Assembly (NCBI RefSeq): GCF_009834765.1
Contig: NZ_WVHP01000001.1
Location: forward strand, 186,001-250,000
From: Saccharibacter sp. EH611
GTDB lineage: Bacteria; Pseudomonadota; Alphaproteobacteria; Acetobacterales; Acetobacteraceae
DNA length: 64,000 nucleotides
Direction of reading: 5' to 3'
Shown here in pieces: positions 1-64,000 of this stretch (positions within the stretch are counted from its first letter, which is position 1; the number at the start of each line of letters is the position of its first letter). The notes under the pieces are model-generated. The model ran no database searches. It saw nothing but the letters and a program-made list of their open reading frames with translations, and was not told the origin of the DNA. Made by a program: the position numbers and the translations under genes.

Positions 1-667
1 CATATTCAGAGCGTATACCTTGCGTCGTCTCAATCACATGCAAGGCATCTTGAGCTCCTTTTACACCATGAGAGGCTTTATCCTGCACCGTTCGATCAAG
101 TCGGGCATTAGGCCCAGCGTTTCCCCAAGGGGCAAAATTTTCTTCCTCAGAAGCCGCTTGGGCAACATCCAACGGTGCAACAGGTTTTAAGGCCATCTCC
201 GCTGATATTGTATGAGAAGAAAGCTGTGTTTCTAACGCTTGTACCGCTGGCGCATCAGGCAGATGTGAATGAGCTTGTAGCCAAGCCTTTAACTCCTGTG
301 GACGCGCCTGATAGGACACACGCAGATACCCTTCCGCTTGCACATCAGACTTCAGGACAGAATCACTGACAGTGGAAAGCCGTTGAAAGGCCTGCTTATA
401 TTGGTCTTCACGCACAAGACGAAAAGCATCGCGGTACTGCGCCGCAACAGGCTCTGACAATGGGCGTGGCAAAGAGACCTCTTCCCGCTGAGGGAAAGAG
501 AAGACCGTATGATATCGACTTTCATCACTAGAGGAACCTGGCAGCTGGGACGGTGATAATCTCTCCTGCCCCAATGCCGAGGGAAAGATAGCCCCCACCC
601 CCACTGCAACGCCTACCATCAAGGCACGCGCTGTGGAAGCAGACGCTAACGACTGTATCCTTCGCAT
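1..667 (-). CDS. Soluble lytic murein transglycosylase, N-terminal part (cut by window edge)
   Basis: The reading frame is open from an ATG at 667 to the window edge (222 codons seen). Residues 1 to about 31 form a Sec signal peptide ending near a Ser-Ala-Leu-Gly-Gln site. What follows is an alpha-helical region with a stretch of the type ELKAWLQ..HLPDAPAVQAL, which resembles the helical superhelix at the start of Slt-type periplasmic lytic transglycosylases that cleave peptidoglycan to 1,6-anhydro-muropeptides. The catalytic Glu domain would lie outside the window, so the call rests on the N-terminal pattern only. It lies 128 bases downstream of the uracil-DNA glycosylase gene on the same strand, with an AT-rich spacer that could hold its own promoter. 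Confidence 0.6.
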   Translation of the reverse strand, partial: MRRIQSLASASTARALMVGVAVGVGAIFPSALGQERLSPSQLPGSSSDESRYHTVFSFPQREEVSLPRPLSEPVAAQYRDAFRLVREDQYKQAFQRLSTVSDSVLKSDVQAEGYLRVSYQARPQELKAWLQAHSHLPDAPAVQALETQLSSHTISAEMALKPVAPLDVAQAASEEENFAPWGNAGPNARLDRTVQDKASHGVKGAQDALHVIETTQGIRSEY

Positions 668-795
668 AATGGGCGGATGGGTAGCTCTCTTCGCTACTCA
701 GGGTCAAGCTTTTTCAAGCTATCCTCTATATAACTCACTATAAAATAAAGAAATAATATCTCTTTTTTAGCAACGAAATTTTTCAAAGGCATTCC

Positions 796-1599
796 TTATT
801 TATGCTCTTTCCCCTCTCCTGCGCACCCAAGGGAGTCTGTTAGAACCAACAAATCACGCCAAAAATGCCGTCTTAATAGCGGAGCACCCGTCAATTGAAG
901 CGGATGCAACATCGGGAAAACAGGGATCGGTTGAGCCATACCAGGAAGCGTTGCTTCTGCCCATCGTCCACGCACCTGACTCAAGCGATCGTTTGTCTTC
1001 AGCAAAAGACGCATGGGCGTCGCGCCCATGGTCACGATATGTGAAGGCTGCCCAAGCGTGATGCTTCGCTGCAAAAGCGGCAAGCATGCTTTCAGCTCTC
1101 TGTCCGGAACACGCTGTCCACCGGGCGGCCGCCACGGAATCGTCGGCACAAAAGACAGCTGATCGCGGTTAAGACCGACAGATGCGAGCACAGCATCTAA
1201 AAGTTCTCCTGCTTTACCCGCAAAAAGACGCCCTGACCGATCTTCATCCGCATCAGGGACTTCCCCCACCACCATGAACGCCGCGTTCGGCGCATAACGT
1301 GGTACCAAGCGATTCATCGCCGTTCGTGAGAGTGTAACCCCCTCTATATGCTCACTCAGCCGCAGAAGCTCTGGCAGATCTCGCGCAGATAAAAGCGCTT
1401 CATGCTGCGAAAAAGCCGTTTCGTGACGCACAGACGACGAAGAAACAGCGCGCGGTGGAGTCTGCACTAGTTTCTGAGGCTCAGGCGCAAGAGGCTGCCA
1501 TACCTCATCTTCCACAACAGCATCGACACCCCAATCATACTGGAGTTGCAAGGCTGCCAATAGCTCGTCAGAAGATACCGTTGATAAGGACGCCATCAT
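796..1599 (-). CDS. Uracil-DNA glycosylase, family 4-like, lacking most Fe-S cysteines
   Basis: A 267-residue protein of the uracil-DNA glycosylase superfamily that would remove uracil from DNA and start base excision repair. The family-4 motif 1 region reads GEVPDADED near residues 112-120 followed by RSGRLFAGKAGELLD, and WRPPG sits at 156-160. The late motif is an HP pair at 232-233 followed by LQLTGAPLLRR. Family-4 enzymes normally hold a 4Fe-4S cluster with four Cys; only two Cys exist here, C172 (in the conserved KACLPLL helix) and C259 near the C-terminus. The N-terminal cluster Cys position is a Val (EGVTLSRTA). About 85 N-terminal residues precede the core, as in many alphaproteobacterial members. 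It is divergent from ispE with a spacer of about 190 bases. Confidence 0.8.
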   Translation of the reverse strand: MMASLSTVSSDELLAALQLQYDWGVDAVVEDEVWQPLAPEPQKLVQTPPRAVSSSSVRHETAFSQHEALLSARDLPELLRLSEHIEGVTLSRTAMNRLVPRYAPNAAFMVVGEVPDADEDRSGRLFAGKAGELLDAVLASVGLNRDQLSFVPTIPWRPPGGQRVPDRELKACLPLLQRSITLGQPSHIVTMGATPMRLLLKTNDRLSQVRGRWAEATLPGMAQPIPVFPMLHPLQLTGAPLLRRHFWRDLLVLTDSLGCAGEGKEHK

Positions 1600-1790
1600 A
1601 CAGCTTTCATAACCATTACTGCATCCATTGATGAAACCTTTCTTACGCCCCTACCCTAAAATGCCACAAGGGATTACATAATGCCCTGAAGGATCTAATC
1701 CCCGCTTCTCTTCCATCATGCCTTTTTCTTAAAAAGCATGAAAGAGAGCGCCACACAGCTTCTTTCTCGTCTCAGTGTAAAGGCTCTCTT

Positions 1791-2699
1791 ATGGTGCTGC
1801 TCAACGACACAGCTCACGCCAAGATTAACCTCTTCCTCCATATCACAGGACGGCGCGATGATGGGTATCATCTTGTTGATAGCCTGACGATCTTTGCCGG
1901 AGCTGCAGACCAATTAAGCCTTGATAACGCCCCTAGCACTACAGAGGGAACGCTCGCCACCCTCACCATTGATGGGCCCTTTGCCTCTCGTCTCACAAAC
2001 GAGGACGATAACCTCATCACACGCGCTGCACAGCTCCTTTATAATGCAGCACGCCAACATGGCCATGATAGGGCCAGTATGTTGCCGATTGAATTTCATC
2101 TCCATAAAGCGCTTCCCGTTGCCTCCGGCATTGGAGGAGGCTCTGCTGATGCCGCCTGCGCTTTACGGCTTCTCTCCCGCTATTGGCAGATTCCCCACGA
2201 TTATGTCGTTGAACTAGCCCCTCAGCTTGGAGCTGACGTTCCCGTCTGCCTCACGCAGAAAGCCACACGTATGGAAGGGATTGGCGATGTACTCACTCCT
2301 GTGCCGCCTCTACCTTCTATGGGGATGCTTTTGGTCAATCCCGGTGTAGCCGTCTCTACCCCCAGCATTTTTAAACGGCTTGCCACAACGGGAGGAATCC
2401 CTGAACGTGCTCCGCTCTCTTTCCCCAAAGACGGATGGCATAGTATTCACGACCTTGTGGCGTTCCTCAACACAACGAGCAATGACCTACAGCCACATGC
2501 CATTGTTCAAGAGCCTATTATTCAAACCGTGCTAGACACGCTAGCAGATTTACCAGATGCCCGTTTTGTCCGCATGAGTGGCTCTGGTGCAACCTGCTTT
2601 GCGTTGTTTGATACAGAAGAGGCTGCACAAAACGCCCACCACTCCTTATCCACAAAGCCAGAAACCCAAAAATGGTGGTCTTGGGCAGGGCAAGCTTAA
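1791..2699 (+). CDS. ispE: 4-diphosphocytidyl-2-C-methyl-D-erythritol kinase
   Basis: A 302-residue GHMP kinase that phosphorylates CDP-ME at the 2-hydroxyl in the MEP isoprenoid pathway. The substrate-binding Lys (K11, in AHAKINLFLHI), the glycine-rich ATP loop PVASGIGGGSADAA at 109-122 and the catalytic Asp (D149 in LGADVPVC) are all in place. The C-terminal GHMP motif is VRMSGSGATCFALF. The length is normal. The ATG at 1791 has AAAGG about 8 bases upstream. In many proteobacteria ispE sits beside ribosome or tRNA genes; here it stands alone, divergent from the uracil glycosylase gene and ended by a strong hairpin. Confidence 0.95.
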   Translation: MVLLNDTAHAKINLFLHITGRRDDGYHLVDSLTIFAGAADQLSLDNAPSTTEGTLATLTIDGPFASRLTNEDDNLITRAAQLLYNAARQHGHDRASMLPIEFHLHKALPVASGIGGGSADAACALRLLSRYWQIPHDYVVELAPQLGADVPVCLTQKATRMEGIGDVLTPVPPLPSMGMLLVNPGVAVSTPSIFKRLATTGGIPERAPLSFPKDGWHSIHDLVAFLNTTSNDLQPHAIVQEPIIQTVLDTLADLPDARFVRMSGSGATCFALFDTEEAAQNAHHSLSTKPETQKWWSWAGQA

Positions 2700-2727
2700 A
2701 GGATCTACAGCGTAGGCCCTCTCCTAC

Positions 2728-2760
2728 AAAAAAGCCCCGGCCATGTGACCGGGGCTTTTT
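2728..2760. terminator. Bidirectional rho-independent terminator
   Basis: Arms GCCCCGG (2734-2740) and CCGGGGC (2749-2755) enclose an 8-base loop and are flanked by A-runs on the left and T-runs on the right. It can therefore terminate ispE (+) and the convergent small secreted protein gene (-). Confidence 0.9.
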
Positions 2761-2782
2761 CTATCGAGAGCACGGCTCCAAC

Positions 2783-3250
2783 TTACTGAGCAGCAGAACC
2801 CTTCAGACGACTATTGCACTGTGAGTAATACCCCCCACCGCGCTGAATCCATTTCAGATTGCCATTCCCACCATTCGCCTTGTTCGCGTTATACTGTTTC
2901 AGGCAGGTTTTTTGGCGGGCCTTCCCTGCGGACAAGGAAGCAAACTCCGATGATACCCCATTAGGGAAAACAACATTGCCACTCGCAACCGGTGCTGCTG
3001 GTGCTGATGTTGTTTTTGCGTCCTTTTTAGGCGCTTCTTCAGGAGCTTTCGCTTCTGCATTATTCGAACAATGAGCCGCCTTAAACGCCGCATAGTTCTG
3101 CCCATTAAGCGTGCCGCTCTTCTTCGCGCTCTGGAATTCCTTGTGGCACGCAAAGAAAGACATTTTACCGCCAGCAGGCGCCGCCACAGCAGTGCTGCTG
3201 CCTACGACAGAAGCCGCAATCAAAGAAAAGAAAAAAGCTGATGATTTCAC
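2783..3250 (-). CDS. Small secreted protein with two Cys-framed repeats
   Basis: Function unknown. The frame is open further upstream, but the best start is the GTG at 3250: it has AGGA about 9 bases upstream and gives a clean signal peptide (Lys-Ser-Ser then a hydrophobic run to AVAAP). The mature protein has two similar cysteine-bounded segments, C-x25-C beginning CHKEFQSAKKSG and C-x28-C beginning CLKQYNANKANG, separated by an Ala/Pro/Lys linker. Both have an aromatic four residues after the first Cys, then a Lys-rich helix and a Gly-Asn turn, so they look like an internal duplication with one disulfide each. Similar proteins occur as hypotheticals in acetic acid bacteria. It is convergent with ispE and downstream of the amtB operon. 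Confidence 0.75.
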   Translation of the reverse strand: MKSSAFFFSLIAASVVGSSTAVAAPAGGKMSFFACHKEFQSAKKSGTLNGQNYAAFKAAHCSNNAEAKAPEEAPKKDAKTTSAPAAPVASGNVVFPNGVSSEFASLSAGKARQKTCLKQYNANKANGGNGNLKWIQRGGGYYSQCNSRLKGSAAQ

Positions 3251-3349
3251 TGTGTGTTGTCCTTTTTTAGTCTGTTGCCAGCAGGAACATGAAAAACGCG
3301 ATAAGAGCAAACACGATCCTCGGGCCCTTATCACGTTACCTCTTACGGA

Positions 3350-4621
3350 TTAGTTAAGCTTTTCGCCATGCTGTGTCATGTCGAGCCCTTCTTGCTCATC
3401 ATCATCAGAGACCCGGATACCTACAAGCTTATTAACGACCACTATAATCACAGCCGTGACCACGACCGACCATAAGATCGTCACAGCCACCGCTTCTCCT
3501 TGATGAAGAAGCTGCGTCCAACTGCCCGACACCCCAGCAGGATTATCCGCCGTTGCAGAAAACGGGCCATAGGCGAAGATACCTGTTAGAAGAGCCCCGA
3601 CAATCCCACCAACACCATGAACACCAAACGCATCCAAGCTGTCGTCATAACCAAGACGGTTTTTAAGCACCGTCGCGCTATAAAAACAAACGCTTCCCGC
3701 GATGAGACCAATCGCCAACGCCCCACTTGGCAGCACAAACCCAGCGGCTGGGGTCACAGCCACCAACCCCGCAACAGCACCTGAGATAATGCCCAGCGCT
3801 GTGGGTTTGCCCATCCGCCACCACTCGACAAGCATCCATGCCATACCACCAGCAGCCGCAGCCACCTGTGTTGTTAACATCGCCATACCAGCCCGTCCGT
3901 TCGCACCAAGGGCCGATCCAGCATTGAAGCCAAACCAACCAACCCATAACAAGGACGCTCCAATAATCGCATAAGACAGATTATGAGGGGACATATCGTC
4001 ACGTTTTAAGCCTCGGCGTGGGCCAATCATCAACGCACAGACCAATCCGGCAATACCCGAATTGATATGAACCACTGTGCCACCTGCGAAATCAACCGCT
4101 CCTAAACCTGCGACCCACCCTAATGGGCTCCACACCCAGTGAGCAACGGGGGCATAGACAAAAATAGACCACAACACCGTGAAAAGACAGAGAGCAGAAA
4201 ATTTAATACGCTCTGCAAACGCACCTGTAATCAAAGCCGGCGTAATAATAGCAAAGCTCATCTGGTAGAGCAGATAAACGCTCTCAGGAATGGTCATCGG
4301 CGTTGGCACGGCCGACCCGGCCCCAAGCGTAAAGGCGCTATCACTTCCTTGATGAAAATGACTGGCAATACCGCGCAGAAAAACACGCGAGAAATCACCA
4401 ATCCAAGCATTTCCCGTTGAAAAACAAAGGCTATACCCGACAATCACCCACACAAGCGAGACAAGACAACAAATCCCAAACGATTGCACCAATGTGGACA
4501 AAACGTTCTTACGACGCACCATCCCACCATAAAAAAGCGCAAGACCCGGGATCGTCATCAACATGACCAATGCGGTGCTGATAAGCATCCAAGCCGTATC
4601 ACCCGTATCAATCGGTCGCAT
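3350..4621 (-). CDS. amtB: Ammonium transporter
   Basis: A 423-residue Amt/Mep/Rh channel in the inner membrane that imports ammonium. The two pore histidines are present, H185 in FAGGTVVHINSG and H335 in DAFGVHGVGG, as is the Amt signature around residues 178-200. The ATG overlaps the stop codon of glnB by one base (TAATG), so the two genes are translationally coupled. PII protein from the upstream gene is expected to plug the channel under nitrogen excess. There is no cleavable signal peptide, which is common outside enterics. The cytoplasmic tail ends with a short acidic DDDEQEG segment. Confidence 0.95.
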   Translation of the reverse strand: MRPIDTGDTAWMLISTALVMLMTIPGLALFYGGMVRRKNVLSTLVQSFGICCLVSLVWVIVGYSLCFSTGNAWIGDFSRVFLRGIASHFHQGSDSAFTLGAGSAVPTPMTIPESVYLLYQMSFAIITPALITGAFAERIKFSALCLFTVLWSIFVYAPVAHWVWSPLGWVAGLGAVDFAGGTVVHINSGIAGLVCALMIGPRRGLKRDDMSPHNLSYAIIGASLLWVGWFGFNAGSALGANGRAGMAMLTTQVAAAAGGMAWMLVEWWRMGKPTALGIISGAVAGLVAVTPAAGFVLPSGALAIGLIAGSVCFYSATVLKNRLGYDDSLDAFGVHGVGGIVGALLTGIFAYGPFSATADNPAGVSGSWTQLLHQGEAVAVTILWSVVVTAVIIVVVNKLVGIRVSDDDEQEGLDMTQHGEKLN

Positions 4622-4959
4622 TATAAAGCTCCCCTTCCAGTTTCACCCGTGCGGATACGCGTGATCTGCTCAAGCGGTGTGACAAAAATCTTTCCATCGC
4701 CAATCCGGCCTGTGCGCGCGGCTTGAGTGATCGTCTCGACAACCTCGCCTACACGCTCTTCTGGAACGGCGGCTTCCACCTTAATCTTTGCAACAAAGCG
4801 GACACGATACTCCGCCCCACGGTAAATTTCCGTCTGCCCTCTTTGACGGCCAAACCCCTGAACTTCCGTCACTGTCAGCCCTTGTACGCCAAGCTCCCCT
4901 AAAGCTTCACGCACGTCATCAAGCTTAAAGGGCTTGATGATCGCTGTTACGAGTTTCAA
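4621..4959 (-). CDS. glnB: Nitrogen regulatory protein PII
   Basis: Starting at the TTG at 4959 gives exactly 112 residues, the standard PII length, with GGGGAG about 8 bases upstream; the longer frame would add 10 non-homologous residues. The protein begins (M)[19 protein letters not shown], and the T-loop has the uridylylation tyrosine at Y51 (RGAEYRVRF). The C-terminal signature [16 protein letters not shown] is intact. PII binds ATP/ADP and 2-oxoglutarate and here should control AmtB, its coupled downstream gene. By linkage to amtB it may be called glnK; sequence alone does not separate the two names. Confidence 0.95.
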
Positions 4960-5013
4960 TGCTCCCGCTCCCCTCTTGTCTGATCCCACCTAAAGTAAGC
5001 TTTCGCCCACATA

Positions 5014-5029
5014 CTGAAATATCGTGCCA
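5014..5029 (-). promoter_or_regulatory. Possible sigma-54 promoter of glnB-amtB
   Basis: Read on the minus strand this is TGGCACGATATTTCAG. The -24 part (TGGCACG) matches the sigma-54 consensus exactly, but the -12 GC is not present (TTCAG in place of TTGCA). It sits about 55 bases before the TTG start of glnB, a classic NtrC/RpoN target, hence the note. Confidence 0.3.
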
Positions 5030-5108
5030 CCTTCAGAACGATCGAAGCAAGTCTTTCTTTTATACCCAACACAGGTTAGAGAAACGGGGTTGGAAGGGGT
5101 TTCTCATC

Positions 5109-6329
5109 ATGACGTATTCGTACGATCTCTGCATCAATGGCGGCGGCCCGATTGGCACGACACTTGCCTGTCTTTTGGCGCGAAAAGGCCTGCGCGTTCT
5201 CCTACTCGAACAGCACGCATTTGTGACAGAACCAAACCCCGCTTTAGACGGGCGCGCCTATGCTCTTGCTGAAGGCATTCGCCCTCTTTTGGAAGAGGCA
5301 GGAATCTGGGCAGCTCTTCCTCGCCCAGCACAACCAATTGAAACGATCCATATTCTTGATGGGCAAGGTCGCTACCCTGGGCGTTCTTCCCTTGGCATTC
5401 AGGATGGACTCGACTTCACCACAGAAGATGCCCCTCAAGGTCGCCCCTTAGGTTGGATGGTTGAAGCCTCCGACCTTTTGGCTGCCCTTGGGCGGACGCT
5501 GCCCCAACATGCTTCTCTTGATGTGCGCGCTCCAGCAACCGGTACATTTTCTTTCTCAGAAGATGCAGCGACCATCACACTAAAAGATGGCGAAACCGTT
5601 TCTGTCCCCCTTGTGATTGCCGCAGATGGGCGCAGCTCTGCACTCCGCCAACAAGCGAATATTGGGCTTACACGTATCCCATACCATAAAGACGCCCTCG
5701 TCGCTGTGCTCGCGCATGAGGCTCCCCACCAAGGCAGTGCACTGGAAAATTTTTTGCCAGAAGGCCCGTTCGCACGCCTTCCTCTTCCACCCAGTGCCGA
5801 GCACCCGCATCGCTCCGCCATTGTCTGGACAGATACACCACAACGCATCGACCATCTTCGTCGTCTGCCCGACAACGCTTTTGCAAGCCTCGTAGCAGAT
5901 CGCCTCGGGCAAGAAGAGCTCGGCGCGATCACACCCATCGGTAAGCGCTGGGTGTACCCTCTAGCCTCTCAATATGCTCATCGCTACACGGCGCAGCGTC
6001 TGATGCTGATTGGAGATGCGGCCCATGGCCTCCATCCCGTCGCTGGTCAGGGGATGAACCTTGGCTTCCGTGATGTAAGCACGGTCACTGACCTCCTGTA
6101 TGACGCCTTTAACCGCAAAGAAGACATCGGCTCTCCCTCTTTCCTCTCACGCTATCAACGCCAAACACGACCGGGCAATTTTGCTATGCTCGTCGGCTGC
6201 GATATAATGGAACGCCTCTTCAGCAACCAAAATCCACTTCTAACCCGCCCTCGCCGTTTCGCTCTCAATGCCTTGAAGCATATGCCACAGCTACGCCAAC
6301 GCTTTATTGAAAAAGCAATGGGCCTCTAA
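5109..6329 (+). CDS. UbiH/UbiF/VisC-family FAD-dependent hydroxylase
   Basis: A 406-residue class A flavin monooxygenase that likely hydroxylates a ubiquinone ring precursor. The start is the ATG at 5109 (MTYSYDLCINGG), preceded by GGAAGGGG about 8 bases upstream; the frame is open further but the extension is not homologous. The Rossmann motif GGGPIGTTLACLLARKG is at the N-terminus, and the family signature GDAAHGLHPVAGQGMNLGFRD lies near residue 305. It precedes cysE by 11 bases and is likely cotranscribed. A second 406-residue paralogue lies at 58948-60168. Which of the C1, C5 or C6 positions it hydroxylates cannot be read from sequence. Confidence 0.88.
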   Translation: MTYSYDLCINGGGPIGTTLACLLARKGLRVLLLEQHAFVTEPNPALDGRAYALAEGIRPLLEEAGIWAALPRPAQPIETIHILDGQGRYPGRSSLGIQDGLDFTTEDAPQGRPLGWMVEASDLLAALGRTLPQHASLDVRAPATGTFSFSEDAATITLKDGETVSVPLVIAADGRSSALRQQANIGLTRIPYHKDALVAVLAHEAPHQGSALENFLPEGPFARLPLPPSAEHPHRSAIVWTDTPQRIDHLRRLPDNAFASLVADRLGQEELGAITPIGKRWVYPLASQYAHRYTAQRLMLIGDAAHGLHPVAGQGMNLGFRDVSTVTDLLYDAFNRKEDIGSPSFLSRYQRQTRPGNFAMLVGCDIMERLFSNQNPLLTRPRRFALNALKHMPQLRQRFIEKAMGL

Positions 6330-6340
6330 AGACATCGTCT

Positions 6341-7120
6341 ATGCGTGATCATCATTCCTTGTCACTAAGCTCTACCTATGATCCAGACCTTAATGCGCTT
6401 TGGGCACGGATGCAGTCTGAGGCTTGCGGGTGCTCTGATACACTCATTCGCGATCTTTTTGCTGTTAATATCTGCGATCATGCCGATTTCGCGTCTGCCT
6501 TAGCCTCGCTACTCGGCACCAAACTGACCGATCGTGCGATGACAGAACCGACCCTGACGCGCCTCGTTGCCGAGAGTCTTGCTGATGAGCCGGCCATCAT
6601 CTTTTCTGCCGCTGCCGATATTCTCGCCACCTTTGAGCGAGACCCTGCCTGCCCAGACCTAACCACACCTTTCCTGTTCTTTAAAGGATGGCAAGCTCTC
6701 CAAGCGCATCGCATTGCCCACCATCTCTGGCACCAAGGCCGGCGCCCTTTGGCCTATCACTTACAGAGTCGAGTGAATGAACGCTTCGGTATTGATATTC
6801 ACCCCGGGGCACAGCTTGGCCGCCGGATGAGCATTGACCATGGCACAGGCATTGTGATTGGCGAGACCACCATTGTGGAAGACAATGTCTCCCTCTTCCA
6901 AAATGTCACTCTTGGCGGCACAGGGAAGAAAAAAGGAGACCGTCATCCAATTATTCGTCAAGGCGCTATGATTGGTGCGGGCGCGAAAGTGCTCGGCCGT
7001 TTGGAAATCGGCGCTCATGCCCGGATCGGTGCAGCGTCCGTTGTTTTAGAGGATATTCCTCCACACGCTACGGCCGTCGGAAATCCCGCACGCATTATTA
7101 AACTCACCCCACCCGAGTGA
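6341..7120 (+). CDS. cysE: Serine O-acetyltransferase
   Basis: A 259-residue protein that acetylates L-serine with acetyl-CoA, the committed step of cysteine synthesis. It has the N-terminal helical SATase domain (residues about 15-130) and a C-terminal left-handed beta-helix of hexapeptide repeats including DIHPGAQLG, GHD-like IDHGTGIVIGET and GGTGKKKGDRHP. The catalytic His of the IDHGTG motif is present. The start has little leader sequence, 11 bases after the UbiH-family gene, which indicates one transcript. Downstream is a gene-free region of more than 500 bases. Confidence 0.93.
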   Translation: MRDHHSLSLSSTYDPDLNALWARMQSEACGCSDTLIRDLFAVNICDHADFASALASLLGTKLTDRAMTEPTLTRLVAESLADEPAIIFSAAADILATFERDPACPDLTTPFLFFKGWQALQAHRIAHHLWHQGRRPLAYHLQSRVNERFGIDIHPGAQLGRRMSIDHGTGIVIGETTIVEDNVSLFQNVTLGGTGKKKGDRHPIIRQGAMIGAGAKVLGRLEIGAHARIGAASVVLEDIPPHATAVGNPARIIKLTPPE

Positions 7121-7652
7121 TGGTGTAAGGCAAGTTATCCCCAAAAAAGAGGATAAATCAGGGGATCACTCCGTGTAGAACTTTGGGGACAAAAAACACG
7201 CTCACCATCTTGATGGTTCCCCGTGCTGTTATCCCCATAAATGGGGGATAAGATCGCGTGCTTTTGCGGGATTTCCTGTGGAAAATGTGTGAGTAATTTC
7301 AGCACCGCAAATAACCTTTGATATTCGCAGATAGAGGCCCATCACCAACTCTTATTCTTATCGGACAGGCCAGCTATGCACAGGGGCTGCATCATTGGAT
7401 ATGCCTGTCATATCTTAGTGGAAGACTGCACATCATAACTGACTGCAATTCTTCCCACTCCCTTCCCAACAAACATACCCACCACAGCCACGATCCCTAA
7501 GCATAAAAACTTATCCCCAATTTCGGGGATAGATCCGGGCATCACTCTGTGCGCATATGCGGGAAAAATGTGGATAGAGTCCTAAAACAGTTGAGGGACT
7601 GCCCATTTTTCAATGAACAATCCCTCAAAAAATCAAGCAAAAAGCCTAACCT
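7121..7652. other. Gene-free region with paired TTATCC-type boxes
   Basis: No convincing gene was found. Three inverted pairs of TTATCC-type boxes stand at 7135-7156, 7229-7251 and 7511-7532, each with two boxes facing each other across an AT-rich centre. The second pair has perfect 8-base arms (TTATCCCC/GGGGATAA). The second and third pairs are each followed by GATC and then a TGTGGA element (7278, 7569). TTATCCCCA and CTATCCACA differ from the DnaA box TTATCCACA by one base. The region could be an origin-like DnaA-binding region or an operator cluster. A 60-codon frame at 7318-7500 has no family resemblance and is not called. Confidence 0.6.
7591..7628 (-). terminator. Possible terminator of galM
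   Basis: Inverted repeat TTGAGGGA (7591-7598) and TCCCTCAA (7621-7628) lies 25 bases past the galM stop. The 22-base loop is long and the T-run on the minus side is broken, so termination is only possible. Confidence 0.35.
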
Positions 7653-8816
7653 TTAGTCGTGCGAGAAATGGAACGTCATCGCAGAATGATAGGTTTGGCC
7701 CGGTTTTAGCTCAATGCTGGGGAAGTTTGGCTGGTTAGGGCTATCGGGGAAATGCTCTGGCTCAAAAGCCAATGCATCACCTTGACGATAGGTATTCCCA
7801 GAAGGCCCAACATAACGACCATCAATGGAATTACTTGAATAGAACTGCATCCCTGGCTGATCGGTCGTAATTTCCATCATACGGCCGGAACGAGGGTCCT
7901 GCACACGGGCAGCAAGACGCATCTCATGCGACTCTGACTCACCGTTAATGATAAGGCATTTATCATAACCACGTGGCCCCAACATTTGCGGATCATTACT
8001 ACGCAAACGTTCACCCACTGTATGAGGGGTACGGAAATCAAACGGGCTATTATCCACAGAAGCGAACTGACCGGTTGGGATCGAGTTCTGATCTGTCTGT
8101 ACATAACGATCAGCAAAAATCTGCACGATTTCTGGCTCCACCGTGCCAGAACCTTCACCATTCAGGTTCCAGTAATTATGCGTTGACAGGTTCACTACCG
8201 TCGGTGCTGACGTCTTCGCTTTGAAGCTTAATGTCAGGCTATCATCAGCACTCAAGCTATACGTAGCTTTTGTTGTCAGCTTCCCTGGGAACCCTTGATC
8301 CCCATCCGGGCTCACTAACCGCAACGTCACATAAGCGCCTTTACGGTTATGTCCGGTGTCGTCGATCACCCAAAGCTTACGATCAAAACTCTCAGCCCCA
8401 CCATGAAGCGTATAAGGTGGGTTGTTGACCGATGTATGATATTGCTGCCCCTCAAGGGTAAAGCTTGCATTATTAATACGATTGGCAACACGCCCTAGAA
8501 TTCCACCAAAATGAGGGTCTGCATTATTAGCAGCATAACCCTCTACCGTTGGGAAGCCGAGAGCGATATTCTCCACTTTACCCTGACGGTCTGGCACTTC
8601 AACAGACTGCAAAATGCCACCATAGGTCAAAACACGTACTTTTAAGCCGTGATCATTTGTCAGCGTAACAGCCTTAACAGCTTTTCCATTAGGGAGGGTA
8701 GATACTGTTGAGACTTGCACCCGTGGATGTGCATAAGCAGCACCACTAAGAGAAGCCCCCAAAGCTAAAGCGGAAAAAGACAACAGCCATTGGCGACTGC
8801 TGAAGAAACGAGACAT
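7653..8816 (-). CDS. galM: Periplasmic aldose 1-epimerase
   Basis: A 387-residue mutarotase that interconverts alpha and beta anomers of free hexoses. A Sec signal peptide (residues 1 to about 29, ending GAAYAHP) places it in the periplasm, unlike cytoplasmic GalM of enterics. The family residues are visible: the active-site His stretches PYTLHGGAESFDRK and NLSTHNYWNLNGEG, and the catalytic Glu near the end in LAFEPEHFPDSPNQPNFP. Acetic acid bacteria oxidise sugars in the periplasm, where membrane dehydrogenases prefer one anomer, so an exported mutarotase fits. It is divergent from mlaA over a 370-base spacer. Confidence 0.92.
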   Translation of the reverse strand: MSRFFSSRQWLLSFSALALGASLSGAAYAHPRVQVSTVSTLPNGKAVKAVTLTNDHGLKVRVLTYGGILQSVEVPDRQGKVENIALGFPTVEGYAANNADPHFGGILGRVANRINNASFTLEGQQYHTSVNNPPYTLHGGAESFDRKLWVIDDTGHNRKGAYVTLRLVSPDGDQGFPGKLTTKATYSLSADDSLTLSFKAKTSAPTVVNLSTHNYWNLNGEGSGTVEPEIVQIFADRYVQTDQNSIPTGQFASVDNSPFDFRTPHTVGERLRSNDPQMLGPRGYDKCLIINGESESHEMRLAARVQDPRSGRMMEITTDQPGMQFYSSNSIDGRYVGPSGNTYRQGDALAFEPEHFPDSPNQPNFPSIELKPGQTYHSAMTFHFSHD

Positions 8817-9188
8817 AATTTCCCCCTACTTCATGACCAACGTTATCACCCTAATGCCGAATACGTTACGACAAGCATTCACCCTGCAACGATTAGACAC
8901 GTAGTTAAAACGTTATATGGCCACTACTGACACCCAAACGAAAAGAAAATGCAATCCCCCCTCACACCTTCGCCCCACCTACATCATCATCTGTCGATTT
9001 AGGGGGTGTGCAGCTCCCCACAATATGCAATATAATGATTGAGCAGACGGTTCGTCACCGACCTGCAAAGGCGCAGAGACGGCAAGTATCTTTTCTTATT
9101 GGAAAACAGTTTTCTATCCTGCCCTTTTGAGGATATAACCACCGAACTACTCGCATATGGGTCTGATTAGAACAGGAGCGGCAGCAAC
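8817..9188. other. Divergent galM/mlaA intergenic region
   Basis: No gene was found. On the galM side, the octamer AACGTTAT occurs at 8839-8846 and 8909-8916 with a related TACGTTAC at 8862-8869, which may be operator repeats. A TATAAT hexamer at 9031-9036 is a possible -10 for mlaA, without a clear -35 partner. Confidence 0.4.
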
Positions 9189-9992
9189 ATGGCGTGCACA
9201 CGCAGCATAATGCAGCGCAAACGAAGCAAAACCAGTGCAACCCGCGTTCTGGCCGGTTGTCTCGCTCTTCTAAGTGTTGGTGCGTGCAGCTCTCTTCGCA
9301 ACCCCCCTCCTAAAGATCCTGAAGCCCTTGAAGACTACAAAGCCGCCAATGACCCTTACGAGCCACTGAACCGTAAGATGTTTATGGTCAACATGGTGGC
9401 CTATAAATTTGCCCTTCGCCCTATGGGAAAAGCTTGGCGCGACAATGTTCCCAAATTTTTCCGCAACACGGTTGATAATGTGAACGAAACATGGGGCCAG
9501 CCATCCACCTTCTTTTCCGATGTTGGTGCTGGAAAACCACGTCGCGCCGGTGACTCCTTCATGCGCTTTCTCATTAATATGAGCGCTGGTGTCGCTGGTT
9601 TCTTTGATGTGGCAAGCTTTACTAGCTATAGAAATCACACGACGGATCCTGGCATGACGATGGGCGTCTGGGGAATTAAGTCAGGCCCTTACGTCTTCCT
9701 CCCCGGTATCGGCCCTAGCAACTTCCGTGACTCCATTGGCTATGCTCTTGGGCAGGCCCTTGTTCCTATTAACTATGTTCCAAGCGGTTATGGCCTCATC
9801 GACTTCAACTGGGCCTATAATATTCTTGGCGATTTCAACAACTTCTCTAACCAAATCGACCAGCTTGATCAGCTAGAACATCAGAGCCTTGACCCATACG
9901 CCTTTATGCGTAGCGCTTGGCAGCAAAAACGCCAAAGCGATATTGATGCCCTTAAAGCCGATAATCGTGCTACAGTCCCTGACTGGTACTAA
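9189..9992 (+). CDS. mlaA: MlaA/VacJ outer-membrane lipoprotein
   Basis: A 267-residue lipoprotein that removes mislocalised phospholipids from the outer leaflet and passes them to MlaC. The lipobox LLSVGAC is at residues 27-33 after a basic N-terminus. The family signature ANDPYEPLNRKMFMVN follows, then DVGAGKPRRAGDSFMRFLINMSAGVAGFFD and LPGIGPSNFRDSIGYALG. The start ATG at 9189 has AGGAG about 10 bases upstream; an ATG at 9210 is a possible alternative. mlaC follows after 60 bases. The mlaFEDB transporter genes are not in the window. Confidence 0.93.
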   Translation: MACTRSIMQRKRSKTSATRVLAGCLALLSVGACSSLRNPPPKDPEALEDYKAANDPYEPLNRKMFMVNMVAYKFALRPMGKAWRDNVPKFFRNTVDNVNETWGQPSTFFSDVGAGKPRRAGDSFMRFLINMSAGVAGFFDVASFTSYRNHTTDPGMTMGVWGIKSGPYVFLPGIGPSNFRDSIGYALGQALVPINYVPSGYGLIDFNWAYNILGDFNNFSNQIDQLDQLEHQSLDPYAFMRSAWQQKRQSDIDALKADNRATVPDWY

Positions 9993-10052
9993 CGAAACAA
10001 TTTATTTCCTTTACTCCTTCCTGTGCGACAGGTTTTTACCGGGAGAATCCCT

Positions 10053-10661
10053 ATGATGCTTCGCCGTCTTACACGCCGCACCATTCTCGGAACGGCCTGC
10101 CTGCTGAGCTTCGCTCCAAGCCTAGCTCTTGCAACTCCTGCAACGGACTTTGTCAGCTCCTTTGGAGGGCAACTCGCTCATATTTTAAATGCCAATACCT
10201 CAACGGATAAAAAATATGAGGAGCTTCTCCCTCTTTTGCGCAAAAACGTCGATATTGCGGGAATCGGTCGTTATGTTTTGGGCCGCTACTGGCGCGTCGC
10301 CACCCCTGAACAACAAAAAGAATATCTGAAACTCTTCGAACGCGTCCTTCTGAATGCTGTCACTAACCAAATGGGGCACTATCAGGACGTCTCATTACAG
10401 CTGCTCGGTAGTGTGCCGACGCCCGCAGGAGAGAAAGTGTCTCTTATTGTGCGTCGTCCCCATCAGCCAGATATTACGCTCACCACGGTGGTCGCTGGCA
10501 CCCCACCTAAGGTGGTTGACCTTTACGGGGAAGGGGCAAGTATGCGCATGACACAGCGTAGCGACTATACGGCTTTCCTCACACGTAACGGTGGTAAGGT
10601 GCAGGTTATGATTGATGCTTTGAGGCATCAAATCGCTGATAACGCAGCCTCAAGGCATTAA
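10053..10661 (+). CDS. mlaC: MlaC/Ttg2D-family phospholipid-binding protein
   Basis: A 202-residue periplasmic carrier that shuttles phospholipid between MlaA and the inner-membrane Mla ABC complex. The start is the ATG at 10053, with GGGAG about 8 bases upstream, in preference to an upstream GTG in frame. A twin-Arg-rich N-terminus and hydrophobic run end at SLALA-TP, a likely signal peptide. The family core is visible: a helix with NVDIAGIGRYVLGRYWR, then EYLKLFERVLLNAVTNQM and the VVDLYGEGASMRMTQRSDY sheet. It is directly downstream of mlaA. Confidence 0.9.
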   Translation: MMLRRLTRRTILGTACLLSFAPSLALATPATDFVSSFGGQLAHILNANTSTDKKYEELLPLLRKNVDIAGIGRYVLGRYWRVATPEQQKEYLKLFERVLLNAVTNQMGHYQDVSLQLLGSVPTPAGEKVSLIVRRPHQPDITLTTVVAGTPPKVVDLYGEGASMRMTQRSDYTAFLTRNGGKVQVMIDALRHQIADNAASRH

Positions 10662-10736
10662 CATCCGGCATAAATCGTGGGGAAGAACGAGAAGAGGGTT
10701 GATGAACCTTCTTCTCCAGCCTACAGAAGCAGCGCC

Positions 10737-11801
10737 ATGACTGATGACCTTGCCCCCTTCGATTTCGATCTGCCTCGTACCCATATCGCGACAGAGCCTG
10801 CTCGCCCGCGTGAAGCTGCTCGGCTTTTGCATGTACAACCGCCTCTAGCAACAGAAACAGAAGAAGCAGAGCTCAGTCTGTACCAAATCCGCGACCTTCC
10901 TAGTCTGTTACAGGAAGGTGATCTTCTCGTTGCAAACAATACGGAAGTCATCCGTGCCAAACTAGAAGCCACGCGCGGAGCCGCAAAAATCGGGATTACC
11001 CTTGACCGTATTCTCCCGGGGGGTGAGTGGCACGCACTCGCTCGTAATGCGCGGAAACTGAAAGAAAATGATACGCTTCAGTTCGGTGACGATGAAGTGA
11101 CCGCAACGGTCGTCGCTAATGAAGGTGATGGCGCTGTTACCCTCCGCTTTTCTGTCGAAGGTGATGCCTTTGATGCTTTCTTAGAACGCACCGCCGCCCT
11201 CGCCCTCCCCCCTTATATTGACCGTCCTCATGGCCCGACATTGGACGATGACAGCGATTATCGCACCATCTTCTCTCGCTATCGCGGGGCAGTAGCCGCT
11301 CCTACAGCAGGGTTGCATTTTACCGATGAGCTGCTCTCTAAACTGCGCCAACGCGGCATTGAGCAACACACACTAACGTTGCATGTCGGGGCGGGCACGT
11401 TCCTCCCCGTGCGCTCCACCATTGCAGAGCATAAAATGCACGCAGAATGGGGTCGGATTGATGCCCACACAGCTCAAGCAATTAATGACACGAAGAAACG
11501 CGGGGGGCGCATTGTCGCCGTTGGTACGACCACGCTTCGGCTCCTTGAAAGCGCAACCGATGAAGATGGAACCGTGCAGCCTTGGACGGGCGAAACGTCC
11601 ATCTTTATCAAACCCGGCTACCGCTTCCGTTGCGTTGATGCCTTAATGACCAACTTTCACCTCCCCCGCTCAACGCTTTTTATGCTGGTATGTGCTTTTA
11701 GTGGCACAAAAACCATGCAGGCGGCCTATCACCGTGCCATTGCCGAGGGAATGCGCTTCTATTCCTACGGTGATGCTTGTCTTTTGGAACGTTCTTCATG
11801 A
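10737..11801 (+). CDS. queA: S-adenosylmethionine:tRNA ribosyltransferase-isomerase
   Basis: A 354-residue enzyme that transfers and rearranges the ribose of SAM onto preQ1 in tRNA to make epoxyqueuosine. The start is the ATG at 10737 ([13 protein letters not shown]); a 20-codon upstream extension is not homologous. Motifs include [21 protein letters not shown] near the start, [13 protein letters not shown] mid-protein and [17 protein letters not shown] near the end. The stop overlaps the tgt start (ATGA). With tgt and queH in the window, the late queuosine path is covered. Confidence 0.95.
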
Positions 11802-12991
11802 CCCGTAGCCCCTCTGACGCTCCTCGCCCTAACTTAACGCCAGCAGATCACATGACCTGGCAGAAAGAGGGTCAATCTGGCAAAGCACGTGCCGGCTGGC
11901 TGCACACACGCCATGGGTCTGTCCCCACCCCTACCTTCATGCCTGTCGGCACTGTCGGCACCGTGAAGGGGATAACGATGGACTCGGTTCGCTCAACTGG
12001 TGCGGGAATCGTCTTAGGCAACACCTATCACCTCATGCTTCGGCCTACAGCCGAGCGCGTACAGCGTTTAGGTGGGTTGCACCGAATGATGGACTGGCCC
12101 GGCCCTATCCTGACCGACTCGGGCGGCTTTCAGGTGATGTCACTCGGCCCATTGCGCAAACTGACTGAAGATGGCGTGACCTTCCGCTCCCATATCGACG
12201 GCAGCAAACATCATCTGACACCCGAAAGCTCAACAGACATCCAGTTTAAGTTGGATGCCACCATTACCATGGCTTTCGATGAATGCCCGGCCCTCCCTGC
12301 CACAAAAGAGGTGCTGGAAGCCTCTATGGAACGTTCTATGCGCTGGGCTGCTCGCTCACGCGAGGCCTTCACCGCTCGTCCCGGCTATGGGCAATTTGGT
12401 ATTGTCCAAGGCGGAACCGAACAAGACTTGCGCGAACGTTCAGCCAAAGCTCTGCGTGATATTGGGTTTGAAGGCTACGCTATTGGCGGCCTCGCCGTGG
12501 GTGAAGGGCAGGAGTTGATGTTCTCCACGCTGGATTACACCACCCCCATGCTACCGGAAGACCAGCCCCGCTACCTCATGGGCGTTGGCACACCGGATGA
12601 CCTCCTCGGTGCCATCATGCGCGGCTGCGATATGTTTGATTGTGTGATGCCCTCACGCGCCGGCCGTACCGCACGTGCCTATACAGAACGCGGCACAATG
12701 AATCTGCGTAATGCACGTTTTGCAGAGGATACACGCCCCATCTCCCCCGATGATGACAGCCCAATGGCCGGTCGTTATTCGCGCGCTTATTTGCACCACC
12801 TCTTCCGAGCCAACGAAATGCTCGGCCCGATGCTACTCACCTTACATAATCTAGCGTATTATCAGCGCCTGATGCGCCAAATCCGTGCCGCTATTATGGA
12901 TGACACGTTAGAAGAGCTTGCTGTCACCCTTCGACACAATTGGTCATTGGGAGACTGGAGCGAAGACGAGTTTCCGAAACCGCACTACTAA
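11798..12991 (+). CDS. tgt: tRNA-guanine transglycosylase
   Basis: A 397-residue enzyme that swaps guanine 34 of GUN-anticodon tRNAs for preQ1. The start ATG at 11798 overlaps the queA TGA, so the pair is coupled. The catalytic Asp region [11 protein letters not shown] and the second Asp in [20 protein letters not shown] are intact, as is [10 protein letters not shown]. The usual C-terminal zinc ligands (C-x-C-x2-C) are reduced: the stretch reads [41 protein letters not shown], where the Cys positions are Asp/Ser. That loss should be checked against relatives. Confidence 0.95.
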
Positions 12992-13115
12992 CGTTGCCGC
13001 ATTATTCTCCTGAACGACATCTCTTAAGAATGATGCTGCGATAGTAAACGCCTGCGTTATGAGAACGTCAGTACGGAATTATCACACACTGATGTGGAGA
13101 TTTAAGCAGTCTCAA

Positions 13116-13155
13116 AAAGTGACTGTAGAAGCATAAAAGCTCCTACAGTCACTTT
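13116..13155. terminator. Inverted repeat between convergent tgt and NUP genes
   Basis: Perfect 13-base arms AAAGTGACTGTAG (13116-13128) and CTACAGTCACTTT (13143-13155) with a 14-base loop lie between the two convergent genes. There is only a short T-run, so it is probably a shared terminator or mRNA end-stabiliser. Confidence 0.6.
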
Positions 13156-13168
13156 CCACAGCCTCTAC

Positions 13169-14254
13169 TTAAGGAACCTGTGTTTTGTAACGTGCCCAGT
13201 GCATCGCCAGCTCACGCACGACAGGACTCGCCGCCTCATACGCAGCATCGGTCGAAGCTTTTAGCCCCACAAACCCTTCTTCATGCGCTTCAGCCGCTAG
13301 CATGTCCGCCGGGGCTTTACCGGAAGGAGGCATATCGAAATTACTCGCGGAACGAAGAATCAAGATACGCTGTGGATCCACACGCCCCGCTTTCCCCTGA
13401 AGAGTGAGCGCCTGACATAACGCGATATCCTCTTCTGCGGTGGTTACCATTTTACCTTGTCCGTCTGTCCAGTAGCCTACCCAGCGTTCGGCCCAATCGT
13501 TCATACGGCCTCCAACCCAAAAGGTTTCAGCAGAGAGCGTATCACCAATCATCACATGAGGCTTTTTAAGCGCTTCAGGAAACATGTGATACGTCTGACG
13601 AACGGCCTCCAGAGCTGCATTATCTGGCATCGGCACATCCTTAGTCAGGTCATAGGCCCACTGCACAAGGGAAGGACGCAGCGTAAACGCCATATCTCCA
13701 GCAATGGAATGGAGCGGCGGGCGTGGCCGCTCATTGGGAACACTCCCCTGCACAGGTGTAAAGCCATCTGGCCACGAAGCAGGCGTTTCACGTGGATCAA
13801 TCAGATGAGCCTCCCCACCATTCACCACATGGCCTGCCCATGCCGCAGACGCAACCGTGCCCGCGCGAGGGTTCATGCCAGCGATGCCTGCCAGCACGAA
13901 ATACGCATGTCGGAGGTCAAAGCGCGGGTCTAACGCGAGAGCCGTGATCGCTGCGGCCATATGCGTTGGCCCTTCACCACTGACCATCCCAAGCACATGA
14001 AGCTGAGGATTATAGCGCAGTACCTCATGCTCAGTCCCGGGTGCTGGGATACTCTGCGACAAGGGGAATTTTTCAACCCAGTTTTGGAATTCCCCTGGAA
14101 TATCACCCGTGTCATGACCGATCTCAAACGTCGTCACCACGACGACCCGCACGGGTAACGGTGCGGAGCGTGCTTGGGAAGGCATGACGCCGCCCCAAAC
14201 CAGCCCAATCATCAAAGCCCCATAGATAAAAGCCCGATGCATTCGCTTTCTCAT
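13169..14254 (-). CDS. NUP-family purine nucleoside protein, exported
   Basis: A 361-residue protein of the purine nucleoside permease (NUP) family. A signal peptide ends near SQARSA-PL. The fold is related to nucleoside phosphorylases: VVVTTFEIGHDTGD at the start, FVLAGIAGMNPRAGTVASAAWA in the middle, and MIGDTLSAETFWVGGRMNDWAE further on. The family was first described as a permease, but export plus this fold also allow a periplasmic nucleoside hydrolase or phosphorylase role. Its ATG overlaps the stop of the adenosine deaminase gene by four bases, so both are expressed together and a periplasmic adenosine to inosine to base route is likely. Confidence 0.85.
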   Translation of the reverse strand: MRKRMHRAFIYGALMIGLVWGGVMPSQARSAPLPVRVVVVTTFEIGHDTGDIPGEFQNWVEKFPLSQSIPAPGTEHEVLRYNPQLHVLGMVSGEGPTHMAAAITALALDPRFDLRHAYFVLAGIAGMNPRAGTVASAAWAGHVVNGGEAHLIDPRETPASWPDGFTPVQGSVPNERPRPPLHSIAGDMAFTLRPSLVQWAYDLTKDVPMPDNAALEAVRQTYHMFPEALKKPHVMIGDTLSAETFWVGGRMNDWAERWVGYWTDGQGKMVTTAEEDIALCQALTLQGKAGRVDPQRILILRSASNFDMPPSGKAPADMLAAEAHEEGFVGLKASTDAAYEAASPVVRELAMHWARYKTQVP

Positions 14255-15825
14255 CGTGCATGACTCAATACTGGATTGCGAACAGCCGAGCGCTCAAACT
14301 CAGCCATACGTGTTTCCAGCTGCCATTGCAGACGCGCTTTCGGATTGTTTTCTAAGAAGGTCGCACAGCTTTGTGGCAACGAAGCTGTCACGCTCGCCGT
14401 ATGACACGCCGACACTCTCTGCCCAATATGATGGTCAACCCACAAGCTTTGCCCTGGCAAGAAGTTATATTCCAACCCCGTGCGTGAAAGCTGTACGAGG
14501 TCATTATAGCTGAGATGATAGGTTTGAGCCGCACGCACATATTCATTGGTCAGACTGCCACGTGAGACGCCTTCATCATCGGTTGATAACGCAACAGGGA
14601 CACCAGCACGACGATAGAGTTCAAAAGGATGGTGATCGCCTTTAATACCCAAAATCTCGTCATTACTGGTGAGATTAACCTCAACCATAATGTGCTGACG
14701 CGCCATCTTCGCGAGCAATTCAGCCGGATCATGCTCCCACATCACATCAATCCCGTGACCGATACGCTGTGCGCCTGCCACATCAATCGCACTCCAGATA
14801 TGATGATCGAGGTCTGCCAACGGCACGAGAGACGGCGTTATCTCACCCGCATGGAGGCTGAGTTTCACGCCCGGATAGACATTATTGAGATAGTGGAACA
14901 TCTGCATATGCAGATCGTAATCATGCAGCGCCGTCGCATCATCTTCAGGAGCGGCAATATTGACCCCCACAAAACGTGGATCATTCTTCACAACCGCATA
15001 ACCGACCTCAAGCTGAGGATAGGTGGCTTTAGGCGGCACAATACGCAACGTCTCAAAGAGATAACGCACCGTTACCCCACAGCCGGGCTTCGCTTGAGCG
15101 GTTCCGCATTGCAGCACCTCATGGGCGCGCTTTTCCATCGCGTCCACCCCTTTGCGTGAGGCCTCCACCATTTTCGGCAAAACAGGCTGCAACGCTTGAT
15201 GAAATGCTGGAATATCAGCCGCATTGTCGAGCTTCTTATGCTTCACCGAAGCCATCATGCTCTCTAGCCCAGCGGAAGAAGCGGTAGAAACCTGCAATTC
15301 CAGATATTGCACATGGTCATGCGCCGCATGTTCAAGCGCTTCTGCCAGCATGTCACCTTGATGATCTTTTTCCAGAGCAACAAAGCGTTCAAACGTACTG
15401 AAGAAATGGTCATGGCCAGAACGATCCGTTGCTGTCGGCACAAAATCACGCATCGATAAGGCATCAACCATACCATTCCAAGCCGGAGCATCTGAGCTGA
15501 GACTTGCTGCAGCCTCCATCCCTTCAACGGGGGCACCACAACGCTCCGGCAATATCTTCCCTTGTGGGAGATTCACACAGAGCCCATCTTTTGCCGCCCA
15601 TTTTAGAAAGCTTTCGGCATAAATTGCCCCTGACATATGGTTATGCAGGTCAGCCCCTTTAGGGAAACTTTGCATAAACATACCCAGCTGGACGGGATCA
15701 TGCTTTACACTGTCATAAAGTGCAGCGGCTGAGGGAGTCATATGAGAAGAAGGAGCAGCGAAAGCTAAAGGCACGCTGCCAACAAACACCCCTAAAAGGG
15801 AGGACATCATCGTGGAAATTTTCAT
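14251..15825 (-). CDS. Exported adenosine deaminase
   Basis: A 524-residue adenosine deaminase of the longer, secreted type, resembling the ADGF/CECR1 branch. A signal peptide ends at AFA-AP near residue 24. Zinc ligands H61 and H63 sit in GADLHNHMSGAIYAE, with the third in LSLHAGEIT, the catalytic His in RIGHGID, and the Asp pair in VALSTDDEGVSR. It converts adenosine to inosine in the periplasm. About 120 extra residues relative to cytoplasmic Add lie mainly in the first half. It is cotranscribed with the NUP gene. Confidence 0.9.
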   Translation of the reverse strand: MKISTMMSSLLGVFVGSVPLAFAAPSSHMTPSAAALYDSVKHDPVQLGMFMQSFPKGADLHNHMSGAIYAESFLKWAAKDGLCVNLPQGKILPERCGAPVEGMEAAASLSSDAPAWNGMVDALSMRDFVPTATDRSGHDHFFSTFERFVALEKDHQGDMLAEALEHAAHDHVQYLELQVSTASSAGLESMMASVKHKKLDNAADIPAFHQALQPVLPKMVEASRKGVDAMEKRAHEVLQCGTAQAKPGCGVTVRYLFETLRIVPPKATYPQLEVGYAVVKNDPRFVGVNIAAPEDDATALHDYDLHMQMFHYLNNVYPGVKLSLHAGEITPSLVPLADLDHHIWSAIDVAGAQRIGHGIDVMWEHDPAELLAKMARQHIMVEVNLTSNDEILGIKGDHHPFELYRRAGVPVALSTDDEGVSRGSLTNEYVRAAQTYHLSYNDLVQLSRTGLEYNFLPGQSLWVDHHIGQRVSACHTASVTASLPQSCATFLENNPKARLQWQLETRMAEFERSAVRNPVLSHAR

Positions 15826-16005
15826 GCGCTTATGATGATGATTTCCCGATCAGCTGACAAGTAAAACCCATCATAAAAGCCCAACAGAATAGGACGTTAT
15901 CCCTTGTTTGCATCGTTTAATTTTTAATAGTCTTTTTGCTGTCGTTTTTTAATGATACGCTTTTCTCATATCCAGCATATCCTATTCATCTAAGGGAGTT
16001 CTCCC

Positions 16006-17142
16006 ATGTCGCAGCTTTCGGACGCCCTTTTATCTCTCCAAGGCCATGCACAAAGCATACGCGAGCGCGCATCCCAATATGATCAGCTGGGAGAAATCGC
16101 TCAGCCAACACTGGACTTCCTGCGCCATGAGGGAATCCTCTCTCTTGCTGTCCCTCAAGAGTATGGCGGGGCTGGAATTGGCTTTCAGGATATGACACGC
16201 ATCATCGCCTCCCTAGCCGAAAATGATCCCTCAACGGCTCTGATCGTCGCGATGCAATATCTCCATTGCTTCTCCATCGCGACGTCACCAAGCTGGCCAG
16301 AAGACCTGAAAGAAGAAGTCCTTTCCGATATCAAAGCTCATGGCTCACTTGTGAATGCCCTACGTGTGGAACCGGAGCTCGGCACACCTTCTCGAGGTGG
16401 CATCCCTGCTACGCGTCTGCGCCATGTGAATGGTCAATGGGTGCTCAGCGGGCGCAAAATTTTCTCCACCGGGTCATCAGCTCTTCGGTGGGGGCTTGTA
16501 TGGTGCGCTACAGATGAGAATCCCCAGCGTGTCGGGCAAGTGCTTGTCCGGCTCGACCAAGAAGCCATTGCCGTGCAAAAAAGCTGGCATCATCTCGGGA
16601 TGCGCGCCACAGGGAGTGACACCATTGTCTTTAATGATGCCCCCGTTCCAGAACGCTACCTTGCCAATATTGTATCTACTGAAGAAGGGAACCCAGAAAC
16701 CCCCGGCCTCTTTGTCTGGCATGCTCTGATCTTGGCACATCTCTATAACGCCATCGCCCATTCCGCCCGGCAATGGTTTACGTCTTTCCTCCACAAACGT
16801 GTACCCTCAGGCCTTGGGCGCCCGTTAGCGACGTTGCCGCGCTTCCAAACAATTGTAGGTGAGATAGACGGGCTTCTCCTCTCGAACACGGCCCTGCTGA
16901 ATCACGCTCAAACACATTATGAGGCCATCACACTGACAGAAGCCTCACAAATTAAACGCCTCGTCACAGAACAAGCCATCAGTGCCGTCCAACGCGCCAT
17001 TGAAGTAAGCGGCAACCCGGGATTAAGCCAAGATAACCCACTTGAGCGCCATTATCGCAACGTCCTGTGTGGCCGCATTCATTCCCCCCAAGCCGATACG
17101 GTTCTTGAAAAGGCTGGCTTTAACGCTCTCTTCCCTTCCTAA
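16006..17142 (+). CDS. Acyl-CoA dehydrogenase-like flavoprotein (SfnB/DszC type possible)
   Basis: A 378-residue flavin enzyme of the acyl-CoA dehydrogenase fold. The N-terminal helix domain has VPQEYGGAGIGFQDM, the middle sheet has VNGQWVLSGRKIFSTGS, and the C-terminal four-helix domain has IEVSGNPGLSQDNPLERHYRNVLCGRIHSPQADTVL. The Glu base typical of true acyl-CoA dehydrogenases is not evident, and the C-terminal stretch resembles the FMNH2-dependent monooxygenase branch (SfnB, DszC) used on sulfur or sulfone compounds. The substrate is therefore open. The ATG has GGGAG about 7 bases upstream. The small RHH gene follows 64 bases later. Confidence 0.75.
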   Translation: MSQLSDALLSLQGHAQSIRERASQYDQLGEIAQPTLDFLRHEGILSLAVPQEYGGAGIGFQDMTRIIASLAENDPSTALIVAMQYLHCFSIATSPSWPEDLKEEVLSDIKAHGSLVNALRVEPELGTPSRGGIPATRLRHVNGQWVLSGRKIFSTGSSALRWGLVWCATDENPQRVGQVLVRLDQEAIAVQKSWHHLGMRATGSDTIVFNDAPVPERYLANIVSTEEGNPETPGLFVWHALILAHLYNAIAHSARQWFTSFLHKRVPSGLGRPLATLPRFQTIVGEIDGLLLSNTALLNHAQTHYEAITLTEASQIKRLVTEQAISAVQRAIEVSGNPGLSQDNPLERHYRNVLCGRIHSPQADTVLEKAGFNALFPS

Positions 17143-17205
17143 GAAACACGCCATTATGCTCTATTGTAAATGTAGCGTAGCTGCCAGCAGAAAGCGTTCC
17201 CTCTT

Positions 17206-17481
17206 ATGAATGGTCTCCATAAACGTAGTGTCAGTCTATCAGGCCATCGCACCTCTATCGCCCTAGAGTGGGAATTTTGGTTTATTCTGGAACAGATGGC
17301 TCAACACAACAAAGAGTCTCTTGCTGGTTTTATCACCCAGCTTGATCGGCAACGCTCTGCACAGCAAAGCCTTGCCTCCGTGTTGCGAATTACCGCCCTG
17401 CGCTATGTTGCTATGTCCGAGGAGCGTATGTTTTTCCCACAATCCCGTTCCGACCCGCCAGAGAACATGGTAGAACTATAG
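17206..17481 (+). CDS. Ribbon-helix-helix domain protein
   Basis: A 91-residue protein of the alphaproteobacterial RHH_4 type. It begins with a basic strand KRSVSLSGHRTSIALE, then a helix WEFWFILEQMAQHNKESLAGFITQLD and a second helix SLASVLRITALRYV, the pattern of a MetJ/Arc-like DNA-binding dimer. The target is not known. It sits 18 bases before the TerB/DnaJ gene and is likely in the same transcript. Confidence 0.8.
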   Translation: MNGLHKRSVSLSGHRTSIALEWEFWFILEQMAQHNKESLAGFITQLDRQRSAQQSLASVLRITALRYVAMSEERMFFPQSRSDPPENMVEL

Positions 17482-17498
17482 AAAACGAGGGAACATAT

Positions 17499-18329
17499 AT
17501 GGCTTTCTGGGGAAAAGTTTTTGGTGGGGCCGCAGGCTTTGCAGCCGGAGGGCCTTTTGGCAGCCTGATGGGGCTCGCTCTCGGTCATATGGCCGATAAA
17601 AAACAGCTCCTGACACCTCCTTCCGGCTCTTGGAGCAGTCATTTTGATACGACAGGAAAGCCGGATCCTAGCGGTGCTGCCTTTTTTGCAACCGCTAAAA
17701 TGGCGTCTATTTTAGGCAAACGTGACCATCTCTATGGCCTTGGCGTTGTTGCCCTCTGTGCCAAAATGGCAAAAATTGATGGGCCGGTTAATAAAACAGA
17801 AATCAACGCTTTTGAAATGTCTTTTCGTTTCCCTGAAGAGAACATGCGTGAAGTCGGACTCGTTTTTGATCGCGCACGTGAACGCACCGATGATTTCGAA
17901 TTATACGCCCGTGAGATGGGCAAGGCCTTTGCAGACAAAACTGAACCTCTTGAGACCTTGCTAACCGTCCTCTTCCGCATAGCACGCGCAGACATCCCCA
18001 AAGGTGGCTCTCTCCATCCCAAAGAAACCGACTATTTGCGACGCGTTCATAAGGCCTTCCGTCTCTCTGAACGCGCTTGGGAGCGTGCTGAAAGCGGACA
18101 ATCACGTATGGCCGAAAGTAGCCCAACCGATGCATACCGCGTCTTAGGGATTGCTCGCACAGCCAGCGATCATGAAGTACGCCGCCGCTGGCTTATCCTT
18201 GTGCGAGAGCACCATCCAGACCGCCTCGCCGAACGGAACCTCAGCAGCACAGAGCAATTTGCCGCTCAAGAACGCATGGCCCAGATCAATGCCGCATGGG
18301 ATCGCATTAAACGTGACCGAGGGCTATAA
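17499..18329 (+). CDS. DjlA-like co-chaperone (TerB plus DnaJ domains)
   Basis: A 276-residue protein with a Gly-rich hydrophobic start (GGAAGFAAGGPFGSLMGLALG) that could anchor it to the membrane as in DjlA. A TerB-like helical domain covers residues about 60-185 (ALCAKMAKIDGPVNKTEINAFEM). A C-terminal J domain with an intact HPD (near 237-239, REHHPDRLAE) should stimulate DnaK. The ATG at 17499 has AGGGAA about 8 bases upstream. It follows the RHH gene. Confidence 0.85.
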   Translation: MAFWGKVFGGAAGFAAGGPFGSLMGLALGHMADKKQLLTPPSGSWSSHFDTTGKPDPSGAAFFATAKMASILGKRDHLYGLGVVALCAKMAKIDGPVNKTEINAFEMSFRFPEENMREVGLVFDRARERTDDFELYAREMGKAFADKTEPLETLLTVLFRIARADIPKGGSLHPKETDYLRRVHKAFRLSERAWERAESGQSRMAESSPTDAYRVLGIARTASDHEVRRRWLILVREHHPDRLAERNLSSTEQFAAQERMAQINAAWDRIKRDRGL

Positions 18330-18345
18330 AAGCCCTCCTCTTTCC
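18319..18345 (+). terminator. Probable terminator after the DjlA-like gene
   Basis: GAGGGCT (18319-18325) and AGCCCTC (18331-18337) form a 7-base stem with a 5-base loop followed by CTCTTT. The hairpin overlaps the stop codon. Confidence 0.5.
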
Positions 18346-18523
18346 AGCTCAAGTCAGGAAAGAGCGCACAACAGATAACTGTTTCTCCATCTTTCTCCCA
18401 TCCCTCGTTAACAGCATCATTTGCTTGCTGACCGAAAGAAATCCCGGTTTCATCGCATGGGGAACTTTTTAGTCAAAAATAGCTCTTTGCATAAGCAAGA
18501 CGAGCGATGACACAGAGCTATCA

Positions 18524-18868
18524 TCACAACATCATGTGATACGTTGCAAAAAAATACCAGAGCACCCCCAAAAGCATAGCCCCCCATAAAGGCAGCAATG
18601 CAATGGCACTGATCGTAAGCCAGCGCCGGGTAATAGCAAACCGCAACGTCGCGAAGACAACCGCCATAACCGCCGGCACCGGCGTTAACACGATGACGAT
18701 TACCAAAAACTCTTCAAGGAAAGAGGTCTTTCCAGAATTCATCATTAAAGAAAGACCAACAGTCATCATGAGGTACGCTGAAACCCATGAGAGACAAATG
18801 GCCATACAGGCAACACCCGCGAGAATGAGCCATTTATCTAACATACGTCGTGACAAAAGCTCTTTCAT
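18524..18868 (-). CDS. Small integral membrane protein, unknown
   Basis: No family was recognised. The 114 residues hold three hydrophobic helices (about 14-36, 48-73 and 82-108), with a basic N-terminus (KELLSRRMLDK). The ATG at 18868 has GGAG about 8 bases upstream. It starts 34 bases downstream of the Do-type protease gene on the same strand, so cotranscription is likely and it may share a cell-envelope role. Confidence 0.7.
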   Translation of the reverse strand: MKELLSRRMLDKWLILAGVACMAICLSWVSAYLMMTVGLSLMMNSGKTSFLEEFLVIVIVLTPVPAVMAVVFATLRFAITRRWLTISAIALLPLWGAMLLGVLWYFFATYHMML

Positions 18869-18902
18869 CGCGTCTGCTCCCCACTCAACGTAAAAATCGC
18901 CC

Positions 18903-20459
18903 TCACCGAGCTTCTAATGGAAGAGGCACCCAGCGCATGCCGTCATTATCTTGCACGAGCAGCAAGACTTCTGACTTTTTCATTTCGCGTGCACGCTCTA
19001 AAGCGGCTTGGAAAGCATCAGGACTATTCACCTCACTCTCACCTACTTGAGTGATAACATTCCCTTCCGCTATTCCCCGAGCCGCTGCTGTGCCACTATC
19101 GAACACACGGGTCACCAAAACCCCACGCTGGCTATCAGAAAGCTGATATTGCGTGCGTGCATCGGCATCAATCACGCTCACTTTTAAACCAATATTCCCA
19201 ACCGTTTTCGTTGGGTGAGCAGGCGGATGCGTATCAGAAGGCAATGGATCTGGCGCATTAGGAGATTTCCCAAGGGTTAAGGCCACCTGCTTGCGGCTCC
19301 CACGATGCCACACATCCAACGTAATGGACGTGCCAGGCTCATGGGCCGCCACGAGACGCGGCATAGTCTGACCCGTGATCGCTTGGCCATCAATCGCTGT
19401 AACAATATCACCCACAGCAAGTCCCGACCGAGCCGCAGGGCCGCCGGCTTTCACCGTCGAGAGAATAGCCCCTTTCCCCGGCTGCCCGTCATCTGCATGG
19501 AAGTCGAGATCATCAGCCATCGTGCGGGTAACATCTTGAAAGCTCACACCCATCCATCCGCGATTGACATAGCCATTGCGTCGGAGCTGTTCGATCAACC
19601 CACGTGCATCATCAGACGGGATCGCAAAACCAATCCCGATCGAATCACCACCCGCTCCGCCATAGATCAGCGTATTGATCCCGATGACTTCACCACGTGT
19701 ATTGAAAAGCGGGCCTCCGGAATTCCCACGGTTAATGGCCGCATCAGTCTGGATGAAATCGTCATACAGCCCATGTTCGACATTCCGTTTACGTGAGGAA
19801 ATAATCCCCGCCGTCACCGTACCGCTCAGACCAAACGGATTCCCAATCGCCAACACCCATTCACCAATACGGGCTTGATCACTATGCCCTAACGGGACAG
19901 AAGGGAGTGGATGAGCAGGCTTCACCTGCAACACAGCGAGATCGACCTGGCTATCACGTCCGACAATTTTAGCCGGCATTTCTGTGCCATCATTAAGCAC
20001 AACCGTTACCTGCTGCGCTTTATCAATAACGTGATTGTTCGTAACCACCACACCGGATGGGTCAATAATGAAACCCGACCCAAGTGCCTGCACCTGCCGC
20101 TCTGGCGCACCATCTTGGTGCTTGTGCTTCATATAATCGTGAAAAAACTTATCAAGCGGTGAACCTTGAGGATAAGGCGGTGTTTGTGGCCCGTTAGGAT
20201 TGCTTGTATCTGGCCCATCGCTTCCATCTTGCTGAGGGCGAATCACACTTGAGACCGAGATATTAACCACCGCAGGAAGCAAACGGTCTGTTAGGTCAGC
20301 AAAGCTAGGTAAGGCGATTCCCTCTTTTAACGCCGGCAAAGTCGCCTTTGTTGGAGGGGGAGCAGGCTTTTCTTCAGCAAAAGCATGAAGAGGTGCTAAG
20401 CTCAAAGCAGCCAGCAAGGCCGCACGAAACGGGACAGAACGGTGAATGAATCGGCTCAT
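18903..20459 (-). CDS. Do-family periplasmic serine protease (copy 1)
   Basis: A 518-residue DegP/HtrA-type protease and chaperone. The signal peptide ends near HAFA-EE (residue 28). The triad is H143 (VVTNNHVID), D173 (SQVDLAVLQV) and S247 (NRGNSGGPLF). Two PDZ domains follow, near 290-380 and 420-515. Residues 70-125 form the flexible LA loop, here Pro/Asp-rich and His-rich (YMKHKHQDG). A second paralogue lies at 49722-51239. A Do protease should handle misfolded envelope proteins under heat or acid. Confidence 0.92.
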   Translation of the reverse strand: MSRFIHRSVPFRAALLAALSLAPLHAFAEEKPAPPPTKATLPALKEGIALPSFADLTDRLLPAVVNISVSSVIRPQQDGSDGPDTSNPNGPQTPPYPQGSPLDKFFHDYMKHKHQDGAPERQVQALGSGFIIDPSGVVVTNNHVIDKAQQVTVVLNDGTEMPAKIVGRDSQVDLAVLQVKPAHPLPSVPLGHSDQARIGEWVLAIGNPFGLSGTVTAGIISSRKRNVEHGLYDDFIQTDAAINRGNSGGPLFNTRGEVIGINTLIYGGAGGDSIGIGFAIPSDDARGLIEQLRRNGYVNRGWMGVSFQDVTRTMADDLDFHADDGQPGKGAILSTVKAGGPAARSGLAVGDIVTAIDGQAITGQTMPRLVAAHEPGTSITLDVWHRGSRKQVALTLGKSPNAPDPLPSDTHPPAHPTKTVGNIGLKVSVIDADARTQYQLSDSQRGVLVTRVFDSGTAAARGIAEGNVITQVGESEVNSPDAFQAALERAREMKKSEVLLLVQDNDGMRWVPLPLEAR

Positions 20460-20568
20460 AACAAAACCCTAGCGCACCTAAGCAGACACGTCATCCTCTC
20501 TTCCTCCCATAATACGGATGACTTTTTCTGCTTCCAGCCATGTGTTTTCCATGAGAGAATAGCAGCCT

Positions 20569-21732
20569 ATGACACAGCCAGACTTTCCCGCCCTTAAAGA
20601 CTATGTTTCCCTCGTCCTCAATGAGCACGAGTTAACGCCAGAGATACAGCTTGACGGCCTCACCATGCGTGATGGCCATGCTCATGTTGTCCTCACCACT
20701 ACCGCCAAAGACACAGAACAACTCGCTCTTTTAAAAACCACATTAGAAAAGACCCTTGCCCTTCATGAAGGGCTCACAGCCGTTACCGTAAACTTCACCG
20801 CTCATCGTGGCATGCCATCCCCCTCCCAACAGGCAGAAGAGCAGAAGCACACAGCACCGACGGCTACCCCTCACCGCCCCTTCGCTCTTGGTAAACGTCC
20901 ACCTAAGGGGGCAGCCAGCCGTCCCATGCCACCAGAAGGCTTTCTCCCCGATGTAAAAGCTGTTCTTGCCGTTGCTTCAGGAAAAGGCGGTGTTGGGAAG
21001 TCCACAACAGCCGTCAACTTGGCCTGTGGTCTCGCCCAGCTGGGTTTCAAAACAGGCCTGCTTGATGCTGATGTTCACGGCCCTTCTCTGCCACGCATGC
21101 TGGGGGGAAGTCACAAACCCACCGTGGTCGACGGCAAACTCCAACCGCTTGAGGCTTGGAACCTTAAAACCATGTCGATCGGCTATCTTGTGAGTGAAGA
21201 ACAAGCCATGATCTGGCGCGGCCCTATGGTTATGGGGGCCCTCATCCAGTTTATGGGAGACGTTGAGTGGGGCCAGCTGGACGTTCTGGTCGTTGATATG
21301 CCCCCCGGCACCGGTGATGCCCAGCTCACGCTAACGCAGAAACTCGGCGACAAGCTCCGCCATGGTGGGGCGGTGATGGTCTCCACCCCTCAAGATATTG
21401 CCCTACTGGATGCACGGCGTGGGGCCGCGCTTTTTGAAAAGACACAGACTCCTATTCTGGGGCTTGTTGAAAACATGTCCTATTTCTGCTGCCCCCATTG
21501 CCATGAACGCACAGATCTTTTCGGTCATGGTGGGGCTCGTGATGAAGCTCATAAGCTCAGATTGCCCTTCCTAGGAGAAGTGCCTCTTCTTCGCGAGATT
21601 CGCAGCAGCGCTGATGGCGGAACACCGCTGATCGTTGCTTCCCCTGAAAATGAGGGCGCAAAGGCCTATCAGGCTCTCGCGCGTTCTGTAGCCGCGGCAC
21701 TGCGCCCCTCGGCACAAGGAACCTCCTCATGA
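20569..21732 (+). CDS. mrp: Mrp/ApbC-type iron-sulfur carrier ATPase
   Basis: A 387-residue P-loop protein with an N-terminal MIP18/DUF59 domain (about 5-85), a Pro/Lys linker, and an NBP35-type NTPase. The deviant Walker A (SGKGGVGKSTT) lies near 138-148. The C308-x2-C311 pair (CCPHCHERTD) can bridge a 4Fe-4S cluster between two subunits. It carries Fe-S clusters to target apoproteins. The stop overlaps the start of a tiny lipoprotein gene (ATGA). Confidence 0.93.
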   Translation: MTQPDFPALKDYVSLVLNEHELTPEIQLDGLTMRDGHAHVVLTTTAKDTEQLALLKTTLEKTLALHEGLTAVTVNFTAHRGMPSPSQQAEEQKHTAPTATPHRPFALGKRPPKGAASRPMPPEGFLPDVKAVLAVASGKGGVGKSTTAVNLACGLAQLGFKTGLLDADVHGPSLPRMLGGSHKPTVVDGKLQPLEAWNLKTMSIGYLVSEEQAMIWRGPMVMGALIQFMGDVEWGQLDVLVVDMPPGTGDAQLTLTQKLGDKLRHGGAVMVSTPQDIALLDARRGAALFEKTQTPILGLVENMSYFCCPHCHERTDLFGHGGARDEAHKLRLPFLGEVPLLREIRSSADGGTPLIVASPENEGAKAYQALARSVAAALRPSAQGTSS

Positions 21733-21908
21733 AGCGCGCTGCACTCGCTTTCATACTGAGCTTCCCCCTCATAGCTACGGGATGCAGTACGCCACACAGC
21801 ACACACCATCCGGGGCTGTCAGACGATGGCTATGGTTTTGTGAAAGATGGCCCTGTTTTAGGGCCTCCAAGTCACCTTCTCACCCCAGCAAAAGAGAAGG
21901 CATCATAA
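21729..21908 (+). CDS. Tiny lipoprotein coupled to mrp
   Basis: A 59-residue protein, too short for many gene finders. The ATG overlaps the mrp TGA. The sequence starts MKRAALAFILSFPLIATGC, a signal peptide with a weak lipobox (ATGC), so the mature lipoprotein would be about 41 residues with Ser/His then a DDGYGFVKDGPVLGPPSH stretch. No family was recognised. Coupling to mrp is the only context. Confidence 0.65.
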   Translation: MKRAALAFILSFPLIATGCSTPHSTHHPGLSDDGYGFVKDGPVLGPPSHLLTPAKEKAS

Positions 21909-21979
21909 TTTCTGCATAAAAATGCATTTTCCCTCTTGATTAACCACGCAAGAAATGACATTTAGCTTCTCATCTCAGC

Positions 21980-22054
21980 GCCGGATTAGCACAGTGGTAG
22001 TGCAGCGGTTTTGTAAACCGAAGGTCGGGAGTTCGAATCTCTCATCCGGCACCA
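21980..22054 (+). tRNA. tRNA-Thr (UGU)
   Basis: A complete 75-base cloverleaf including encoded CCA. The acceptor GCCGGAT pairs with ATCCGGC, the D arm is GCAC/GTGC, the anticodon loop TTTGTAA reads TGT, and the T arm has TTCGAAT. Base 27 (G) faces 43 (A), leaving four good pairs in the anticodon stem. Confidence 0.97.
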
Positions 22055-22243
22055 TATTTTCCCCTCCTTTATAAAATAAGAATATACCGGCTTTCAGTGC
22101 TCTTGAGATGATACCCAAATAAGTTGCTGAATTTCAATTTTCATAAAAAGAGAGTTGAACTATTTACTCTTATAACCAAATAAAAAAATTATTGCGCTCA
22201 TCTAGTGCTTTCTAGTGTAAACCTTCTTTTTTACTCTACAACG

Positions 22244-23086
22244 ATGACTTGGCCTTTCCAGATATATGGCACTTACCACCGCCGTAATGATATTCATAAA
22301 CTCTATAAGGGACAGCAACAGAGCGGAATTTCTACTCCAACCAATTGTCCTGGTATTTTTATCTTCACGGGTAATGGAGCGAACCGTGCCGGTTATCAAG
22401 ACGTTTTCCAAAAAGATGGAAGATTGAGGTATACAGGCCAAGGCCAAACGGGCGATATGAAAATGATCGCAGGGAATAAAGCCATCCGTGATCATGTAAA
22501 AAACAGCAAAGATCTACTACTGTTTCAACAAACATGCAGAACTGGCATCGTTCGTTTTAAAGGTTTATTCATCTGTGCTGGGTGGGATTGTGAAATTCAA
22601 AAAGACGCCCAAGGGAACCTACGCAAAGCAATTGTTTTCACTTTGATACCTCAAGATTACGTGTCCAAAAAAGTAAAATCACTCACCATACAGGCACCAG
22701 ATCAAACGCCCCTCCACACTTTAAGAGAAAAGGCGTTCAAAGCGGTCGCTGTTCCAGAGCTAAAGTCTAAGCACACCCCGGGCACCGTTTTCAGCAGAAG
22801 CAAAGCAATACGAGATTATATCTTGGCAAGAGCTGAAGGAAAATGTGAGCATTGCCAGCGTCCCGCTCCTTTTCTAACCGTCCAAGGATACCCTTACTTA
22901 GAGGCGCACCATATTCTCCGTCTAACCGATGGTGGACCTGACCACCCTAAATCAATCATCGCGTTATGCCCCAACTGCCACCGCGAGGCCCATTTTGGAA
23001 ATCAACAAGAACTACTCAAAAATAAATTTCTCGGCATTGTTTCTGTTCTAGAACAGAACCTAGGACACTTACGCTTTAATGATTAA
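22244..23086 (+). CDS. HNH endonuclease with SRA-like N-terminal domain (type IV restriction type)
   Basis: A 280-residue protein from the ATG at 22244; no good ribosome site is visible and the frame is open 13 codons further upstream, so the start is uncertain. Residues about 30-135 resemble the SRA-like domain of modification-dependent HNH endonucleases: RAGYQDVFQKDGRLRYTGQGQ, then GDMKMIAGNKAIRDH and LLLFQQ. The C-terminal HNH-zinc unit has C201/C204, H222-H223 and C242/C245 with H246. It would cut DNA carrying modified bases, such as foreign methylated DNA. No methylase is next to it, which fits a type IV enzyme. It is AT-rich next to its neighbours and lies about 190 bases after the tRNA gene, suggesting horizontal gain. 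Confidence 0.8.
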   Translation: MTWPFQIYGTYHRRNDIHKLYKGQQQSGISTPTNCPGIFIFTGNGANRAGYQDVFQKDGRLRYTGQGQTGDMKMIAGNKAIRDHVKNSKDLLLFQQTCRTGIVRFKGLFICAGWDCEIQKDAQGNLRKAIVFTLIPQDYVSKKVKSLTIQAPDQTPLHTLREKAFKAVAVPELKSKHTPGTVFSRSKAIRDYILARAEGKCEHCQRPAPFLTVQGYPYLEAHHILRLTDGGPDHPKSIIALCPNCHREAHFGNQQELLKNKFLGIVSVLEQNLGHLRFND

Positions 23087-23181
23087 ACTATCCCTTCTTT
23101 GACATTATCCCTACGTGCTCACCCCTTCAGATAAAAGTCGTTTGCGCTCGCTAACCGTCGGCCTATATCTCCCTTCCCTCC

Positions 23182-24492
23182 TCACGGAGAAGGAGGCACT
23201 CCAAGATCGGGCCACAACGCCTTCATAACAGCTTCGGCAATCACCTTCTGTCCTGTCGGTGTAAAATGCGTACCATCAGCACTACGTAACCTGATTTCAC
23301 GACCATTGCGCTCCATCGTCTCGCTATAGGTATGGTTATGATAATGGAAGAGCTTATCAACCGAAATGTACGTCTGACCTGCCTGTTCCACTTCACTTTG
23401 AAAGAGCTGGTCTAGATAGAGAATACCTGATGATAAACGTTCACGCTTTGTTGCGGGAGGGCCGATCCAGATCACACGCACATCGTGAGCTTTTGCAGCA
23501 TCAAGAATGCTCCGAATACGCCCACGGTAATCCTCCTCCCACACTGGGGAACGGAATTTGAGATAATGGCCATGCCGGGCAGTTGAGGGCATATCCCACG
23601 GGTCATTAGGCCCCAAAAAGACCACAACGGTTGTAATCCCCGGCTTATCAGTCAAGGTTTTCCGTAGCGTTTCTGGCCAATTAAAAAAGCTGGGATACGA
23701 TAGGCCCGTGCTTTGAAGGCTCAAATCATAGCTTTGAATATGGTAATGCCGCCGCAATGCCGTTACCGCATGAGGGGCCACCCCCTGCATCATCGAATCA
23801 CCAATAAAGAGAATATGTTTCTGCCCAACATCTTTTTGGACATGAGAAACAGTAGCCCCATTCTGCTTTACCTCAGAGGGCTGTGCTGGAGAAGACGCTG
23901 GTTCTTTATGAACCGGTTGCGGCAATGGCGCAGCACTTGGTGGTGGAAGTGACGTTTGCTGCGCCGTAGAATTGTTGTGAGCCCTGTCAATTTTTAGGGC
24001 TTTCTCAACCAAAGGCAATGGAGCTGCTTTATGCCCTTGCATGGACGGGGGTTTCTCTTGCACTTTCTGTCGAGGCCCCGGCTTTTCCTCCTCTTTATGA
24101 GAATGACTGAGCGAAGGTGTATGATTCTGCTGAGGAAGCGGTTTTTGCACCTGCACTGGGGCCTCTCCCCCAATATCTAAGTCATCATCCGCACCATTTT
24201 GAGCCGTTACAGCCATACTGCTGCTCATAATGTCCTGATAAGGCGCAAGCCCTCCTTCCAAATGGGAAATCTGAGCACGCAAGCTATTTTCAATCACAGC
24301 TCCCTCTCCCCAAAGAGAAGAGGTAAAGTGGCTCCAAGGGGCAGGTTCATGACGTTCTTGCTGCCATGAATGATCCAGCCCCTGCTGGTTTAACCACAGA
24401 AACAAGCCAGAGCTTAATCCCGTGATTCCCAAGGCCACAAGCACGCTTTTAAGGGTGCGGCGATAAAGAACAACACTCTCAGAAATTGGCAT
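23182..24492 (-). CDS. SGNH/GDSL-type hydrolase or acyltransferase, membrane-anchored
   Basis: A 436-residue protein. The start is the ATG at 24492 (MPISESVVL), 14 bases inside the MBOAT gene end. A single N-terminal helix (about 17-37) anchors it. A long Pro/His/Gln-rich linker covers about 90-205. The SGNH domain has the nucleophile Ser in ILFIGDSMMQGV, the Asn in VVFLGPNDPW and the Asp/His pair in DGTHFTPTGQKVI. It resembles DUF459 family proteins found in exopolysaccharide loci. With the adjacent MBOAT protein it probably moves acetyl groups onto an exported polymer. Confidence 0.82.
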   Translation of the reverse strand: MPISESVVLYRRTLKSVLVALGITGLSSGLFLWLNQQGLDHSWQQERHEPAPWSHFTSSLWGEGAVIENSLRAQISHLEGGLAPYQDIMSSSMAVTAQNGADDDLDIGGEAPVQVQKPLPQQNHTPSLSHSHKEEEKPGPRQKVQEKPPSMQGHKAAPLPLVEKALKIDRAHNNSTAQQTSLPPPSAAPLPQPVHKEPASSPAQPSEVKQNGATVSHVQKDVGQKHILFIGDSMMQGVAPHAVTALRRHYHIQSYDLSLQSTGLSYPSFFNWPETLRKTLTDKPGITTVVVFLGPNDPWDMPSTARHGHYLKFRSPVWEEDYRGRIRSILDAAKAHDVRVIWIGPPATKRERLSSGILYLDQLFQSEVEQAGQTYISVDKLFHYHNHTYSETMERNGREIRLRSADGTHFTPTGQKVIAEAVMKALWPDLGVPPSP

Positions 24493-25945
24493 AAATAAAC
24501 CCTGGCGTTCCAGCTGGAGCAAACATGAAAATCAGCGTTAAAAGCGCCGCTATCCCGAAAGGATATACCCACCACGGCAACCGCTCGCAGTATCCCCAAA
24601 CACGCTTTTTCAGACGATCGAGAAAACCGTAGAAAGCCGTCACAGCGATCAATACCCACAAAATCAGCATATGTGGATCAAACAACTCGCTCGAAAAACA
24701 ATGCGTCAACGAACTTAACAACGTAATGGCATCGTCAAAATTCGCTGAGCGGAAAAAGACCCATGTGAGGCACAGAAAAACAAAGGTGACGAAACGCGCC
24801 CCTTCATGAGCCAAACGCGGCGGAATACTCTGTTTGGCCTCATCGGTCAGGAACATTTTAAAATGCTTAAAGCCATTGAGAACAACAAGCCCTGCCCCAT
24901 GAAGCATTCCCCAAATGAAGAAGTTCATCCCCACACCATGCCACAGGCCAGATAGCCCCATAGCAATCAGAACATTGATGTTCTGCCGAGCAAAACCACA
25001 GCGATTACCACCAAGAGGAATATAAATATAATCGGTGATGAAGCGCGATAATGTGATATGCCACCGCCGCCAAAACTCACTGATATTGGCCGCTAAATAA
25101 GGCGCATTGAAATTTTCCGGCAAATGGAAACCTAATAACAAACCAACCCCACGCACAAGGTCGGTGTAGCCCGAAAAGTTCATATAAATTTGCCACGCAT
25201 ACGCAATAACAGCGGTAAGAGAGGCAACAGGTGTGGCGTTACTCGGTGCACTAAAGACAGGGCTTACGAGATGCTTATCTAAGTAATCACTGACGAGGAA
25301 AAGCTTAAAAAGACCTAAAAGAATAAGACCTACTGCTTGTTTCGGCCATAAAATACGACGCCTCTGAAAAGGCATCAGCTGTGGAAATAAATCCACCGCT
25401 CGGTTAATCGGCCCAGATACAATGCTAGGGAAAAAGCTCGTATAGAGCAGAAACGAAAAGAAATTCTCTTTATTGCCATTGATCGTATGCGCTGGGAATG
25501 CACCACGGTTTTTGACAACTTCCGTGCGCTGAAGCGAGATCACGTAGCTTACAGAATGGAAGACATAAAAGGACAGGCCCAGCGGGGCGACCCCAACCAC
25601 CATCGGCAGAGCAATGGGGAGACCAATCCCATCCAAAAAGCTTTTAAGACTTTCCTGAAGAGCCGCATAAAAACGAAAGAGAAAAAAGAACGTAACGATC
25701 AGCACGCATAAAATAATATTCGTCGCTGTCGTACGTCCTGTTTTGCGCCAGAAAAGCGTTATTCCATAGACGCATCCCGTCCATGCTAAAAGAATGTAGA
25801 AGTTATACGCACTCCCCCAACTTATAAAAAAAAGACTTCCCGCGAGTAAAAGGAGATTTTGAAGGAAAAGAGATGGCTGTAAAATCCAATACAAAACGAA
25901 AAAACATGAAAAGAACTCAAAAAATTCAAGAGATAAAATATTCAT
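24479..25945 (-). CDS. MBOAT-family O-acyltransferase (AlgI/PatA type)
   Basis: A 488-residue integral membrane protein with about ten hydrophobic segments. The MBOAT core has FWRRWHITLSRFITDYIYIPLGGNR and the catalytic His region LSGLWHGVGMNFFIWGMLHG. Such proteins carry acetyl groups across the inner membrane for O-acylation of alginate, cellulose, teichoic acid or peptidoglycan. It overlaps the downstream SGNH gene and follows another SGNH gene by 66 bases. The polymer is not known; no polymerase genes are adjacent. Confidence 0.9.
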   Translation of the reverse strand: MNILSLEFFEFFSCFFVLYWILQPSLFLQNLLLLAGSLFFISWGSAYNFYILLAWTGCVYGITLFWRKTGRTTATNIILCVLIVTFFFLFRFYAALQESLKSFLDGIGLPIALPMVVGVAPLGLSFYVFHSVSYVISLQRTEVVKNRGAFPAHTINGNKENFFSFLLYTSFFPSIVSGPINRAVDLFPQLMPFQRRRILWPKQAVGLILLGLFKLFLVSDYLDKHLVSPVFSAPSNATPVASLTAVIAYAWQIYMNFSGYTDLVRGVGLLLGFHLPENFNAPYLAANISEFWRRWHITLSRFITDYIYIPLGGNRCGFARQNINVLIAMGLSGLWHGVGMNFFIWGMLHGAGLVVLNGFKHFKMFLTDEAKQSIPPRLAHEGARFVTFVFLCLTWVFFRSANFDDAITLLSSLTHCFSSELFDPHMLILWVLIAVTAFYGFLDRLKKRVWGYCERLPWWVYPFGIAALLTLIFMFAPAGTPGFIYANF

Positions 25946-26011
25946 CTATGGATGTTCCGCCACATTAACGATTTTCAGGCCCTCAATAGTCTGTCCTTTG
26001 GTCTAGAATGT

Positions 26012-27274
26012 TTACGGTGCTATGTTAAGTATCTTCATAATATTTTTATAAAGCCCGCGTGCACTCCGTTGATACCCCGGTCGTAATAGATGCACGCGAT
26101 CTTCTTGACCTTCATGATGAGCCCGCCATGAATTAATAGAGCAAGCCCCGCCCATAAAAGCGCGCCAATCCCAATAAAGAACATGCTCCTGTCGGGCAAC
26201 TGCTCTTTGAGTAGCGATGATCTTCTCCAATCCCACCATATGGCGGCAATTTCCCCCTGCGCGAGCAGAAGCATTATCACTCGGCCCCACCATAAGGATC
26301 ACAGAAGTAGGATTTTCTTGGCGTAATTGCCAAATAATATGCACATAGGACTGGCGATATTGATCAAAATCAAGCGTCTTATTCAGAGATTCATTGGTGC
26401 CATACGCTAAAATAATCATCGCAGGATGCAGCTTTTGAAGCTGCGCATACCAATCATTTTGCCAATGTTCTAATAACGATAAAGACGCCCCATTGCTACC
26501 TATCGATGATAACACGACCCCATGAGAGCGGTCTAAATACCACCCCCCTATTTGCGTACCCGCGGCACCATTTTGCACTGTCATGGTCACTGGTAATGTC
26601 AGCGTTATCGGCGTGCTATATCCCCATTGCGATTGCGAAAGAGCCACCTCATGACGGCCATGCCCATCTTGCGCAATCAACAGATTGGGTTGCTCTGTTT
26701 TATAAAAAGCTCGTGCGCGCAATGGCTCCAAGCTCGCACTCTCATCTCGAAAAGCAATGGTCATGGAGCGCTGATGCCCTTGAGGTTGTGCATGACTTCC
26801 ACCGAGAGAGAAAACATCATCAAGATCGCGACGACTGGTTTTCAAAACCCAATCGCTTCCTGCACGCGGCATCACGACCTGTTCATAACGCTGTCCCGGC
26901 ACAGCCAACGGGCTAATAAACCCAACACCACCATTCCCAAAACGCTGCTGAAAGGCGTCTCTTAACTCACCTGTGAAAAAATCTGCAGCTGTATGGGAAT
27001 CTCCAAATTGAACAATATGTACTGTCTGCGTGTTCGCCCTCTGCAAAGCAGAAGAAAAGCGCCACAGGTTCGGATCACCATAATTTGTAAGAGCCATGCT
27101 CTCCGTCGGTAACGGTGCTAAAGGCGCATGATGAACTGGTTTATGATGGGCTCGGAGCTGATGCCCCCCATGTTTCACGCTGTGCTTAGCCGATGCCTCT
27201 GAGACCGTCTGCCCCCCTGCTACAAGCATAAAGGTACTTACAATCATCAGATATTGAGAGAAGGAGAGTGCCAT
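26012..27274 (-). CDS. Exported SGNH/GDSL hydrolase-like protein, His-rich N-terminus
   Basis: A 420-residue protein with the start taken at the ATG at 27274 (MALSFSQYL), which gives a clean signal peptide ending near EASA. AGGG lies 8 bases upstream. A His-rich, basic stretch (KHSVKHGGHQLRAHHKPVHH) follows the signal. The SGNH domain shows the nucleophile in VQFGDSHTAADFFTGELRDAF, then RFGNGGVGFISPL, and a late DRVHLLRPGY block in the position of the Asp/His pair. The form resembles MBOAT-linked esterases or transferases (PatB/Ape1 type). It is the promoter-proximal gene of the three-gene set. Confidence 0.78.
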   Translation of the reverse strand: MALSFSQYLMIVSTFMLVAGGQTVSEASAKHSVKHGGHQLRAHHKPVHHAPLAPLPTESMALTNYGDPNLWRFSSALQRANTQTVHIVQFGDSHTAADFFTGELRDAFQQRFGNGGVGFISPLAVPGQRYEQVVMPRAGSDWVLKTSRRDLDDVFSLGGSHAQPQGHQRSMTIAFRDESASLEPLRARAFYKTEQPNLLIAQDGHGRHEVALSQSQWGYSTPITLTLPVTMTVQNGAAGTQIGGWYLDRSHGVVLSSIGSNGASLSLLEHWQNDWYAQLQKLHPAMIILAYGTNESLNKTLDFDQYRQSYVHIIWQLRQENPTSVILMVGPSDNASARAGGNCRHMVGLEKIIATQRAVARQEHVLYWDWRAFMGGACSINSWRAHHEGQEDRVHLLRPGYQRSARGLYKNIMKILNIAP

Positions 27275-27383
27275 ACCAAAACCCTGTTCATCACGATCGG
27301 CCATCTCTTCATGACCACAAGCCCATGCGCCGTTCACTGTCTTGTTTCACATTATAAAAAACGCCGCCATCCCCTAAATAACA

Positions 27384-27417
27384 AAACGGCCACGACAAAA
27401 CACTGTCGCAGCCGTTT
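27384..27417 (-). terminator. Terminator of the GH32 gene
   Basis: Outer arms AAACGGC (27384-27390) and GCCGTTT (27411-27417), with inner arms CGACA/TGTCG, make a long near-perfect hairpin. On the minus strand it is followed by a T-rich tract. It lies 31 bases past the GH32 stop. Confidence 0.75.
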
Positions 27418-27447
27418 GATACGCTTTTTAGGAAAGCGCGCTCTCTC

Positions 27448-29082
27448 TTAGAGATATTCTCTCTCTTTGACTGTCGTTTTCAGCGCATTCACCTCAAACG
27501 TCTTCACATCCAACCCAAGTTGAGAAGAACGCAATGTCAGCGTATCCAAAGCTGCTTTAGGGAAAACGAGGCACGTACCAACCCCAGCACCATCATTGAG
27601 ATACACCTCTAACGTGCACCCATCGAGAATGATTTGTGCTTGGAAGCTCTTGCTATCACGAGGCAATGAGGCCGCAAAATGCGTGCTAAACGTATGATTG
27701 GAAAAGCCTTTCAACCCGCTCCGATCAATCCAGAAACTCTTGGTCTGACGTTGATAACCAAGGCTCAGAACCTCTCCAGCTTTATTGGAGAACTCAATAT
27801 CCAACCATCCATTGGGTTCCACAGCATGTGTCACGTGGGCTTCAAGCCGCACATCAATAGCTGCATCAGTTGGCAGAGCTACGGTCTTCTCCCCCTTATG
27901 CTCATACGCCATCACAAACTGAGAGGATGTCAGTGTTTTAGCCACGAGCGCATCAATACCCACCGGACGCTGAATAAGCATCGGCAAGCCGATCTCATTA
28001 CGGCGTAGATGAAACTGACGCGGCAATGTCATGGCGCCAGACCAACTCTTGGGTGGTTGAAAGAAGCAATATTGCCAGTTCCCAAACCATGATACCCCAC
28101 ATTTCATCCCATCAGGGGCATCATTGAAAATTTGTAACGCGTAGGAATCTTTCGCAAAATCCGTAAAGTCCATAACGTTGTTATCGGCAACGAACGTCTT
28201 ACCATCGAACGAACCAACGAAATATTGAATGGAACTTCCACCCTGTGGCGATCCTGGGTTAAGCGAAATGAACAACACCCATTTCTTTGTCTTTTCGCCT
28301 TCAATCTCCAGCTCAACCAAATTAGGGCATTCAAACTCAACCCCCTGATAACCCGCTGGAGCAAAAGTGCTTAAATGTTCCCATTTGATCAGATTCCGAG
28401 ATCCGTAAAACAGGATTTCATGCGTATAAGCTGACGCAAGAACAAGCACCCATGTCTGAGAGGGTGCATGCCAGAAAACTTGCGGATCACGCGTGTCAGG
28501 ATCGTTTAAATCCAGCACAGGATTATGGGCAAAGTCTTCGTAATGATTCCCACCATCACCACTCCATGCAGCATGGATTGTGGATTTGTGGTTTTTACGA
28601 ATAGAACGATCATCCCGTGTATAAAGCGCGACTAATCCACCCTTCATCTGGTTCGCCGGTAGAGGGGCCTTTCCTGGCGGGAAAAGTGAAGAGGTATTTT
28701 GCCCATCAACTACCACACTCCCAGTAAAAGCCATCCCTTTTTCGTCACTATTGACGATGGCATGACCACGATCTTCCCACTGATACAGATCGGGACTAAC
28801 AGCATGGCCCCAATCCACCTCATTGATCAGATTGTGCAATGGACGGAACTGATAATAGAGATGATACTGCTTACCATCATACACCAATCCGCATGGATCA
28901 TTCACAAAGCCAAAAGACGGGCTGAAGTGAATATGCGGACGATACAATTTATCGTAAAAATCATCAGTCATCGTCAAAGACACAGCGCTACTCCCTTTCG
29001 AATTTCCTGCTGCCATCAGTACCATTGACACTGAGGCCAGCGAAAAGCCGAACCCTCTGCGGGTCAATCCCGTCTTTTCCAT
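27448..29082 (-). CDS. GH32 fructanase (levanase/inulinase type), Tat-exported
   Basis: A 544-residue glycoside hydrolase family 32 enzyme that releases fructose from fructans or sucrose. The start is the ATG at 29082 with GGAG about 9 bases upstream. A Tat motif (T-R-R-G-F, residues 7-11) and hydrophobic run follow. The triad is present: nucleophile D62, D199 in DTRDPQVFW, and acid/base E251 in FECPNL. The first motif reads N61-D-P-C-G in place of the usual NDPNG, and lacks the WM that precedes it. The C-terminal beta-sandwich runs from about residue 390. No levansucrase is adjacent. Confidence 0.88.
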   Translation of the reverse strand: MEKTGLTRRGFGFSLASVSMVLMAAGNSKGSSAVSLTMTDDFYDKLYRPHIHFSPSFGFVNDPCGLVYDGKQYHLYYQFRPLHNLINEVDWGHAVSPDLYQWEDRGHAIVNSDEKGMAFTGSVVVDGQNTSSLFPPGKAPLPANQMKGGLVALYTRDDRSIRKNHKSTIHAAWSGDGGNHYEDFAHNPVLDLNDPDTRDPQVFWHAPSQTWVLVLASAYTHEILFYGSRNLIKWEHLSTFAPAGYQGVEFECPNLVELEIEGEKTKKWVLFISLNPGSPQGGSSIQYFVGSFDGKTFVADNNVMDFTDFAKDSYALQIFNDAPDGMKCGVSWFGNWQYCFFQPPKSWSGAMTLPRQFHLRRNEIGLPMLIQRPVGIDALVAKTLTSSQFVMAYEHKGEKTVALPTDAAIDVRLEAHVTHAVEPNGWLDIEFSNKAGEVLSLGYQRQTKSFWIDRSGLKGFSNHTFSTHFAASLPRDSKSFQAQIILDGCTLEVYLNDGAGVGTCLVFPKAALDTLTLRSSQLGLDVKTFEVNALKTTVKEREYL

Positions 29083-29244
29083 ACATGCTCCATCAGAACA
29101 AATCGCCACAGGAGACAAAGAGAGCACCAGACCATCTCTGACTTGCTTTTACGTTAAGCGCTCTATTCTGCCTTACCTGTATCTCGACGATACGATGAAA
29201 ACGTGGCGTTATTCTGAACGGAAGCGTAATTCATAAAAAATATT

Positions 29245-29916
29245 TTATTTTTTTTCTGCTCCCCCTTCTTCACAGCCATAAAACTCCTTCCCAAGCTCAA
29301 TCGCCGGGCGTCCACGAGAACGACGGTGAGCATTCGTGTCACGAAGCGAATACGCACAACCGCAATATTCTTGTTTGTAGAATTTCTCCCGCTTACTGAT
29401 CTCCAGCATACGCGCAGAACCACCCTTTTTGCGCCAGTTAAAATCCCAATAACTGACATCTTCATAAGGAGCTGTCGCGCGCTCTCCACAGCCGTTAATC
29501 TGCTTCATATCCTTCCAACGCGAAATACCCAATGAACTCGTCATGACGGGGAAGCCATGCTCATGGGCATAAAGGGCCGTGCGTTCAAAGCGCATGTCGA
29601 AACACATGGTGCATCGTGCGCCTCGCTCAGGTTCCCATTCCATCCCTTTAGCGCGCTCAAACCAGTTATCACGATCATAATCTGCATCGATAAACGGGAT
29701 ATGATGTTTTTCTGCAAAGCGAATATTTTCTTCTTTCCGCAAGATATATTCATGCTCTGGATGAATGTTCGGATTGTAGAAGAAGATTGTGTAATCAATG
29801 CCAGAAGCCGTCATTGCTTCCATCACCTCCCCAGAACACGGGGCGCAACATGAATGCAACAACACTTTTTTATGCCCCCCCGGTGGAATAAGAATCGGAC
29901 GTTCCACATCACTCAT
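29245..29916 (-). CDS. queH: Epoxyqueuosine reductase QueH
   Basis: A 223-residue QueH (DUF208) enzyme that reduces epoxyqueuosine in tRNA to queuosine, replacing B12-dependent QueG. The start is the ATG at 29916 with GGAGAG about 7 bases upstream. Cysteines for cluster and redox use are visible: C23/C24/C27 ([10 protein letters not shown]), C102/C105 (RCTMCF) and C185/C187 (YCGCAYS). queA and tgt are elsewhere in the window. Confidence 0.93.
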
Positions 29917-30180
29917 AAAATAGCTCTCCATTGATTAGACGGCCTCAGCCTCTCTCGCCCCTCCCCTTTTCTTAGGAGACCGGCTCTTGCTTTCATGCGG
30001 GTTCTATCCCCTCTTTCTCAACAGTCAATAACATAGCAGGTGACCCTGTCTCACAAATGACACATCTCTTTTGGAACAGACCTTCTCATTATTGTTTCAT
30101 TATCAAATCATTGACGATTCAAAATATCACTTGCACAGTGAATTTCATTTCAATTTTGAAATATAGCAAAGGAGAGTTTT

Positions 30181-32607
30181 ATGACTCCTGAAAAAACGTC
30201 TTTTATCCTTTCAGGAGTTACCCTTCTTTGCGTCTGCTTAGACCCGCAGGCTTTGGCTAAGACGTTACTAACGTCTGCGTCCGCTAACCATCCTCATCAC
30301 CTCATCCATGCTTCCCATAAGCCTCATCATCCTCGTAGCCTCACAGCTCAGGGTGAAGAACGGTTAAGCGTTCATATGCGCCATCCAGCTCGTGCTCATG
30401 GGGCAACCGATGTCGTCGGGCGTGACACACTGAATCATTTTGTGACGGGGACAAGCCCACTGCAAGTATTAGCCCTCACAACACCCGGTGCTAATTTTGC
30501 AACAGATGATGCTCTTGGCTTAGATACGGTCGCCAACACACTCTATGTTCGCGGCTTTAATCAAACCCAGCTTGGGGAGACATTGGATGGAATTCCCCTT
30601 GGCGGACAGGGTTTTCATAACTGGAACGGCTTAGGGATTGATCAGGCTGAAATTCAGGAAAATGTAAGCAGCCTTACGATGTCACAAGGCGCAGGGGCTC
30701 TGGATGTCCCGTCGGCCCAAACACTTGGCGGTGCGCTAACCTTCACCTCCAGCGACCCTAAGAAAAAAGCAGGCGGGCAGGTCAGCCAGATGTTTGGTAG
30801 CTATAATGGCTTCCGCACCTTTGTACGTGCCGATAGTGGCGAGCTTAATAAAAGCGGCACTAAATTTTATATCGCCTATGCCCGCACCGCCCAGGATTTA
30901 TGGAAAGGATATGGCTATCAACAAGAGCAGCAGATCAATGCAAAATTGGTTCAGCCATTTCAAGACCGTGGAAAAATCACCGCGATTTTCGACTATTCCA
31001 TCATGCCAGAATATAACTATCTCGGCCTCACAAAGAATATGTGGCAGCGTTTAGGACGCAACACGACCTACCTTAAACCAGACTATAACCGCGCTAAAGA
31101 ATACGCGAATTATGCTCAAAATGGTGGCGTCCCTCCTCAATATCAGGGCATCCTCTCAAATGATGAAATCAGTGATTTCGCCTATGACGGAACCCAAACA
31201 CAAGAAAATATCCTTACCGCTTTGACAGGAGAATTCCGCTTAGCCTCTTGGCTAAGTTCCAAAACCATCGCCTATGCGCATCTCTCTGGTGGGCGGTATA
31301 ATGGGACTGACCCCAACCTTACGTCTCCAACAAGCGGGGTCAATATGGCTATGGAAAGCGGGGATCCTGAAACACGACGGGTCGGATTTGTTCAGAACTT
31401 TTCCATCCATGCCCCCCAACATAATGAGATCAAAACTGGGGTATGGTATGAAAATGACCATTTCAGCTACCCTGCCTACGTGTATGAAGATGACGTTGAT
31501 CATGCTCGCTCCTCCATTAACTTTCATGGAGGTGGAGGCGAAAAATGGTTTAGTGACAGCTTCAACACCAACACGTTCCAATTTTACCTACAGGATACCT
31601 ACAGGCCCCTCCATGGTCTCGACCTAAGCGCGGGTTTCCGCTCGCTTGTCCAAACAACACGCGGGGGCAGCACCTATGATAATACAGCCGGACTCGCAGC
31701 TCAGGGATGGAACACCTACTACATCCATCCAGCTTCAGGCTCACTTACTGCCTCCAACGCATTTCTCCCTCATGTCAGCCTAGATTATCACTTTCTCCAG
31801 CATCACGAACTTTATATTGATATTGCTGAAAATATGCGCGCCTATGATTACACCCATCAACTGTCTAGCGGCAGCCCTTGGACGCGCCTTGGCAATGCCA
31901 ACAACCCTGCTCAATCAGTTTTTGACGCCAATAAAAGCAAACTCCGCCCAGAGCGGACATGGAATTATGTGATTGGCTATCGCTTTAACAGCCATTCCTT
32001 TTCAGCAAGCGCCGATTTTTACCATACAGACTATTATAACCGCCTCGCCGCCATCACAAACGGCACCACGGGACGTAACACCTATGGTTCTTTCACCAAT
32101 ATTGGTCGCGAAACCATGAACGGTGTTGATGTTGCCGGCACGATCCGTCCCCTCCCTGGGCTCGCGATTACCAATAGCTTCAGCTGGAATGATGCTAAAT
32201 ATCAATATTCACAACATCTGTATGATCGTGCTAGCGGGAGGAATGTCAGCATTAAAGGGATGAGGCAAGTCTATTATCCCAAATTTATGTATAAGGCGAA
32301 TATTAATTACACCATTGGCCATGCTTCTATGAACTTCAATACAACCTATACCAGCACACGCTACACAACCTATACAAATGACACCAAGATTCCTTCTTAT
32401 TGGAGCTCCAGCCTGACCGCGAGCTATGATTTCGGAAAAATGGGTTTTGTGCACAACTTTAAAACGAGCTTCGGGGTCACTAACCTTTTTAATCAAAATT
32501 ATATCGGAGGTGTTTACGGGGCAGCTTCACTCACAGGTGATAATAACGCCAATCTTTACGTTGCCGCACCTCGACAATTTTTTGGCACCGTTTCTGCGCA
32601 GTTCTAA
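30181..32607 (+). CDS. TonB-dependent outer-membrane receptor
   Basis: An 808-residue receptor with a signal peptide ending near PQALA-KT. A His-rich stretch (HPHHLIHASHKPHHPRS) precedes a possible TonB box. The plug domain covers about 85-195 (NTLYVRGFNQTQLGETLDGIPL) and a 22-strand barrel follows, ending in RQFFGTVSAQF with the C-terminal Phe. The ATG has AAAGGAG about 7 bases upstream. The ligand is unknown; iron-chelate and sugar receptors look alike at this level. No TonB, ABC or sigma/anti-sigma genes are near. Confidence 0.9.
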   Translation: MTPEKTSFILSGVTLLCVCLDPQALAKTLLTSASANHPHHLIHASHKPHHPRSLTAQGEERLSVHMRHPARAHGATDVVGRDTLNHFVTGTSPLQVLALTTPGANFATDDALGLDTVANTLYVRGFNQTQLGETLDGIPLGGQGFHNWNGLGIDQAEIQENVSSLTMSQGAGALDVPSAQTLGGALTFTSSDPKKKAGGQVSQMFGSYNGFRTFVRADSGELNKSGTKFYIAYARTAQDLWKGYGYQQEQQINAKLVQPFQDRGKITAIFDYSIMPEYNYLGLTKNMWQRLGRNTTYLKPDYNRAKEYANYAQNGGVPPQYQGILSNDEISDFAYDGTQTQENILTALTGEFRLASWLSSKTIAYAHLSGGRYNGTDPNLTSPTSGVNMAMESGDPETRRVGFVQNFSIHAPQHNEIKTGVWYENDHFSYPAYVYEDDVDHARSSINFHGGGGEKWFSDSFNTNTFQFYLQDTYRPLHGLDLSAGFRSLVQTTRGGSTYDNTAGLAAQGWNTYYIHPASGSLTASNAFLPHVSLDYHFLQHHELYIDIAENMRAYDYTHQLSSGSPWTRLGNANNPAQSVFDANKSKLRPERTWNYVIGYRFNSHSFSASADFYHTDYYNRLAAITNGTTGRNTYGSFTNIGRETMNGVDVAGTIRPLPGLAITNSFSWNDAKYQYSQHLYDRASGRNVSIKGMRQVYYPKFMYKANINYTIGHASMNFNTTYTSTRYTTYTNDTKIPSYWSSSLTASYDFGKMGFVHNFKTSFGVTNLFNQNYIGGVYGAASLTGDNNANLYVAAPRQFFGTVSAQF

Positions 32608-32716
32608 TATGTCATGAAGGCCTATGGTTATTCTCTGGGTAAAATACCCTTCCCCTCTCCGTTTTCCTTGTTTAGCGTGATGAAGACACACCAAGACCCG
32701 ATAAGGAGTCTGATCC

Positions 32717-33406
32717 ATGATTGATCTCTATTTCTGGCCAACCCCTAACGGCCATAAGATTACACTTTTCCTAGAAGAAGCCGGGCTGGATTATCGTTTT
32801 TGCCCTATCAATATCAGCGCGGGCGATCAATTCTCACCCGAATTCCTTAAAATCGCCCCCAATAATCGCATTCCCGCTATTGTGGATCATGCTCCCCAAG
32901 ATGGCGATGAGGCTGTCAGTGTTTTTGAATCAGGCGCTATTTTGCTCTACCTCGCCGAAAAAACCGGCCTTTTCCTTCCTGACACTCTACGCGAGCGTAC
33001 AGCTGTTATGGAATGGCTCTTTTGGCAGGTGGGAGGTCTGGGCCCAATGGCTGGGCAAAACCATCACTTCAATATTTACGCCCCACAATCTATTCCCTAC
33101 GCTAAAGAGCGCTATATCAACGAACCCAACCGCCTGTACGGCGTGATGGACAAGCACCTTGCCGACCATACCTATCTCGGTGGAGAAGACTATAGCATCG
33201 CCGATATGGCGTGTTACCCATGGGCGGCTTACTGGCATGTGCAAAGCCAAGACATCCGGGATTTTCCTAATCTAGCTCGCTGGTTACGCAGCATTGAGGG
33301 CCGTCCCGCCACTCAACGGGCATATGAAAAGGGCCAAAATGTCAGCGCTCAACCCGCTGTGACTGAAAAGGGGAAAAATATTCTCTTCGGTCAACGCTCC
33401 CGATAA
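32717..33406 (+). CDS. Glutathione S-transferase, Ure2p/YfcG-like
   Basis: A 229-residue GST with an N-terminal thioredoxin domain (about 1-85) holding PNGHKITLFLEE, NNRIPAIVDH and the ESGAILLYLAEK helix, and a C-terminal helical domain with YLGGEDYSIADMACYPWAAY. YfcG relatives act as disulfide-bond reductases or peroxidases with glutathione. The ATG has AAGGAG about 8 bases upstream. Confidence 0.9.
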   Translation: MIDLYFWPTPNGHKITLFLEEAGLDYRFCPINISAGDQFSPEFLKIAPNNRIPAIVDHAPQDGDEAVSVFESGAILLYLAEKTGLFLPDTLRERTAVMEWLFWQVGGLGPMAGQNHHFNIYAPQSIPYAKERYINEPNRLYGVMDKHLADHTYLGGEDYSIADMACYPWAAYWHVQSQDIRDFPNLARWLRSIEGRPATQRAYEKGQNVSAQPAVTEKGKNILFGQRSR

Positions 33407-33428
33407 TCTTCTCTTGCCAAAGGGCGCT

Positions 33429-34313
33429 TTACTGCCAGAGATAAACCATCTTGAGATAATAGGCGTTACTCTCTGGCGTATTTCGCCCTTCTACCGAATG
33501 AGAATAGCGTGCAGTGAGAGAGAGATGACTGTTAACCGACCACATCACTCCCGGCCCTAACGCCACTTCCCGACCGCTTGTATTATGGATGGATTGCCTC
33601 AATGTGTTATCATACAGTCCGTCCGCATTTTGCCAGTCAAACGCAAAAAATGGCTCCAACGCACGGTTTGCCTTCCATCCAAAACGCAAGTTCGTGAAAA
33701 AGACGTTCCCGGGCTTATAAGAATGCTGACCTGTCATATGCTTCGTGGACGCCACAATTGCCCCAGCATCCCCATCAAAGCTAAAATGCTTCCATTCATA
33801 ATCAAAAATAAAACTTGATAAATTACCCCAATAATTCGTAGCAATCCCATCACGCGTACCGCTTGGTGTCTCCATAAAAGTTTGGATACCAAATGTACTA
33901 TTTTTATTAGGCTTAAACCACGCCGCTGGCCCAACGATAGTCGTCCCTAACCCACCGTAATTCTTGCCATTAGCGAGCGTATAACTCTCTGTTTGGATCA
34001 CTTCAAAAGCGAACCCCACATGGGGGATGGCGTCAAAACTACGGAAATGCACATATTTGCTCATTCCCGCCCATGTATGGCTCCCTCCATGAGCCCGGCG
34101 CCTGCCTTGGCCATCATACACAGAGCCAGCCGCATTACCGTCACCATACTGCACAAACACATTAAAAGGCTTGAAATCGACAGGGAGGTCGTATTCATGA
34201 GGGCCAATAACGGCCAAAGCAATATCAGAGGCTTCAGCTTCGCTAAGCCCCATTGCCCCTCCTAGTGTGGTCATCACCATCACGGCCGTAAGACCAAAAT
34301 AGGACTGACGCAT
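33429..34313 (-). CDS. Outer-membrane channel-like protein (phenol-degradation MetA family)
   Basis: A 294-residue exported protein. The start is taken at the ATG at 34313 (MRQSYFG), with GGAG 6 bases upstream; two in-frame upstream codons are possible. The signal ends near AEASD. The rest alternates polar and aromatic residues as a beta-barrel, with ALEPFFAFDWQ, GREVALGPGVMWSV and LSLTARYSHSV. It matches the pattern of the family named for meta-cleavage of phenol, where the role is presumed transport. It is convergent with the GST gene. Confidence 0.65.
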   Translation of the reverse strand: MRQSYFGLTAVMVMTTLGGAMGLSEAEASDIALAVIGPHEYDLPVDFKPFNVFVQYGDGNAAGSVYDGQGRRRAHGGSHTWAGMSKYVHFRSFDAIPHVGFAFEVIQTESYTLANGKNYGGLGTTIVGPAAWFKPNKNSTFGIQTFMETPSGTRDGIATNYWGNLSSFIFDYEWKHFSFDGDAGAIVASTKHMTGQHSYKPGNVFFTNLRFGWKANRALEPFFAFDWQNADGLYDNTLRQSIHNTSGREVALGPGVMWSVNSHLSLTARYSHSVEGRNTPESNAYYLKMVYLWQ

Positions 34314-34481
34314 AACACTCTCCATCACGTAGAGGGCCCGCTACAAGGCCCTTTATCAGGGGGGCAAGTGTATACGAATTAGTTTTCTACTAACATATAA
34401 GAGTTGTCTTAAATACAAACAAAATTTATCTATATTTTGACATAAATCAATGAAAAATTAGTTTTTCTTCTCCCAAAGACG

Positions 34482-34506
34482 GGCAGGAGGCCTACCCCCT
34501 CCTGCC
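34482..34506 (-). terminator. Possible terminator of the CPBP gene
   Basis: Arms GGCAGGAGG (34482-34490) and CCTCCTGCC (34498-34506) lie 9 bases past the CPBP stop. There is no T-run next to the stem. Confidence 0.4.
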
Positions 34507-34514
34507 GTGATCAC

Positions 34515-35408
34515 TCAGAGAATAAGGTTGCTGTTTTTATGTAATTGTCTGTGAAAATAGAATACAAGAAAGGCATAAATCATAAAGCAAACCACACTAG
34601 CTTCCGGCCCATCACTCCCACCTGTAAGCCAATAAGGCCCGTATATGTCCGTATGGAAAAGCGCATCATGTGCGACATGGCCGCTATCATTCACGCCAAA
34701 AATGGCCGTTTGTGCCCAATCCCATGCTGCATGGAAACCAATTGGATAAAACAAGCTTCCTGTAACACGCAGCATGTAACAAAACACATAACCCGCTAAG
34801 CCAGCACCAATCGCCCCCCACAGAGGTGTCCCACTCGGGATGTGGATCAATCCAAATAAAACGGACGTGATGACAGACGCCCAGCCCCAACCAAACGCCT
34901 TGCTAAGTTGAGCATACAGATACCCTCGAAACATCAGTTCCTCTGTCGCCCCAACCACAAGAAACGTCAGCCCATACGCCAATAATGAGAGAAGTGCCTG
35001 CCCTACCGACGATATAGCAAGATAGGTCTGGTACCCTTGGCACAACACAATAACCATAATGATCGCACTGGCCCAAAAAGCACCCCAGCCCATGCCAGAA
35101 GCACCTTTCCGTAGCCATGTCGCATCATGAAGAAAAAGAGTTTTTAGAAAAGTGCACGTGCCGAAAGAACCTTTGTGGAAAAAGGCCTGTCCATACACCA
35201 TCGCAGCAGAGACCACGCATACTGCAATAAGTTGGATAAGCTCGCCCGGCAATACGCCAAAAGGTGTTAATCCGCCGGTGTCCTTCAAGCTATGTATAGA
35301 ATGCGCTACTTGAGGAATATACATAGCGCCCCAAATAAGCGCTATCGTTACCACCGTAAGCAGAACCAAAAAAAGCACACAGCGCAAACAAGCCCATAAA
35401 CGCATCAT
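34515..35408 (-). CDS. CPBP-family intramembrane protease
   Basis: A 297-residue membrane protein with about seven helices. The start ATG at 35408 overlaps the stop of the NCS1 gene by one base (TAATG). The Abi/CAAX motifs are all there: GATEELMFRGYLY (EExxxR), then FGLIHI and GFHAAWDW. Such proteases cut within the membrane; substrates differ between members, including peptide immunity roles. What it cuts here is unknown. Coupling to a base permease is unusual. Confidence 0.82.
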   Translation of the reverse strand: MMRLWACLRCVLFLVLLTVVTIALIWGAMYIPQVAHSIHSLKDTGGLTPFGVLPGELIQLIAVCVVSAAMVYGQAFFHKGSFGTCTFLKTLFLHDATWLRKGASGMGWGAFWASAIIMVIVLCQGYQTYLAISSVGQALLSLLAYGLTFLVVGATEELMFRGYLYAQLSKAFGWGWASVITSVLFGLIHIPSGTPLWGAIGAGLAGYVFCYMLRVTGSLFYPIGFHAAWDWAQTAIFGVNDSGHVAHDALFHTDIYGPYWLTGGSDGPEASVVCFMIYAFLVFYFHRQLHKNSNLIL

Positions 35409-36784
35409 TAAGGCTCTCCTACAGAATGCTGTGTTTGTCCTTCTCGCAGCCAACACCACAGCCCATACACACCCGTTGTCGCGAGAAGACTAACGACCCA
35501 AGATAGATCAATCCCATGCACAGCTGACACCAAAAAACCCGTATAAGGCCCTGTTTTAAGAAATGGGATCTCCACCAAAACCCCGATGATATAACTCACA
35601 ACGGCCCGCCCATTAAGCAGGCCATAAAGCCCACCGTCCGAAGCAAAGAATGCTTTGATGTCATAATCGCCTTGTTTAAGGAGGTAATAATCGGTCAAGT
35701 TGATCGCCGTCCACGGCACGAGCACTGCCATAAGAATGTCTAAAAAAGCCGTATAGGCCTTAAAAAAATCTCCAGCCATCCCAATGCTCATCCATAAGGC
35801 CGCACCGAGAAGAAGAAGCGTAGCACTCAACCGAGCTGCGAAACCAAAATGCCAATGCGGTCGCAACGTTTGAACCAACGTCAAGCTACATAATGCACCA
35901 CAATAAACACTCATAGCATTCGCCAACGGAATCGCGAGTGCCAAAATCAACACGATCAATCCACCTAAGCTCCCCGAAAGATGGAGCAAACTGCCCGTTA
36001 TCGACGCTCCCGGCCATGAAATGGCTAATAGACTCCCCAAAATCATGGGCAAGATCGCACCAAGAACCGTGCCTCCATAGGTCGCCCCAAAAGCCTGACG
36101 GGCCGCATCTTGTTGATTAGGCAAATAACGTGATGAATCCGATACATAAGGGGCATACGCAATCTGCCATAACGCCGATACAGACAACGCCCCTAGGAAA
36201 CCCGCTATAGAACCATGTGTATCTGTCAGCAATCCCCATGAAAGTCGCCCAAATCCACATGTAATGGCATAGAGAACCCCTAATGCGGAGACCCAACTCG
36301 CCAGTTTGGAGCACATATGAATAGCCCGGTAGCCCAACACGCAAGGAATAAGCGTTAACATAGCGATCAGGGCCACACCCCTTACCCCATGCAGCACAGG
36401 AAGAACCTGAGAAAGAGCTTCTCCCCCTACCACACAATTAGAAGCGGCAAATCCAATATACATCAACACGACAAGCACAATCACAGGGACAGAGCCATAC
36501 ACACCAAACTGCCCCCGGCTTTGCACCATTTGGGGAACACCAAGCCGAGGCCCCTGCGCGGCATGCAAGGCCATAAACACTGCCCCCACCGCATTCCCAA
36601 TAATCAATGCAACCAATGACCATAGGAGCGACAACCCAAAAAGCGCTGGCCCTAACGCTCCCGTTACAACGGTAAGGAGCGTCATATTGGCGCTAAACCA
36701 CACTGCAAAGAGATCGGAGGCTCGGCCATGTCGTTGACCAGCTGGAATAGGATGGATGGTTTGCGCTTCAAAAGACTCATTCAT
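35408..36784 (-). CDS. NCS1-family nucleobase permease (cytosine/purine type)
   Basis: A 458-residue inner-membrane transporter of the NCS1 family with about 12 helices, importing a nucleobase or related compound with cation. The start is the ATG at 36784 (MNESFEAQTI); an upstream frame continues but is not homologous. Signatures are GLSLLWSLVALIIGNAVGAVFMA and GPRLGVPQMVQSRGQFG. Substrate (cytosine, hypoxanthine, hydroxymethylpyrimidine) cannot be told. It is coupled to the CPBP protease and divergent from the TRIC gene. The leader region has a 7-base hairpin (36811-36842) but no recognised riboswitch. Confidence 0.82.
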   Translation of the reverse strand: MNESFEAQTIHPIPAGQRHGRASDLFAVWFSANMTLLTVVTGALGPALFGLSLLWSLVALIIGNAVGAVFMALHAAQGPRLGVPQMVQSRGQFGVYGSVPVIVLVVLMYIGFAASNCVVGGEALSQVLPVLHGVRGVALIAMLTLIPCVLGYRAIHMCSKLASWVSALGVLYAITCGFGRLSWGLLTDTHGSIAGFLGALSVSALWQIAYAPYVSDSSRYLPNQQDAARQAFGATYGGTVLGAILPMILGSLLAISWPGASITGSLLHLSGSLGGLIVLILALAIPLANAMSVYCGALCSLTLVQTLRPHWHFGFAARLSATLLLLGAALWMSIGMAGDFFKAYTAFLDILMAVLVPWTAINLTDYYLLKQGDYDIKAFFASDGGLYGLLNGRAVVSYIIGVLVEIPFLKTGPYTGFLVSAVHGIDLSWVVSLLATTGVYGLWCWLREGQTQHSVGEP

Positions 36785-36915
36785 TGGCGCTGTATTCTCA
36801 CTTTCTCGTCGCACTTGAAGTCGATCCCTCTGAGACAAGTGCTTTCCCCACAGCTCTATCTAAGCTATGGCAGCCTCTCACCCCTTCGGATCCCTCGACC
36901 TACAGGACCCGTATC

Positions 36916-37545
36916 GTGACATTTGATCTCTATACGACTCTTTACATAATCGCCATCATCGCTGAAGCCATGACCGCTGCCCTTTTAGCCGGGCGACGTG
37001 AAATGGATTGGATCGGTGTCTTTTTTCTGGGCTGTGTCACCTCCTTGGGAGGTGGGTCTGTAAGGGATGTTCTCTTAAATCACTACCCACTTTCGTGGAT
37101 AAACCATCCCTACTATCCTCTCCTCACAGGCTTCTCCGCTCTCGCAACCATCGCGATTGCCCCGCACATGCATAAGTTTGAACGACTCTTTCTTGTCTTA
37201 GATGCAATTGGCCTCGTCGTTTTTACCGTCATTGGGTGCCGTATTGCCCTCATGCTCCATCTCCCATTTGTCAGCGTTTTACTTTCTGGCATGATTACCG
37301 GCTGCGCTGGGGGAATTATGCGCGACGTTCTTTGCAACGATATTCCACTTGTTTTCCGCTCTGAACTGTACGCCACAGTTTCTATTACCTCAGGCCTCGT
37401 TTATCTCCTTTGCCGGCATCTCACAGCAAATGATAATACCTGCCTGATCATCTCCATGATCGTCGGCCTTTCTTTTCGGCTTCTATCAATCCGCTTTCAG
37501 TGGAGAATGCCCAGTTTTTCTTACTCTAGGAATCATCATCACTAA
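36916..37545 (+). CDS. TRIC-family cation channel protein (UPF0126)
   Basis: A 209-residue membrane protein with two repeats of three helices. Both repeats carry the family motif: GGGSVRDVLLN and GGIMRDVLCND. The start is the GTG at 36916 with AGGA about 8 bases upstream; a TTG-initiated frame from 36784 would add 44 unrelated residues. Bacterial members are potassium-permeable TRIC channels. It shares its upstream region with the divergent NCS1 permease. Confidence 0.9.
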   Translation: MTFDLYTTLYIIAIIAEAMTAALLAGRREMDWIGVFFLGCVTSLGGGSVRDVLLNHYPLSWINHPYYPLLTGFSALATIAIAPHMHKFERLFLVLDAIGLVVFTVIGCRIALMLHLPFVSVLLSGMITGCAGGIMRDVLCNDIPLVFRSELYATVSITSGLVYLLCRHLTANDNTCLIISMIVGLSFRLLSIRFQWRMPSFSYSRNHHH

Positions 37546-37835
37546 CAAATTATATACACTTATTCCTAATTTTATATAGGAGCGTTCTATCTCAAAAGAG
37601 CACTCTTCTCTGTCAAGAAGAGTTACAATCACGTAAATTACGCCTTTCTTACGATCTTTTGCTCAAACCACAGCATGAGCAGCATTTTTGTTCCGGCGGG
37701 CACCATGACAGATCTAACATCTCCCAGCGCTGCACATACATTACATGGTCATAATATGATGAGCAGAGCAGATGCCCGCTCATTCCCCTCCTATCGCTTG
37801 CAGGCCAACCTTTTGGCAGAGTGAAGGGAAATCGT
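37546..37835. other. Intergenic stretch upstream of OprB copy 1
   Basis: Nearly 300 bases without a supported gene. A minus-strand frame at 37649-37867 has no recognisable motif and overlaps the porin start, so it is not called. No repeat or hairpin of note was seen. Confidence 0.4.
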
Positions 37836-39269
37836 ATGTTCAGAAAATCCTTCCTCATTGCCACCACTCTTGCCGTATTATGTACCTTCTTTTCACACGC
37901 TCAGGCGCAAGTGCTGGATCGTATTATCGGTAACGAACCTTACGAACGCGTTGATACACCTTTACCGCTTCATGATGGTTTTACCACTGCCGTTCCCCCT
38001 TTTGCACGTCCCGAAGCACTCTTCCCACACGGGTTTGGCATAACCGACTGGCTGCGTGACCGTGGTATTGCTTTCATGCTGGATAATATGAATGAGTTTG
38101 CCGGAGCGATTACAAAACCGACGCCCGGCTTTCCCAATTACAAGCAAGGGGCCAGCAATGCCGGACAATATGCGATGTCCCTCAATATAGACTGGGAGCG
38201 CATTCTGGGCCTGCGTGGCTTTTCTACGCACAGCATCGCTGTTGGACGCTATGGCACGACAGCCAATCGTATGTTTGGTGACTGGCTTAACCACGCATCA
38301 GAAGATTATGGCGGCGGTGGGAATGTTGTCGTCCATCTTGTCATGCTGTATGGCGAAGAAACCTTGTGGGGCGGACGGTTAGATATTGCAGCTGGTCGAA
38401 TGGCTGAAATGTCAGACTTCCAAAACAGCCCTCTCTTCTGCAACTTCCAAAATGGTAGTATCTGCGGACGCCCTAAGGCCGCAACAGATAGTGGATTTAC
38501 CAGCGGTTATCCTGCCTCTGTGTGGGGTGGACGGATACGCGGGCGTCCCTGGCGATCCATCTACGTGCAGGCGGGTGTCTATGCCGCTGAACGGGGGATT
38601 TACTCTGCAGCCGAACATCGCACAGGCTTTGCTTGGGTCAATCGTCATATTAACGGTGTGCGCGTACCCTTCGAGATCGGGTTTGAGCCTGTCTTTTACC
38701 ATGCCTATCCTGGGCATCTTAAAATTGGTGGCGTGCTCATGACCGCTCCTAGCGCGGACAATTATTTTGACCGAAACGGCTCACCTTTTGCTCTGTCGCG
38801 CCTTGCTCCACGCACTCATCGTAACAATTTCGGTGCATGGATTATGGCTGACCAGCATATTATGAACCATTATCATAACAATAAGCGTGGCATCACGGTA
38901 TTAGGCGGTTTTCTCTATAACGATCGCCAAACGGCTCTTCGCGAATGGGAAGCTTACGGAGCTGTGATTGACCGTGGCATTTTCCGCTCCCGGCCTTATG
39001 ACACACTCGGTATTTCCTTTACCTATGAAAAAATGCCCATCGGGGTTCAAAAAACAGGCGAACTCCTCATCGCTCAAAACCGCCCTCTTCCTAATCATGC
39101 AACGGGCGTACAACGTCATACGAGTGTATTTGAAGTTAACTACGCTATTCATGTCATGCGTGGCGTTATTTTCCAGCCTTTGATGGAATATTATTTTCGC
39201 CCTAATGGGCAAGGAAATCTCCGTGATGCTGCCTTGCTAGGATTTAAAAGCCATATCGAAATTTTTTAA
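37836..39269 (+). CDS. OprB-family carbohydrate porin (copy 1)
   Basis: A 477-residue outer-membrane porin. The start is the ATG at 37836 with GAAGGGA about 8 bases upstream. The signal ends near SHAQA-QV. Family blocks are FGITDWLRDRGIAFMLDNMNEFAG and MLYGEETLWGGRLDIAAGRMAEMSDF, followed by aromatic beta-strands and a C-terminal Phe. OprB relatives let glucose and other sugars through. YfdX follows. It is shorter than copy 2 (47810-49504) and lacks the N-terminal coiled stretch. Confidence 0.9.
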   Translation: MFRKSFLIATTLAVLCTFFSHAQAQVLDRIIGNEPYERVDTPLPLHDGFTTAVPPFARPEALFPHGFGITDWLRDRGIAFMLDNMNEFAGAITKPTPGFPNYKQGASNAGQYAMSLNIDWERILGLRGFSTHSIAVGRYGTTANRMFGDWLNHASEDYGGGGNVVVHLVMLYGEETLWGGRLDIAAGRMAEMSDFQNSPLFCNFQNGSICGRPKAATDSGFTSGYPASVWGGRIRGRPWRSIYVQAGVYAAERGIYSAAEHRTGFAWVNRHINGVRVPFEIGFEPVFYHAYPGHLKIGGVLMTAPSADNYFDRNGSPFALSRLAPRTHRNNFGAWIMADQHIMNHYHNNKRGITVLGGFLYNDRQTALREWEAYGAVIDRGIFRSRPYDTLGISFTYEKMPIGVQKTGELLIAQNRPLPNHATGVQRHTSVFEVNYAIHVMRGVIFQPLMEYYFRPNGQGNLRDAALLGFKSHIEIF

Positions 39270-39438
39270 ACTAGATACGAAAATATCACTTTTACTGGTG
39301 TAAATTTTCTATAACCCTCCCCTTATTAGGGGGATAAGCTCGTACGATAGAGTAAGGGGCAGTCCTTGACCACACAATGCCTTCATATTCTAGGCATTTC
39401 TCTGTCCGTGAGCTGACTTATGAAAGGAACATAGTTCA

Positions 39439-40170
39439 ATGCGTTTTCATCTCTCTCATCATGTTATGGCAGCCACTCTCCTACTAGGCTCTGCAGCACC
39501 TGCTCTCGCCCATAATAATACACCCCCTACACCAGCTGCCCCCTCAGAAACTCAGCCTATCCCCTCTGTCCAACATTATTGGGCACAGGTGGAGGCAAAG
39601 CAGTCTTTCCTTCATCTGTCTGAACATGGACAAATGGCACTGTTGAGTATTTTAGAAGCCCATCACGATGTTGCTGTTGGTCAAACGCACCTCGCTATTC
39701 CAGCATTAACAGCAGCCAGCACACATTTATTGCTTGCTTCTAAAGCTGATGAGCATTTCATTGCCGCTGAAGAAGCTCTGCATCCTGCCCCTCAACGCCC
39801 TCTCTCCCCACATCACGTGCCGCAGCAAGGCCGCACAGACTGGATCCCCGTTAGTGGTGATATTATCGCTAGCACCACACTAGCACCGGAAAAGAAAAAC
39901 CGCGTTGCTCTTGCCGATGCCCAGCTAAAATCCGGCAAAAGCCAACAAGCCGTTCAAACACTCGGTGACCTCCGTCAACAGATTGATTATATTATCACGC
40001 TAGCTCCGCTCACCCATACACAGCAGGCTGTTAATAGAGCGTTGACCTTCGCAAAAGCCAATAATGCTCAAGGTGTGCAGGCTGCTCTTAATGATGCGGT
40101 TGATAGTTTCGTCTTCGTGTCTGAAAATGTCATTACAGAAGCTACAGCTACCAACGCGCATAAGCACTAA
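39439..40170 (+). CDS. YfdX-family periplasmic protein
   Basis: A 243-residue protein with a signal ending SAAPALA-HN. The YfdX domain covers about 50-235, alpha-helical, with LSEHGQMALLSILEAHHDVAVGQ, TDWIPVSGDI and QQIDYIITLAPLTHTQQAV. In E. coli yfdX is under EvgA and tied to acid and drug tolerance, so an acid-envelope role is an inference only. It follows OprB by about 170 bases, which hold a CCCC-TTATTA-GGGG palindrome, and is ended by a strong hairpin. Confidence 0.88.
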   Translation: MRFHLSHHVMAATLLLGSAAPALAHNNTPPTPAAPSETQPIPSVQHYWAQVEAKQSFLHLSEHGQMALLSILEAHHDVAVGQTHLAIPALTAASTHLLLASKADEHFIAAEEALHPAPQRPLSPHHVPQQGRTDWIPVSGDIIASTTLAPEKKNRVALADAQLKSGKSQQAVQTLGDLRQQIDYIITLAPLTHTQQAVNRALTFAKANNAQGVQAALNDAVDSFVFVSENVITEATATNAHKH

Positions 40171-40198
40171 TCGACCTGCTACAAAATAATGCGCATAT

Positions 40199-40228
40199 AA
40201 AACCCCCTCCTCATCGGAGGGAGTTTTT
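40199..40228 (+). terminator. Terminator of yfdX
   Basis: A 12-base stem with one mismatch (core CCCTCC/GGAGGG, 40205-40221, extended by A-C and T-run sides), 5-base loop, then five T. Confidence 0.85.
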
Positions 40229-40363
40229 GTTCACAAGTTCTGTGTATAACTCTTGTATGAACACTAAAAACGGCGCATTTTCCTCATTGTTTTATCTGTG
40301 GAAAACTCTGTGAACAAATATTTTTATTCTCTTGACACCGATTCTTGTAGCCAACAGCATCCT

Positions 40364-41938
40364 TTAATGATGCGTCTCTTCCGGCAGATCTTTTTTCCAA
40401 CCGCCACCAAGAGCATTATACAGACGAGCCAAATTCGTGGCCATTACAGCATCACTTCCCGTTAAATCGAGCTGAGAGGACTGTAATTGGGTTTGTGCAT
40501 TCAACACATCCAAATAGGTGCCTAAACCCGAACGATATTGGCTAGTTGCAAGAGAAAGAGCTCGCTGATTATCTGCTACAGCCTGTGCTAAGCCATCATG
40601 ACGCACCTGCTCGTCATGATAAGCTTGCAGCGCATTATCAACCTCATTCCATGCTTGTAAAACCGTTTGACGATATTCAATCGCAGCAGAGCGCTGCGCC
40701 GCTCTTTTCAACTTAAGCTGGCCGTATAAACGCCCCCCTTGAAAGATCGGTAAAGAGATCGTCGGCCCTACGTTCCAAGCTTTCGCATTCCAAAAACCAA
40801 GGTCACGAAAAGAAAGCGTTTGAAAACCAAAATCAGCTGTAATCGTCACCTTAGGATAGAAATCTGCCGTTGCCTCTCCCACTTCTGCAACAGTCTCACG
40901 CAAATGAGCGTCCGCTTCACGGATATCAGGACGACGCTGCGCTAATTCTGACGGTAGGCCAGCAGGTACGAACGGAGGTAGTGTCGGAATCGTTGCCGTT
41001 TTTGTCAGCTCACCATTTAAGCTCTGCGGTGGGGCCCCCAGAAGTAACGCAATTGCATTCATTTCTTGTGCAACACTTTGATCCAAGCTTGCCTGCTGCG
41101 CTTCTAAGTCATGCAAACGTGCATTAACACTATCAACATCCAACTCTGTCACCAAACCAGTACGATACCGATTTTCACTCAGCTGACGTAGCTGCGTTAA
41201 GGTCTGGTGCTGACTCGCGAGCACTGCTTGACGTTTTTGGTCACCTCGAAGTTGGAGATAGTCGCGCGCCATATCCGCTTGCCGTGCTATCAAAACACTG
41301 CGCCGTTCTTCCTCACTCATTTGCGAGACGGCTTTTGCTGCCTGATATTGGTGCGCTACGCGTCCCCATAAATCTATTTCATAGGTAGCATCAATTTTAT
41401 CCTGCCACTGGTTAAGCAAAGGCACTTGTGCCTCTTGCCCCCCTGTTAAAAAATCACGCCCAGACGAACCAGCCACCCCGGGAGGCAGTCTATCACCCAC
41501 ATGGCGCCCCACCCGCTTAAAGACCTCTTGTAGCTCTTTTGTACTATGCTGCGCACGCGTATAAGACCCCTGCGCTGCCAGATTAGGGAAACGCTCAGCC
41601 CCTGCGATCATCATTTGTGCACGACTCTGTGCCAGATTTGCCGAAGACAGCAAGAAGTTTAAGTTCTGCGTCGCCACACGCTCCTCAAGCGATGAAAGCT
41701 CTGGATCATGAAAATTTTTCCACCAATCATCAGCCATCGGGGCCTGCGTGACCACACTCGATGTTGACGCATGACCATGATCTTGGCTGTGCATATCATA
41801 GTGCGATGGTGCCCAAGAATGAGGCTTATGATAGGAAGGCCCCACCATACATCCACTCACAGTGAGCAACAGCGTCCCATAAAAAACGGGATTAAGGAGA
41901 GAACGACCAATTAATGATACGGAACGGCGGTCTTTCAC
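40364..41938 (-). CDS. NodT-family outer-membrane efflux factor
   Basis: A 524-residue outer-membrane lipoprotein that forms the exit channel of a tripartite pump. The start is the GTG at 41938 with AGGAG 7 bases upstream, giving a lipobox LTVSGC; the frame is open further but the extension is not sensible. Two OEP domains follow, with helical ESNRYRTGLVTELDVDS-type and LALATSQYRSGLGTYLDVLNAQ stretches. It pairs naturally with EmrA/EmrB genes at 42714-45400, but a TetR gene lies between them on the other strand. Confidence 0.9.
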   Translation of the reverse strand: MKDRRSVSLIGRSLLNPVFYGTLLLTVSGCMVGPSYHKPHSWAPSHYDMHSQDHGHASTSSVVTQAPMADDWWKNFHDPELSSLEERVATQNLNFLLSSANLAQSRAQMMIAGAERFPNLAAQGSYTRAQHSTKELQEVFKRVGRHVGDRLPPGVAGSSGRDFLTGGQEAQVPLLNQWQDKIDATYEIDLWGRVAHQYQAAKAVSQMSEEERRSVLIARQADMARDYLQLRGDQKRQAVLASQHQTLTQLRQLSENRYRTGLVTELDVDSVNARLHDLEAQQASLDQSVAQEMNAIALLLGAPPQSLNGELTKTATIPTLPPFVPAGLPSELAQRRPDIREADAHLRETVAEVGEATADFYPKVTITADFGFQTLSFRDLGFWNAKAWNVGPTISLPIFQGGRLYGQLKLKRAAQRSAAIEYRQTVLQAWNEVDNALQAYHDEQVRHDGLAQAVADNQRALSLATSQYRSGLGTYLDVLNAQTQLQSSQLDLTGSDAVMATNLARLYNALGGGWKKDLPEETHH

Positions 41939-41995
41939 AAAACAGCTCCTGATAGGGATGAGAGAGACGTAAGGGGTGCACACGAAGACTTGCAA

Positions 41996-42014
41996 TGACC
42001 AAATGGTTGGGTCA
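41996..42014. promoter_or_regulatory. Possible TetR operator between nodT and tetR
   Basis: TGACCAAATGGTTGGGTCA has 5-base outer arms TGACC/GGTCA and further partial symmetry. It lies between the divergent NodT and TetR genes and shares TGACC half-sites with the emrA palindrome. Confidence 0.4.
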
Positions 42015-42039
42015 GCATATGTTGAACAAGGCGAACAGC

Positions 42040-42693
42040 ATGAGAGGCCAGCCACAGACTATGACGCAGACAGGTTCGGAAATACCTTCCAACAGCGTGG
42101 ACACTAAACGCACTCAAATTCTGCGCGGTGCAGGCACTGTCTTTATCGAAAACGGTTATAGCGGCGCTTCTATGTCGCAAATTGCCCATGTAGCTGGCGT
42201 TTCCAAAGGCGCTTTGTATAATCATTTTGAGAGCAAAGCGGCCTTGTTCTCCGCCTTTTTTGAGGAAACATGTCAGACCCGGCTGAGTGTTCTTGAAAAC
42301 TTGGCCCATGACGACACGCTGAGCGTCGAAGACGCTCTGTTTCAACTGACGCAAGCGACCATCCATCTGATGCTGGATCACAAATCCGTTGGGCTGTACC
42401 GCATCATTTTGGTGGATGCTCCCCGCTTCCCCAGTCTGGTAGAAACTTTTTGGAAACATGGGATCGGCCGTACATTGTCGAACATGCAAGGTTGGCTGGT
42501 TCGCCAAACAGCCAAGGGCACCTTGTCTGTTGACGATCCTGCTTTTGCTGCGGAACAGTTCTTGTTGATGTGCCAGACAGGTATTGTACAACGTCATCGC
42601 TTGTCGTTGCCTGTTGATTGCAGTCCTGCCCATATTGAGCAGATTGCCCACCGCACGGCAGAATGTTTCTTGCGTATCTACGCGCCAGACTGA
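42040..42693 (+). CDS. TetR-family regulator of the efflux set
   Basis: A TetR/AcrR-type repressor of about 217 residues. The HTH is TKRTQILRGAGTVFIENGY then GASMSQIAHVAGVSKGALYNHFESKAALF, and the C-terminal part is a ligand-binding helical bundle. The start is uncertain: ATG at 42040 has AAGG upstream; 41995 and 42061 are options. It is divergent from the NodT gene and convergent with the EmrB gene. It likely represses all three pump genes. Confidence 0.88.
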   Translation: MRGQPQTMTQTGSEIPSNSVDTKRTQILRGAGTVFIENGYSGASMSQIAHVAGVSKGALYNHFESKAALFSAFFEETCQTRLSVLENLAHDDTLSVEDALFQLTQATIHLMLDHKSVGLYRIILVDAPRFPSLVETFWKHGIGRTLSNMQGWLVRQTAKGTLSVDDPAFAAEQFLLMCQTGIVQRHRLSLPVDCSPAHIEQIAHRTAECFLRIYAPD

Positions 42694-42713
42694 CGCAAGC
42701 TGTCTGCGTTTCA

Positions 42714-44312
42714 TCAATGCCCCCCACTGCTCTGACCATCTCCCTTAATCGGAGAGGCAAGGAAACAGAGCGGCACAACGCAGAGAGCCAAAATCCCCAA
42801 CACATTAAAGAGCTGATTATAGGCCAACATTGATACTTGGCTGGCAAAGTCCTGGTACATATGCGCTATCGCATAAGCATGAGCGCGCAGCGGAGCGAGC
42901 CCATGAGCCTCTGCTACCTGTTGAACCTGTGCAAGGTAAGAGCGAACTTCTGGCTTTGAAGCGACCACATGTGACGATAAATCCGTCTGATGCACTTGCC
43001 GCATCTCTATCAACGCCGCCGTCGAGAGCGAAATGGCCTGTGAACCGAAATAGTTTCGCACCATGCTAAACAATGCCGATCCATCCCCGTTCAACTCCGG
43101 CGGTAATGTCGCATAAGCAAGAGTTGAAATTGGCACAAAGAGAAAGGCCAAAGGCGCTGTTTGCCGCACGCGATACAGAACAAGATGGGTAAAATCCACA
43201 TCAGAATAAAGGTTCGCCGCTAACAAAAACGACGACGCCATAAAGAGAAAGCCAAAGGCAATGATATAGCGGATCTGAAAACGCTTCATCAGCATCCCCA
43301 CAATAGGGATGAGACAAATCACAACGGCACCACCAGGGGCCATCAGCTGCCCAGACAAAGTTGCCGTATAACCCTGAACCTGCTGTGCAAATTGCGGCAT
43401 AATGACAGCAGAGGCATACAGCAACATGCCCATAACCCCCATCATCGTTGTACCAACCGCAAAGTTACGATCTTTCAAAACGCTCAAACGTAGAAGCGGG
43501 TCTTTTGCCTTGCACAGCCAGATAACAGCCCCCACCGTACATACAACACCTAGAACAGCCATTGTCGTGATAAAAGAAGACCCAAACCAGTCATCATCCT
43601 CACCCCGGTCAGCCATCACTTCCAAACAGCCAAGACCGATGGAGATCAAACTAATCCCAATCACATCAATCCGTTCGCGACGTGCTTTTTCCCATGGTGG
43701 ATCTTCCAGCAAGGCAGCCACAGCCAAGACGGTAATAATCCCAAAAGGAACGTTGATGAAGAAAATCCAACGCCAAGAGTAATTGTCTGTAAACCACCCT
43801 CCCAGCAAAGGCCCTAGAACCGGCCCGACAACCGTTGCAATAGCCGTCAGGCCAAACGCAGCCCCACGCTTTTCTGGTGGGAAAATATCCAGAATAATCG
43901 ACTGCTGGCTAGGCTGAAGACCACCACCGAAAAACCCCTGCATCAGGCGAAAGATCACCAACATCGGCAAGGATGTCGCCAATCCACACAGGAAGGATGA
44001 CAATGTGAACATTGCAATACAGACAAGGAAATAACGCTTCCGCCCAAAAAGCCGCGATAACCAGCCCGAAATGGTCAGCACAATGCCATTTGCAACGAGA
44101 TAAGAGGTGAGCGTCCACGTCGAATCATCGTAGGAACTTCCCAATGACCCGGCAATATGAGGCAGCGCCACGTTCACAATCGTCGTGTCCAGCACCTCCA
44201 TAAAAGCCGCCAAGGTCACGACAACCGCAATTAACCACGGATTGTGACGGGGCTTCCATGTGCTGCGGTCTGTTTGCTCGTCCGGAGACGTTGTCGCAAC
44301 ATCATCACTCAT
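42714..44312 (-). CDS. EmrB/QacA-type drug efflux transporter (DHA2 MFS)
   Basis: A 532-residue inner-membrane antiporter with 14 hydrophobic helices. Motif C-like GPVLGPLLGGWFTD and the DHA2 stretch AFMEVLDTTIVNVALPHIAGSLG are intact; GWLSRLFGRKRYFL is motif A. The start overlaps the EmrA stop by four bases. With EmrA and the NodT channel it forms a pump spanning both membranes. Substrates cannot be told. Confidence 0.93.
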   Translation of the reverse strand: MSDDVATTSPDEQTDRSTWKPRHNPWLIAVVVTLAAFMEVLDTTIVNVALPHIAGSLGSSYDDSTWTLTSYLVANGIVLTISGWLSRLFGRKRYFLVCIAMFTLSSFLCGLATSLPMLVIFRLMQGFFGGGLQPSQQSIILDIFPPEKRGAAFGLTAIATVVGPVLGPLLGGWFTDNYSWRWIFFINVPFGIITVLAVAALLEDPPWEKARRERIDVIGISLISIGLGCLEVMADRGEDDDWFGSSFITTMAVLGVVCTVGAVIWLCKAKDPLLRLSVLKDRNFAVGTTMMGVMGMLLYASAVIMPQFAQQVQGYTATLSGQLMAPGGAVVICLIPIVGMLMKRFQIRYIIAFGFLFMASSFLLAANLYSDVDFTHLVLYRVRQTAPLAFLFVPISTLAYATLPPELNGDGSALFSMVRNYFGSQAISLSTAALIEMRQVHQTDLSSHVVASKPEVRSYLAQVQQVAEAHGLAPLRAHAYAIAHMYQDFASQVSMLAYNQLFNVLGILALCVVPLCFLASPIKGDGQSSGGH

Positions 44313-45400
44313 TGCACATTTACTGTCGGCTCAACCGACATCCCTAATGAAAGCGGGTAATGAGGGTCTAAACCTTCATCAATGAGGATTTTGACTGGAA
44401 TACGTTGTACCGTTTTCACGAAGTTCCCTGTTGCATTTTCAGGAGGAAACGCACTGAAGGATTCACCAGACCCTTTCTGGATTGAATCAACATGCCCCTT
44501 CAGGTGCAGCTGCGGATAGGCATCAACCTCAATCTCAGCTTTTTGACCGGGCCGCATACGAGAGAGCTGCGTTTCTTTATAGTTAGCAACGATCCAAATA
44601 TCCGGCGTCACAATGGAGAACATCTCTTGCCCCGTTTGAACAAAAGTGCCCTGCTCCACATTACGTTGTGAAATCCAACCATCGTGAGGCGCTCGGATAT
44701 CCATCCACTCCACATTATTTCGTGCAGCTTCAAGGTCAGCTCGTGCGGCTTTTAACGACGCATCAGCCTGCGTGACACGGGCATCAGCATTTGCAATATT
44801 ATCATGCACAGGTTCAGCCTGTAATAACTGCCCTTGTGCCTGCACAACAGCAGCCGTGGCCTCATCAAGAGCCGCTCGGGTTGTATCAATATTTTGTTGG
44901 GTCGTTGCCGCACGATCTACGCGCCGTTGGCGCTCATAATCCCTTTGTGCACGGAACAAACGCGCTTTAGCCGCAGAGAGGCTCCCCTGTGCTATCAGCA
45001 ACTGACCGGGAAAGTTTTTGCGCGCAACAGCAGACAACACATTATAGGCGGTAATATCAGCTTCAGCCTGTTGAACAGATGCCTCTGCACGATGCAACTG
45101 AGCCAAATAGTCACGCCCATCAATCTGAACTAACAGATCCCCCTGATGCACAAATTGGTTATCATCAACCATCAGATGAGAGATATACCCACTCACATGA
45201 GCTGCGATGGAGATTTTCCGCCCTGTTGTATAGGCATCATCCGTATCAATCTTATTACGATTAAAAAACATATAAAGACCGATACCGACCAAAACCATGA
45301 TCACTAACAGGATCAAAATCATTCTTTTGGCGGAGCTTCCTTTTGGGGGAGTCGCATCCTTCCCTGATTGCGACTCGCTCTGCGCTTCGCCGTTTGCCAT
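44309..45400 (-). CDS. EmrA/HlyD-type membrane fusion protein
   Basis: A 363-residue periplasmic adaptor with one N-terminal helix (about 26-46). The biotinyl-lipoyl half motifs are TDDAYTTGRKISIAAHVSGYI and the later IRAPHDGWISQRNVEQG; between them is a coiled coil hairpin (about 100-210). It joins EmrB in the inner membrane to an outer-membrane factor. It is the first gene of the emrAB unit and has a TetR-like palindrome about 90 bases upstream. Confidence 0.92.
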   Translation of the reverse strand: MANGEAQSESQSGKDATPPKGSSAKRMILILLVIMVLVGIGLYMFFNRNKIDTDDAYTTGRKISIAAHVSGYISHLMVDDNQFVHQGDLLVQIDGRDYLAQLHRAEASVQQAEADITAYNVLSAVARKNFPGQLLIAQGSLSAAKARLFRAQRDYERQRRVDRAATTQQNIDTTRAALDEATAAVVQAQGQLLQAEPVHDNIANADARVTQADASLKAARADLEAARNNVEWMDIRAPHDGWISQRNVEQGTFVQTGQEMFSIVTPDIWIVANYKETQLSRMRPGQKAEIEVDAYPQLHLKGHVDSIQKGSGESFSAFPPENATGNFVKTVQRIPVKILIDEGLDPHYPLSLGMSVEPTVNVQ

Positions 45401-45490
45401 GCTGCACCTCTATCTTACTGGTTATCCATGCAGGGAGGGCCTCCTAGTGCTCCAAAATACTCTCCTAATAGGAGCGTTTTGGCGTTAGAA

Positions 45491-45504
45491 TGACCGACCG
45501 GTCA
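45491..45504. promoter_or_regulatory. TetR-type operator upstream of emrA
   Basis: TGACCGACCGGTCA has perfect 6-base arms TGACCG/CGGTCA around two bases. A partial copy (TGACCGATAGGCCA) stands at 45559-45572. Such palindromes are typical TetR sites; the regulator gene is at 42040. Confidence 0.65.
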
Positions 45505-45616
45505 GAAAGCAATGACACACTCTCCATACGTCTGACAAGTAACAAATCATCTCTTCTATGACCGATAGGCCAGCAACGACACGTAACCCTTTGAAAATAC
45601 TACAGTTAAGGGAACC

Positions 45617-46522
45617 TCAAAGGGCCCCCTGTGCCGCTTGAAACGTATTATGGAGCAAGCACGCGATCGTCATAGGCCCCACACCACCCGGCACAGGTGT
45701 AATATGCCCTGCAACTTGGCGTGCTTCCTCAAAAACCACATCTCCTACCAAGCGACTTTTCCCTTCTGCGGTGGGTACACGCGTAATACCAACATCAATC
45801 ACCGTAGCGCCTGGCTTGATCCAATCACCCCGCACAAGCCCTGCTTTGCCGGTAGCAACAACGAGAATATCGGCCTGACGTGCCAGCTCTTGGATATTCT
45901 TCGTATGGATATGAGCAATCGACACCGTGCAATTTTGCTGCAACAAAAGCTGCGCCATAGGGCGACCTACCAGATTAGATGCCCCAATAATCACAGCATG
46001 AAGGCCCGTCATGTCCTGATGGACAGATTGTAGAAGCTTTAAACAGCCAAGAGGCGTGCAAGGAACAATCCCATTATTCAACCCTAACGCTAAACGGCCC
46101 GTATTTGCTTCCCCAAGTCCATCCACATCTTTTGCGGGATCAATCGCATTGGTCACAATAGCTGGATCAATTTGTTTTGGCAGAGGAAGCTGAACAAGAA
46201 TACCGTGGATTTTCTCATTGCTATTTAAGTCAGAGATAAGACGCAATAACTCATCCTGAGAGGTACTTTCAGGCATCATATGCATAAAAGAGCGCATACC
46301 CGCACGATGGGTTTGTAGGGCTTTATTTTTCACATAAACTTCTGAAGCTGGATCATTCCCCACCAACACAACAGCCAAACCAGGCAGTCCATGGCCCTGC
46401 TCAACCAGCGCATCGACTTTTTTGCGAATCTCTTCAGTCATCGCTTTCGCCATGGCTTTCCCATCAATGCGCGCTGCTTCGCCCTGCGGGGCAGACATTC
46501 CATTTACTTCAGTTCTTGACAT
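45617..46522 (-). CDS. folD: Methylenetetrahydrofolate dehydrogenase/cyclohydrolase
   Basis: A 301-residue FolD that links methylene-THF, methenyl-THF and formyl-THF. The ATG at 46522 has GGAG 8 bases upstream; an ATG at 46498 is a shorter choice. Signatures are [15 protein letters not shown] with the catalytic Lys and QLPLPKQID, then [17 protein letters not shown] and the end block [20 protein letters not shown]. It is divergent from the threonine aldolase gene. Confidence 0.95.
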
Positions 46523-46660
46523 GCTACACACTCCAAAGCCCAATAGTCCTACCCCATATATAAGGGGGTAAGGTCATGACAAACCCTCTTCTTTTCGCTA
46601 GAGGGCACCAATCGGTGGTATTCTCTCCCCGCCGTCTCGCAGGATGATAAGGAACTCCCA

Positions 46661-47725
46661 GTGTCTGAGGACATACGAAAGAACTTTGCCAGTGACAATG
46701 TCACACCGGTCTGCTCGGAAGTGATGGAAGCCTTAAGCCGCGTTAATCATGGCGGTGTCCCATCCTATGGAGAAGATACCTTTTCTAAAACACTGAAGAC
46801 CCGTTTTGCAGAGGTTTTTGAAGCAGAGGTTGAGGTTTTCCCCGTTGCGACGGGGACAGCGGCAAACTCTCTCGCCCTTTCAGCTATGGTGGCGCCACAT
46901 GGTAGCATTCTATGTGATCAAAGCGCTCATATTAACTCTGACGAAGGCGGTGCGCCTGAGTTTTTCACTCACGGCGCCAAACTGGTCGGTATCCCCTCTG
47001 CGCAAGGACAAATGGATCCTGCGACACTGCCCAGCACTCTTGTTCAGAATGCAGAAAAGGGCATTCTCGCGCCACCATTCCAAGCCCTGTCCCTCACACA
47101 AGCCACAGAATGGGGCACAACCTATTCCTGTGATGCGCTCTCACAGCTCAGTTCCACAGCCCATGAGCATGGCCTCACCGTCCATCTTGATGGCGCACGT
47201 CTTGGCAACGCCATCGCTCATCTTGGATGTTCTCCCGCTGAAACCACGTGGAAAGCCGGTGTTGATGTGCTCTCCTTTGGAGGCACAAAAGCGGGAGCTA
47301 TGGCTGCAGAAGCTGTGGTCTTTTTCCTCAATGACCGCACGCGCCCTCTGCTGAAGGCTATGCCGCACCTCCGCAAACGCTCGGGTCATACATGGTCTAA
47401 ACATCGTTTCCTCAGTGCGCAATTACTCGCTCTCTTAGACAATGAGCTGTGGCTAACAAACGCTCACCACGCCAACATGATGAGCCAACGCCTTGTACAG
47501 GCCCTCAAACGGCATCCCGCGGCTCATCTTCCTTTTGCGACGGAAAGCAACGAAGTTTTTGCCGTTCTGCCTCACCCTCTCCTCCAAGAGCTGCATGATG
47601 AAGGCTATCACTTTTACCATTATCCCACACCGGAGGGGGTTCCCGGGCAGCTTGTCCGCTTTGTGACGAGTTTTTACACACGCCCTGATGATATAGATGC
47701 TCTGATTGACAGTCTTACTGCTTAA
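46661..47725 (+). CDS. L-threonine aldolase-type PLP enzyme
   Basis: A 354-residue PLP enzyme that splits threonine (or allo-threonine) to glycine and acetaldehyde. It uses a GTG start at 46661 with AAGGAA upstream. Features are NFASDNVTPVCSEVMEAL near the start, EAEVEVFPVATGTAANSLAL, HLDGARLGNA with the cofactor Asp, and the PLP Lys in SFGGTKAGAM. Stereoselectivity cannot be told. With FolD alongside, it fits one-carbon supply. Confidence 0.9.
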   Translation: MSEDIRKNFASDNVTPVCSEVMEALSRVNHGGVPSYGEDTFSKTLKTRFAEVFEAEVEVFPVATGTAANSLALSAMVAPHGSILCDQSAHINSDEGGAPEFFTHGAKLVGIPSAQGQMDPATLPSTLVQNAEKGILAPPFQALSLTQATEWGTTYSCDALSQLSSTAHEHGLTVHLDGARLGNAIAHLGCSPAETTWKAGVDVLSFGGTKAGAMAAEAVVFFLNDRTRPLLKAMPHLRKRSGHTWSKHRFLSAQLLALLDNELWLTNAHHANMMSQRLVQALKRHPAAHLPFATESNEVFAVLPHPLLQELHDEGYHFYHYPTPEGVPGQLVRFVTSFYTRPDDIDALIDSLTA

Positions 47726-47743
47726 TAGGGCTTGAGGAAAAAC

Positions 47744-47787
47744 AAAAACGGCCCGCCTTCACGATGAAGAGACGGGCCGTTTTTTTA
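47744..47787. terminator. Bidirectional terminator between threonine aldolase and OprB copy 2
   Basis: Arms AAAACGGCCCG (from 47745) and CGGGCCGTTTT (to 47783), with inner CTTCA/TGAAG arms, flanked by A and T runs. Confidence 0.9.
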
Positions 47788-47809
47788 ATATGTTCCTATG
47801 CCTATTATC

Positions 47810-49504
47810 TTATAGCGAAACACTTAACTGAGCGCCTAATACGGCAGCATCATGATAGACTGTCGTCGCACTTGGGCGTTGGATATATTGGAAGTCCGGC
47901 TGAAAAGCCATCGCACGCGCTACGTGGATGCTATAGAAAAATTCATACACATTTTCATGGCTCTGCACACCAGGCACCGCCCCCCAACGCGTCGGCTGGA
48001 ATGGCTGACCCAGCGCAAGGGACGCTTCCTGTTGCCGCACCGCTGTTGAGCTAATATCAAAATGCTGCCACATAATCCCCATCGTATCGAGGGGACGGCC
48101 CCACAGCTTCCCACTATCGACAAGCCCAACCCAGGTATGGTCGTGCATAGCCACTGTTTGGCCATCTGTGTACATCGCACCGGCCATCAAAATAAGGCCA
48201 TTCGTATCACCCGGCCCATGCCTCCAGAGCATTTGATCCATAATAAGCCATGCACTATTCATCCCTGCCTGATAGCGACGTGGCTGCCCAGAGGCCTGCC
48301 AAGACCCTCCGTAAATATCTTTGAAAAGATTAACCTGTTTTGAATTATCGTAGGAATAACCAATCTTATAATGCCCTACGAGATGATGCTTCCCAAAACT
48401 AGGAATCCAGCCAATTTCTACCGGAGTAGAAAATTTCCCCAGTCCATCCTGCGCCCATGACCACCCTGAGATCCCCCCAGTGTACGCATGCGGACTCACA
48501 GCAAAAAGCCCACCCATAATGTATGTTTCATTTGTTGGCATGACACGAACCACCGCCCCTAAATTGCCCGAAGGCCAGTCGCGGTTGCCATTCGTGTATT
48601 TATTAGGTGCAGGGTTCCCACAAATGGCCACATTCATAAAGTCACAAAAGAGAGGAGATGCCGCAAAAAATGACCCAACAGGCATCCAGCCCGCATTGAT
48701 ATTAAGCCGGTCGTGAAACCAGGAAGTTTCCGCGTACATCGCCACTAAATGCGCAATGACGTTCCCACGGGCGCCATAGATCTCTTGAGTAGCCGCATAT
48801 GTATCCCCAAAGAGACCGGAGACATTCTGCCCATGCCCATTCACAACAATCGTATGTGTTTTTAGATGGTGAATGCCCGCAAGCTTACTCCAATCAACAT
48901 GAAGCTCTAACCCAACTTGTCCCGTAATCGTCGAAGCGCGCTGCCGCCCCCCTGTAATATTACCCGCGAACTCCTCATTAACCGACACCATCAACTGCAC
49001 GCCATGATAGGCAAGCCACGGCTGGGCGCCTCCCCAATTTCCAAAAAAGTGCTGCGATTTCAATGAAGGAGGCAGTTCAGAACGTTTATCAAGCACTTTG
49101 TCGGGAGTCGTTGCACTATGTACAGCACCCAGCGTATCCGCCAAAACAGGCGCTTGAAGCCGCTCACGCTCACGCTCTTGAGCTTCCGCCTTTAAGCGTG
49201 CTTGCTCCGCATCCGCTTTTCTTTGCTGGCTCATATAATAATCGAAGGAAGGCCAACGATGCCGTGGCGATACACGACGGCGCCAACCATTACGCCCGCG
49301 CAGTGCCCACGCCCCCTTATGCACCGAAACCCTTTTATGAGCCTTCGATACAGATTTGACCACTCGATGAGAGGATGATGCCGTTGTCGCCTTTCCCTCA
49401 ACAGGGATCAAAAGCATCCCGACGGCTCCCCCCACAACTGTAAGAAAAGCGCAGTACCTTAATAGAGGGACAGTAATCCGAGGGAATAAGAGCGGCTCAA
49501 TCAT
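47810..49504 (-). CDS. OprB-family carbohydrate porin with extended N-terminus (copy 2)
   Basis: A 564-residue porin. After an N-terminal hydrophobic run (about 13-34) comes a strongly basic stretch (46-84, many Arg/Lys/His) and a predicted short coiled coil (91-117, QQRKADAEQARLKAEAQERE), both rare in porins but seen in trimer-forming outer-membrane proteins. The barrel then has WLAYHGVQLMVSVNEEFAGN, MYAETSWFHDRLNINAGWMPVGSFF and a C-terminal SVSL end. Sugar specificity is unknown. The copy at 37836 has the plain form. Confidence 0.88.
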   Translation of the reverse strand: MIEPLLFPRITVPLLRYCAFLTVVGGAVGMLLIPVEGKATTASSSHRVVKSVSKAHKRVSVHKGAWALRGRNGWRRRVSPRHRWPSFDYYMSQQRKADAEQARLKAEAQERERERLQAPVLADTLGAVHSATTPDKVLDKRSELPPSLKSQHFFGNWGGAQPWLAYHGVQLMVSVNEEFAGNITGGRQRASTITGQVGLELHVDWSKLAGIHHLKTHTIVVNGHGQNVSGLFGDTYAATQEIYGARGNVIAHLVAMYAETSWFHDRLNINAGWMPVGSFFAASPLFCDFMNVAICGNPAPNKYTNGNRDWPSGNLGAVVRVMPTNETYIMGGLFAVSPHAYTGGISGWSWAQDGLGKFSTPVEIGWIPSFGKHHLVGHYKIGYSYDNSKQVNLFKDIYGGSWQASGQPRRYQAGMNSAWLIMDQMLWRHGPGDTNGLILMAGAMYTDGQTVAMHDHTWVGLVDSGKLWGRPLDTMGIMWQHFDISSTAVRQQEASLALGQPFQPTRWGAVPGVQSHENVYEFFYSIHVARAMAFQPDFQYIQRPSATTVYHDAAVLGAQLSVSL

Positions 49505-49645
49505 GAAGGGCAGGTCTTTCCTCCGTCTAAAAACGGTTCCAGATTAGCAGGACATACCTCTATTACCCTCGTATGCACCTCTCCAAAAGGAAGAAAGACA
49601 ATTAATGCTATTTTTTATGAAAAAATATCTTTTCTCTCAAAAGAA

Positions 49646-49680
49646 AGGCCTGCTCTTACTCTCCCCGTAAAAGCAGGCCT
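49646..49680 (-). terminator. Terminator of Do-protease copy 2
   Basis: Arms AGGCCTGCT (49646-49654) and AGCAGGCCT (49672-49680), followed on the minus strand by TTTCTTTT. It lies about 40 bases beyond the stop. Confidence 0.8.
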
Positions 49681-49721
49681 AGATATTTTAAATAACCTGA
49701 TAACCTATTGATAAATAAGTA

Positions 49722-51239
49722 TTAATTATCTTCATCATCGCCATCATCTATGGCCCCGTCAGGAGAAACAGCCACGAAAAGTTGCTGCCCATCACGTAGG
49801 ATGCGCAACAACGGCGGCTGCTGATGAGCTAAAGCATTTTGCACCAACGAAACCACAGCATGAGGGTTTGCCGTGGGCTGATTCCCGACCGCGACGATAA
49901 TATCGCCTGGACGAATCCCTGCATGCTCAGCGGGACTACCCTGTGCGACATCAGCAACGACGGTACCCTTTACATTTTCATCCAACCCAAGCTCTTGCCG
50001 CGTACGAGGCGTAAGCAGAGCCAAAGAAATACCTAAACGCCCTGATGGTGCGGTATTGGGCGTATTCCGTCCATTATCCTGCCCATGCGTCGTGAGGTTC
50101 CCGACCTCAAACGTCAATGTCAGCGGCTTACTATCACGCAAGAGGCTTAGCTGCGCTTTACTTCCCGGCGCGATAGATACCACTTTTACAGACAAATCAT
50201 GCGCATTACGCACAAGATGTCCATTAACGGCGGTAATCACATCTCCGCTCTTCACGCCTGCTTTTTCCGCAGGCCCCCCTTGCGCTACAGAAGCAATCAG
50301 CACCCCATGAGACGGTGAACCAGAGGTCGCATCCGTTAGGTTAAGTGCACGCGCCATCGTCTGCGTAATGTCCTGACCCTCTACGCCCAAATATCCGCGC
50401 ACGACATGGCCATTACGGCGCAACTGATCCACAACAGACTGAACTGTGCTGGATGGGATCGCAAAACCAATACCGATCGACCCTCCACCATTAGGCGACA
50501 TAATCATGGAGTTAACCCCCACAACTTTGCCATCCAGCGTAATCAACGGGCCACCGGAATTCCCCCGATTGATCGGCGCATCAACCTGAATAAAGTCATT
50601 ATACGCACCAGAGTGTAAATCACGCCCTAATGCGGAAATAATACCCGACGTGACCGTTCCACCGAGGCCGTAAGGGTTTCCGACAGCAACAACCCACTGC
50701 CCTGGCTGCACTTCGTCTGAATTACCAAGCTCGACATAAGGCAGTTTTGTGGGGTTCTTAACGCGTAACAACGCAATGTCCGTCTTCGCATCATGCCCAA
50801 CAATTTTGGCCGGCAACACAGTGCCATCATCCAGCTTGATAGTCACTTTTGTTGCACCGTTAATCACATGATTATTGGTGACAATATACCCATCATCAGA
50901 AATGATAAAACCAGAACCACGCGCTTCTACTGTTCTATTGGACGGCTCAGGCATCATCTGGAAGGGAAAAGGGAACGGAAACGGCATTCCCCCACCTCCC
51001 ATTGATGGCGGCCCATCCCCATCACCCTGTACGTCACTTTCACGCACATGGGCTGTTACCGACACCACGGCAGGTTTTACTTGATGAACAATTTGTACAA
51101 AATCAGGAATACCCTGACCCGACATTTGTGGGTGAATTTGTGTGCTTTGCGCCAAAGCTGGCAGAGGTGCCACCCCTGCCCCAATGACAGGAAGAGCTGC
51201 TAGAAGCGCCAGAGAAAAGCGGGAAGGCGTGGTCATCAC
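49722..51239 (-). CDS. Do-family periplasmic serine protease (copy 2)
   Basis: A 505-residue DegP/MucD-type protease. The signal ends near PALA-QS (residue 30). The triad is H124 (VTNNHVING), D154 (AKTDIALLRV) and S228 (NRGNSGGPL). A Gly/Pro/Phe stretch covers about 70-100. Two PDZ domains follow and the tail is acidic (GAIDDGDDEDN). Compared with copy 1 it has a different LA loop and an acid tail. Both may be active at different stresses. Confidence 0.92.
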   Translation of the reverse strand: MMTTPSRFSLALLAALPVIGAGVAPLPALAQSTQIHPQMSGQGIPDFVQIVHQVKPAVVSVTAHVRESDVQGDGDGPPSMGGGGMPFPFPFPFQMMPEPSNRTVEARGSGFIISDDGYIVTNNHVINGATKVTIKLDDGTVLPAKIVGHDAKTDIALLRVKNPTKLPYVELGNSDEVQPGQWVVAVGNPYGLGGTVTSGIISALGRDLHSGAYNDFIQVDAPINRGNSGGPLITLDGKVVGVNSMIMSPNGGGSIGIGFAIPSSTVQSVVDQLRRNGHVVRGYLGVEGQDITQTMARALNLTDATSGSPSHGVLIASVAQGGPAEKAGVKSGDVITAVNGHLVRNAHDLSVKVVSIAPGSKAQLSLLRDSKPLTLTFEVGNLTTHGQDNGRNTPNTAPSGRLGISLALLTPRTRQELGLDENVKGTVVADVAQGSPAEHAGIRPGDIIVAVGNQPTANPHAVVSLVQNALAHQQPPLLRILRDGQQLFVAVSPDGAIDDGDDEDN

Positions 51240-51301
51240 AACATCCTGAAAATGGAAAATAGAGAGTATTGTTAATATGGGATGTTGGGTATTTTCTGCA
51301 A

Positions 51302-51841
51302 CTAACCCTTAGATGAAACATCTGTAATTGAAGGGATTGTTCTAGAGCGTCGCAGCTGAAAGAAATGTGTCAGTAACGCGCCCGCTTCACGCTCACACAG
51401 CCCACTAATGACTTCCTCAGGCTTGTGCAAACAATAATCACGCTGGAATAAACGCGGCCCATGATCCACAGCGCCCCCTTTGGGGTCATAGGCCCCATAA
51501 GCCAAACGCGCTACACGGAAATGACTTATAGCAGCCGCACACATCGGGCATGGCTCTAATGTGACAATAAGCGTGCACCCCACTAAACGCGCAGAACCCA
51601 GCACAGAAGCCGCACGTCGCATCGCCAATAATTCTGCATGAGCGGAACCATCATAATCGCCTTCCACCTGATTGCGCGCCACAGAAAGCACTCCCCCCTT
51701 CGGGGACAACACCACGGCACCAACAGGTACCTCTCCCGCAGAGGACGCTTCACGTGCAAGCGACAAAGCCTGTTGCATCGCTTGCGATAGCGAAACTTTC
51801 TTCCCCTCTTTCACAACTCTATCCAATCCGTCATAATCCAC
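51302..51841 (-). CDS. tadA: tRNA-specific adenosine deaminase
   Basis: A 179-residue deaminase that makes inosine at position 34 of tRNA-Arg. The GTG start at 51841 has GGAAGG just upstream. Zinc and proton ligands are H68 and E70 (SAHAELLAM) and C98/C101 (EPCPMCAAA). About 20 extra residues follow the C-terminal helix. It is divergent from the LysE-family gene. Confidence 0.92.
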   Translation of the reverse strand: MDYDGLDRVVKEGKKVSLSQAMQQALSLAREASSAGEVPVGAVVLSPKGGVLSVARNQVEGDYDGSAHAELLAMRRAASVLGSARLVGCTLIVTLEPCPMCAAAISHFRVARLAYGAYDPKGGAVDHGPRLFQRDYCLHKPEEVISGLCEREAGALLTHFFQLRRSRTIPSITDVSSKG

Positions 51842-51870
51842 ACTGTGCCTTCCCCTTCAAGGAACACCCT

Positions 51871-52512
51871 ATGAGCAACGCAAGCCTGCTTCTTATCTTT
51901 GCCAATGTGACAGCCTTATGGACAATGGCGATTATTGTGCCCGGCATGGATTTTTTAATGGTGCTACGCACAGCGCTGATGCAAGGGCGCGTCGCTGCTC
52001 TTAAAGTCTCTTGTGGCATTACCATTGCAATCGGACTATGGGGGCTGGCAGGCTTTTTCGGTATTCACACTCTCTTTGAAGCGTCCCCTCTTCTCTACAC
52101 GCTTTTAAAAATTTCTGGTGGCCTCTATCTCTGCTATTTGGGCGTGCAGCTCCTTCGCCAGGGCATGACAAAACATCCCGCCCCTTTGCATAACACTAAT
52201 GACTCTCCTCAAACGAAGCAGCACTCGTTCCGCACTGGAATGCTCACCAACCTTGCCAATCCTAAAGCCCCTATTTTTACATCGTCCCTCTTTGCAACCT
52301 CGATCCCAGCTCATACACCTCTTTATGCAGGCCTTAGCTGTGTTGGGCTCATGATGGGCCTCAGCCTTCTATGGTTTAGCGGCGTTGCGCTCCTATTAAG
52401 CCAACGTCCAGTTGCAGCACAGTTTCAGCGCTTCCGTCATTGGATAGATCGCCTGAGTGGTGCAACACTCTTCATCTTAGGCGGACATTTTATAACGTCA
52501 CGCTCTTCATAG
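51871..52512 (+). CDS. LysE/RhtB-family amino acid exporter
   Basis: A 213-residue membrane protein with six helices. The start is the ATG at 51871 with AAGGAA about 8 bases upstream. The family block is ALWTMAIIVPGMDFLMVLRTALMQGR, with the second block LKISGGLYLCYLGVQLLR. The exported amino acid is unknown. Confidence 0.85.
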   Translation: MSNASLLLIFANVTALWTMAIIVPGMDFLMVLRTALMQGRVAALKVSCGITIAIGLWGLAGFFGIHTLFEASPLLYTLLKISGGLYLCYLGVQLLRQGMTKHPAPLHNTNDSPQTKQHSFRTGMLTNLANPKAPIFTSSLFATSIPAHTPLYAGLSCVGLMMGLSLLWFSGVALLLSQRPVAAQFQRFRHWIDRLSGATLFILGGHFITSRSS

Positions 52513-52562
52513 AAGCACAGTATTTACACAAGCTGGATTGCAAACCGTAGTGCCCACGGGGT

Positions 52563-53354
52563 ATGTCTGTGCATATGACCGATCCTTCAGCTTCTTCATC
52601 TGATACACAACGCGGCGAGCGCATCGCCAAGGCCCTAGCGCGTCGTGGCGTTGCCAGTCGCCGCGATGCTGAACGCATGATCGACGAGGGGCGTATTTCC
52701 CTTAATGGACATGCGGTCACCCATCCTGCGACCTTTGTACAGAACCACGATATTCTCATTGTCGATGGGAAACCCGTGGATCCCCCTCAGCATACGCGTC
52801 TTTGGCGCTATCACAAACCTTCTGGACTGGTCACAACCCACCATGACCCAGAAGAACGTCCTACAGTTTTTAACTCACTGCCTAAGGCGATGCCTCGGGT
52901 CATCAGTGTCGGGCGGTTGGATCTAAATTCAGAAGGGCTGCTCCTTCTCACAAATGACGGCGCACTTGCGCGGGAATTAGAACTTCCATCACGTCAGTGG
53001 GTTCGTCGTTATCGCGTGCGTGTCTTTGGGCTTGTGGACGAAAAACGCCTGGCCCAGCTTGCAAAAGGCTCCACCTTTGATGGGGTGCGCTATGGGCCTA
53101 TTGACGCAACGCTTGATTCCACCAAAGGCGATAATTCTTGGCTTACCGTAAGCCTAAGAGAAGGGAAAAACCGTGAGATTCGACGCGTGATGATGGGGCT
53201 TAACCTCCATGTAAGCCGTCTTATTCGCCTCTCTTACGGGCCGTTTATCCTTGGCTCCCTAAAGGCGCGCGAACTTGAGGAAGTGCCAAGCCGAGTACTG
53301 GCAGACCAAATCCCGAGCTTTTCTGACAAAATGACCAAGGCGAAACGTCGCTAA
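52563..53354 (+). CDS. RsuA/RluB-type 23S/16S rRNA pseudouridine synthase
   Basis: A 263-residue pseudouridine synthase with an N-terminal S4 domain (RIAKALARRGVASRRDAERMI) and a catalytic domain with GRLDLNSEGLLLLTNDG holding the catalytic Asp. The EGKNREIRRVM motif is the RsuA/RluB/E/F branch. Target U2605 of 23S rRNA (RluB) is likeliest but not proven. rsmD begins 3 bases after the stop, so both are in one unit. Confidence 0.9.
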   Translation: MSVHMTDPSASSSDTQRGERIAKALARRGVASRRDAERMIDEGRISLNGHAVTHPATFVQNHDILIVDGKPVDPPQHTRLWRYHKPSGLVTTHHDPEERPTVFNSLPKAMPRVISVGRLDLNSEGLLLLTNDGALARELELPSRQWVRRYRVRVFGLVDEKRLAQLAKGSTFDGVRYGPIDATLDSTKGDNSWLTVSLREGKNREIRRVMMGLNLHVSRLIRLSYGPFILGSLKARELEEVPSRVLADQIPSFSDKMTKAKRR

Positions 53355-53357
53355 TCT

Positions 53358-53975
53358 ATGCGTATTATTGCCGGAGCCCAGCGCGGCCGCACTCTTCTCG
53401 CTCCCAAGGGAGCCACAACACGCCCAACCTCTCAACGAATGCGGCAAGCTGTGTTTGATATGCTAATGCACGCCCCGTGGTATGGACGTGAACAGCTTGA
53501 ACAAGCCATTGTACTAGACGCTTTTGCTGGCACAGGAGCGCTCGGGCTTGAAGCACTCTCACGCGGTGCACGCTTTGCAACTTTCATGGAAAGCAGCCGC
53601 ACAGGCGTTAATACGCTTCGTGATAACTTGCTCTCCTGCAAGCTCAGTGAACGTGCGCGCCTACGCGCGTGCGATGTCACGCATCCACCAAAAGCTCCCA
53701 AAGCGCATACGCTCATTTTCCTAGACCCGCCCTACCATAAAGGCTTGGTCGAGAAGGGGCTACGCGCGCTCAGCCGTGCTGGCTGGGTTGCCGAAGGGGC
53801 GCTCATTGTTGCTGAAACCGAGCAAGCCCCTCAATCAGAAGATGACGAGCCTTTTGAAGCCTTCCACGCGCATCTTTACCCCGGGAACAGCGCGCCACCA
53901 CCCGTCCCACTCGCGCAACGATCTTTTGGAGTTGGACGCATCACAATATGGCAACATACGCCCCATATTTCCTGA
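53358..53975 (+). CDS. rsmD: 16S rRNA (guanine(966)-N2)-methyltransferase
   Basis: A 205-residue SAM-dependent methyltransferase. It opens with MRIIAGAQRGRTLLAPKG, has the SAM site VLDAFAGTGALGLEALSRGA, and the catalytic FLDPPYHKG at 122-129. It is coupled to the pseudouridine synthase gene. Confidence 0.93.
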   Translation: MRIIAGAQRGRTLLAPKGATTRPTSQRMRQAVFDMLMHAPWYGREQLEQAIVLDAFAGTGALGLEALSRGARFATFMESSRTGVNTLRDNLLSCKLSERARLRACDVTHPPKAPKAHTLIFLDPPYHKGLVEKGLRALSRAGWVAEGALIVAETEQAPQSEDDEPFEAFHAHLYPGNSAPPPVPLAQRSFGVGRITIWQHTPHIS

Positions 53976-54110
53976 TGAACGAAACCATCCTCTATCCCTT
54001 TTTCTTTACGATTTAATGGTATAGCGCCCAACACCGTTAGAAGATCAAATACCGTCGTTTCAGAATCAGCGCATATACGCTAATCTCTGCCCCTCCAGCG
54101 ATGCTTAAGG

Positions 54111-57044
54111 ATGTCCCGGGTGGTCTCTAAGACTCAACTAACGCAGAAACTCAAAGCGCTTCTTCCATCGTCACGGCGCCCGTCAACGCATACGGTTCAT
54201 CAGTCCGACGCCTATGATACCGACGCGTCCGACTGGCACGATTCACCTCTATCACGCTTACTCTCTGCACGCTTGATGGAGCTCCTCGGGCTAGCTCTCT
54301 TACTCTTAGCGGTCGGCATCGCTGTTTCATTGCTGAGCTTTAATCCGCACGATCCTTCTTTTAATACCGCAACCGGAACACAACCCACTAATATTCTCGG
54401 CCGCACCGGTGCAACAATTGCTGATGCCCTCATTCAGTGGCTCGGCCTCAGCAGCATGCTCCCTGTGTTGGTTCTGTGTGCTTGGGCCTGGCGTCTCGTG
54501 CGTCATCACGCGCTGGGAGCCCCTCTCGTCCGTTTGCTTTCAGCGCTTTTTCTCTTCCCAATTGGCGCACTTTTTATCGGCACCTGCCAGCTTACACTTC
54601 CTGGGCTAAATATTGCTTGGCCGGCTGAAAGCGGCCTCGGTGGTCAAGTCGGACTTTCCCTCGCGCGGCGTTTGCTCAATGCCGCCACAGGTGAGATGGG
54701 CTCTATGGGCGGTATTACCTCGCTCCTTCTCGTACTTATCCTCATGACCATTCTCGTTCCATTAGCCATGGGACTGCATACACATGAATGGCGGTTAGTC
54801 GGTCGTGGTCTTTTAGCTGTTGTGCGTTTTCCAGCACGGCTCCTACGCACCAAACAAATACAAGACGTCACCGGCAGCCCCAACGAACCACAATTATATA
54901 ACCCGCAATCTGGCGCACCGATGCATCGTCCAACGATGACGATGGCCGGAGCGGCTCTTCCCTCTGGCTTCCTTCGCCGCAACATGGCCCGTCAAGACCC
55001 ACGGATCGCCTCCACAACCGGGAGCACCTCTCCACAGACGCCTCCATCTTCCCAACCCTGGATGCAGCCACCACAACAGCCCTCACCGTGGCACCAAGGC
55101 GAGGAAAAGCCGCAACAAGCCACCCCTGCAGAACCGACTGCGGAGGAAGAGGAAAACAAACCAAGCAATCCTTACGGCGTGATGCTGGCCCATATTCAAC
55201 GCGATAGTGAACGACCTGCCCCCAAACCCACCACGTCTTCCATACTTGACGACGATGATGATTTTGACGAGCCTGAAGAAACACCTCCAACCGTTGCGCC
55301 CTCCTCCGCAGCTCACCCCACAGAAGGAGCAGCTGACTTCCTTAAACGCTTCCTCAGCCGCGCTAAAGAAAGTGACGAAACACCTGCGCCGTCAGCTCCC
55401 TTTCCTTCTGCTCAACCTTCACAGGCAGCCCCCCAGCCTGCACCCGCAGCGCCAAGTCATGCTCTTAGTGGGAAAGGACTTGAGGCCGCTCCTTTCCCTG
55501 CCGCTTCGTCCGGCTGGTTACCTCCATCTTTAAACTTGCTGAACCCGCCTCCTGATAGCGACCTAATCGGCCCGTCAGAGGAAAGTCTGCAGGCTAATGC
55601 TCAGCTTTTAGAAAATGTACTCCATGATTATGGTGTGCAGGGCACAATCAATGAATACCGCGCCGGCCCTGTCGTTACACTTTATGAGCTTGAACCCGCC
55701 CCTGGTGTGCGCTCTTCACGCGTGATTGGCCTTGCTGACGATATTGCACGAACCCTCGCTGTTCTAAGCGTGCGCATTGCTACGGTCTCCGGGCGGAACG
55801 CCATTGGGATTGAGGTTCCCAATGAAACGCGTGAAACCGTCTATTTCCCCGATCTTCTTCATGCTGATGGGTGGAAAGCAAGCAAAGCTAAACTTCCTCT
55901 TGCGCTGGGGAAAAACATCGCTGGGGAACCGATTTACGCAGACCTTGCCAAGATGCCTCATCTGCTTGTTGCCGGGACGACTGGGTCAGGTAAATCGGTT
56001 GGGATCAACGCCATGATCCTCTCCTTGCTTTATCGTTTAAGCCCGGAAGATTGCCGCCTTATCCTGATTGACCCGAAAATTCTTGAACTATCAGTTTATG
56101 ACGGCATCCCCCACCTCATGACCCCCGTCGTGACAGAACCTCCCAAGGCTGTCAGCGCTCTAAAATGGGCCGTGCAGGAGATGGATCGTCGCTATCGACT
56201 GATGGCAGACCATCAAGTACGTAATATCAGCAGCTATAATGACCGCATCCGTCGCCTCAAAGCGTCTGGAGAAACCCCTACACGTCGCGTGCAGACAGGA
56301 TTCGACCCTGAGACAGGGCGCCCTGTATTTGATGAACATCGTCTGCCAATTGAACATCTACCTTATATCGTCGTCGTTATTGACGAAATGGCGGATCTGA
56401 TGATGGTCGCCGGGAAAGAAATTGAAGCATCCGTTCTCCGCTTGGCTCAAAAAGCGCGCGCCGCTGGCGTTCACGTCATTATGGCCACGCAGCGCCCATC
56501 AGTGGACGTTATTACTGGGACGATTAAGGCCAACTTCCCAACCCGCATCTCCTTCCAAGTCACCAATAAATATGACAGCCGCACGATTTTGGGCGAACAA
56601 GGCGGTGAACAGCTTTTAGGGCGTGGGGATATGCTCTTCATGCAAGGAGGCGCGCGCATCACGCGTGTCCATGGGCCATTCATCAGCGATGAAGAGGTTG
56701 AAGCCGTTGTGGCTGACCTACGCACAAAGGGCGAACCCGTTTATAACGCAGACGTCACCGCTGATGAACCAGAAGAGCCCGCCCCTAGCCGTGGCAATGG
56801 CCGCGGTGACGGCGACAGTAATAATGAGATGTATAATAAAGCGGTTGATCTGGTTGTGCGTGAACAACGTGCGTCCACCAGCTTCGTGCAGCGTCACCTC
56901 TCCATCGGGTATAATCGTGCGGCCAATATCATTGACCAAATGGAAAGCGAAGGCATCATCAGCTCGGCTAACCATGTTGGGCGCCGCAATGTCTTGATGG
57001 ATCGCTCGGCTCTCCGTGAAGATGATGACGAGGATGAGGACTAA
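54111..57044 (+). CDS. ftsK: DNA translocase FtsK
   Basis: A 977-residue septal DNA pump. The N-terminal membrane domain has four helices (about 55-240), followed by a long Pro/Gln/Ala-rich linker to about 480. The motor domain has the Walker A GTTGSGKS at about 622-629 and Walker B VVVIDEMADLMMV near 753-765. The C-terminal gamma winged helix (EMYNKAVDLVVREQRASTSFVQRHL) reads KOPS sites. The tail is acidic (REDDDEDED). It is coupled to the next gene by TAATG. Confidence 0.95.
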   Translation: MSRVVSKTQLTQKLKALLPSSRRPSTHTVHQSDAYDTDASDWHDSPLSRLLSARLMELLGLALLLLAVGIAVSLLSFNPHDPSFNTATGTQPTNILGRTGATIADALIQWLGLSSMLPVLVLCAWAWRLVRHHALGAPLVRLLSALFLFPIGALFIGTCQLTLPGLNIAWPAESGLGGQVGLSLARRLLNAATGEMGSMGGITSLLLVLILMTILVPLAMGLHTHEWRLVGRGLLAVVRFPARLLRTKQIQDVTGSPNEPQLYNPQSGAPMHRPTMTMAGAALPSGFLRRNMARQDPRIASTTGSTSPQTPPSSQPWMQPPQQPSPWHQGEEKPQQATPAEPTAEEEENKPSNPYGVMLAHIQRDSERPAPKPTTSSILDDDDDFDEPEETPPTVAPSSAAHPTEGAADFLKRFLSRAKESDETPAPSAPFPSAQPSQAAPQPAPAAPSHALSGKGLEAAPFPAASSGWLPPSLNLLNPPPDSDLIGPSEESLQANAQLLENVLHDYGVQGTINEYRAGPVVTLYELEPAPGVRSSRVIGLADDIARTLAVLSVRIATVSGRNAIGIEVPNETRETVYFPDLLHADGWKASKAKLPLALGKNIAGEPIYADLAKMPHLLVAGTTGSGKSVGINAMILSLLYRLSPEDCRLILIDPKILELSVYDGIPHLMTPVVTEPPKAVSALKWAVQEMDRRYRLMADHQVRNISSYNDRIRRLKASGETPTRRVQTGFDPETGRPVFDEHRLPIEHLPYIVVVIDEMADLMMVAGKEIEASVLRLAQKARAAGVHVIMATQRPSVDVITGTIKANFPTRISFQVTNKYDSRTILGEQGGEQLLGRGDMLFMQGGARITRVHGPFISDEEVEAVVADLRTKGEPVYNADVTADEPEEPAPSRGNGRGDGDSNNEMYNKAVDLVVREQRASTSFVQRHLSIGYNRAANIIDQMESEGIISSANHVGRRNVLMDRSALREDDDEDED

Positions 57045-57718
57045 TGGCGCCCCCTCCCCTCTTTAAACTAGGGCAAGAACTTCCTGTTCTTTTCGAAAAT
57101 CCTCATTTCCTCGTGGTGAATAAGCCCGCAGGTCTTGCCGTCCATCCCGGCCCCCAAACAATCGATTCCGTTGAAACACGGCTCACACCGCAAAAACGCG
57201 GTGGGCCATGGCTTGTCCATCGCTTAGACCGCGACACATCCGGGTGCTTGCTGATCGCACGACGCAAAACAGCCTTGATAGACGCCCAAAGCGCCTTTGC
57301 CTCTCGCCAAACACAGAAACTCTATTGGGCTATTGTTGAGGGCAAACCCAACGGCACAGAGGGACACATCACAATGCCCGTGCATCGTGTCACGCACCAC
57401 GGGCGCTGGCATATGGAAGTGACCACTCCAGCGGCTAAAGGCGCACAGAACGCTGAGACACACTGGCGCCTCCTTGGCCATCATGACGGGAAAAGCTGGC
57501 TAGAGCTGCGCCTTTTAACAGGGCGAACCCATCAAGCCCGCCTCCATTGTCAAGCTCTGGGCACTCCTATTGTCAGCGATACGCTTTATGGAACGAAACC
57601 ATCCCAAGGCCCCATGCAACTTCTCGCTCGCTCATTACGCCTTGAGCTTTCTAACACGCATATCGCAGCAGAAGCTCCACCTACCGCCTCTATGCAATAT
57701 TTTATTTCAAGCATGTAA
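57044..57718 (+). CDS. RluA-family pseudouridine synthase
   Basis: A 224-residue pseudouridine synthase without an S4 domain. The catalytic Asp is in HRLDRDTSGCLL, with FENPHFLVVNKPAGLAVHPGP upstream and LLTGRTHQARLHCQALG downstream. RNA target unknown. The ATG shares its A with the ftsK stop. Confidence 0.88.
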   Translation: MAPPPLFKLGQELPVLFENPHFLVVNKPAGLAVHPGPQTIDSVETRLTPQKRGGPWLVHRLDRDTSGCLLIARRKTALIDAQSAFASRQTQKLYWAIVEGKPNGTEGHITMPVHRVTHHGRWHMEVTTPAAKGAQNAETHWRLLGHHDGKSWLELRLLTGRTHQARLHCQALGTPIVSDTLYGTKPSQGPMQLLARSLRLELSNTHIAAEAPPTASMQYFISSM

Positions 57719-58017
57719 ATATTTTCAAGAACCTAGCAGGTTCCCGATCACTCTGTTTCCGCACTTTTGTGCAGCTTTGGCTTCTTTATGATGTCACATA
57801 TGCCGTTCTGCTAAGGCAGAGCGTACTCATCCCTTTATATAGGGAAGGCAATTTTCAAAGCCTAGCAAAGTATAATATATTTTCTTAACCATATCAAAAA
57901 TTAATATTTCATCTGCTCTCCGATATTTTTATAAAAAGTAAAAAACGACATTATGAAAATATTTATTATCTATAATTATCATATGAGCTTTCACCCTGCA
58001 TGAAGGATTAGTAAATA
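57719..58017. other. AT-rich intergenic region upstream of the TRL-like gene
   Basis: No gene was seen. It holds a CCCT-TTATAT-AGGG palindrome at 57831-57844 and a very AT-rich last 100 bases, suited to a promoter. Confidence 0.4.
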
Positions 58018-58329
58018 ATGCTTAAAAAAACACTTGCTTCCACCGCTCTGCTTGTTGCTCTCTCCGGCTGTGCCGGCGGCCTTACACCTGTAAGTACTGG
58101 TCTTATCACCAATGTAAAAGGCCCTATCAGTGCAACATCGCAACCAACAGGCCTTAAAAATGGCCATGCCTGCAGCACAAGCGTGCTCGGACTGATCAAC
58201 AAGGGCGACGCGTCTATTGCTACAGCAAAACGCTCAGCAGACATTAATACTGTTTCGTCTGTTGATTATAGCACCAATGGATTTTACCCCTTCTTTGGGA
58301 AGACATGCGTTCACGTAAACGGACGCTAA
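58018..58329 (+). CDS. TRL-like family lipoprotein
   Basis: A 103-residue small lipoprotein. The lipobox is ALSGC (about 15-19). The TRL (tRNA-associated locus) pattern is plain: LITNVKGPISAT, then NGHACSTSVLGLINKGDASIATAKRSADINTVSSVDY. Family role is unknown. It is ended by a 28-base perfect palindrome. Confidence 0.85.
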   Translation: MLKKTLASTALLVALSGCAGGLTPVSTGLITNVKGPISATSQPTGLKNGHACSTSVLGLINKGDASIATAKRSADINTVSSVDYSTNGFYPFFGKTCVHVNGR

Positions 58330-58338
58330 GAAAGAGTA

Positions 58339-58366
58339 CCACCCGAAAGAATATTCTTTCGGGTGG
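58339..58366. terminator. 28-base perfect palindrome between convergent genes
   Basis: Self-complementary over its whole length, with half-site CCACCCGAAAGAAT. It sits 10 bases past the TRL stop and 56 before the convergent stop. No long T-run follows, so it may end both transcripts or bind a dimeric protein. Confidence 0.6.
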
Positions 58367-58422
58367 AATTACTTTAATTAAATATAAAATTTATTATAGA
58401 AAATAATTGCCGTCTTTATTCA

Positions 58423-58869
58423 TTAATGCTTCTGCAAACTTTTCTCTGCTTGATAAGCATCACAGTCCTTCTTTGAAATACGCAAGTTTAGAAGAACTTT
58501 TGAGGTCGCTTCCTTCCGATAGTTCACAACAACCGTAACGCCCTTATTTAAAAGAATATAACTCGTTTTACGTTCACAGGTGCTTTTTAGGAAAGCATGC
58601 TGTGCTGCACTTTTTAAGTTCGGATCAAGCGCATCTTTGTTCAAAGCTTTTTTATTAATCTCAACATCATAGATAAGGTCAGAGCCAGCCCCCTCCAAAT
58701 GTGTGACGGATAAAGCGTCCCCTATAGGAAGTGGCAATATCCCACTATGGTTTGTCATATCCGCGACTTTTTGCACAACCTGAGGGGCTGTGTCTGTATT
58801 CTGAGCATGAGAGGCCGTTGCCCAACTGAGACCAAGAACACACGAAAAGAAGAGACCTTTATATGCCAT
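58423..58869 (-). CDS. Small exported protein, unknown
   Basis: A 148-residue protein with a signal ending ASHA-QN. The mature part has alternating strands (SDLIYDVEINKKAL, KGVTVVVNYRKEATS, VLLNLRISKKDCDAY) and two Cys (in LKSTCERK and KKDCDAY) that could form a disulfide. No family recognised. It is convergent with the TRL-like gene. Confidence 0.7.
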   Translation of the reverse strand: MAYKGLFFSCVLGLSWATASHAQNTDTAPQVVQKVADMTNHSGILPLPIGDALSVTHLEGAGSDLIYDVEINKKALNKDALDPNLKSAAQHAFLKSTCERKTSYILLNKGVTVVVNYRKEATSKVLLNLRISKKDCDAYQAEKSLQKH

Positions 58870-58947
58870 GACACACTCCTAACGTAGTCATCATTTAAAA
58901 TCCCACCAACTATGCTCATAGGGGAAAAGCACTGACGTTCCGTCAGT

Positions 58948-60168
58948 CTAACGCGTTGGATCCATCAACATGCGCGTCACCGCCTTCTTAAAGGGTGAGA
59001 GACGCTCTGCGAGTGCCAATCCCGCCCGGCGTGCCATGAGGAACGGTTTCTCATCACGCGTATAGGCCACCGCAATCGCATTCGTTGCCGCGAAGAGAGG
59101 AAATGTATCGCGACGATGACGTTGCGCAAAACGGAATAATGCCCGTGAATCACCCGGATCACCTGTGCCGGCCTGTATCTCACGCACAAGGGTTTCTTGC
59201 CCCTTAAGGCCTAAGTTAAAACCATGAGCGGTAATCGGATGCATCCCAACCGCAGCGTCCCCAATTAGAGCTAACCGTTGCGCTTGGAAACGATGGGCAT
59301 ATACAGCCTTTAACGGATAGGTAATGCGCTCACTCACGATACGAAGCATCCCAAGCCTTTCCCTTGTGCGCTCGGTAATCTCCGTATTAAAAACATCATC
59401 AGGAGCCGCTCTCAGGCGAGCGATGTCATCAGGTGGTAAGGTCAGAACAAGAGATGACACATCCCCTATGCCACCATCAGGTGCAACGGGAAGCAGCGCG
59501 ATAGTCTGATTCTCATCAAACCATTGCAGTGCCGTCTGCTCGTGAGATGGCAAATGACGCATCCGGCAAACGAGAATATCACGACCGAAATCATGCACGA
59601 TCGCTCCAATGCCCGCCATGTCACGCACACGTGAGAACCGCCCATCAGCCCCAACCAGCAGACGACCGGTCAACATCTGCCCATCATCCAGACGCACCGT
59701 CACATCACGGCGCGTTGCACGGTAAGACGTCACAGAATGATCGCAGCAGAGCGTGATCCCTACCGTCTGGGCAACAGCTTGGTAAAGAGCCCGCCGAATA
59801 AGATGGTTGGCGACCAAATAACCAAGCGCTTCCCCCGCCTCTTGCGCTTCTTCAGGTGGCTGAAAAAGCAAAGGAGGGCCGTTATCTGTACCGCTTTCAA
59901 TCCGTGCAGTCTCCAGTGGGCTAACAGCATGAGAGTCAATAAACTCCCATGCTCCGTAATCTTTAAGCCATTGGATTGTATGGTGCGTCAGGGCAATTTC
60001 ACGCCCATCAAAAGAGGGATCAGCCAGCACTCTCTCAGGTGCACGTTCCACCACACACACCGACCAGCCCTCGTAAGCAAAGGAGAGCGCACTTGCGAGA
60101 CCAGCCGGGCCACCTCCTGCAATAATGACATCATAGGATCCATCAGCAGTCTGTGATTTTGTGGTCAT
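58948..60168 (-). CDS. UbiH/UbiF/VisC-family FAD-dependent hydroxylase (second copy)
   Basis: A 406-residue flavin monooxygenase likely acting on a ubiquinone ring. It has the GGGPAGLASALSFAYEGW Rossmann motif, the GDAAVGMHPITAHGFNLGLKG signature and the R-x-R region near DPSFDGREIALTHH. The start overlaps the nitroreductase stop by four bases, so both are cotranscribed. The paralogue at 5109-6329 carries GQG in the signature where this copy has AHG. Confidence 0.88.
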   Translation of the reverse strand: MTTKSQTADGSYDVIIAGGGPAGLASALSFAYEGWSVCVVERAPERVLADPSFDGREIALTHHTIQWLKDYGAWEFIDSHAVSPLETARIESGTDNGPPLLFQPPEEAQEAGEALGYLVANHLIRRALYQAVAQTVGITLCCDHSVTSYRATRRDVTVRLDDGQMLTGRLLVGADGRFSRVRDMAGIGAIVHDFGRDILVCRMRHLPSHEQTALQWFDENQTIALLPVAPDGGIGDVSSLVLTLPPDDIARLRAAPDDVFNTEITERTRERLGMLRIVSERITYPLKAVYAHRFQAQRLALIGDAAVGMHPITAHGFNLGLKGQETLVREIQAGTGDPGDSRALFRFAQRHRRDTFPLFAATNAIAVAYTRDEKPFLMARRAGLALAERLSPFKKAVTRMLMDPTR

Positions 60169-60782
60169 CAGCTCTCTCTCTCATCCACTGGGAACGACAC
60201 GTCTCCCAGACCGTTCCAATCTACCATGTAATGAGCCACATCAGGGCGGCGTTTTACACGTTCAGGCTCTTGTGGTGTTCCCACAAACAAAAAACCTGCA
60301 AGGCCATCCACACCAAGGCGAGTCAGCAATGTGCGGTCGTCACAATAGACCCCACTCACCCAAACACCACCAAACCCTTCAAGATGCAAGCCATTGAGCA
60401 CGTTCATCGCCCCAGCCGCACTGGCCATTACCTGCTCTTGAAGGGGAATTTTGCCATCAGGACGTAAAGCCATCCCTAGCCCGATCACCATTGGCATCGT
60501 AGAAAAACGGTGCACCATCTTTTCTTTTTTCTTCTCTGGCGTCTCTGGGGCTTGGCGTTCCAGTGCTGCCACCACCTCATGCGCCAAAGCGGCACGAGCG
60601 TCTCCCTGCACGACGATATAGCGCCAAGGCCGCAACTTCCCATGGTCTGGCGCCCTTACTCCCGCTGAAAGAATACGCTCAAGCTGCTCTCCTTGCGGGG
60701 CAGGAGTGAGAAGGTCATCGGTTGATGAGCGGCTTAACAGCGCTTGAAAAGCCGTTTTTGAGTGGGGCACTGACGATGTCAT
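60168..60782 (-). CDS. Nitroreductase-family flavoprotein
   Basis: A 204-residue FMN enzyme of the nitroreductase fold. Features are FQALLSRSSTDDLLTPAP at the FMN site, RAPDHGKLRPWRYIVVQGDARAA, then AAGAMNVLNGLHLEGFGGVW. The substrate is not known; YdjA-type short members are close in length. It is divergent from hisB and coupled to the UbiH-family gene. Confidence 0.85.
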   Translation of the reverse strand: MTSSVPHSKTAFQALLSRSSTDDLLTPAPQGEQLERILSAGVRAPDHGKLRPWRYIVVQGDARAALAHEVVAALERQAPETPEKKKEKMVHRFSTMPMVIGLGMALRPDGKIPLQEQVMASAAGAMNVLNGLHLEGFGGVWVSGVYCDDRTLLTRLGVDGLAGFLFVGTPQEPERVKRRPDVAHYMVDWNGLGDVSFPVDERES

Positions 60783-60887
60783 AAGCTTTCCTTATCCATC
60801 AAAAAGAGACAAACACTTAATGTCGTTTCTCTTCTTTTTAGAAGCAACCTTTGGAAAAGACCCAAGCCTTGGTATAGCAAGGCTATT

Positions 60888-61490
60888 ATGAATACGCACA
60901 CATCACGCAGCGCTCGCCTGACTCGCCGCACCGGCGAAACCGATATTTCCGTCTCCCTCTGTCTTGATGGACAGGGGAAAGGTACGATTGCAACCGGGGT
61001 TGGTTTTTTTGACCATATGCTCAACGCCCTAGCCCGTCATGGCGGCCTAGACCTTGACGTTCACGCGAAGGGCGACCTCCATATCGACGATCATCACACG
61101 ATTGAAGATATCGGGATCGCTCTCGGGGATGCTTTCCGTCAAGCCATTGGTGATAAGCGCGGAATTGAACGGTTCGGCTATGCCCTTGTTCCTCTTGATG
61201 AAGCTTTATGCGAGTCGGTTGTGGATGTTTCAGGCCGTCCCTTCTTAGCATGGGATGTCACCTTCCCGCGCGAAATGATCGGCACAATGGCAACCGAAAT
61301 GGTGGAAGAATTCTTTCGTGCTTTTGCTATGGCTGCCCATCTCACCGTACACGTCACCTGCAAGAGTGGGAAAAACGCCCATCATATCGCTGAAAGTGCG
61401 TTTAAGTCTTTCGCACGCGCGTTACGAATGGCCATTGCGCCTGATCCACGCAGCGAAGGCACGATTCCGTCCACTAAAGGTGTTCTATAA
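60888..61490 (+). CDS. hisB: Imidazoleglycerol-phosphate dehydratase
   Basis: A 200-residue monofunctional HisB (dehydratase only). Metal sites are in GFFDHMLNALARHG and DDHHTIEDIG, with the C-terminal mate in CKSGKNAHHIAESAFKSF. It starts the visible his operon, followed by hisH 24 bases later. Confidence 0.95.
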   Translation: MNTHTSRSARLTRRTGETDISVSLCLDGQGKGTIATGVGFFDHMLNALARHGGLDLDVHAKGDLHIDDHHTIEDIGIALGDAFRQAIGDKRGIERFGYALVPLDEALCESVVDVSGRPFLAWDVTFPREMIGTMATEMVEEFFRAFAMAAHLTVHVTCKSGKNAHHIAESAFKSFARALRMAIAPDPRSEGTIPSTKGVL

Positions 61491-61514
61491 CCCCCCGGTC
61501 TTGGAGTTTTTCTC

Positions 61515-62165
61515 ATGATGCGCGTTGTCGTCATTGATTATAATGGAGGGAATCTTGCCTCCGCCGCTCAAGCGACACGTCGTGCTGCTGCACGCCGGGG
61601 GATTGAGGCTGAGGTGGTTATCTCCCGCCAAGAAAGCGTTATCGAGCATGCTGACCGCCTCATTCTACCCGGCCAAGGCGCCTTTGCCGACTGCGCTCGT
61701 GGGCTTGAAGAAGACAACCTTCGCCCACTGATCGAACGCGCAACGGAGAGCGGAATCCCTTTTATGGGAATCTGTGTCGGTATGCAGCTGATGAGCCAAT
61801 ATGGGCTTGAACATGGGCGCACTGAAGGGCTTGGCTGGATATCCGGCCATGTCAGCCGCATGGTCGAAGCCGAAAAAGCAGGAATGCGCCTGCCTCATAT
61901 GGGATGGAACACTCTAGACTTCACACCCGGCGCTCACCCCCTAACAGAAGGGCTTTCCCCCGGTGAGCATGGCTATTTTGTCCACTCCTATGCCCTTCAT
62001 GGGGCCGACAACGCTGATATCATCGCTTCCACACAATATGGGGAGACTGTTCCAGCAATCGTCGCCCGCGGGTCACGCTGTGGCACACAGTTCCACGTTG
62101 AAAAAAGCCAAGAGGTTGGTCTCACTATTCTCGGCAACTTCCTACAATGGACGCCCCAATCGTGA
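61515..62165 (+). CDS. hisH: Imidazole glycerol phosphate synthase glutaminase subunit
   Basis: A 216-residue class I glutamine amidotransferase feeding ammonia to HisF. Nucleophile C87 is in MGICVGMQLM, and the His/Glu pair in GTQFHVEKSQEVG. It overlaps the start of the next gene by 19 bases. Confidence 0.95.
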   Translation: MMRVVVIDYNGGNLASAAQATRRAAARRGIEAEVVISRQESVIEHADRLILPGQGAFADCARGLEEDNLRPLIERATESGIPFMGICVGMQLMSQYGLEHGRTEGLGWISGHVSRMVEAEKAGMRLPHMGWNTLDFTPGAHPLTEGLSPGEHGYFVHSYALHGADNADIIASTQYGETVPAIVARGSRCGTQFHVEKSQEVGLTILGNFLQWTPQS

Positions 62166-63571
62166 CAGAGATGGCGTTCAATCCCTCTCAAAAGCTGTCA
62201 ATGACATCTCCTTCCTCTGAGGGTATCAGGATAGACCGCGCCACCTCTCCCCTTAACCAGGAAGATATGGACGCTCTGATTGAAGCCACAACGGCTGCCA
62301 TTATCGATGGTGGCACGTTCGGTTGGCTTTACCCGCCCGGCCCTCAGGACATGCAGCGCTTTTTTGAAGGGCTTCTCCTCGTTCCAGAACGTGAGCTCTT
62401 TTTGGTGCGTGACCATGAAGGGGTAATTTGCGGTGCCGGCCTGCTCGCTCATCCGACCTCACGTTCTGAGCTCTACAGCCCTAAAGCCTGCCTGTCGTCG
62501 CTCTTCATCGCCCCTTATGCACGCCGCCGTGGTTATGGTTTGGCTCTCATCACGACGATGGTCAAACGAGCACAGCGCCGTGGCTCTAAGGTGGTTAATT
62601 GCGAAGTTCGAGAAGATCAGCATGCAGCCATCCAACTGATAGCCAAGCTCGGTTTTACCCATTGGGGGACGCATCCCTATTACACACGTATCGAAGGACA
62701 AACAGTGCGCGGTCTTTTCTTTTCCAAACTCGTTGTGCCCGAACAAGAAGTCGCTCAATGGCAGCCCGCTGATATGCCTGCTGCTTCAGCAGCATCACAT
62801 GATGAACCCGCAGCGTCCCCAGCCCCTTCAGGGTTGACGCTTTACCCGGCCATTGACCTCAAGGGCGGTGCCTGTGTCCGCCTACGACAGGGAGAAATGG
62901 ATGACGCCACTCATTACTCCGACAATCCCCCCGCTCAAGCACAGCTTTTTGCTGATGCAGGATGCACTCATCTCCATGTCGTGGATCTCGACGGAGCCTT
63001 TGCCGGCCATTCCGCCAATGCCGATGCAGTAGAAAAAATCGTCGCGAACACAGCCTTGCCTGTGCAGCTAGGCGGTGGCCTGCGTGACATGCGTACCATC
63101 GAACGATGGCTGCAAGCCGGTGTCAGCCGTGTTATCCTCGGCTCTGCGGCGGTGAAAGACCCAGACCTCGTGCGGCAGGCTGCCCGCGCTTGGCCGGGGC
63201 GTGTCGTGGCTGGGATTGATGCGCGCCAAGGACGTGTCGCCACAGAAGGCTGGGCGGAAGTCTCCGAACTAACAGCCACTGATTTGGCAAAACGTATGGA
63301 AGATGCCGGGGTCGCTCGCATTATCTTTACCGAAATTAGCCGTGACGGCATGTTAGAAGGGCTCGACCTTGAGCAGACAGCTGAGCTGGCCCGCAGCGTC
63401 TCTATACCTGTTATCGCTAGCGGTGGTGTGGGTAATCTTGACCACCTTAAAGCTCTCCGTAATGTCGCTCAGGATGTACCAGGGATTGAGGGTGTTATTG
63501 TAGGCCGAGCCCTCTATGATGGACGGATCTCTCTTCCCGACGCCCTTAAGGTGCTGGAGGCTCCATGCTAA
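62147..63571 (+). CDS. hisA: GNAT acetyltransferase - HisA fusion protein
   Basis: A 474-residue protein with two joined domains. Residues about 28-195 are a GNAT acetyltransferase with the acetyl-CoA loop [11 protein letters not shown] (125-135) and a following [21 protein letters not shown] Pro/Ala/Ser-rich linker runs from 196 to 229. Residues 230-474 are a full HisA TIM barrel with [26 protein letters not shown] and [15 protein letters not shown], the enzyme that isomerises ProFAR to PRFAR. No stop, good internal start or ribosome site separates them. Starts at 62147, 62171 or 62201 are possible; the first overlaps hisH. The GNAT substrate is unknown. Confidence 0.88.
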
Positions 63572-64000
63572 AACTCCGCGTTATCCCCTGCTTAGATGTC
63601 GCCGATGGCCGCGTCGTAAAGGGTGTTAATTTCGTTTCTCTGCGTGATGCAGGAGACCCCGTTGAGCAAGCCAAACTATACGATAAGGCGGGCGCTGATG
63701 AGCTCACCTTCCTCGACATCACGGCAAGCTCTGATAATCGCGATACGATCTTAGACGTTGTGAAACGCACCGCAGCGGAGGTTTCTCTCCCCCTCACCGT
63801 TGGTGGGGGCGTGCGTCGGTGTGAGGATGTCCGCCGCCTCCTACTGAGTGGAGCCGATAAATGCGCCATCAACTCAGCGGCTATCCGCACACCTGAGCTG
63901 ATTAATGAAGCCTCAGAGCGTTTTGGAAGCCAATGCATTGTAGTGGCCATTGATGCACGCTCTAATGGCAAAGGCGGTTGGGAAGTTTACGCCAAAGGCG
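63565..64000 (+). CDS. hisF: Imidazole glycerol phosphate synthase cyclase subunit, N-terminal part
   Basis: The first 145 codons of HisF up to the window edge. The ATG at 63565 overlaps the hisA stop by 7 bases and has GGAGG upstream. The start [20 protein letters not shown] with catalytic Asp and the strand [13 protein letters not shown] are plain, and the second catalytic Asp is in [14 protein letters not shown]. It closes IGP synthesis with HisH. Confidence 0.95.

Follow-up and report, generated by a model that had tools for sequence, protein, structure and literature searches.

Peptidoglycan O-acetylation is usually linked to virulence. The O-acetylation sets for alginate and cellulose are associated with polymer synthases and have other SGNH partners. 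The mechanism of acetyl transfer by PatA and PatB has been described in a study that defined the C-terminal FXYXXF tyrosine motif and proposed a shared tyrosine-shuttle model for such MBOAT/SGNH systems (PMC12148441). A paper from 2005 gave GDSH and Dx(V/T)H as the Ape1 motifs and reported the order pat-ape2(patB)-ape1a as strict for Ape1a-type clusters (PMC1199599). The window analyzed here, a stretch of 64,000 nucleotides of Saccharibacter DNA, contains what is very probably a peptidoglycan O-acetylation (OAP) cluster, for which acquisition from enterobacteria or related bacteria is the likeliest origin. This reading draws on the sequence, namely, the gene identities, the catalytic residues, the conserved linkage of the three genes, a separate origin from the other clusters of the Acetobacteraceae and purifying selection.

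Gene content and boundaries of the cluster

Three open reading frames, all on the minus strand and in the order ape1, patA and patB recorded by the initial annotation, were confirmed between positions 27274 or 27337 and position 23182, and their matches in Pfam, NCBIfam and the PDB were far above chance. The ape1 gene (26012..27337, minus strand) has two candidate starts: an ATG (MALSFSQY) at 27274, the end given by the initial annotation, which may have an AGGG 7 nt ahead of it, and an in-frame GTG at 27337, which gives a longer ORF without an obvious ribosome-binding site (both judged by eye). It is followed by patA (24479..25945, minus strand), which encodes the predicted MBOAT acetyl carrier protein (Pfam MBOAT, 2.5e-21), and then by patB, the predicted peptidoglycan O-acetyltransferase gene (23182..24492, minus strand). 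The longest ORF for patB extends to a TTG at 24522, but the more probable start codon is the ATG at 24492, which has an AGGG 7 nt upstream. A start at this ATG results in a 14-nt overlap with patA (24479..24492, minus strand) and begins within the codon of the acetyl-carrier tyrosine of PatA. The same overlap was found in 31 of the 48 loci compared, including both Saccharibacter loci, and in 11/11 loci labeled Enterobacteriaceae that had both genes.

As the genes share one strand, with a 66-nt gap between ape1 and patA, an overlap of patA with patB and a hairpin upstream of ape1, we infer that they would form one transcript. This terminator-like hairpin of 15 pairs, detected by a terminator scan between the GH32 gene and ape1 (27384..27417, minus strand), is likely to be the upstream limit of the operon; there were 14 terminator-like sites in the region versus 9.9 ± 3.6 in shuffled sequences, and hence the hairpin was treated as supportive only. 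A promoter scan was uninformative (8 sites versus 12.1 expected). The cluster occupies a variable slot whose conserved left border is a tRNA-Thr(TGT) gene (21980..22054, plus strand), collinear in genome G101, and whose right border is a GH32 glycosidase gene (27448..29127, minus strand; Pfam GH32N, 8.5e-68), with 78% identity and synteny in G101. The other neighbors encode an HNH protein, QueH and a TonB receptor, to which visual inspection added ApbC and a DegP-like protease.

Conserved residues of the three proteins

Ape1 matched Pfam Ape1_N (2.8e-12; 47.5 bits against a cut-off of 27) as well as Lipase_GDSL_2, and residues 71 to 436 aligned with PDB 4k3u (E value of 5.6e-45). The catalytic residues, numbered in the long ORF, are Ser114, Gly280, Asn315, Asp413 and His416; the Ser, Asn, Asp and His were kept in 60/60 aligned rows and the Gly in 56/60. 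The protein carries GDSH and DRVH, in agreement with the described Ape1 motif pattern, and is probably an exported SGNH esterase with an Ape1_N domain, predicted to act as a peptidoglycan O-acetylesterase. Export of Ape1 and membrane anchoring of PatB were judged by eye from hydrophobic N termini. A His-rich start had been noted for this protein and was borne out, with 9 His ahead of the GDSH motif in both Saccharibacter proteins. Elsewhere, this number was 0 to 6 in the other 46 nonalphaproteobacterial rows and 0 to 21 in 12 alphaproteobacterial rows, the maximum of 21 coming from an ORF with an over-long start. The His-rich start was rejected as a special feature, no partner or motif having been found for the 9 His.

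PatA has the catalytic features His296 and His336 and a C-terminal FIYANF tag with Tyr485 (F483-Y485-F488), the tag being identical to that of Neisseria gonorrhoeae PatA. Both MBOAT His residues and F-x-Y-x-x-F were present in 57/57 aligned rows.

PatB matched Pfam DUF459 (4.3e-63) and aligned with solved PatB structures (PDB 7tjb, E value of 3.3e-52). Against the NCBIfam PatB model (NF045704), it scored 250.5 bits, with the best stretch covering residues 207 to 435 only, and did not reach the equivalog cut-off of 580, which is an annotation threshold rather than a definition; the shortfall was weighed against the PatB and OAP reading. Counting from TTG 24522, the SGNH triad (Ser243, Asp416 and His419) and the block III Asn306 are present, and block II, where Ser or Asn in place of Gly is expected of a PatB, has the unusual Ser271 (equivalent to Ser161 of N. 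gonorrhoeae PatB [NgPatB]). In the hydrophobic wall, NgPatB Leu250 is kept as Leu363, whereas NgPatB Ile304 is replaced by Thr418 in both Saccharibacter proteins; Thr occurred at this position in only 4/56 rows, most having Ile or Val, and the substitution was likewise weighed against the OAP reading. The layout is an N-terminal hydrophobic anchor (by eye), a linker of about 200 residues and the SGNH domain. The long linker that had been remarked upon was confirmed in that 232 residues precede the SGNH domain in the longest ORF, but this length is within the range of relatives (115 to 363; median, 173; n = 45, two Saccharibacter proteins included).

Distribution and origin

Neighborhoods were compared with those of other acetic acid bacteria, as the initial annotation had proposed. 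Two Saccharibacter genomes were the only carriers of the Ape1_N type among 397 sampled Acetobacteraceae genomes; the type was also detected in 1/385 Alphaproteobacteria and 37/83 genomes of a family taken for Neisseriaceae. Within the genus, two of three genomes have the cluster, another gene occupying the slot in the third. The result that the initial annotation had named as a refutation of its view, namely, consistent linkage in relatives to a characterized polysaccharide operon with this gene set, was obtained: ape1, patA and patB occurred together in 46 of 47 fetched nonalphaproteobacterial loci outside Saccharibacter, the 47th having an MBOAT gene only. The order was PatA>PatB>Ape1 in 46/46 such loci with all three genes assigned and Ape1>PatA>PatB in 2/2 Saccharibacter loci. 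The latter is an exception to the strict Ape1a order reported previously (PMC1199599), a reported regularity and not a definition, and the departure was weighed against the OAP reading. In a plasmid collection, 12 records matched Ape1, including Citrobacter (L117) and Acinetobacter (L118) plasmids with PatA>PatB>Ape1 and Sphingomonas and Methylorubrum replicons of the alphaproteobacterial type; none of the records in this collection was close to Saccharibacter.

A concatenated tree placed Saccharibacter in a clade of 12 rows, 10 of which were Enterobacteriaceae (99% SH-aLRT), suggestive of transfer. The cluster could instead be ancestral to the Acetobacteraceae and lost elsewhere, with Saccharibacter having kept and reordered an old version. 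Loci with DUF459, Ape1-like and MBOAT genes were indeed present, among 150 Acetobacteraceae genomes, in nine that are not Saccharibacter, with Ape1 ahead of PatA as in Saccharibacter, and the Ape1 tree alone did not reject a grouping with alphaproteobacteria (P = 0.35). However, such an origin was rejected by PatA alone (P = 0.011) and by the concatenation, in which Saccharibacter could not be joined with the other Acetobacteraceae (AU test; P = 0.0004). The Ape1-like proteins of the four such loci tested all lacked a passing Ape1_N match, the PatA tag was FIYFQF and not FIYANF in 8/8 rows, and the Ape1_N type was, as noted above, confined to Saccharibacter among the sampled members of the family. 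An ancestral origin is, hence, improbable. DUF459 matches below the cut-off in two genomes of the Acetobacteraceae, together with an additional weak locus (L071, L072 and L073), had neither Ape1 nor PatA nearby.

Acquisition from enterobacteria or their kin thus remains the preferred reading. As a tree with the Enterobacteriaceae together to the exclusion of Saccharibacter was not rejected (P = 0.078) and Ape1 alone was compatible with an alphaproteobacterial grouping, enterobacteria are a candidate donor and the direction of transfer is tentative. An origin from Neisseriaceae (plus the Acinetobacter plasmid and G1071) was rejected by both PatA (P = 0.0007) and Ape1 (P = 0.017), and no gonococcal DNA uptake 10-mers were detected in L003. 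Foreign base composition was discarded as evidence of transfer, the GC content of the cluster being 0.45 to 0.50 versus 0.44 to 0.56 for its neighbors, with a similar GC3. Integration at the tRNA-Thr gene, which would have duplicated the 3′ end of this gene, was rejected: its exact last 20, 25 and 30 nt occurred a single time in the window and likewise in L003, indicating that there was no attachment-site copy.

The cluster is under purifying selection as judged by dN/dS ratios against S. floricola of 0.115 for patB, 0.072 for patA and 0.070 for ape1, the patB value being just over those of four measured neighbors (0.019 to 0.090). A decaying, nonfunctional import, as the absence of the cluster from one of three genus genomes, with another gene in the slot, might suggest, is scarcely credible given three intact frames in two species, intact catalytic residues and dN/dS ratios of 0.07 to 0.12.

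Predicted function and comparison with described systems

A likeness to PatA/PatB/Ape1 had been proposed, and the Pfam families, solved structures and catalytic residues agree with it. The polymer and the division of labor between the two SGNH proteins had been left open; as these proteins are homologous to PatB (DUF459) and Ape1 (Ape1_N), with matching solved structures, the polymer can be assigned as peptidoglycan and the division of labor specified. PatA would transfer an acetyl group from cytoplasmic acetyl-coenzyme A to the tyrosine of the C-terminal FIYANF peptide, and membrane-anchored PatB would take it up via the Ser-His-Asp triad and pass it to peptidoglycan at the C6-OH of MurNAc. 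Ape1, in the periplasm, would remove acetyl groups from peptidoglycan, so that the cell could adjust how far lytic transglycosylases and lysozyme turn over its wall. Among the papers listed by searches on O-acetylation in Saccharibacter and acetic acid bacteria, as judged by titles and the openings of abstracts, we found neither a publication describing this cluster nor a measurement of O-acetyl peptidoglycan in the genus.

Acetic acid bacteria produce exopolysaccharides, and the MBOAT and two SGNH proteins might acetylate a secreted alginate-, cellulose- or acetan-like polymer. Alginate and cellulose are indeed named in PMC12148441 as further polymers acetylated by MBOAT-SGNH pairs. This alternative, raised in part by the initial annotation, is very unlikely: by family and by structure, the two SGNH proteins fall with PatB and Ape1, PatA is the sole MBOAT match in the whole genome, BcsB was detected in 0/3 Saccharibacter genomes, and the scan of the neighbors, which was the extent of the search for alginate polymerase and exopolysaccharide genes other than BcsB, turned up no gene for polysaccharide synthesis or export, as had been observed.

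The OAP cluster would benefit its host by supporting growth at high osmolarity, by making the cell resistant to insect lysozyme or by both. Saccharibacter is an acetic acid bacterium associated with bees and flowers. Of the bacteria tested for sugar tolerance, S. floricola was one of the most tolerant (PMC4438321), and in nonpathogenic Zymomonas mobilis, PatA O-acetylates peptidoglycan and is needed under salt (PMC13101528, 2026); together, these observations make osmotic growth a testable role. It is possible, if doubtful, that the cluster is a captured enterobacterial operon and one trait enabling Saccharibacter to grow at the very low water activity of nectar, pollen and honey and to persist with bees, that its main role is osmotic growth rather than virulence and that presence or absence within the genus tracks sugar tolerance or lysozyme resistance. 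Two genomes with the cluster and one without provide a natural comparison of osmotic growth with defense against insect lysozyme.

Among known systems, DltB/DltD (D-alanylation) shares the MBOAT fold, and PatA matched two PDB entries, both of them DltB proteins, but it scored below the DltB equivalog cut-off (TIGR04091; 133.4 versus 375 bits). AlgI/AlgJ/AlgX (alginate) and WssH/WssI (cellulose) likewise combine an MBOAT protein with SGNH partners but have an adjacent polymer synthase, whereas none adjoins the Saccharibacter cluster. The alphaproteobacterial OAP clusters of the Ape1b type (Z. mobilis, Sphingomonas and other Acetobacteraceae) have MBOAT, DUF459-like and Ape1-like genes with Ape1 ahead of PatA; they differ in the lack of a passing Ape1_N match (four Acetobacteraceae proteins and one Sphingomonas protein tested), in a PatA tag of FIYFQF or FIYYQF and in an upstream or divergent PatB, the Z. 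mobilis layout being compared solely as described in PMC1199599. The closest system is the patA-patB-ape1a cluster of N. gonorrhoeae and Enterobacterales such as Proteus mirabilis, which has the same three proteins, the FxYxxF tag and the 14-nt patA/patB overlap; identities to P. mirabilis are 43% for PatA, 50% for the PatB SGNH domain and 41% for Ape1. The differences are that ape1 is downstream of patB in that cluster but upstream of patA in Saccharibacter, that the PatB wall residue is Thr here but Ile or Val in most rows and that the host here is an acetic acid bacterium. The kind of system is, therefore, already known; less ordinary are the host, the origin apart from the family and the move of ape1 to the front.

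Genes and conserved residues of the cluster

The genome containing the window comprises 25 contigs and 2,279,077 bases, which matches the description of strain EH611 (2.28 Mb in 25 contigs), obtained from a bee of the genus Anthophora (PMC7171202). The three genes described in the initial annotation were recovered as open reading frames on the minus strand, transcribed in the order ape1 (26012 to 27274, or to 27337 in the longest frame), patA (24479 to 25945), and patB (23182 to 24492). Its PatA/PatB/Ape1 lead was borne out by domain, structure, and residue matches. The closest named locus was that of Saccharibacter floricola DSM 15669, with a PatA 95% identical to that of the window. The longest Ape1 frame (441 amino acids) contains Pfam Ape1_N and GDSL domains, and its residues 71 to 436 matched PDB entry 4k3u (E = 5.6e-45), while a comparison of Ape1 with NCBIfam yielded no match. 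PatA is an MBOAT protein of 488 amino acids and the sole MBOAT match in the genome. PatB (436 amino acids from an ATG at 24492 or 446 from a TTG at 24522) matched DUF459 of Pfam (4.3e-63), gonococcal PatB (7tjb; E = 3.3e-52), and Campylobacter PatB (8tlb; E = 1.6e-36). NCBIfam also named this protein PatB, with a score of 250.5 bits, under the equivalog cutoff of 580.

The PatA sequences of 61 loci were aligned, less one locus without PatA and three removed as partial or unlike; two His residues and the F-Y-F pattern were conserved in all 57 rows, and the window protein ends in PGFIYANF. PatB (numbered from the TTG) retains Ser243, Asn306, Asp416, and His419 as well as the unusual Ser271 of block II, the counterpart of NgPatB Ser161. 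One of two residues of the hydrophobic wall is changed, NgPatB Ile304 being replaced by Thr418, and Thr was found in 4 of 56 rows. Ape1 (numbered from a GTG at 27337) retains Ser114, Gly280, Asn315, Asp413, and His416.

According to the account in PMC12148441, an invariant His enables PatA to acetylate itself on the Tyr of a FXYXXF peptide at the C terminus, and the acetyl group passes from this Tyr to PatB and then onto a peptidoglycan mimic. The hexapeptide used there for N. gonorrhoeae, FIYANF, is the same as the window tag. By analogy, Saccharibacter PatA would load acetyl on the Tyr of its own FIYANF by the invariant His, and PatB would take it from there and hand it to peptidoglycan. The initial annotation had left the polymer open; the PatA, PatB, and Ape1 identities indicate that it is most likely peptidoglycan. 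No polysaccharide synthase or export gene was present among the scanned neighbors, as had been noted, and BcsB was detected in none of three Saccharibacter genomes (positive control, 2 of 14 known genomes).

The ape1-patA gap is 66 nucleotides, patA and patB overlap by 14 nucleotides (24479 to 24492), and a terminator-like hairpin lies between ape1 and the adjacent GH32 gene; hence, the single transcript proposed initially is likely, as judged from these features. The patB ATG begins within the codon of the acetyl-carrier Tyr. An identical overlap, open into PatB, occurred in 31 of 48 loci compared (the window among them), such that the patB start codon is built from the codons of this Tyr and the next Ala (TAT GCN). 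It was absent from 17 loci and present in 11 of 11 labeled Enterobacteriaceae. The overlapping start may partly explain the Ala after the Tyr in this PatA type; several loci have the Ala without the overlap.

Distribution and the variable stretch

Comparison with other acetic acid bacteria detected Ape1_N in 1 of 150 Acetobacteraceae genomes and then in 2 of 397 (overlapping samples), both carriers being Saccharibacter; PatA was found in two of the three Saccharibacter genomes. Elsewhere, Ape1_N occurred in 1 of 385 alphaproteobacterial genomes, 3 of 398 across the phylum, 37 of 83 in the family of genome G254, and 20 of 247 in the order of genome G443. The G254 family is taken as Neisseriaceae because N. 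gonorrhoeae nests there and its loci contain uptake 10-mers (17 to 31 exact copies each in 6 of 21 longer loci, 0 to 2 in the other 15). Family f49 is taken as Enterobacteriaceae because Proteus mirabilis nests within it, and the order of G443 as "gamma." An acetic acid bacterium is an unexpected host for this known cluster type.

DUF459 was above the cutoff in 10 of 150 Acetobacteraceae genomes, including that of the window. In the other nine, an Ape1-like gene adjoins and a PatA-like gene was present in each (L061 to L070), the PatA match being partial in one genome and missing from one of the two loci of G059. Ape1_N was below the cutoff or unseen in all four Ape1-like proteins tested and in a Sphingomonas Ape1-like protein, the PatA tag was FIYFQF in 8 of 8 rows, and PatB was upstream or divergent. 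On these sequence features, the clusters of these nine genomes are classed as another, alphaproteobacterial type resembling peptidoglycan O-acetylation (OAP) clusters. Ape1_N appears to mark the Ape1a subfamily described in PMC1199599.

The remaining Saccharibacter genome (G101; 2.1 Mb) is collinear with the window from 10.7 to 34.2 kb apart from a stretch between tRNA-Thr (21980 to 22054, plus strand) and the GH32 gene (27448 to 29127, minus strand). There, a TonB-dependent receptor gene (10291 to 12651 of the G101 stretch, L077), its product sharing 36% identity with the receptor encoded at window positions 30181 to 32607, replaces both the three-gene cluster and an HNH-endonuclease-like gene beside the tRNA (22205 to 23086; 10865 to 11746 of the S. 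floricola locus). The S. floricola HNH-like frame appears broken by an in-frame stop. No Ape1_N, DUF459, or PatA match was detected in the G101 genome, and no HNH match was seen in its stretch. The three genomes are as compatible with a loss from G101 as with a gain by the other two. The GH32 gene, at the same place in all three genomes, has a twin-arginine-like N terminus (TRRGFGF, read by eye) and perhaps encodes an exported sucrose/levan hydrolase.

Between the window and S. floricola, dN/dS was 0.115 for patB, 0.072 for patA, and 0.070 for ape1 (four neighbor genes, 0.019 to 0.090). The dS values of the cluster (0.24 to 0.31) were similar to or lower than those of the neighbors (0.30 to 0.54), and hence the cluster probably predates the divergence of the two species. 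The cluster may plausibly serve osmotic growth, as patA is described as required for growth of Zymomonas mobilis under salt (PMC13101528) and S. floricola ranks with the most sugar-tolerant of the bacteria examined (PMC4438321); resistance to bee lysozyme is also plausible. Another peptidoglycan change in Acetobacteraceae, amidation of meso-DAP, is covered in a review (PMC6127315).

Phylogeny and gene order

Single-gene trees (quick IQ-TREE; SH-aLRT support only) placed Saccharibacter with Proteus, G443, and a Citrobacter plasmid for PatA (49 of 52 loci; with G988, 99%) and Ape1 (52 of 52 loci; 90%) and with the Citrobacter plasmid and G988 for PatB (49 rows; 85%). Placement with the Neisseriaceae group was rejected by the AU test for PatA (P = 0.0007) and Ape1 (P = 0.017); a single clade of all alphaproteobacterial rows gave P values of 0.011 and 0.35, respectively. 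A three-gene concatenation (49 of 61 loci; nine omitted for incomplete or doubtful genes and three as near-copies) placed Saccharibacter within the Enterobacteriaceae set, in a 12-row clade at 99% with inner forks at 88 to 91%. One clade of Saccharibacter and other Acetobacteraceae was rejected (P = 0.0004), and Enterobacteriaceae together without Saccharibacter was not (P = 0.078). The exact donor is unsure due to the long Saccharibacter stem (1.18).

OAP clusters can reside on mobile replicons: PatA>PatB>Ape1 sets were observed on a 159-kb Citrobacter portucalensis plasmid (L117) and a 200-kb Acinetobacter junii plasmid (L118). Two further PLSDB "plasmids" were of chromosome size (L116, Proteus mirabilis, 4.08 Mb; L119, N. 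gonorrhoeae, 2.17 Mb). PatA frames of 628 to 649 amino acids, ∼150 over the usual length, were seen in one genome group of the G443 order (L128, L129, and L131), and one in-frame TAG was seen inside the PatA frame of enterobacterial genome G1420 (L142/L162).

Gene order was examined in 61 loci. PatA>PatB>Ape1 was found in 46, which constitute every non-alphaproteobacterial locus outside Saccharibacter with all three genes assigned and include three with a fragmentary PatA or PatB frame (NeisG619, G1066, and G1016). These loci were selected by an Ape1_N or PatA match, with 21 of 37, 13 of 20, and 10 of 20 fetched from three match sets (the first two from the G254 family and the G443 order). A 47th, EntG1462, had the MBOAT gene only; the consistent linkage in relatives raised by the initial annotation was seen in 46 of 47 loci. 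Ape1>PatA>PatB was found in the two Saccharibacter loci and other orders in 10 alphaproteobacterial loci, two of which (AcetG072 and AcetG015) owe this to overlong frame starts; three were incomplete. The same-strand orders (with E for ape1, A-B-E, B-E-A, and E-A-B) are cyclic shifts of each other. Weadge et al. 2005 (PMC1199599) describe a strict gene order for Ape1a-type clusters, with pat followed by ape2 (the present patB) and then by ape1a. Saccharibacter departs from this order yet keeps the patA/patB overlap, and therefore, most simply, ape1 was moved. The cluster thus belongs to a known type, here with ape1 relocated and in a host where it was not expected.
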